The translations under genes were made by a program, and so were the position numbers. From IMG/VR virus record IMGVR_UViG_3300030382_002006, positions 1 through 22,745 of that record: a DNA stretch of 22,745 nucleotides; one strand, given 5' to 3'. Under the pieces are notes generated by a model. That model saw only the letters and a program-made list of their open reading frames with translations, made no database searches and was not told the origin of the DNA. This document shows positions 1-22,745 of the stretch, one piece after another; the stretch's first letter is position 1, and every line of letters begins with the position of its first letter. Source of the stretch: a virus.

Positions 1-2
1 GA

Positions 3-176
3 ATATACGTCTGCCACCACTGTGGGAGGGCATATCCTAAAAACGAGATGTGTAAAGGTGAGAAGATATGTGCTGACTGTCACTGTGCTATACAGGATGA
101 GAAGTTCCTGTTTGACATGGGACACTATGAAACGGAGACCGATGAATCTCCAGAACCACAGAAACCAGAATATTGA
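3..176 (+). CDS. C-terminal fragment of a small zinc-ribbon protein (5' end outside window)
   Basis: The frame is open from the window edge and ends at TGA 174-176, so only the last 57 codons are seen. The visible part starts IYVCHHCGRAYPKNEMC and carries two CxxC knuckles (CHHC near the start, then CADC with a further Cys two residues on), followed by an acidic and proline-rich tail. This spacing suits a small treble-clef or zinc-ribbon domain. I chose this frame over the overlapping frame-1 reading because it contains the paired cysteines and ends just before the next ribosome binding site. No function can be assigned beyond a likely structural zinc site; small zinc-ribbon proteins are common in phage early regions. 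Confidence 0.6.
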   Translation: MYVCHHCGRAYPKNEMCKGEKICADCHCAIQDEKFLFDMGHYETETDESPEPQKPEY

Positions 177-180
177 TAAC

Positions 181-198
181 CTTAACCAAAGGAGGAAG
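181..198 (+). promoter_or_regulatory. Leader/RBS box CTTAACCAAAGGAGG, copy 1
   Basis: CTTAACC is joined directly to a strong Shine-Dalgarno AAAGGAGG, five bases before the ATG at 203. The same box recurs at 1769, 8637 and 8986, each time before a gene that starts after a non-coding gap. The GGAGG part is an ordinary ribosome binding site. The invariant TTAACC in front of it is not explained by ribosome binding and may be a transcript 5' end signal. Confidence 0.6.
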
Positions 199-202
199 AA
201 AG

Positions 203-478
203 ATGATAGACTTTGAAGTAGCCGAAACTAATTATAGTATCATAGTCAAGATAGCAAAGAGGGCTGTGAAGGAGGCGGAAGAATTAGGAGTTAAGATTCC
301 GCTTATAACAGCAGAGTTGTCTTTGCTTGCCTGTCACAACACTTGCCCTCTAAGGCTTGATGAATTATTAGTAGCAACATCTGGTAATTTATTGCATGAT
401 GTGGGAGGAATAATAAGACACTTGAACAAGGAGACTGGCGAATTACAAGATTGTTTCTTACCCAGATACTCTCTTTAA
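203..478 (+). CDS. Small conserved phage protein (DUF6874-like, from memory)
   Basis: This 91-residue protein starts at ATG 203, behind an excellent AAAGGAGG site; an upstream in-frame TTG at 173 lacks such a site and overlaps the previous stop, so I rejected it. The N-terminus (MIDFEV) leads into a basic helix, a middle segment with CHNTCPL, and a C-terminal block LHDVGGIIRHLNKETGELQD then CFLPRYSL. That C-terminal pattern resembles a small phage and prophage protein family that I recall as DUF6874, but I could not check this. No catalytic motif is visible and the function is unknown. It is followed within 40 bases by another small gene, so it belongs to a run of short early genes. Confidence 0.65.
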   Translation: MIDFEVAETNYSIIVKIAKRAVKEAEELGVKIPLITAELSLLACHNTCPLRLDELLVATSGNLLHDVGGIIRHLNKETGELQDCFLPRYSL

Positions 479-492
479 CTTTTATAACCTTT
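475..492 (+). promoter_or_regulatory. Repeated AT-rich element TTAACTTTTATAA, copy 1
   Basis: TTAACTTTTATAA begins at the stop codon of the preceding gene and is repeated exactly at 788-800; a looser form, TAACTTTATATT, lies at 8969-8980. All three sit in short gaps 25-40 bases before a start codon. The position and the TATAA core suggest a promoter -10 element or a leader signal. Direction and function are inferred. Confidence 0.4.
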
Positions 493-513
493 ATGGTAAT
501 GGAGGAATTGGAA

Positions 514-780
514 ATGTTTTTTAAACAAATGATTCATAATGCTGTCAAGACGGAGATTGATAGACAGGTGAAGGAGGCTAAGTTAGTCATAGCTAGTGAA
601 TGCAAAGACAGGGTAGTGGAGAGCGATGAAAAGATAGACAAAAGTATTGACAGGATAAAGGACAAAGCCATCAACGACATTGACGAAGCAAAGGAGGACG
701 CCATAGTTGAGATAGAAAACAATGATGTGATGGAGAAGTTGAATGAAGTTGCTAGATGGATAGAAGAATGTCCTGCGTAA
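514..780 (+). CDS. Small charged helical protein of unknown function
   Basis: This 88-residue protein starts at ATG 514, eight bases after GGAGG at 501-505; a longer reading from TTG 451 would run into the previous gene without a ribosome binding site. After the N-terminal MFFKQMIHNAVKTEIDRQ the sequence is almost continuous charged helix (DEKIDKSIDRIKDKAINDID), with the Ile/Val/Ala spacing expected of a coiled coil. It ends with a short segment containing Trp and Cys (ARWIEECPA). No enzymatic motif, signal peptide or membrane span is present. A small oligomerising or scaffold role is possible, but I do not recognise the family. Confidence 0.6.
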   Translation: MFFKQMIHNAVKTEIDRQVKEAKLVIASECKDRVVESDEKIDKSIDRIKDKAINDIDEAKEDAIVEIENNDVMEKLNEVARWIEECPA

Positions 781-787
781 TATCTTA

Positions 788-806
788 TTAACTTTTATAA
801 TTTTTA
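788..806 (+). promoter_or_regulatory. Repeated AT-rich element TTAACTTTTATAA, copy 2
   Basis: This is an exact second copy of the 13-mer at 475-487, again followed by a T-rich stretch and then a Shine-Dalgarno and start codon. Repetition in two consecutive gaps argues for a shared transcription or translation signal. Confidence 0.4.
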
Positions 807-822
807 CATGAAGGAGAGAGAA

Positions 823-1707
823 ATGATTACTACTAGACATGACCTAATGACTGACAATGACAGGTTAACAAATGCTTTTGATTATACAAAGCTATCATCA
901 GTGATGGCGGAGAGACCAGCAAGTAGAACCTCCAACAGGTACGCTTTCGTTCCGACCATACAACTTATCAAGCTGATGGAGAAACATGGATGGTACGTTA
1001 GTAGTGGTAGGGAGACCAATGCACAATCTGAAGACCGTATGGGTTTTCAGAAACACATGTTAAGATTCAGGAGAGAAGGAGACGTAGGAAAACAATTACA
1101 ACTTGATGAGATTATCCCTGAAATCCTTATGACCAATGCCCATGATGCGGGTGCAGCATTCAACCTGATGTCAGCCCTGTGGAGATGTTGGTGTTCTAAT
1201 GGATGTATAACAGCAGATTCAACCATTGCCTCCCACAGGATACTCCACAAGGGGTATGCAGATGAAAAGGTATTGGAAGCTGTATATCACATCGTAGAGG
1301 ATACACCGAAGGTCATAGAGAGGGTGAATGACTTTAAGGGTATCCAGTTATCACAAACAGAAAGAGAAGCTTTCGGTTTGAGTGCCTTAGACCTCCTGTA
1401 TGGAGAAGATAAGTTCAATAAGTTTGACAAACAGGTAAGCGTGGAGAGATTGATACAACCACGAAGGAGTAAAGACAGTGAACCAAACCTGTGGAACAGC
1501 TATAATGTAGTGCAGGAGAAGTTCCTTAAGGGAGACAGGTTCTTAGTGGAGAAGGCACAGCTTAACCAGTGGGGTAACACTGACTATGCTAGGAAGTATG
1601 CGAGGGCTAGAAAGACCAAGCAGGTAAAGGCTATTGACAAGGATGTAAGATTGAACAAAGCCCTCTGGACACTGACAGAGGAAATGGCAAAACTGAAACA
1701 GTCATAG
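823..1707 (+). CDS. DUF932-like phage protein
   Basis: This 294-residue protein resembles the DUF932 / TIGR03299 family, found widely in phages and plasmids with no settled biochemical role. Family-like features include the N-terminal RYAFVPTIQLIKLMEKHGWY region, a central segment of the type HDAGAAFNLMSALWRCWCSN followed by GCITADS, and a helical C-terminal half. I place the start at ATG 823 because AAGGAGAG at 811-818 lies at the right distance; the in-frame ATG at 808 sits upstream of that Shine-Dalgarno and has none of its own. The gene ends about 20 bases before a strong terminator, so it is the last gene of its transcription unit. Family members often sit near replication or anti-defence genes, but I infer no specific role here. 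Confidence 0.75.
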   Translation: MITTRHDLMTDNDRLTNAFDYTKLSSVMAERPASRTSNRYAFVPTIQLIKLMEKHGWYVSSGRETNAQSEDRMGFQKHMLRFRREGDVGKQLQLDEIIPEILMTNAHDAGAAFNLMSALWRCWCSNGCITADSTIASHRILHKGYADEKVLEAVYHIVEDTPKVIERVNDFKGIQLSQTEREAFGLSALDLLYGEDKFNKFDKQVSVERLIQPRRSKDSEPNLWNSYNVVQEKFLKGDRFLVEKAQLNQWGNTDYARKYARARKTKQVKAIDKDVRLNKALWTLTEEMAKLKQS

Positions 1708-1727
1708 AGAAAGAAGATTATCTGCCA

Positions 1728-1757
1728 CCCCCTACCCCTCACAGGGTAGGGGGTTTT
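1728..1757 (+). terminator. Strong intrinsic (Rho-independent) terminator
   Basis: A perfect 10-bp GC-rich stem, CCCCCTACCC at 1728-1737 and GGGTAGGGGG at 1744-1753, closes a six-base loop (CTCACA) and is followed by TTTTATTATTT. It is by far the clearest terminator in the window. It separates the DUF932-like gene from the sigma-like/helicase operon. Confidence 0.92.
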
Positions 1758-1768
1758 ATTATTTGACT

Positions 1769-1783
1769 CTTAACCAAAGGAGA
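1769..1783 (+). promoter_or_regulatory. Leader/RBS box CTTAACCAAAGGAG, copy 2
   Basis: The same TTAACC-AAAGGAG arrangement as at 181 lies directly downstream of the terminator and seven bases before ATG 1790. Because transcription from upstream should stop at 1757, a promoter must lie in or near this 30-base gap or overlap the terminator; TTTTATTATTTGACT is the AT-rich candidate. Confidence 0.55.
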
Positions 1784-1789
1784 TAGAAC

Positions 1790-2296
1790 ATGATGGAGTA
1801 TCTGTTTAGAAAGTATCAGCTACTCATACATCATCAGGCAAGGAAATGGCATTTTGAAAGTAACTTTGATTACGATGAACTCGTGTTGGAGGGATATCTG
1901 GTTTTCTGTGAATGTTATAGAAGTTGGGACAGGACAAAACAGTTCTCTAGATGGTTAGTATGTAACCTTAACTATCGCTTTCAGGGCATGATATTAAACA
2001 AACGACAGGGAGGTGGTAGAAAATATACTGATATCATGGGGGCTGTGGGAGATATGACATGGCATAAACGCTGTGACGAGTTCTTAGGCTTAGTAGCTGA
2101 CCAAATGTTATCGTATGACCAACTGATAGAGAACTTTCCTGATGATTGTAAAATGCTGGTGCGAATCGTACTGGAAAATGAAATCAAGTCTTTAGCCTCC
2201 CTGTCCTTCCACTTAAGAAGGAGGGGATGGAAGTGGAAAGCAATAAAGACTAGAATTAAACAAGTCAAACAACACTATGAGGAGAATAAAATATGA
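1790..2296 (+). CDS. Sigma-70 region 2-like protein (putative phage sigma factor)
   Basis: This 168-residue protein has an N-terminal half that looks like sigma-70 region 2: YLFRKYQLLIHHQARKW, then FDYDELVLEGYLVFCECYRS, then WDRTKQFSRWLVCNLNYRFQ, matching the usual order of core-binding helix, D-L/V-x-x-E/G helix and -10-binding aromatic helix. The C-terminus has a basic helical segment (SLSFHLRRRGWKWKAIKTRI) that could be a region 4-like helix-turn-helix. The protein is short for a full sigma factor, and I have not verified the similarity. It starts the operon behind the terminator and overlaps the helicase by ATGA. A natural hypothesis is that it directs RNA polymerase to phage promoters such as the repeats at 5767, 8579 and 18068. 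An alternative is a small HTH regulator. Confidence 0.6.
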   Translation: MMEYLFRKYQLLIHHQARKWHFESNFDYDELVLEGYLVFCECYRSWDRTKQFSRWLVCNLNYRFQGMILNKRQGGGRKYTDIMGAVGDMTWHKRCDEFLGLVADQMLSYDQLIENFPDDCKMLVRIVLENEIKSLASLSFHLRRRGWKWKAIKTRIKQVKQHYEENKI

Positions 2297-3639
2297 TAAC
2301 TATGAAGATAAATAGTAGGCTTCGTTTGTGTGGTTTACCTGAAGACATCATAAAACAGGTAAGGGAGGAACTGACCATAGACAATCCCCTCTATGCCGAA
2401 GCTCAGGAGAAAGGTAGACTGACTAGAGGAATACCCAAACAACTAAGGTTAATGAAAAGAAACAGGGACAAAAATTATTACAGCATGCCTAGAGGGTATT
2501 ACTACAGGATGTGCGAACTAATCAAAAACCATGAAGTACAAATCTACAATGAAACAGTTGTTGCTAAATTGATAGACGTCTCCTTCAAAGGAAAACTTAG
2601 GAGAGACCAGACAAGGGGAGGGATGTTGATAAATGAGAATACTTGTGGTGTGTTAAAGGCTCCCACAGGAGGGGGCAAGACCGTTATCGCTATATGGACT
2701 ATAGCCAAAAGGAAAGTGCCTACCTTAATAGTGGTACACACTAAGGAACTAATGTATCAATGGAAGGAGAAGCTACACCAGTTTTTAAATATTAACTCTG
2801 ACCAAGTAGGATTAGTTGGAGACGGACACCGAAATTTCAAGGACATCACTATAGGCATAGTGAACTCCCTAGCCAAGATGGAGATACCAGACAAATATGG
2901 AACGCTGATAGTAGACGAATGTCATAGAGTACCAGCTACTACATTTGCAAATGTGGTGGAGAAGCTGAGTACTAGATACCTTCTGGGGCTAACGGCTACC
3001 GACAGGCGGAGTGATGGTCTGGATGAATTAATATACAGGTATATGGGAGGGCTTGTACATGAAATCAAAACCAAGAACCTACAGGAGAGCGGGGACATCC
3101 TTAAGCCTGAAGTGAAAATAATCGAAACAGATTATAGTTATTACATGACAAACCCCAGACAGAGGAACGCTATGATTCAAGACATGATAAACAATGCTGA
3201 TAGAAACGCTATCATAACAAAGAACATAGAGGGACAGGTCAAGGAGTTCCCTAATGGGATAGCCCTTGTTATATCTGACAGGGTAGGACATTGTAAGAAA
3301 CTACAAGACCGACTACAAGATTCAGTACTCCTTGTAGGTAATGTACCAAACAGTGAAAGGAGGATGGTGATAGAAAAACTACAACAGGGAATAAGCAATA
3401 TATTAATAGCAACAGGACAGTTGATAGGGGAGGGATTTGACCTACCACAATTATCCTCCGTCTTCCTAACCACACCTATCAAGTTTGATGGTAAGCTACA
3501 ACAGATAATAGGGAGGATAGTACGCATAGCGGAAGGGAAGGAGAAGGCAATCATATACGACTTCTCAGATAATAATTGGCTGCTACAACATAATCTTAAA
3601 AGCAGAATGGAATTTTATAAGAAGGAGGGAATATTATGA
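2293..3639 (+). CDS. Superfamily 2 DNA helicase (UvsW/XPB-like)
   Basis: This 448-residue protein has the SF2 motif series in order: Walker A GVLKAPTGGGKT near residues 119-130, motif Ia around TLIVVHTKELMYQWKEKL, motif II DECHR near 207, motif III LGLTATDRR near 235, motif V TGQLIGEGFDLPQLS and motif VI QQIIGRIVR near 405. It should be an ATP-driven helicase or translocase. In phages such proteins (T4 UvsW type) unwind or migrate branched DNA and R-loops and help switch to recombination-dependent replication. The start overlaps the sigma-like stop (ATGA at 2293); an in-frame ATG at 2302 is an alternative. The N-terminal 100 residues before motif I may be an accessory DNA-binding domain. The next gene again overlaps by ATGA. 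Confidence 0.9.
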   Translation: MITMKINSRLRLCGLPEDIIKQVREELTIDNPLYAEAQEKGRLTRGIPKQLRLMKRNRDKNYYSMPRGYYYRMCELIKNHEVQIYNETVVAKLIDVSFKGKLRRDQTRGGMLINENTCGVLKAPTGGGKTVIAIWTIAKRKVPTLIVVHTKELMYQWKEKLHQFLNINSDQVGLVGDGHRNFKDITIGIVNSLAKMEIPDKYGTLIVDECHRVPATTFANVVEKLSTRYLLGLTATDRRSDGLDELIYRYMGGLVHEIKTKNLQESGDILKPEVKIIETDYSYYMTNPRQRNAMIQDMINNADRNAIITKNIEGQVKEFPNGIALVISDRVGHCKKLQDRLQDSVLLVGNVPNSERRMVIEKLQQGISNILIATGQLIGEGFDLPQLSSVFLTTPIKFDGKLQQIIGRIVRIAEGKEKAIIYDFSDNNWLLQHNLKSRMEFYKKEGIL

Positions 3640-3830
3640 CCGTTATCAGACAAGAACATTTAGATTATTTGGATGTGCTGAGGGAGTCGGGACAGGCAAA
3701 TATGTTTGGAGCAGGTCAGTACATTAGACAAGAGTTCGGAGAAAGCAAAGAAGCCGCTAGAGAAATCCTCAAGTATTGGATGGACAACTTTAATGAAGAA
3801 GGAACTAAACTGAAGGAGGGAGACCAATGA
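3636..3830 (+). CDS. Small conserved phage protein of unknown function
   Basis: This 64-residue protein starts by ATGA overlap with the helicase stop, behind AAGGAGG. The central pattern LRESGQANMFGAGQYIRQEF, followed by EAAREILKYWMDNF, belongs to a widespread family of tiny phage proteins that I recognise by pattern but cannot name. It is probably a compact helical bundle. There are no cysteines and no catalytic residues. Being coupled between the helicase and a basic protein suggests only that it is expressed with the replication genes. Confidence 0.65.
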   Translation: MTVIRQEHLDYLDVLRESGQANMFGAGQYIRQEFGESKEAAREILKYWMDNFNEEGTKLKEGDQ

Positions 3831-4258
3831 AAAAGAAGCTCGAGCGGAAACGAAACCTAAAAGTAAAAAAGAAGAAGGCATTTAAGCGCAAGAAGGAGGG
3901 TAGGTTTAAGAGGGCATACAAGCCAAGATGCTATGTCTGCCACCGAGTCCTCCAAGACCTGATAGACCTCAAGTGGCATGTGGACAATGACATGACATAC
4001 AGTGATGCCTTTTTCAAGCTCAGAAGGAGGACGCAGGAAGGGATTGTACGCCTTATACTACCTGATGGTGAACGGTACAGGCACAACAGAGATTCATGTG
4101 AAGTGGGAGGAAAATACTACATGGAGAACGAAGAACTGGTTACTAACTTTATCAAGAATCATGGTATGTCACCAGAAAGGAAAGAAGGAAAAACATTGGC
4201 TGTGGAGGACAAACCAAAACGTAAACCGAAAAGAAAATTTAGAAGGAGGAAAAAATGA
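3827..4258 (+). CDS. Very basic protein with one CxxC, unknown function
   Basis: This 143-residue protein has Lys/Arg-rich ends: about the first 32 residues and the last 20 are mostly K and R. They surround a core beginning RCYVCHRVLQDLIDLKWHVD with one CxxC pair and nearby His. The core could hold a single zinc finger, but I see no clear second pair. The charge distribution suits a nucleic-acid-binding protein. It starts by ATGA overlap (ATG 3827) behind GGAGGG and ends by overlap with the next gene. No family was recognised, so the DNA- or RNA-binding role is inference from composition only. Confidence 0.6.
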   Translation: MKKKLERKRNLKVKKKKAFKRKKEGRFKRAYKPRCYVCHRVLQDLIDLKWHVDNDMTYSDAFFKLRRRTQEGIVRLILPDGERYRHNRDSCEVGGKYYMENEELVTNFIKNHGMSPERKEGKTLAVEDKPKRKPKRKFRRRKK

Positions 4259-4563
4259 TGTTTCAAACTGACGACTTCAAAGAATTATTACGGATGCAAG
4301 GATTTAAAAATGAGGAATACATTGAAAAAGCACACATGTCCCTCCTATGCTATGATGGAATGCCCTTTCCCTATGTGATTGATTTAATGGGTATGACTTA
4401 TATGTTCGCTATAATAAAGATGGCTAACGATGGATTTATGAACATGGTAAAGGAGGAGGGAGAGGAAGGAGACCTTTGTGTAGAAACCTGTATAGCAAAT
4501 TTAGCAGTCGCTGTTATGGATAGCGTAGAAATTAACAAACAAAAACATAAGGAGGAAGAATAA
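4255..4563 (+). CDS. Hypothetical acidic protein
   Basis: This 102-residue protein starts MMFQTDDFKELLRMQGF, with the ATG overlapping the preceding TGA, behind AGAAGGAGG. It is rich in Met and acidic residues, with a central segment (YVIDLMGMTYMFAIIKMAND) that is moderately hydrophobic but broken by charged residues, so more likely a buried helix than a membrane span. It ends KQKHKEEE. I do not recognise the family. ATG 4255 and ATG 4258 are both possible starts. It overlaps the next gene by one base (TAATG). Confidence 0.55.
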   Translation: MMFQTDDFKELLRMQGFKNEEYIEKAHMSLLCYDGMPFPYVIDLMGMTYMFAIIKMANDGFMNMVKEEGEEGDLCVETCIANLAVAVMDSVEINKQKHKEEE

Positions 4564-4862
4564 TGGGCAAGGTTATAAAGGGATTAGGAATAGATTACGA
4601 AGGTACTTACATAAACAAAGATGAGTTGTTAAAAAAACTAGACTCTTCAAAACAAACACAGACTCAAATGATAAGTATAATAAAAAGGATGGATAGAGTA
4701 GTTGACAAAAACCCTCACTGTCATTATTGTGTTATGGAGAGTGCCTACAGATTCATGGAGGAAGAACTCCAAAAAATAAAAGGCAAAGATTATTGTGGTA
4801 TCCAAGAACACAATAAATTCCTACAGGTTAAATGGGAAAAAGAGAGGAAGAAATATGTTTGA
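4563..4862 (+). CDS. Hypothetical protein preceding primase
   Basis: This 99-residue protein starts at ATG 4563, which shares a base with the preceding TAA, behind AAGGAGGAAG. It is mainly charged helix, with a central NPHCHYCVMES patch (HxHC and C within a few residues) that could bind a metal. Several phages have similar short proteins in this position, but I cannot name the family. Its stop overlaps the primase start by eight bases, so translation of primase may be coupled to it. Confidence 0.55.
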   Translation: MGKVIKGLGIDYEGTYINKDELLKKLDSSKQTQTQMISIIKRMDRVVDKNPHCHYCVMESAYRFMEEELQKIKGKDYCGIQEHNKFLQVKWEKERKKYV

Positions 4863-5763
4863 CTTAATAAGATTTTGCGAAGACGAGGGAATTGAATACA
4901 AGACAGAGGGTAAGAATGTGACAGAGGGATGGGTCAATATTAACTGTCCATTCTGTGATGACCCCTCTGAACATCTAGGCTATGACCCAACTACAGGTAA
5001 GTTTAATTGTTGGAAGTGTGGAGGACATGGGCTATGGGATTTGATAGGGATGGTATTTCCTGATGGCATACGCTACGACAAAAAGAAAATAATGGCAACC
5101 ATCAAGAAGTACCAGACCGATGAAGTGGAGGTGGAGAAACCTGTAAGGAGGAATAGAACAGAACCCGAGGAAGTTGAAATGCCTGTCGGGTCTTTTCAAC
5201 CTCACCACTCTATTAACCATCCAAGCAACAAATATAAATTATACCTGAAGAATAGAGGGTTTGACTTTAGAAGTATAATGAGTAACTGGAACATCTATGT
5301 AGGAGGGTTGGTCGGTGAATTTAAGTGGAGGATAATTGCGCCTATTTACCACAAACATACTCTTGTATCGTATGTAGGGAGGGCTATCCTGAAACAAGAA
5401 CCTAAATACCTGAACATGCATGGCACAAACCTCAAGGACTACCTCTACGGATATGACCATTGCCAAGATACAGTGATAGTCGTGGAGGGAATAACAGACG
5501 TTTGGCGCATGGGTCGTGGAGTAGCTGTGGCTACATTCGGGACGAAAACAACTATGCAACAAATTTCCCTGTTGAAGAAATTTAAGAAGGTAGGTGTTTT
5601 ATTCGACAGTGAGGACAATGCACAGGAAGAAGCCTTGAAGATAGTTGATGCCCTCAACCTGTTAGGCGTAGAGGCGTACAATCTCAAGCTTCCTGAAGGG
5701 ATTAAAGACCCAGCTGACCTGTCAGATTGGCAAGCATGGACTATAGCAAAAAAGTTTTTTTAA
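4855..5763 (+). CDS. DNA primase (DnaG-type: zinc ribbon plus TOPRIM)
   Basis: This 302-residue protein has an N-terminal zinc ribbon (C31-P-F-C34, with C52-W-K-C55) of the type that recognises single-stranded template, and a TOPRIM catalytic core: VIVVEGITDVWRMG near residue 208 holds the conserved glutamate, and GVLFDSEDNA near 247 plus GIKDPADLSD hold the acidic metal-binding residues. It should make RNA primers for lagging-strand synthesis. It is about half the length of bacterial DnaG because no C-terminal helicase-binding domain is present, as in many phage primases. The start is ATG 4855 behind GAGGAAG; the longer in-frame reading from GTG 4795 lies inside the previous gene. The stop is followed immediately by the promoter-like repeat. 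Confidence 0.88.
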   Translation: MFDLIRFCEDEGIEYKTEGKNVTEGWVNINCPFCDDPSEHLGYDPTTGKFNCWKCGGHGLWDLIGMVFPDGIRYDKKKIMATIKKYQTDEVEVEKPVRRNRTEPEEVEMPVGSFQPHHSINHPSNKYKLYLKNRGFDFRSIMSNWNIYVGGLVGEFKWRIIAPIYHKHTLVSYVGRAILKQEPKYLNMHGTNLKDYLYGYDHCQDTVIVVEGITDVWRMGRGVAVATFGTKTTMQQISLLKKFKKVGVLFDSEDNAQEEALKIVDALNLLGVEAYNLKLPEGIKDPADLSDWQAWTIAKKFF

Positions 5764-5766
5764 TTT

Positions 5767-5810
5767 TTATTTCCAAAATTTTGTGTTTTTGTATATACTA
5801 TATATAGAAA
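5767..5810 (+). promoter_or_regulatory. Promoter-like repeat element, copy A
   Basis: A 36-bp unit at 5767-5802 starts TTATTTCCAAAATTT and ends TACTATA, three bases after the primase stop. It matches the copies at 8579 and 18068 at 32 of 36 positions by my alignment. TATACTATATATAG is a plausible -10 region, but I find no canonical -35 at 16-18 bp. It could therefore be recognised by the phage sigma-like protein or another phage-specific factor. It lies upstream of the replication initiator leader. Confidence 0.65.
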
Positions 5811-5964
5811 CATACTACTTCACCACATAGAGGAACATTGATGTTGAATCGGGAATCAAACATAAATAATATTTTTTCAAAAGCCTGTGCATGTGCTAGA
5901 GGGGTTACCGATTCCTCCATCTGGTATTTTGTACAGGCTTTTGTTGTTTATACAGGAGGGCTAT
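5811..5964 (+). promoter_or_regulatory. Structured 5' leader of the replication initiator (possible attenuator)
   Basis: This 154-base non-coding stretch can fold extensively. AAAAGCCTGTGCA at 5879-5891 pairs with TGTACAGGCTTTT at 5930-5942 (13 positions, one G-U). The distal arm runs into a T-rich tail (GTTGTTTA), giving a terminator-like end just before the Shine-Dalgarno AGGAGGG at 5954. GAATCGG at 5846-5852 can pair with CCGATTC at 5908-5914, inside the loop of the large hairpin. That pairing competes with GAGG 5899-5902 pairing to CCTC 5914-5917, as in switchable leaders. A small hairpin AACAT/ATGTT lies at 5834-5845. No known riboswitch class was recognised. Confidence 0.5.
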
Positions 5965-7083
5965 ATGGATAAGGAAAAGCCTCACTACTACGGAATACTA
6001 CCCGCCGAAGTAAGATACAACGAACATCTAACACCTCATGGAAAGATATTGTATTCAGAACTCACAGCCCTGTGTAATAAGGAGGGATATTGCTGGGCTA
6101 GTAATTCATACTTTGCTGACCTCTATAACACCAGACCTGAAACCGTATCAGTATGGATACGAGACCTAGTTAAAGAGGGGTTTATTAAAACACAATTAAC
6201 CAAAGTACAGACAGGCACAAGGAGGAAGATTTGGATTTTGGCACTTACGAAAAACCGTAAGTCCGCACTTACGAAAAATAACGAGCATAATACTACAAGC
6301 TCTTTTAATAAAGATACTAAAGTATCTTGTAGGGATAATTCATTATCCCCCTCCATAAGAAAATCATTTGGTTATAGATGCATAAAGATATGGAATGACC
6401 TCCCTTATACCAGAACACACACATCCGAAAGCATCATAGAGGAAGTTGAATCTTATATGAAACAATTAATCAATGGAACTTTCTTTAAAGGAAAAGAAAT
6501 CAACAAAGGGTACTTTAAGAGGAATAAAATATCTACTAAGGAACATAAATATAAATATACCAGAGCAGAACTCATGCAAGGTATAAGGAATGTGGCTTTA
6601 TATTCAAAGGAGGGATATACAAAGATTAGAACTAAAGACCTCCCTACCTTGATTTATAATCCAAGAACAGGCACAAGCGTTTTCCTATCTGTTATTAAAG
6701 AACCACCAATATCATTGATGGAAGGGAGGGACATACCAGACCAGACACCACACCTGACCAGAATATTCACAGCTAAAATGGATTACCCGAAAGATAAAAT
6801 ACCCTCCAATGATAAGGTAAGGTTGATAGAGGGAATAAAAACATTAGTAGCCTATCAAGATACAATCAACATCAGGACGGACAGAATGGAAAGACTGTTT
6901 GATACTCCAGACCTGTTATGCCAAACATATATTAAGTGGATGGAGGGACAGGATTGGATAGTGAACATAACGCTGGGGATGATTAAGTCAGACGGAAAAA
7001 TGTTTTACAGGTTTGTGAAGGAGATGGAGGAAGATTGTAATGGACTTAAGTTAGTTACGAAGGGACAGGCGAATGAGTGCTAA
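5965..7083 (+). CDS. Helix-turn-helix replication initiator-like protein
   Basis: The first ~90 of 372 residues form a winged helix-turn-helix of the type seen in phage and plasmid replication initiators: YYGILPAEVRYNEHLTPHGK, LYSELTALCNKEGYCWASNS, then YFADLYNTRPETVSVWIRDL and VKEGFI. A Lys/Asn/Ser-rich linker follows (residues ~93-130, with ALTKN twice) and then a larger C-terminal region of unknown fold. By position, between primase and the DnaB-type helicase, it probably binds the origin and recruits helicase, like lambda O or DnaD/DnaB-type loaders. I chose ATG 5965 because AGGAGGG lies six bases upstream; an earlier in-frame GTG at 5887 is inside the hairpin leader. The DNA of the linker carries a repeat cluster annotated separately. 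Its end overlaps the helicase gene by 11 bases. Confidence 0.72.
   Translation: MDKEKPHYYGILPAEVRYNEHLTPHGKILYSELTALCNKEGYCWASNSYFADLYNTRPETVSVWIRDLVKEGFIKTQLTKVQTGTRRKIWILALTKNRKSALTKNNEHNTTSSFNKDTKVSCRDNSLSPSIRKSFGYRCIKIWNDLPYTRTHTSESIIEEVESYMKQLINGTFFKGKEINKGYFKRNKISTKEHKYKYTRAELMQGIRNVALYSKEGYTKIRTKDLPTLIYNPRTGTSVFLSVIKEPPISLMEGRDIPDQTPHLTRIFTAKMDYPKDKIPSNDKVRLIEGIKTLVAYQDTINIRTDRMERLFDTPDLLCQTYIKWMEGQDWIVNITLGMIKSDGKMFYRFVKEMEEDCNGLKLVTKGQANEC
6241..6349 (+). other. Candidate replication origin: iterons and palindromes inside the initiator gene
   Basis: A 14-base direct repeat GCACTTACGAAAAA occurs at 6241-6254 and 6265-6278. Within this region CTTACG (6244), CGTAAG (6256) and CTTACG (6268) lie at exact 12-base spacing. 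Downstream are two perfect 8-bp inverted repeats with 2-base centres: AAGATACT-AA-AGTATCTT at 6311-6328 and GGGATAAT-TC-ATTATCCC at 6332-6349. CTACAAG 6293-6299 / CTTGTAG 6326-6332 encloses the first of these. All fall in the low-complexity linker region just after the DNA-binding domain, the same arrangement as the lambda origin in gene O. The origin role is inference. Confidence 0.55.
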
Positions 7084-8578
7084 GATAGAGAAGAACATAA
7101 TAACAGGTATGATTCTAAGCGGAAGGTTTCTTGAAGAGATTAAACCAATCTACCGTCCCCTCACTGTACCCTTTGCGAGAACGGTAGCAGATTGGTGCAT
7201 AGAATACTATGAAGAATACAAGAAGCCTCCCTTACACCACATACAGGACATATTCATAGCCAACAGGGACAAGATGTCCGAAGAAGAGGAAGACCTTACA
7301 GCAAGTTTCCTCTCCCACATATCCGATGAAATAGAAGAAAGCCCCACATTTAATGTGGAATACACACTGAATGCATCGGAAAAGTATTTCAGGACGATAG
7401 CCCTTAAGGAAGTCAGCAAGAAACTATCCACCTCCATCACTAAGGGAAATATAGATAAGGCGGAGAACATAGTCAAGGAGTTTGAAAGGGTAGCAAGACC
7501 ACAGACCAAAGGCATAAACCCATTCGATGAAGACGTAATACGGAAAGCCTTTGCTGATGATAGTGGGGATGCATTGTTTCAATTTCCTGGGGTGCTAGGA
7601 GGGATTGTCGGACATTTTGAAAGAGAGCATCTGGTATCGTTTGTAGGTGTATCCAGTATAGGAAAGTCATGGTGGCTTATGTGGATGGCATTGCTGGGAC
7701 TGTCGGAGGGATTCAGGGTTGTGTATGCAAGTCTGGAGATGTCAGAAAAACAGATGGTGAAACGTATACATCAATACCTTAATGCATGCCCGACAAAAGA
7801 ACTTGACGAACTACTACTCCCACTGTTCGACTGTGTAAAGAATCAAAGGAATACCTGCGAAAGGAAGGAGAGAGAATGTGATGTAGGCGTGTTTGATGAT
7901 AATGATGAGTTGCTTAAACCATCAACAGCTAGAAGGAGGGGATATAAAACATGTACAAATTGCAAGCAAGAGTATAAACAAGCAATATGGCACAAGAAGG
8001 TTAAGAGGGAAGTCCTGTCTGAAGAAATGGTATTGGCAAAGAATAGAATACTGTATGGAGGGTTATTAAGAAAGAACAGGTTTAGATTTATTAAGTATCC
8101 CTCCAAAGGAGCTACGGTGGCAGACCTGAAGACACATCTCCTTAATATGGAAAACTATGAGGGGTTTGTGCCTGATATTATAGTTACTGACATGGCAGAC
8201 AAGTTCTCCGCAGACAATACCAGACAGGACACAAGACACCAGATAGACGAGGTGTGGATGGCACATAAAGCAATGGCACAGGAAAGGAGGTGTTTGGTAG
8301 TGACGGCAAGCCAATCTAATACCATGAGGACACAGAAGGACATCAAGCAAGGAGATTGGGCTGAGTCTGTAGGTAAAATAAATGAGTCTGATATTTGCTT
8401 TGCCCTCAATCAGCAACCAGAAGAAAAACCAAAGGGGCTTATGCGTATTGGTGTACTGAAACAAAGAGACGATGACTTCGACCTGAACGCTGAGGTGAAC
8501 GTATTAATGTCCTATAAGATAGGTAGACCATACCTAGATTCTAAACTGAAAGAAAGGAGGGAGAAAAAAGAAAAATAA
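7073..8578 (+). CDS. Replicative DNA helicase, DnaB-type
   Basis: This 501-residue protein resembles DnaB. An N-terminal helical domain (~1-160) is followed by a RecA-type ATPase: Walker A FVGVSSIGKSWW near residue 195, VVYASLEMSEKQ (motif with catalytic Glu), Walker B PDIIVTDMADK, VTASQSN, and a C-terminal strand region. It should form a hexamer that unwinds the fork 5'-3' with the upstream primase. An unusual insertion in the ATPase core at about residues 253-297 holds DCVKNQRNTCERKEREC and later CTNC, suggesting a zinc-binding subdomain seen in some phage helicases. The start (ATG 7073) overlaps the initiator stop by 11 bases. The stop TAA abuts repeat copy B, whose identity to copy C includes the last two codons. 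Confidence 0.85.
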   Translation: MSAKIEKNIITGMILSGRFLEEIKPIYRPLTVPFARTVADWCIEYYEEYKKPPLHHIQDIFIANRDKMSEEEEDLTASFLSHISDEIEESPTFNVEYTLNASEKYFRTIALKEVSKKLSTSITKGNIDKAENIVKEFERVARPQTKGINPFDEDVIRKAFADDSGDALFQFPGVLGGIVGHFEREHLVSFVGVSSIGKSWWLMWMALLGLSEGFRVVYASLEMSEKQMVKRIHQYLNACPTKELDELLLPLFDCVKNQRNTCERKERECDVGVFDDNDELLKPSTARRRGYKTCTNCKQEYKQAIWHKKVKREVLSEEMVLAKNRILYGGLLRKNRFRFIKYPSKGATVADLKTHLLNMENYEGFVPDIIVTDMADKFSADNTRQDTRHQIDEVWMAHKAMAQERRCLVVTASQSNTMRTQKDIKQGDWAESVGKINESDICFALNQQPEEKPKGLMRIGVLKQRDDDFDLNAEVNVLMSYKIGRPYLDSKLKERREKKEK

Positions 8579-8619
8579 TTATTTCCAAAATTTCGTGATT
8601 ATGTACATACTATAGTAGA
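8579..8619 (+). promoter_or_regulatory. Promoter-like repeat element, copy B
   Basis: The 36-bp unit at 8579-8614 is identical to copy C at 18068-18103; the identity extends upstream through the stop codon to 8569 (46 bp in all). It contains TTATTTCCAAAATTTCGTG, ATTATGTACA and TACTATAG. It begins directly after the helicase stop and lies about 40 bases before the next start. Confidence 0.7.
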
Positions 8620-8636
8620 GCCTTATATTTTTAATC

Positions 8637-8653
8637 CTTAACCAAAGGAGGAA
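8637..8653 (+). promoter_or_regulatory. Leader/RBS box CTTAACCAAAGGAGG, copy 3
   Basis: This is an exact copy of the box at 181, four bases before ATG 8657. The upstream stretch CCTTATATTTTTAATC is similar to the one before copy 4 (ACTTTATATTCAAAC). Confidence 0.6.
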
Positions 8654-8656
8654 CAA

Positions 8657-8953
8657 ATGAAAGTGAAAAGAGTAAACTATGGGCTTAATGGTTTTGACAA
8701 TTTTAAAGTAGAGAAAGGATTTCCTGTACCTGATATTCGCAGGGGTAGTAAGATTGAATATCAAAAACTTTTCAACAGGATGGAGGTGGGAGATTCAATA
8801 TATGTTCCCACAACTAAAATGGCAATCAGGATACAAGCCGCATTTAAGACTTTTGGAGCTAAGTGTGCTTGTAGAAAAACACCAGATGGAGGCGCAAGGT
8901 TGTGGGTAGTAGAGACAAATGTAGAACAGGAAGGAGTATGCTTAACTGTATAA
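8657..8953 (+). CDS. Small conserved phage protein of unknown function
   Basis: This 98-residue protein starts behind an ideal AAAGGAGG. It has the pattern FKVEKGFPVPDIRRGSKIEY, then LFNRMEVGDSIYVPTTKMA, then RIQAAFKTFGAKCACRKTPD and a C-terminal GARLWVVETN. Short proteins with this G-x-P-x-P...M-x-x-G-D-S...R-x-W layout are common in phages and appear in several DUF families; the function is not known. The all-beta-looking second half suggests a compact DNA- or protein-binding domain. It is the first gene after repeat copy B, so it may be transcribed independently of the helicase. Confidence 0.68.
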   Translation: MKVKRVNYGLNGFDNFKVEKGFPVPDIRRGSKIEYQKLFNRMEVGDSIYVPTTKMAIRIQAAFKTFGAKCACRKTPDGGARLWVVETNVEQEGVCLTV

Positions 8954-8985
8954 TTGCAAGGTGTTAACTAACTTTATATTCAAAC

Positions 8986-9003
8986 CTTAACCAAAGGAGG
9001 AAA
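8986..9003 (+). promoter_or_regulatory. Leader/RBS box CTTAACCAAAGGAGG, copy 4
   Basis: This is the fourth copy of the box, five bases before ATG 9006. It follows TAACTTTATATT (8969-8980), which resembles the elements at 475 and 788, so both short motifs occur together here. Confidence 0.6.
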
Positions 9004-9005
9004 CA

Positions 9006-9557
9006 ATGACAAAGGATGAATCAGCATTGAAACCAAAAGACGTTGAGTATGCTGTGGACGAAATGAACAAGGTCTTATTGGAGGGATGTGAAGATACGAT
9101 AGGCAAGGATGACTTCAAGACCATGATAGAGGAACTGAAGGAAGCAGGGGAAGAGATTGACAAGGATGATGTGTTCACAGCAAGGACAGCAAAGGTATTA
9201 AACGTATTGGGATTTACTAAATTTAATGTCAAGAAAGAGAAAGGAGAAAGAATGACAAAGAAGAAAGGTAAAAATGGTAGGGTCAAGGAGACGAACTCCA
9301 AGAAGGAAGAAAAGAAACCAGCTAAGAAGAAAGTCAAGAGAGAGAAAGGCAAGACCAGAGTACAGGCTATGCATGAAGTCCTGAAGAAGTGTAAGAAGGG
9401 CAAGGCATACGATGACATCGTAGACGAAGTAGACGAAGTGCTAGGAGGGTCTTGTACCAAACCAAGTATCGCAGGGTCATTGAGGTTTACCCTGTCAGTC
9501 CTGATGGAGTTCAACATCGTAGAACACAAGAACCAGAAGTATTATTACATAGGATGA
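9006..9557 (+). CDS. Lysine-rich two-domain protein of unknown function
   Basis: In this 183-residue protein, residues 1-~78 form an acidic helical domain (MNKVLLEGCEDTIGKDDFKT ... VFTARTAKVLNVLGF). Residues ~79-120 are a Lys-rich linker, and the last ~60 residues (TRVQAMHEVLKKCKKGKAYD, then DIVDEVDEVLGGSCTKPSIA) look like a winged-helix domain ending in a beta hairpin (VEHKNQKYYYIG). This suggests a nucleic-acid-binding protein. It begins behind leader box copy 4 and overlaps the Mom-like gene by ATGA, so it heads the DNA-modification operon and may help or regulate it. No family was recognised. Confidence 0.6.
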   Translation: MTKDESALKPKDVEYAVDEMNKVLLEGCEDTIGKDDFKTMIEELKEAGEEIDKDDVFTARTAKVLNVLGFTKFNVKKEKGERMTKKKGKNGRVKETNSKKEEKKPAKKKVKREKGKTRVQAMHEVLKKCKKGKAYDDIVDEVDEVLGGSCTKPSIAGSLRFTLSVLMEFNIVEHKNQKYYYIG

Positions 9558-10276
9558 AAAGCCTAATCTACAAAGAGGGTTTGCTGGTCAGGGAGCCGAT
9601 TGGAATAACCAACGGTTCTCTGACCCTTACTAAGTGTACCTTAGACCATGCGAGGAAAGGAGTAGTCAAACACCACTACTCCAGAAAGGTATCACGAAAC
9701 AGTTTTCTATCCTTTGCTGTCAACAAGACAGAGGGATTTATTCAGTTAGGCTATGGCATGAATCCAACCAAAAAGAGTACCATATCAAAATTGATTACGT
9801 TAGACAACCACTGTGAGTTCGACAGGATGTGGCTATCAGATGCCCTCCCTAAGTTCAGTGAAAGTCAGGTAATCTCCCTTCTACTAAGTTATATCAAACA
9901 AGTACATCCAAACATTCAATTCATAATAACGTATGCTGATGAGGCAATGGGCAACACTGGTATCATCTATCAGGCTACCAATGCTCTTTCTCTGGGAAAA
10001 CATAAAACACATTTTTATATTCTCCCAAATGGAGAGCGTACCCATGCTGTATCTCTATGGCATAAGTACAAGACCAGTAGCAAGGAGTTCTTAAAAGAAA
10101 AAGGTATCAAGGCGGAGGTGACATGGCAACATAGATACCTGTATATTTTAAACAAAGGAATGCGGAAGAAGTATCAAGAGGAGATACGTCATCTACCAGA
10201 TGAAAGGGAGGGTTCGATTCCCTCCTTCCGCTCCAAAAATTCTGGTGGCAGACGACCCAGAAGGAGGACAAAATGA
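9554..10276 (+). CDS. Mom-like DNA modification protein (GNAT-type)
   Basis: This 240-residue protein resembles phage Mu Mom and its relatives, which acetamidate (carbamoylmethylate) adenine N6 and protect phage DNA from restriction. Matching features are ARKGVVKHHYSRKVS near the N-terminus, the segment SKLITLDNHCEFDRMWLSDA, the diagnostic stretch YADEAMGNTGIIYQATNAL near residue 126, and QHRYLYIL near the end. The start ATG 9554 overlaps the previous stop. Mom relatives I recall end soon after the HRY-x-Y motif; here the tail (residues ~203-240, Arg/Ser/Gly-rich) is instead encoded by a tRNA-like sequence and a short inverted repeat. The stop overlaps the glycosyltransferase start. Modification chemistry and target are inferred from the family only. 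Confidence 0.75.
   Translation: MKSLIYKEGLLVREPIGITNGSLTLTKCTLDHARKGVVKHHYSRKVSRNSFLSFAVNKTEGFIQLGYGMNPTKKSTISKLITLDNHCEFDRMWLSDALPKFSESQVISLLLSYIKQVHPNIQFIITYADEAMGNTGIIYQATNALSLGKHKTHFYILPNGERTHAVSLWHKYKTSSKEFLKEKGIKAEVTWQHRYLYILNKGMRKKYQEEIRHLPDEREGSIPSFRSKNSGGRRPRRRTK
10162..10235 (+). tRNA. tRNA-Gly-like gene (anticodon ACC), overlapping the Mom-like gene
   Basis: A 74-base cloverleaf can be drawn. The acceptor stem GCGGAAG (10162-10168) pairs perfectly with CTTCCGC (10225-10231), followed by discriminator T and encoded CCA. The D stem is GTAT/ATAC (10171-10174, 10184-10187). The anticodon stem TCAT/ATGA has only four pairs and loop CTACCAG, giving anticodon ACC. The T arm GAGGG-TTCGATT-CCCTC (10208-10224) is perfect. 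G1-C72, C2-G71, G3-C70, U73 and C35-C36 are glycine identity elements. Weak points are A instead of U at position 8, no A14, and a short variable region, so it may be degenerate or a tRNA mimic. It is read in frame as the end of the Mom-like protein. Confidence 0.6.
10240..10262 (+). repeat. Short inverted repeat next to the glycosyltransferase RBS
   Basis: TTCTGG (10240-10245) and CCAGAA (10257-10262) can form a 6-bp hairpin with an 11-base loop. It starts four bases after the tRNA CCA end and its 3' arm shares AA with the Shine-Dalgarno AAGGAGG. It could mark tRNA 3' processing or modulate translation, but it is short and may be chance. Confidence 0.35.
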
Positions 10277-11262
10277 ATATATTAGCATTCTCTCCAAGCA
10301 CTAGGAAAGTATGGATAGACAGGAGGGCTATCAACCCAGCCTATCAGCTTATGGCATACCTAGTAGCTAGGCTGTCATGGGAATATAACATATATACAAT
10401 AGATAAGTCCTTCTCCCCTGTGTACAGCATGAAGAGATACACAGGGCAAAAGATAGATGCTGTTATCTCCATAGGAGCTATTTATAACCTGTCGGACACT
10501 ACGAAGAAACTCTCCTTTGACCCGAACTACAGCAGACATAAAAGAATATTTGAAATAGCAGAGATAACTAAGGAAGTGTTTGACAAGTACAACCCTCCAC
10601 ATATAAACATGTGTGTGGATGTTAACAAATGGTCACAGGAACTAACGGAGATGTTTGGCAAGGAGCCTGATGCATACATTACAGAACAGGAGATGGGATG
10701 GCAGACTTACCTCTATCACTATTGCCATGCTATTTATAAGAATCAAAAACAATTCCACCGCAAGGAGGACAGATTCTTTTATGCTGGTGGAGCAAAGAAC
10801 AGGACAGAGGATTTTCTAAGGCTTACCAAAGACATAGACATGACAAAGCTTATAGCTGGTGGAGGATGGAACGACATCTTATCAAAGGAAGATAACTACT
10901 GGTTACTGGGCTATATAAAGTTTCCTGAATGCCTCCAAATATGTATTGATTCAAAGTATAGTGTAGTGTTCCAGACGAAGGAGGGTAATGAACAAAACTG
11001 GATAACAGGTAAGTTGTTTATGAACATAGGCACAGAGGTAATAGGATTCATTGACAAAGACTATGACAGGGAGGGTATATATGTCCCTAAAGACTCTATT
11101 CTGCGTGTCAGTAATGGAGAAGAAATCAATGACAAAGTGTATACCCTCCCTTATTCTAAACTAATAAAGGAACAGCAGAAGATTGTTAAACCTAAATGGT
11201 CATATGTGGAGGGAACATATGTCCGACCTTTTATACGGAAAGTGAGGAAACTTTTAAAATGA
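10273..11262 (+). CDS. Putative GT-B glycosyltransferase resembling T4 beta-glucosyltransferase
   Basis: This 329-residue protein has a two-lobed layout like T4 beta-glucosyltransferase. The N-terminal lobe begins MNILAFSPSTRKVWID. The second lobe begins RFFYAGGAKNRTEDFLRLTK (~165), comparable to the T4 GGSFRSGQRES region, and later has QNWITGKLFMNIGTEVIGFI then DKDYD (~240), comparable to the T4 NFITLRVWETM...LIDEEFD region. The sugar-nucleotide-contacting Arg and Glu of that T4 segment appear as Lys and Met, so the donor may differ. The similarity is from memory and unverified. It sits between the Mom-like and sulfotransferase genes, with ATGA overlaps on both sides. This suggests it glycosylates a modified base or, alternatively, a surface polysaccharide. 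No membrane segment is present. Confidence 0.55.
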   Translation: MNILAFSPSTRKVWIDRRAINPAYQLMAYLVARLSWEYNIYTIDKSFSPVYSMKRYTGQKIDAVISIGAIYNLSDTTKKLSFDPNYSRHKRIFEIAEITKEVFDKYNPPHINMCVDVNKWSQELTEMFGKEPDAYITEQEMGWQTYLYHYCHAIYKNQKQFHRKEDRFFYAGGAKNRTEDFLRLTKDIDMTKLIAGGGWNDILSKEDNYWLLGYIKFPECLQICIDSKYSVVFQTKEGNEQNWITGKLFMNIGTEVIGFIDKDYDREGIYVPKDSILRVSNGEEINDKVYTLPYSKLIKEQQKIVKPKWSYVEGTYVRPFIRKVRKLLK

Positions 11263-12038
11263 AACCAGACTTTATTATTGCAGGGGCAGCGAGGGCTGGC
11301 ACTACATCCCTTGCGGATTGCCTAACACAACACACTAGGATATACATGCCTACTCCATTCATACCAGAGCCGAAGGTCTTTACAGACCCGACCCTACCTG
11401 ACGAAGACTACCTCCAAGCCTATGATGAATTATTCAAACCATTCTGTATCGGAGGACATAGACCTAATAAACAAACCAAATTTTTCCTCCTTTACGGTGA
11501 AAAGACAGTTAACTACCTAGAGGTGGAGGGGGTGGCAGAGACCATTGGGAGGGTATTACCTGATATTAAAATAATCTTTTGCCTACGAAACCCTGTAGAT
11601 AGGGCATATTCCAACTGGTGTTGGAGTTGGATGAATGGATACGAAACAAAACAATTTGCAGAAGCTATAAGTCTGGAGTTATGTAGTGATAGATGGAGGA
11701 AAATTCCTCATGGGTTAAGAACATCACCTTTTAATTATGTACACAGGGGGAGATATTTTGATTTATTAGTTCCATTTTCTAGGGCGTTCAAGAGGGGTTC
11801 TGTAATAATATATATCTTTGAAGAAATCATAAAGAACGTACAAGGCACAGTAGATAATTTCTGTGACCATTTTAACATAGAATATACTCCTATTACCGTA
11901 AGAATGAAGAATGAAAGGGCGGAGGGATTCCCTCCAATGGATGAGGGAATAAAAGCCTTATTAAAAGCATACTACAGCCATACAGTAGAAGACCTGAAAC
12001 AATGCTACGGATTAAACCTTGATGTCTGGGAGATATAA
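11259..12038 (+). CDS. PAPS-dependent sulfotransferase
   Basis: This 259-residue protein has both PAPS-binding motifs of the cytosolic/heparan-type sulfotransferase fold: the 5'-phosphosulfate loop IIAGAARAGTTSLAD at residues 6-20, and the 3'-phosphate site CLRNPVDRAYSNWCW from about residue 108. NYVHRGRYFDLLVPFSRAF and the following strand VIIYIFEEI are also typical. It should transfer sulfate from PAPS to a hydroxyl, commonly on a carbohydrate. No signal peptide or membrane helix is seen, so it acts in the cytoplasm. The start ATG 11259 overlaps the glycosyltransferase stop by four bases. Placement directly after a glycosyltransferase suggests that it sulfates the sugar that enzyme adds. 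Whether that sugar is on DNA or on a surface glycan cannot be told. Confidence 0.8.
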   Translation: MKPDFIIAGAARAGTTSLADCLTQHTRIYMPTPFIPEPKVFTDPTLPDEDYLQAYDELFKPFCIGGHRPNKQTKFFLLYGEKTVNYLEVEGVAETIGRVLPDIKIIFCLRNPVDRAYSNWCWSWMNGYETKQFAEAISLELCSDRWRKIPHGLRTSPFNYVHRGRYFDLLVPFSRAFKRGSVIIYIFEEIIKNVQGTVDNFCDHFNIEYTPITVRMKNERAEGFPPMDEGIKALLKAYYSHTVEDLKQCYGLNLDVWEI

Positions 12039-12958
12039 TGACCTTATCCTTAAAAAAGAGAACAACAAAACGACTTTTTAATGAAGTCCCTTTGACTAAA
12101 AACCAGATTAGGGAAAAATATACTATGTCTCCATTCAGTGTGCTAGATGCAAGAAAGGGTGTATGGCAAAAGAGGAAGAAACTGTGGATATCTTTAGGAA
12201 TTGAATCTGAGCTAGGGAGGGAAAACGTAAAGTTATGGGCAAAAGACAGTGGAACTAAGGAAGTTTCACAAAAGATAAGGATGGTTGGTGAGGTTTCGAT
12301 ATTTGACCCTGTACTGTGTGAATTAATGTATAGCTGGTTTTGCCCAAAGGGAGGAAGCATCTTAGACCCTTTTGCTGGGGGAAGTGTCAGAGGGATAGTA
12401 GCAGGCTATTTAAATTATCAATATACAGGCATTGATTTAAGTAAGTCACAAATAAAAGCCAACAGGGTGCAAGGGAAGGAGATACTAGAAACAGACAGTA
12501 AAGTTAAATGGATAACAGGGGATAGTGCCAACATGAAAAAACTAACAGGAAAAAAACACGATTTTATTTTCAGTTGTCCTCCATACTATAACCTAGAGAT
12601 ATATCAAAACAGCCCAAAAGATTTAAGCAATGCAAAAACCTATAAAGAATTTTTAAACCATTATTATAAAATAATAAAAGAGGGGGTCTCCCTTTTGAAA
12701 AACAATAGGTTTGCTTGTTTCGTAGTTTCTAATATAAGAGACAAAAAAGGATTTTACCATAACTTAGTAGGGGATACTATAAGAGGGTTTGATAAGGAGG
12801 GGGCTTTGTTCTATAATGATTGTGTCTTAGTCACACATATAGGGAGTTTGTCTCTCAGAATAGAAGGTCAATTTTCAAAAAACAGGAAGATAGGAAAAAC
12901 ACATCAAAACGTATTGATATTTTATAAGGGAGATATAACACAAATTCCTAGTTTTTAA
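12038..12958 (+). CDS. DNA methyltransferase (amino-methyltransferase, N6-adenine or N4-cytosine type)
   Basis: This 306-residue protein has the SAM-binding motif I ILDPFAGGSVRG near residue 108, a following acidic strand end YTGIDLSKSQ, and catalytic motif IV FSCPPYYNLEIY with S179-C-P-P-Y. That order (motif I before IV) and the S/D-PP-Y core are typical of DNA N6-adenine/N4-cytosine methyltransferases. The N-terminal ~90 basic residues could recognise DNA. The start ATG 12038 shares a base with the sulfotransferase stop. No restriction endonuclease is encoded nearby, so it is an orphan enzyme that probably protects phage DNA. The target sequence is unknown; the absence of GATC and CCGG here makes those unlikely to be its main sites within this window. 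Confidence 0.82.
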   Translation: MTLSLKKRTTKRLFNEVPLTKNQIREKYTMSPFSVLDARKGVWQKRKKLWISLGIESELGRENVKLWAKDSGTKEVSQKIRMVGEVSIFDPVLCELMYSWFCPKGGSILDPFAGGSVRGIVAGYLNYQYTGIDLSKSQIKANRVQGKEILETDSKVKWITGDSANMKKLTGKKHDFIFSCPPYYNLEIYQNSPKDLSNAKTYKEFLNHYYKIIKEGVSLLKNNRFACFVVSNIRDKKGFYHNLVGDTIRGFDKEGALFYNDCVLVTHIGSLSLRIEGQFSKNRKIGKTHQNVLIFYKGDITQIPSF

Positions 12959-12982
12959 AACCATTTTAGGATAGGAGGGAAT

Positions 12983-13975
12983 ATGAATAGAACAACATTA
13001 TTAAATGCAGTAGAGAAGACTAAACCAGCTATGACAGGCACAGCACTAACCGAACAAGACAACCTGATTATGTTTGATGGTAGGGAGATAATCTCCTTCA
13101 ATGATGAAATCTTAATAATTGCACCTATCAGGACGAAGATTAAAGGAGCTGTGCCAGCAAAAGAACTCCTTGACCTGTTACAAAAGATGAAGGATGATAC
13201 CATCCAGATAGAACAGAAGGGAGATGTGGTATCTGTCACAGGCAAGACTACAAAGGCTAAACTAAAGGTATCACAGGGAGTTGATATTCCAGACGTAGCC
13301 CTCCCTGACAAATGGAAGACTATACCTCAGGACTTTTTAGACGGTATAAAACTATGTAGATTCAATGTGGCGGAGACAGGGAATGCTTTACATAATATCC
13401 TGATTGAAGGAGACAAGGTAATTTCCAGTGATAACTATAGGGTTACAGAGTACACTATGAAAACAAATGCATTTAAAAGGAAATGTCTTGTGCCAGCCTC
13501 CATCAGTCACACATTAATCTCCTTCGTACCCATCTCCTATGCATCTAATAAGAGTTGGTCAATGTTTAAAAATGATGATGGGGCTGTGCTGTGTATACGG
13601 AAGGTAGATGTTAAGTATCCAGACGTACAGGCGTTTCTAAGTAAGAAGATTAAAGGGACTAAAGTAGCCCTCCCTGAAGAACTTAAGGAGAGTTTGGAAC
13701 GAACAAGGATTTTATCTGACGAGGATATTGTTACAGGCAATCGCATGGTAAAAGTTACCATAAAGAAAGACACTATGTTATGTCATGGAGAGTGTGCATT
13801 AGGACAGATAGATGAACATGTAAAGATAGATTATTCAGGCAAGGAAATCTCCTTCCATATAGTACCTGACTTCCTGTATGAAATACTAGGCAAGACACAG
13901 AGTATGACAGTGGGGGAGGAAACATTAAAGTTTAAAACTAAAACCTTTCAACATACTATACAACTAATAACATGA
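12983..13975 (+). CDS. DNA sliding clamp, DnaN (Pol III beta)-like
   Basis: This 330-residue protein resembles the three-domain bacterial beta clamp. It starts MNRTTLLNAVEKTKPAM, has strands FDGREIISFNDEILIIAP in domain 1, and NALHNILIEGDKVISSDNYR then VTEYTM in domain 2, which matches the signature of DnaN (GV...ATDGHRL-type strand). It ends with a strand-rich domain 3 (HTIQLIT). It should encircle DNA and give processivity to the polymerase. It starts behind a strong TAGGAGGG after a 24-base gap and overlaps the UDG-exonuclease gene. The clamp loader lies five genes downstream in the same run, supporting the call. Sequence divergence from cellular DnaN is strong, so the call rests on layout and context as well as motifs. 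Confidence 0.72.
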   Translation: MNRTTLLNAVEKTKPAMTGTALTEQDNLIMFDGREIISFNDEILIIAPIRTKIKGAVPAKELLDLLQKMKDDTIQIEQKGDVVSVTGKTTKAKLKVSQGVDIPDVALPDKWKTIPQDFLDGIKLCRFNVAETGNALHNILIEGDKVISSDNYRVTEYTMKTNAFKRKCLVPASISHTLISFVPISYASNKSWSMFKNDDGAVLCIRKVDVKYPDVQAFLSKKIKGTKVALPEELKESLERTRILSDEDIVTGNRMVKVTIKKDTMLCHGECALGQIDEHVKIDYSGKEISFHIVPDFLYEILGKTQSMTVGEETLKFKTKTFQHTIQLIT

Positions 13976-15159
13976 AGACAATATTTAAAGATGTAGAGGA
14001 AAGTGATGGTTGCCTAAAGTGTAAGCTACACAAGGGATGCAAGACACCCTATATGAAGGAGACAGGTGAAGGGAGGAAGGATATCCTTGTGGTGGCTGAG
14101 GCACCAGGAAAAACAGAAGACCAGAAGGGAGTACAACTGGTGGGGGAGGCAGGACAGGTACTAAGGGACGTACTAAACATGTACGGTATAGACCTAGACA
14201 AAGATTGTTGGAAGACAAATGCTGTAGCCTGTCGTCCTCCCAAGAACAGGACACCATCTAAGAGGGAAATCAAATGTTGCAACCCGAGAGTATTAAAAGT
14301 GATTAAGGAGAAGAAACCTAAACTAATACTTCTATTGGGTGGAGTGGCTTTGGATAGTTTCTTAACTGTCCGTTTTAAAGGGGCATCAGGAGGGATAAAT
14401 AAGTGGAGGGGTTTTATAATTCCTGACCAGACATCGGAGAGCTGGGTAGCCCCTACATTCCACCCAAGTTTTATCTTACGGTCTAAGGGAGTAAAGACAA
14501 TAAAGAAGTTATTTCAACAGGATATCAGGACAGCTTTACGGAAGGTGAAAGTTCCCCTCCCTAAGTATGATTACAATATAGATATTCTAAATGAATTTAG
14601 GGCAAACAACATGTTACAAGAATTTTTTGAAAAACAATTACAGGAACATCTTGAATACCCTCCAGACCTGTTAGCTTTCGACTATGAAACTACAGGGCTA
14701 CAGCCTTACAAGGAGGGGCATGAAATAGTATGTTGTAGTGTTTGTTGGAAGGACGAGGTAGCCTATTCATTCATGTTAACCAATAAGCTTATTAGACGGT
14801 GGAAACATGTACTAAGGGAGAGAAGGATTAAGAAGACAGCCCAAAACATTAAGTTTGAACACCAATGGAGTAGAAATATTTTAGGTGTACAGGTTAGAGG
14901 GTGGGTCTGGGACACGATGCAAGCCTCCCACATTATAGATAACCGTTCTGGAATAACAGGATTGAAGTTCCAATCTTATGTCAACTTTGGACAGGGAGAC
15001 TACGCCTCCCACCTAGATAAATATTTAAAGTGTGATGATGGAAACGGATTTAATAAGATACATGAAGCACCAGAAAAAGAACTGTTAAAGTATTGTGGTA
15101 TGGATTCCATGTTACAATTTAGATTGGCTAAGTTACAGATGGAGGAAGTTTATTTATGA
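13972..15159 (+). CDS. Family 4 uracil-DNA glycosylase fused to a polymerase 3'-5' exonuclease domain
   Basis: In this 395-residue protein, residues 1-~190 are a family 4 UDG: iron-sulfur cysteines C14, C17, C86 and C102, motif VVAEAPGKTEDQKG and VQLVGEAGQVL, CRPPKNRTPSKREI, and the C-terminal motif FHPSFILR near 162. Residues ~215-395 are a DEDDy-type proofreading exonuclease: LLAFDYETTGLQP (ExoI, ~237), AQNIKFEHQW (ExoII) and YCGMDSMLQFRLA (ExoIII, ~372). It would excise uracil and proofread. UDG-exo-polymerase fusions on one chain are known in some phage family A polymerases; here the chain stops exactly at the exo/pol boundary. The stop overlaps the polymerase start (ATGA), so the two products are presumably made together and assembled. 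Confidence 0.85.
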   Translation: MKTIFKDVEESDGCLKCKLHKGCKTPYMKETGEGRKDILVVAEAPGKTEDQKGVQLVGEAGQVLRDVLNMYGIDLDKDCWKTNAVACRPPKNRTPSKREIKCCNPRVLKVIKEKKPKLILLLGGVALDSFLTVRFKGASGGINKWRGFIIPDQTSESWVAPTFHPSFILRSKGVKTIKKLFQQDIRTALRKVKVPLPKYDYNIDILNEFRANNMLQEFFEKQLQEHLEYPPDLLAFDYETTGLQPYKEGHEIVCCSVCWKDEVAYSFMLTNKLIRRWKHVLRERRIKKTAQNIKFEHQWSRNILGVQVRGWVWDTMQASHIIDNRSGITGLKFQSYVNFGQGDYASHLDKYLKCDDGNGFNKIHEAPEKELLKYCGMDSMLQFRLAKLQMEEVYL

Positions 15160-16475
15160 ACGACCAAGCATATAAATTATTTCACGAAGGAACTCTAGCC
15201 TTTGCGGACATGGAGCAGAACGGTATCCGTATAGACTTAAGGCACTGTAGGAGACAGAAGAAGAATGCCGAACAGCAAATCTCCATGTTGGAATTAGAAT
15301 TAGCAAGGACGAAGGAGGTAAAACTGTGGAAGAAGACCTATGGAGATAAATTTAATTTAGATTCTAATGACCAGTTGAAAAAGATATTGTTTACCAAATT
15401 AAAGATTACTCCACCAGCATACACAGACAAAGGTGCTCCATCAGTAAACAAAAACAACCTGATACTTATAGACTCCCCTGTGGTCAAGCCTATCATACAA
15501 CTAAGGCAACTTAAGAAAGTGGCTAACACATTTCTGAAAGGCATCATAAAGGGGTCTGTGAAATCATATCTACATCCCTCCTTTAACCTTCATACTGTCC
15601 AGACCTTTAGAAGTTCATCCGACAAACCCAACTTTCAAAACATGCCTATTAGAGACCCAGTGATGGGTAAGATAATCCGACAAAGTTTTATCCCGAGAGA
15701 AGGTGGGATGATTGGAGGGTTGGACTATGTAGGAATAGAATTATCAATGGCTGGCTGTAACAGTAAAGACCCTCTAATCATTAAGGATTTTGCTACTATA
15801 CATAAAACACAGGCATCAAAATGTTATGCCCTGAAGGAGAGTCAGGTAACAAAAGATATCAGGTATTGTGGTAAGAACAGTTTTGTATTCCCACAACTCT
15901 ATGGGAGTTGGTATGAACCTATAGCCCTGAACCTGTTGACAGCTATTACTTCAATGAAGTTAAAGACTAAAGACGATAAGGAATTGAGGAAACATTTAAT
16001 ACGGAAGGGCATAGGCAATGGAGATGATTTCACAGACCATATCAAGGGCGTGGAGGAAGACTTCTGGAATACTTACCATGTACATAAGGATTGGCAAGAG
16101 GGTTGGATTAAGAATTATCAGAAGACAGGGTACATAGAGATGATGTCTGGATTTAGATGTTTCGGGGTCATGTCTAAGAATCAGCTTTTGAACTTTGCCA
16201 ATCAAGGGCCAGCGTTCCATTGTCTCCTATGGAGTATAATCCAGATGAACAAATGGTTAAAGAAGTACAAAATGAAAAGTAAAATCATCGGACAAATACA
16301 TGATGACATGGTTATGGATATTAACCAGAAGGAGAGTGAGGACGTATTGCAGAAAGCAAAGCAAATAATGTGCAAGGACATCAAGAAAGAGTTTAAATGG
16401 ATTATTACTCCGTTGGAGATTGAAGCTGAATTTTCCAACAAAAACTGGTATGAAAAAAAGGAGATTAAGATATGA
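15156..16475 (+). CDS. Family A DNA polymerase, polymerase domain only
   Basis: This 439-residue protein is the thumb-palm-fingers module of a Pol I-type polymerase. TFRSSSDKPNFQNMPIRD corresponds to the TGRLSSxxPNLQNIP motif. Motif A is GGLDYVGIELSMAG with catalytic D190 (DYSxIELR in most members). Motif B is RYCGKNSFVFPQLYGS with the conserved R, K, F and YG. Motif C is GQIHDDMVMDI with H382-D383-D384 (HDE in most). The Q-helix Arg of motif A is replaced by Ser. There is no 5' nuclease and the 3'-5' exonuclease is on the preceding gene. With the clamp and clamp loader it forms the replicase. The overlapping ATGA start and complete N-terminal helix argue against a sequencing frameshift. Confidence 0.9.
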   Translation: MNDQAYKLFHEGTLAFADMEQNGIRIDLRHCRRQKKNAEQQISMLELELARTKEVKLWKKTYGDKFNLDSNDQLKKILFTKLKITPPAYTDKGAPSVNKNNLILIDSPVVKPIIQLRQLKKVANTFLKGIIKGSVKSYLHPSFNLHTVQTFRSSSDKPNFQNMPIRDPVMGKIIRQSFIPREGGMIGGLDYVGIELSMAGCNSKDPLIIKDFATIHKTQASKCYALKESQVTKDIRYCGKNSFVFPQLYGSWYEPIALNLLTAITSMKLKTKDDKELRKHLIRKGIGNGDDFTDHIKGVEEDFWNTYHVHKDWQEGWIKNYQKTGYIEMMSGFRCFGVMSKNQLLNFANQGPAFHCLLWSIIQMNKWLKKYKMKSKIIGQIHDDMVMDINQKESEDVLQKAKQIMCKDIKKEFKWIITPLEIEAEFSNKNWYEKKEIKI

Positions 16476-16810
16476 AAGAAAAAGATTTTAAGGCAATACA
16501 TGAGGCTGTATTAAATCCGATAGGTGAAACAATGTTTAGTCTTTTAACCTCTGTGGGAGCAGCCGCACTTGAAGAACAGATAATAACTACCTTGATAAGC
16601 AACTGGATTATGACGGTTAACGAAAGGAGGGTTTCAAATGGAAAGGAGGAAACAACACAAGAAACCTTCAACGAATATGTAGAGAGGTTACAAAACTTAT
16701 TACCTACACTATTAAAAATTCGTGAACAAAATCCAAATGTTGATACTATTAACATAGAAGAGAAAACAGATAGAAAGAGGGTCAGGTTCGAGGAAGAAAA
16801 TGATAACTGA
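16472..16810 (+). CDS. Hypothetical protein
   Basis: This 112-residue protein starts MKEKDFKAIHEAVLNPIGET by ATGA overlap with the polymerase stop, behind AAGGAGA. It has a hydrophobic-amphipathic central helix (FSLLTSVGAAALEEQIITTL ISNWIM), not long enough to be a sure membrane span, and a charged C-terminus. I do not recognise it. It is coupled to polymerase and the following gene (11-base overlap), so it may be an accessory factor. Confidence 0.55.
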   Translation: MKEKDFKAIHEAVLNPIGETMFSLLTSVGAAALEEQIITTLISNWIMTVNERRVSNGKEETTQETFNEYVERLQNLLPTLLKIREQNPNVDTINIEEKTDRKRVRFEEENDN

Positions 16811-17147
16811 AGACCATCTAGGACAGATATACCTTCAACTGAAAGGTAAGCGAAGGAGGCACATTGGATATGTCAGTAAGAACTCCAAAGGAGTAGTAGT
16901 GTATAAAAAGTATGGTACTGAAGTATTCAAAAAACTTAAAGCCTTTGGTTTTTGTGTCGAAGCAATCAAGTTTATAAAACCAGACTTGTTTAAGGTTGTA
17001 TGGATTGGAGGGACACAGGCAAAGAGGGGAACATATACTATAGGTAAAAATAAATTCAAGGAAGTATCTAAATTTCTGAACTTCAAGGGATATGAACCAC
17101 AGTGTTTTATTCCACTTAAGGAATTTCATTTTAGGAAGGAGGGATAA
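16800..17147 (+). CDS. Hypothetical basic protein
   Basis: This 115-residue protein starts MITEDHLGQIYLQLKGKRRR with an 11-base overlap onto the previous gene. It is basic, rich in aromatic residues and short beta-like segments (HIGYVSKNSKGVVVYKKYG, VVWIGG, TYTIGKNKFKEVSKFL), and looks like a small beta-barrel or OB/SH3-like fold, but I cannot name a family. The stop TAA shares a base with the clamp-loader ATG. Placement between polymerase and clamp loader suggests a replication accessory role, by context only. Confidence 0.55.
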   Translation: MITEDHLGQIYLQLKGKRRRHIGYVSKNSKGVVVYKKYGTEVFKKLKAFGFCVEAIKFIKPDLFKVVWIGGTQAKRGTYTIGKNKFKEVSKFLNFKGYEPQCFIPLKEFHFRKEG

Positions 17148-18067
17148 TGGCTTTACATTTAAAATACAGACCGACAAAGCTAGAGGATGTAGTAGGAAAT
17201 AAAAGCGCTGTGAAAAGTCTGGAATCAATACTTGAAAGGGACATGGAGGAAATACCACATGCATTCCTCTTTCATGGTGCTAGTGGTTGTGGTAAGACTA
17301 CGTTTGCTAGGATAGTGACTAACATTCTGGGATGTGACCCACAGGACTTTTTAGAAATTAATACAGGTAGCAACAGAGGGATAGATACAGCAAGGAGTAT
17401 ATTACAAAACATACATTACAAACCTTTGGGAGGGAAAGTCAAGGTTATACTACTGGATGAGGTACATGCTACTACTAAGGACTTCCAAAACGCATTATTG
17501 AAAGCGTTGGAGGACACACCAAAACATGTATATTTTATCCTCTGTACCACAGACCCGAAGAAACTTCTCCCTACGGTACGGAATAGGTGTACTATGTTTG
17601 AGGTACACAAGCTAACGGAGACTTTATTGATTAAACTCCTTACGGAGGTAACGATTGATGAAGACAAGGCAGAGGGCATTGATGCTGAAATTATAGCTAT
17701 GATTGCTAATAAAGCGGATGGTTGTCCTCGACAATCCCTTGTCCTCTTAGACCAAGTAATAGACCTGAAACCTAAAGACAGGAAGAGGGCTATACAGGCA
17801 TTCAAGACGGAGGAAGAAAAGACTATTGATTTATGTAGACTACTCCTTGATAAGCGTAGTAAGTGGGATAAGGTAGCAAAGGTGATTAAGGGCATTGAGG
17901 ACGACCCTGAAAGCGTGAGGTGGGCGATTCTAGGCTATATGTGTACTGTTTTACTGTCTAAGGAAAATACACAGGCATCAATAGCTATCTCAATGTTTGA
18001 AGAACCGTTCTTTAATTCAGGGAGGGCAGGGCTTACCCTCGCTTGCCTTAAATGTTTAGAAAAATAA
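17147..18067 (+). CDS. Clamp loader AAA+ ATPase, DnaX/RFC-like
   Basis: This 306-residue protein opens with MALHLKYRPTKLEDVVGNKS, the standard clamp-loader start. Walker A is HGASGCGKTT (residues 43-52), Walker B is VILLDEVHA (DEVH 104-107), ALLKALEDTPKHVYFILCTT is typical of DnaX, and the Arg-finger motif appears as N-R-C (146-148) instead of the usual S-R-C. Then there is a lid domain (KADGCPRQSLVLLDQ) and a C-terminal collar. The four-cysteine zinc module of bacterial DnaX is absent, as in RFC and T4 gp44. It should load the DnaN-like clamp using ATP. No second loader subunit was found, so it may form a homo-oligomer or use one encoded elsewhere. The last codons and stop are part of the 46-bp repeat. 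Confidence 0.88.
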   Translation: MALHLKYRPTKLEDVVGNKSAVKSLESILERDMEEIPHAFLFHGASGCGKTTFARIVTNILGCDPQDFLEINTGSNRGIDTARSILQNIHYKPLGGKVKVILLDEVHATTKDFQNALLKALEDTPKHVYFILCTTDPKKLLPTVRNRCTMFEVHKLTETLLIKLLTEVTIDEDKAEGIDAEIIAMIANKADGCPRQSLVLLDQVIDLKPKDRKRAIQAFKTEEEKTIDLCRLLLDKRSKWDKVAKVIKGIEDDPESVRWAILGYMCTVLLSKENTQASIAISMFEEPFFNSGRAGLTLACLKCLEK

Positions 18068-18110
18068 TTATTTCCAAAATTTCGTGATTATGTACATACT
18101 ATATATAGAA
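18068..18110 (+). promoter_or_regulatory. Promoter-like repeat element, copy C
   Basis: The 36-bp unit 18068-18103 is identical to copy B and ends TACTATATATAGAAA as in copy A. It begins immediately after the clamp-loader stop. The next ATG (18122) is so close that a transcript starting just after TATATAG would have a leader of only about 15-20 bases, with the Shine-Dalgarno AAAGGAAGG in it. Confidence 0.7.
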
Positions 18111-18121
18111 AGGAAGGTTTT

Positions 18122-18556
18122 ATGAAGAAAGAAGGAGATTATAAAAAAGATATAGAAATTGGGAAAGGCAACCTGAAGGAGGAATGGGAAAGACAAGCAG
18201 GACTGTACCTCTTTTATTCCCTAAAGACTTCCGATGCTGAAGTAGCCAAAAGCAATGCGAAGGAGGAACTTGAAGTAACAGATGCAGGTCTGGACAAGAA
18301 GATACGAACTAACCCAGACAAGTTTGACCTAGAAAAAGTCACAGACAAGGTGGTGGCAAACACCATCCTCCTACAGGAGAAACATAAAATTGCATTTGAT
18401 AACTATGTAGAAATGTTATACGAATTATCTATACTAAGAGGGGTCATGGTAGCATTCGACCATAAGAAAAAGGCACTGGAAAATTTAGTGACACTCCATG
18501 TGTCTGGTTATAACGCTGAACCAAAGCCTGATAGAAAGAGAAGGAGGGAAAGGTGA
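18122..18556 (+). CDS. Helical protein, candidate recombination mediator (UvsY-like)
   Basis: This 144-residue protein is almost entirely charged helix: LKEEWERQAGLYLFYSLKTS, then KEELEVTDAGLDKKIRTNPD and KFDLEKVTDKVVANTILLQE, ending VMVAFDHKKKALENLVTLHV. The N-P-D-K-x-x-L-E-K-x-T...HKKKALE-x-L-V pattern recurs in phage proteins encoded just before ssDNA-binding proteins; some are annotated as UvsY-type mediators, which load recombinase onto SSB-coated DNA. The family link is from memory. Position upstream of the SSB and recombinase supports the idea. It is the first gene after promoter-like repeat C. Confidence 0.5.
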   Translation: MKKEGDYKKDIEIGKGNLKEEWERQAGLYLFYSLKTSDAEVAKSNAKEELEVTDAGLDKKIRTNPDKFDLEKVTDKVVANTILLQEKHKIAFDNYVEMLYELSILRGVMVAFDHKKKALENLVTLHVSGYNAEPKPDRKRRRER

Positions 18557-18684
18557 CAGAGTTGTGTTGGTTTACAATTAGATGTTGTGTAATAGTTGTA
18601 ATTGTAATGTTGATATATCCTACATTGTGTAGGGTAGCATTTCAAATTTATTTTAAAGAGAGGAGAAACAGTCCGCATGGGTAA
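18553..18684 (+). CDS. Small single-span membrane protein, GTG start
   Basis: This 43-codon frame begins with GTG 18553, overlapping the preceding TGA (GTGA), behind a strong AAGGAGGG. It reads MTELCWFTIRCCVIVVIVML and then IYPTLCRVAFQIYFKERRNS, with a ~17-residue hydrophobic stretch (CVIVVIVMLIYPTLC), several cysteines and a basic tail. It ends eight bases inside the next gene (TAA 18682-18684) and contains that gene's GAGAGGAG site. It fills an otherwise empty 120-base gap exactly, with the overlap style used elsewhere here, so I consider it real. Small membrane proteins of this kind in phages can act in lysis timing or superinfection exclusion; no function is assigned. Confidence 0.5.
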   Translation: MTELCWFTIRCCVIVVIVMLIYPTLCRVAFQIYFKERRNSPHG

Positions 18685-19861
18685 GAAGAAAAAAGATGAT
18701 GGTTTTGCTGAGAGACAAAGAAGGAGAAGTCAGCAAGGAGAAGAAAGAGGTGGAGGGAAGAAAAGTGTCCTTGACATAAAAGTCCTGAAAGAACAGCAGG
18801 GTGGAGAGGACGACATCACATGGTATAAGCCGAAGAAAACCAAAGGCAAGGAGAGGAATAAAATAGATATACTTCCCTGGCTCATTGAGGAAGAATGGTA
18901 CGCAAAGCTTAAGGAGTACAAGGGTATCCCTTCAGAAGTAGAAGTAGGGGAGAAAGAATATTCTTTGATAGTGCCTGTCCACTATGATGTAGGTAAGGAT
19001 GGGGATACTGTCCTATGTTTATCTGAAGCCTTTGGAGGACATTGTGTTATCTGTGATGAAATGTTTGACAAGATGAAGGAGGACAAAGTAAGACATAAGG
19101 AATACATTAGTAAGTTAAGGGCTAAGTGGAGATGTTTTTATAATGTATTCGACCATGAAGATGAGGAATTTGAAGGTATCAAAGTTTGGGATATGTCTTT
19201 CCATAACTTCGAGAAGTATCTCCGACAGGAGAGTAGGGACAGTGATGAGGGTAATGTTGCCTTTGCTGACCTAGACGATGGATTCATTGTTTCCTTTAAG
19301 GGTAGGGAGGAAAGCATTGGTGAAGGTAGAAAATTTATAAAGGCGGAGTCCATTGAATTTGAAGACAGGGAGGAACCGTATGACGAAGACGTTATGGAGA
19401 GTACCTATGCGCTTGATTCAGCCTTGATAGTTCCTGAAGCTGAAAAGGTCAAGGAGGCTTTCTACCAGACAGGTGATGATGACGAAGAAGAGGAAGAGGA
19501 AGAAGAAAAACCAAAAGGTAGAAAAAAGAAGAAAGGAAAAAAGGATGAACTTCCTGAGTATGAAGAAGAAGAGGAAGAAGAGGAAGACGATGATGATGGG
19601 GAAGGAGAAGAGGATGAAGGAGAGGAAGAAGATGATGACGAAGGAGAGGAAGACGATGATAACCCATGTCCAGCAGGATTAGAATACGGTGTTGATACAA
19701 ACAAGCAAGATGACTGTGAGGACTGTGACGAAGATATATTTGAGGGTTGTTGTGAAAAACAGGACGAACTTAAGAAGTCCAAGAAGAAATCGTCTAAGAA
19801 GGAGAAGTCCTCCAAGAAGGAGAAGCCAAAGAAGAAAAAGAAATCATTTAAGAGGAAATAA
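18677..19861 (+). CDS. Single-stranded DNA-binding protein, T4 gp32-like
   Basis: In this 394-residue protein, a basic N-terminus (MGKKKKDDGFAERQRRR) is followed by an OB-type core: KIDILPWLI, then IVPVHYDVGKDGDTVLCLSE and FGGHCVICDEMFD, where a His, a Cys and the HCxxC pair resemble the gp32 zinc site, and KWRCFYNVFDHEDEEFEGIK. From about residue 266 come two long Asp/Glu runs, a Lys cluster between them, a cysteine-rich segment (NPCPAGLEYGVDTNKQDDC, then EDC and EGCC), and a Lys/Ser tail of ~35 residues. gp32-type SSBs end in the acidic tail that contacts partner proteins; here a zinc-like knuckle and basic tail follow it, which is unusual. It should coat ssDNA for replication and recombination. 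Confidence 0.75.
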   Translation: MGKKKKDDGFAERQRRRSQQGEERGGGKKSVLDIKVLKEQQGGEDDITWYKPKKTKGKERNKIDILPWLIEEEWYAKLKEYKGIPSEVEVGEKEYSLIVPVHYDVGKDGDTVLCLSEAFGGHCVICDEMFDKMKEDKVRHKEYISKLRAKWRCFYNVFDHEDEEFEGIKVWDMSFHNFEKYLRQESRDSDEGNVAFADLDDGFIVSFKGREESIGEGRKFIKAESIEFEDREEPYDEDVMESTYALDSALIVPEAEKVKEAFYQTGDDDEEEEEEEEKPKGRKKKKGKKDELPEYEEEEEEEEDDDDGEGEEDEGEEEDDDEGEEDDDNPCPAGLEYGVDTNKQDDCEDCDEDIFEGCCEKQDELKKSKKKSSKKEKSSKKEKPKKKKKSFKRK

Positions 19862-19863
19862 TA

Positions 19864-20058
19864 ATGACCAAAAAGAAAGACACTATTACTCCATCACAGG
19901 CTGTTGCTGAATATCAGAAGGCAGGGTTTGGGAGTATATCTACCCAAACTATTGTGGTATGGATTCAGAACAAGACTATCGTAGGTAGGAAGGTTGGAGG
20001 ACGGTGGCATGTTGACAAAGATAAATTTCAACTATTCCTAGAGGAGAACAAACTATGA
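19864..20058 (+). CDS. Small helix-turn-helix (MerR/excisionase-type) DNA-binding protein
   Basis: This 64-residue protein fits the excisionase/MerR-like winged-helix fold: ITPSQAVAEYQKAGFGSIST, then QTIVVWIQNKTIVGRKVGGR and WHVDKDKFQLFLEENK. The W-I-x-x-x-x-I-x-G-R-K-V-G-G-R-W-x-V-D core is the classic recognition helix and wing. It may regulate transcription or assist recombination. No integrase is present in the window, so a true excisionase role is not supported. It starts two bases after the SSB stop and overlaps the recombinase gene by ATGA. Confidence 0.7.
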   Translation: MTKKKDTITPSQAVAEYQKAGFGSISTQTIVVWIQNKTIVGRKVGGRWHVDKDKFQLFLEENKL

Positions 20059-21107
20059 AGAAGTTTAAAAGAAGACGTAAGTCTACAGTCGAACAGGTGG
20101 AGGAAAGGTCAAGGAAGGAGGACAACAAAACAAGGGTGGAGTTTCTGGATTCAGGCTCCACCCTTCTCAATCTTGCAGCAAGTGGGAAAGGAAGAAAAGG
20201 AGGCTGGGCAAGGGGGAGAATTGTCAATCTAGTGGGAGATGGTAGTTCTGGAAAAACCCTCCTTGCCCTTGAGGCTTGTGCTCAGACATTCTATCACATC
20301 AAAGACAGGGAAAGTGAATTATTCCCACAGGTAAAGAAAGTCATGGTAGTATACAACAACAGGGAGGGTGTTATGGACTTCCCTCTTGAAGAGATGTATG
20401 GGTCTGATTTTGTCGAAGGTGTAGAATGGATACAGTCTTCTACCTGTCAGGAATTTGGAAGGGACTACCAAAGGAGGGTTAAGGATTTAAAGAAGGGAGA
20501 GTTCCTCCTATATGTAGCTGATTCCCTAGATGCATTCGATTCAGCAGAAGGAAAAAAGAGGGTAGAACAAAGTGTCAAAACAGATAAGGATTTGGAGGGT
20601 ACTTATGGGATGGAAAAGGCTAAGTATTTTTCTAATGCTTTCTTCAGCCATCTATGCGAAACGATGGAGGATAAGGATGCCACCCTTATTTGCATAAGTC
20701 AAGTGAGGGATAATATAAATGCTGGTCTGTTCGGTGACAAGCATAGAAGGGTAGGAGGAAAAGCTTTAGACTTTTATACCCATCAGGTATGTTGGCTTGC
20801 TGTCAGGGAGAAGTTAAAGAAGACAGTAAAGAAACAGTCTAGGGTATATGGTGTAAGGGTTAAGGCTAGGCTTAAGAGGAACAAGGTAGCAAAGCCATTC
20901 AGGGAGGCGGAGTTTGATGTACTGTTTGACTATGGTATTGACAATGTTGGAAGTATTGTAAAGCATCTGGGCTATGAGGACGACCAGATAGTAGAACTTG
21001 AAGAGAATCCCGAACTATTAAAAGATACCATTCAAGAGATAGAAGATGATTGGCAAGAGGTAGAGGAAAAAGTGAAACCGAAACGGAAGGAGAGGTTTGG
21101 CGTATGA
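20055..21107 (+). CDS. RecA/UvsX-like recombinase
   Basis: This 350-residue protein has a RecA-type ATPase core: RVEFLDSGSTLLNLAASGKG, Walker A NLVGDGSSGKTLLALE (G61-T68), Walker B EFLLYVADSLDAFDS, and CISQVRDNINAGLFG followed by RRVGGKALDFYTHQVCWLAV, which corresponds to the L2/motif 4 region of RecA-fold recombinases. The end is a charged acidic helix (EIEDDWQEVEEKV). It should form filaments on ssDNA for strand exchange, or act as a RecA-paralog annealing factor (Sak4-like proteins are shorter, so UvsX-like is preferred). SSB, mediator candidate and nuclease neighbours support a recombination module. It overlaps both neighbouring genes by four bases. Confidence 0.8.
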   Translation: MKKFKRRRKSTVEQVEERSRKEDNKTRVEFLDSGSTLLNLAASGKGRKGGWARGRIVNLVGDGSSGKTLLALEACAQTFYHIKDRESELFPQVKKVMVVYNNREGVMDFPLEEMYGSDFVEGVEWIQSSTCQEFGRDYQRRVKDLKKGEFLLYVADSLDAFDSAEGKKRVEQSVKTDKDLEGTYGMEKAKYFSNAFFSHLCETMEDKDATLICISQVRDNINAGLFGDKHRRVGGKALDFYTHQVCWLAVREKLKKTVKKQSRVYGVRVKARLKRNKVAKPFREAEFDVLFDYGIDNVGSIVKHLGYEDDQIVELEENPELLKDTIQEIEDDWQEVEEKVKPKRKERFGV

Positions 21108-21331
21108 CTATTAAACAAGCTCTTGATTATGCAAAGACACTTATTAGTGACGATAAAGAATTAGCAAGGATAAGAGAGATAGAGAAGGAGGATAATAAAC
21201 ACATATTACATGAAGTCAGTTGTGCTGTTTTTAGAAATGAATATTGTGCAGATTGCTATTACGAGTGGAGGGAGAATGAAACAGGGAGGACAGAAAGCCA
21301 AAGGCAACAGCTACGAAATAAAGATAGCTAG
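21104..21331 (+). CDS. Small cysteine-containing protein of unknown function
   Basis: This 75-residue protein starts at ATG 21104, overlapping the recombinase TGA, behind GGAGAGG. The N-terminal half is charged helix (MTIKQALDYAKTLISDDKEL). The middle carries SCAVFRNEYCADCYYEWREN, in which three cysteines could form part of a zinc site. The last 56 bases are also coding in the next gene's frame. No family was recognised; confidence comes from the coupled start and codon use. Confidence 0.5.
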   Translation: MTIKQALDYAKTLISDDKELARIREIEKEDNKHILHEVSCAVFRNEYCADCYYEWRENETGRTESQRQQLRNKDS

Positions 21332-21803
21332 GATATTAACCAAGTGGTATTGTAGTTCCTTTATCCGTAAACGGAATGATAAAGAGGATTGGTTCTGGAG
21401 GACAGCAGGTAGTGGAGCGAAGTCTACTATATCCAGAAGTGCTCAGACTTCCTTTGTGGGTGACATCACCTTCCTCCCAGACCCAGACAAACTAAAGATA
21501 TGGATAGACACTAAGGATGTAAAGAAAGCTACGTTTGATACCCTCCTTAGTGAAGGTAGATGTATACTACTGGATTGGTATAGAAACGAAATAGGAAAGA
21601 GGAAGCGACTGAAAGTAAACAAACCAGTTGTTATTATATTCAAGTTTTACCGTAAGAAGGAGAACTACATCCTCTTTGCTATATCCGACTTTGAACGGTT
21701 TGCTAAGAGGTCAATCAATACGATAAGGTTATATAAACATTGTATAATGTTGTTGGAGGATTTTCTGGACTGTGTAGCAAAGGAGGACATAATAGATGAT
21801 TAA
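21276..21803 (+). CDS. PD-(D/E)XK-like nuclease, possibly a Holliday junction resolvase
   Basis: This 175-residue protein starts at ATG 21276 behind GGAGGG, overlapping the previous gene by 56 bases. The layout KGNSYEIKIARILTKWY (E14), then WRTAGSGAKST, then FVGDITF (D63) and IWIDTKD (D78-x-K80) matches the restriction-endonuclease fold as used by archaeal Hjc-type resolvases: a helix Glu, then R...SG...S, then D and (D/E)xK on consecutive strands. D in place of the usual E before xK is allowed in this fold. It probably cleaves branched or recombination DNA, given its neighbours. A restriction-like or packaging-linked nuclease is an alternative. Confidence 0.65.
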   Translation: MKQGGQKAKGNSYEIKIARILTKWYCSSFIRKRNDKEDWFWRTAGSGAKSTISRSAQTSFVGDITFLPDPDKLKIWIDTKDVKKATFDTLLSEGRCILLDWYRNEIGKRKRLKVNKPVVIIFKFYRKKENYILFAISDFERFAKRSINTIRLYKHCIMLLEDFLDCVAKEDIIDD

Positions 21804-22707
21804 CTCACTTTCTATTTCTAACTTTCAAAGCCACAAAGACTCCACGCTTGAGTTTGATGGAGGGGTGAACATCATCACAGGACAGTCGGACAGTGGTAAA
21901 TCCGCTATTCTACGAGCCTTGAATTGGGTAGTTAATAACAAACCTAGTGGAGATGCATTCAGAAGTAATTGGGGAGGGGATACAGAAGTTAAAATACAGA
22001 TAGGCAAAGAGGATGTTGCAAGAAAAAAAGGAAAAGGGAATTATTATGATTCCCATATAAATAAAACAGCGACTAGATTTGCCTCCTTCGGTCAGGACGT
22101 ACCAGACAAAATCAAAAAACTAATAAACTTCTCCCCCTTAAACATGCAAGGGCAGTTGGAATCTCCTTTCCTCCTTGCTATGTCAGGGGGAGAAGTTGCT
22201 CGATACCTGAACAAGATAGTACACCTTGATGTCATAGACAAATCCCTTTTTAACATAGGGAGGGTCTTAAATAAAGAAAGGCAGGATTGTGCCTATACCT
22301 GTAAAGACTTAGAAGAAGTAAAGGAGAAGATAAAGGAGTATGTCTGGATAGACGAGGCGGAGGGTTGTCTGGTCAAGCTAGAAACATTTGCTAATACGTT
22401 AGAATGTCAAAAGAATAGAAACTTTGAATTACAGATTACTATAAATAAAATCATAGGGTTGGAGGAAGATATTGAAGAAGTATCTAAACTAACTCAATAC
22501 GAAGACGAATTAAACAAATTAATTAAACATCAGGAATTGATAAAAACGAATGAGAATAGAGTAGGGAGATTGAATGTAATAATAACTAACATAGAAATTA
22601 TGATAGATAAAAAGCTGAATATCTTAAAAGAAAATTTAGAAGAATGGCAAGAAGAATTTGAGGCAATCATGCCTGACATTTGTCCTTTATGTGGGAGGGG
22701 AGAATGA
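21796..22707 (+). CDS. Half-SbcC/Rad50-like AAA ATPase ending at a zinc hook
   Basis: This 303-residue protein begins SISNFQSHKDSTLEFDGGVN with Walker A ITGQSDSGKSAIL (G29-S36), followed by SGDAFRSNWGGDTEV and the PLNMQGQLESPFLLAMSGGE region typical of the N-terminal lobe of SbcC/Rad50 proteins. From about residue 150 it is coiled coil. It ends DICPLCGRGE, with C296-x-x-C299, exactly the zinc-hook motif, and then stops. The returning coiled coil and the C-terminal Walker B lobe are absent, so ATP hydrolysis would need dimerisation with another protein or a non-canonical use. Similar half proteins occur in other phages as far as I recall. It follows the nuclease with an 8-base overlap. Confidence 0.75.
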   Translation: MINSLSISNFQSHKDSTLEFDGGVNIITGQSDSGKSAILRALNWVVNNKPSGDAFRSNWGGDTEVKIQIGKEDVARKKGKGNYYDSHINKTATRFASFGQDVPDKIKKLINFSPLNMQGQLESPFLLAMSGGEVARYLNKIVHLDVIDKSLFNIGRVLNKERQDCAYTCKDLEEVKEKIKEYVWIDEAEGCLVKLETFANTLECQKNRNFELQITINKIIGLEEDIEEVSKLTQYEDELNKLIKHQELIKTNENRVGRLNVIITNIEIMIDKKLNILKENLEEWQEEFEAIMPDICPLCGRGE

Positions 22708-22745
22708 AGTGGTTTACAAAAAAGATTTTAGGAAAGAAACAAACT
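22704..22745 (+). CDS. Start of a further gene (truncated by window end)
   Basis: ATG 22704 overlaps the preceding TGA (ATGA) behind GGAGGGGAG and reads MKWFTKKILGKKQT to the window end. Only 14 codons are visible. By position it could encode the missing partner of the half-SbcC ATPase or a nuclease, but the short basic, amphipathic start does not allow an assignment. Confidence 0.5.
   Translation, partial: MKWFTKKILGKKQT

Follow-up and report, generated by a model that had tools for sequence, protein, structure and literature searches.

A tRNA-Gly written into phage mom genes, a probable glycine donor for DNA modification

What does a phage gain from four consecutive, overlapping genes that each encode a group-transfer enzyme? 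Such a block lies in the window, a 22,745-nucleotide (nt) stretch of viral DNA, and begins with mom. The original prediction was that its products might jointly place a sulfated sugar on phage DNA. Our analysis instead draws attention to a tRNA-Gly within the 3′ end of mom, the presence of which most likely alters the role to be assigned to the Mom part of the block. The source of the glycine that Mom uses has been unsettled for decades. In 2021 a proposed donor was still an acylated CoA, for instance glycyl-CoA (PMC7824862).

A block of four overlapping genes

All four genes lie on the plus strand and, as predicted, overlap in succession, by 4, 4 and 1 bases; the gene preceding mom overlaps it by 4 bases as well. 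The block comprises mom (9554..10276, 240 aa), encoding a Mom-family, GNAT-fold DNA adenine modification enzyme, followed by genes for a glycosyltransferase (GT)-like protein (10273..11262, 329 aa), a PAPS-dependent sulfotransferase (11259..12038, 259 aa) and a DNA amino-methyltransferase (12038..12958, 306 aa). Family models confirm the identities proposed for Mom (PF25680), the sulfotransferase (PF13469 and PF00685) and the methyltransferase (PF01555). Because the order of the first three genes recurs in an independent lineage (contig L003), the block is not a chance arrangement. The L003 proteins are ~84% (Mom), 66% (GT-like) and 53% (sulfotransferase) identical to those of the window, and the fourth gene there encodes a second Mom that replaces the methyltransferase. 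A search for the gene order in other phages was successful in part: L003 shares three genes, but the GT-like and sulfotransferase genes are absent from all mom loci examined outside the window's lineage, and they are also absent from 50,697 phage records.

The Mom protein matches PF25680 with E=1.4e-44 (152.6 bits, cut-off 27.1) over residues ~23-215 of 240, and all family-invariant residues are kept in the alignment (H41, G61, E88, R91, D129, G136 and Y139). An AF2 model of the protein (pLDDT 88) superposes on the crystal structure of phage Mu Mom, 8bv8, with a VIA Z of 21.3 and an rmsd of 3.3 over 199 residues, and the modelled product has a GNAT-type fold as in 8bv8. Its ordered part stops near residue 212. 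The Foldseek/VIA matches listed below 8bv8 are acetyl-CoA-type GNATs only; no aminoacyl-tRNA transferase is among the matches listed, though Mom may still be akin to these enzymes. The combined Mom alignment was too variable for scanning our collection, so subfamily alignments were used instead.

The methyltransferase belongs to the N6_N4_Mtase family (PF01555, E=4.1e-11), with the motifs DPFAGGS and SCPPYY, and matches PHROG 12517 (E 7.5e-99) and PHROG 498, DNA methyltransferase (E 3.5e-75). Its phage homologues are up to ~50% identical, and some are annotated as DNA adenine methyltransferases. It probably represents an interchangeable DNA-protection gene.

The GT-like protein and the sulfotransferase

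These two proteins pose a question that is separate from the tRNA finding. The GT-like protein has no Pfam family match over any cut-off and, in a profile search, no PDB match. Its C-terminal half weakly matches PHROG 7922, ‘beta-glucosyltransferase’ (E 0.0085 for the window, 4.5e-4 for the L003 homologue), and PF13524 (E 0.08-0.18), and on these weak sequence matches it is probably a GT-B glycosyltransferase. Its AF2 model, computed from an alignment of two sequences only, has a pLDDT of 35, and no further homologues were found in viral contigs and phage records. On the proposed T4-type glucosyltransferase identity, the searches gave weak GT matches and no PDB match. The T4 alpha/beta-glucosyltransferases, which act on hydroxymethylcytosine DNA, may share a GT-B type fold with the protein, but it has no significant Pfam match to the T4 families and no hydroxymethylase was found alongside. 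The sulfotransferase is clearer (Pfam: PF13469, E=2.1e-12; PF00685, E=7.9e-11). Its cofactor motifs GxxRxGTT (GAARAGTT) and RNPVDRAYS are conserved, and its nearest solved relatives in a profile search are an unassigned bacterial sulfotransferase, 3rnl (E 2e-21), and then glycosaminoglycan sulfotransferases, including heparan-sulfate 3-O-sulfotransferase 1 (E 4e-9).

The pair is a lineage-specific addition, probably supplying a glycan plus its sulfation. It could well alter the host surface with a sulfated glycan, for example against superinfection, and merely share the mom transcript; we give this reading, which concerns the pair only, somewhat less than an even chance. That the relatives of the sulfotransferase act on glycans, that the pair is not linked to mom elsewhere and that no base-hydroxyl pathway is seen all point towards the surface, whereas no membrane or wall enzyme was seen alongside, and the conservation of the pair together with mom in both lineages might reflect a common task.

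The same joint conservation, the weak beta-glucosyltransferase match and the resemblance to carbohydrate sulfotransferases would fit a sulfated sugar on phage DNA, in which the GT-like protein would glycosylate a base, the sulfotransferase would sulfate the sugar, and Mom and the methyltransferase would act on the same DNA. This scheme is compatible with a glycine-donor role for the tRNA, but we consider it unlikely. A thymidylate-synthase-type hydroxymethylase would supply the base hydroxyl for the sugar; searches of the window and of two related contigs of 40 kb and 57 kb, which may be fragments, gave none. Together with the absence of the pair from mom loci of other lineages and from the phage records, and with the weak GT assignment and low-scoring predicted fold, this leaves the predicted joint pathway unsupported. 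An APS kinase search was negative, and a Tet/JBP search gave no match, as did its controls.

A tRNA-Gly within the 3′ end of mom

With default settings, ARAGORN places a tRNA-Gly at 10162..10235 on the plus strand, inside the mom ORF at its 3′ end. The bacterial glycyl-tRNA synthetase (GlyRS) identity set consists of G1-C72, C2-G71, G3-C70, U73, C35 and C36, and is present in full: the ACC anticodon (10195..10197, plus strand) keeps C35 and C36, and U73, at 10232, is followed by an encoded CCA (10233-10235). The minimum free energy fold is a cloverleaf (z -3.2). U33 and the T-loop are normal, position 8 is A, and the D stem has 5 bp with a small loop. The original prediction had overlooked this RNA. 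It scores 34.2 bits against RF00005, above the gathering score of 29; a gathering-threshold run with fast filters missed it, and a permissive run recovered it above the cut-off. Against R1, a covariance model trained without the window, it scores 68.8 bits (E=1.6e-15), compared with at most 60.5 bits for ordinary tRNA-Gly from 149 bacterial genomes.

In L003-L005, a tRNA-Gly occupies the same place in mom as in the window, and the window and L003 copies differ by compensatory stem changes. Across all Mom loci, ARAGORN called 17 distinct tRNAs lying no more than 300 nt from a Mom domain, 16 of them Gly and one undecided; farther away, 0 of 10 were Gly. The covariance models R1 and R2 recovered a tRNA in 34 and 44, respectively, of 64 diverse Mom representatives. 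At most loci its 5′ end falls between -54 and +46 nt relative to the Mom domain end and the last part of the mom coding sequence runs into the tRNA, and in most of these phage records this tRNA is the sole one. The converse also holds: a scan by the tRNA D-arm pattern alone led to a mom at the tRNA in seven of eight contigs, and the match in the eighth is no tRNA. Stem pairing is maintained in 96.7% of cells across 15 sequences, with two-sided changes in 17 of 22 pairs (0 of 500 shuffles), and in 97.0% of cells across 56 distinct sequences, with two-sided changes in 20 of 22 pairs. Chance occurrence of the tRNA-Gly within mom is excluded. An attachment-site remnant was also set aside, as the structure has all its parts, shows covariation and recurs in phages that are unrelated.

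The arrangement varies. In Microbacterium phage MenE/L183 the tRNA has a gene of its own, on the strand opposite to mom, and at L265 and L268 it precedes mom. Mom-linked tRNAs are missing from Mu, from the gut-phage Moms and from several other groups; a linked tRNA is therefore not required when host glycyl-tRNA suffices. Among 398 Firmicutes genomes, six prophage Moms scored above the cut-off; ARAGORN found no tRNA in their short flanks, and R2 found one (L282).

Identity elements kept, translation features lost

The linked tRNAs retain what GlyRS reads. The first three acceptor pairs are GCG/CGC or GCC/GGC in 52 of 56, U73 is present in 54 of 56 and the anticodon is NCC in all except one tRNA-Trp; these counts lean towards the training set, as the training of R1 and R2 used mom-linked tRNAs, a bias that the ARAGORN test does not share. 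An encoded CCA occurs in 29 of 56; several tRNAs that lack one would need the host CCA enzyme. Features used in translation are much less constant: A8 replaces U8 in 50 of 56, U33 is found in 33 of 51, T-loops are varied and the D arm is absent in some. Three D-armless forms at the same place by mom (L191, L225 and L257) keep the acceptor, anticodon and T arms. The linked set thus departs from a canonical elongator tRNA (U8 pairing with A14, U33, a D arm with GG and a TTCRA T-loop), the window doing so at A8 and the D stem.

A private glycine donor for Mom

We infer that Mom very probably works as a unit with its own donor RNA, a private, non-translational tRNA-Gly that is charged by the host and supplies glycine for adenine modification. 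The tRNA, as part of the mom transcript 3′ end, would be processed out, charged by host GlyRS and presented to Mom, a GNAT-fold transferase that would move the glycyl group to N6 of adenine in phage DNA. Rearrangement of the glycylated adenine would yield N6-carbamoylmethyl-adenine, the Mu-type modification, which would block host restriction enzymes. Because the tRNA has kept synthetase-read features and lost those that elongation factor and ribosome require, competition with protein synthesis would be avoided.

The element might instead be a cis-acting tRNA mimic in the mom mRNA, bound by Mom or GlyRS, which controls translation or stability of the message and is never a free donor. We find this improbable, given the separate, opposite-strand gene in MenE, the frequent encoded CCA and nearly constant U73, which are features of a charged RNA, and a 2023 preprint that, by its title, reportedly connects Mu Mom to charged tRNA. 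Such a mimic would accord with the overlap with the coding end of mom at most loci; binding could persist in degenerate forms that have no D arm or an altered T-loop; and translation of Mu mom is known to be controlled through the mRNA by Com (PMC6483171). That the RNA is a tRNA-Gly of the ordinary phage kind, boosting translation and lying beside mom by accident, is very improbable: phages often carry tRNAs, and two Mu-like loci (L167 and L178) have a canonical-looking tRNA-Gly upstream of mom, but the linked tRNAs assigned by ARAGORN are all Gly, and linked tRNAs recur across very divergent Moms and are mostly the only tRNA in the record. Most of them lack U8, a third lack U33, and some have lost the T-loop or D arm.

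Returning to the glycine-donor explanation, a tRNA-Gly written into the mom of dozens of distantly related phages is evidence from evolution, independent of other work, that the donor is charged tRNA. On balance we favour the broader view that these RNAs form a class of private tRNA-Gly not described before, either fused to mom or next to it in many phage lineages, that has evolved away from translation, up to D-arm loss, and donates glycine for DNA modification only, with enzyme and RNA donor evolving as a unit. The new part is possibly the dedicated, gene-embedded, degenerate tRNA. Isolated phages offer natural test systems, namely Arthrobacter phage BarretLemon and Microbacterium phage MenE.

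Relation to known systems

The Mom of phage Mu, which makes N6-carbamoylmethyl-adenine, shares family and fold with the window protein. The loci differ: Mu has no tRNA at mom, whereas the window has one built into the gene end; the regulator com precedes mom in Mu, and in the window an unrelated upstream gene overlaps it; and, unlike in Mu, the genes that accompany mom encode the GT-like protein, the sulfotransferase and the methyltransferase.

Staphylococcal FemX, FemA and FemB are acyltransferases of a GNAT-like superfamily that take glycine from charged, partly translation-incompetent tRNA-Gly for non-ribosomal use. By analogy, the proposed Mom unit would likewise draw glycine from charged tRNA-Gly for a non-ribosomal purpose. 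The Fem system differs in having a peptidoglycan precursor as target, a location on bacterial chromosomes, tRNA genes outside the enzyme gene and no D-arm loss.

Some mitochondrial tRNAs lack the D arm and may be likened to the three D-armless mom-linked forms. Unlike these, the mom-linked RNAs belong to phages and lie where a DNA-modification gene ends, and no role in translation is expected for them. Freed from translation and reduced stepwise, they constitute a natural series for the minimal needs of GlyRS and of a tRNA-dependent transferase.

A tRNA-Gly gene inside mom

At default settings, ARAGORN called a single tRNA in the window, a tRNA-Gly at 10162-10235 that lies within the mom open reading frame. 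With filters relaxed, RF00005 scored this tRNA at 34.2 bits against a gathering score of 29, and the cloverleaf is its minimum-energy fold (z -3.2). A tRNA-Gly(UCC) occupies the same position in L003-L005, the loci of an independent, related lineage. Between the window and L003, both sides of the anticodon stem (TCAT/ATGA to CCAG/CTGG) and of the T stem (GAGGG/CCCTC to GCAGG/CCTGC) are altered, and the residues encoded there change from DERE to AGGA; the stems stay paired though the encoded residues differ, and RNA pairing has therefore been preserved at the expense of the protein. The predicted structure of the window Mom is ordered up to approximately residue 212; the disordered tail that follows is encoded by the 3′ half of the tRNA.

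Linkage of tRNA-Gly to mom

Scans with three Mom subfamilies yielded approximately 240 Mom loci. Across all of them ARAGORN, an unbiased test here, assigned 16 of the 17 distinct tRNAs within 300 nt of the Mom domain to Gly (the other is undecided between Val and Gly) and none of the 10 lying farther away. A custom scanner with a free anticodon gave no matches in 0.95 Mb of shuffled sequence. The covariance model R1 was built from 15 linked tRNAs without gaps (alignment A9), in which 96.7% of cells are paired and 17 of 22 pairs have changed on both sides; none of 500 shuffles was equally good, and slid controls reached 41-48%. R1 gave 57 matches, all but one with an NCC anticodon. With a further model, R2, more degenerate copies came to light in this position at 22 additional loci, including a Firmicutes prophage, L282; both counts lean towards the training class. 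The R1 exception, in L013, is a tRNA-Trp located upstream of mom, at a distance of 931 nt. For the majority of loci, the start of the tRNA lies between -54 and +46 nt from the end of the Mom domain.

The tRNA accompanies 34 of 64 Mom representatives by R1 and 44 after R2, and 35 of 36 in one well-supported clade. On the Mom tree, R1 scoring implies 16 changes of this trait, at least 7 of them forced by well-supported branches; the R2-added loci would lower the number of changes. In a reverse search, eight viral contigs were matched by a DNA pattern that combined the unusual D arm with the anticodon and was blind to Mom; seven of these contigs carry mom at the tRNA, four of the seven being new. 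The eighth match, within an unrelated coding gene and without a cloverleaf, was rejected as a tRNA.

The mom-linked tRNA is the sole tRNA of most of these phage records, among them those of an Arthrobacter phage of 51.3 kb and a Microbacterium phage of 38.7 kb; a separate tRNA array is present in a single 142 kb record. It is present, unannotated, in the Arthrobacter phages Timinator and BarretLemon, and in Microbacterium phage MenE an annotated tRNA-Gly adjoins a gene labelled acetyltransferase. In three loci it lies in the linker joining two tandem Mom domains of a single open reading frame (L034:2698-4257; also L033 and L266). Another complete mom precedes this frame in L033 and L034, giving three successive Mom domains. 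At the gut-phage loci L048, L050-L052 and L054, where some of the mom genes contain TAG in frame, a CTA-anticodon tRNA lies 1-2 kb upstream of mom, probably reflecting TAG stop-codon recoding.

Glycine identity and a possible donor role

The linked tRNAs retain GCG/CGC (or GCC/GGC) and U73 at the acceptor end, together with C35 and C36, the known identity set of bacterial glycyl-tRNA synthetase, while other positions have decayed: A8 replaces U8 in 50 of 56, just 33 of 51 have U33, T-loops differ greatly from copy to copy and the D arm is missing in L191, L225 and L257. At these last three loci, tRNA-like elements of 69 nt lie at the 3′ end of mom; they have U73 and an NCC anticodon and encode CCA. 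With R1, no ordinary tRNA-Gly gene from 149 bacterial genomes exceeds 60.5 bits; the range is 68.8-78.6 bits for well-formed mom-linked copies that were not used to train the model, and degenerate ones score lower. Canonical-looking tRNA-Gly(UCC) genes with U8 retained lie 194-271 nt upstream of Mu-like mom in L167 (633-706) and L178 (3806-3879), possibly as recent acquisitions of a host tRNA.

The Mu product, N6-carbamoylmethyl-adenine, is a glycinamide on adenine N6, and tRNA-dependent transferases occur among GNAT-like folds. Glycyl-tRNA is an ester donor: the glycyl group could be moved from it onto adenine N6, and a subsequent rearrangement would give N6-carbamoylmethyl-adenine. The idea of a charged-tRNA donor is not new; the dedicated, embedded and degenerating tRNA may be. 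An acylated CoA, for example glycyl-CoA, was still the proposed donor in 2021 (PMC7824862).

The four-gene cassette

The overlapping four-gene block of the original prediction is confirmed, with consecutive overlaps of 4, 4 and 1 bases. Mom (9554-10276), the sulfotransferase (11259-12038) and the amino-methyltransferase (12038-12958) clearly match the families assigned to them; the second gene (10273-11262), read as glucosyltransferase-like, is glycosyltransferase-like, weakly so. A sulfated sugar on phage DNA, raised as a possible joint product, is not supported and seems unlikely: of all the mom loci compared, those of the window's lineage alone have the glycosyltransferase-like and sulfotransferase genes, a search of 50,697 phage records detected neither gene at the sensitivity applied, and a search for a hydroxymethylase, in contigs that may be incomplete, found none.

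The gene order recurs in part: L003-L005 share mom, the glycosyltransferase-like gene and the sulfotransferase, in the window's order, and in place of the methyltransferase this lineage has a second Mom (PF25680, E = 1e-45), encoded in L003 by a divergent mom gene at 6522-7244. This swap suggests interchangeable DNA-protection genes. Elsewhere in the window, the replication region encodes a 394-residue protein (18677-19861) that contains a long, acidic segment of low complexity and has one end rich in lysine.
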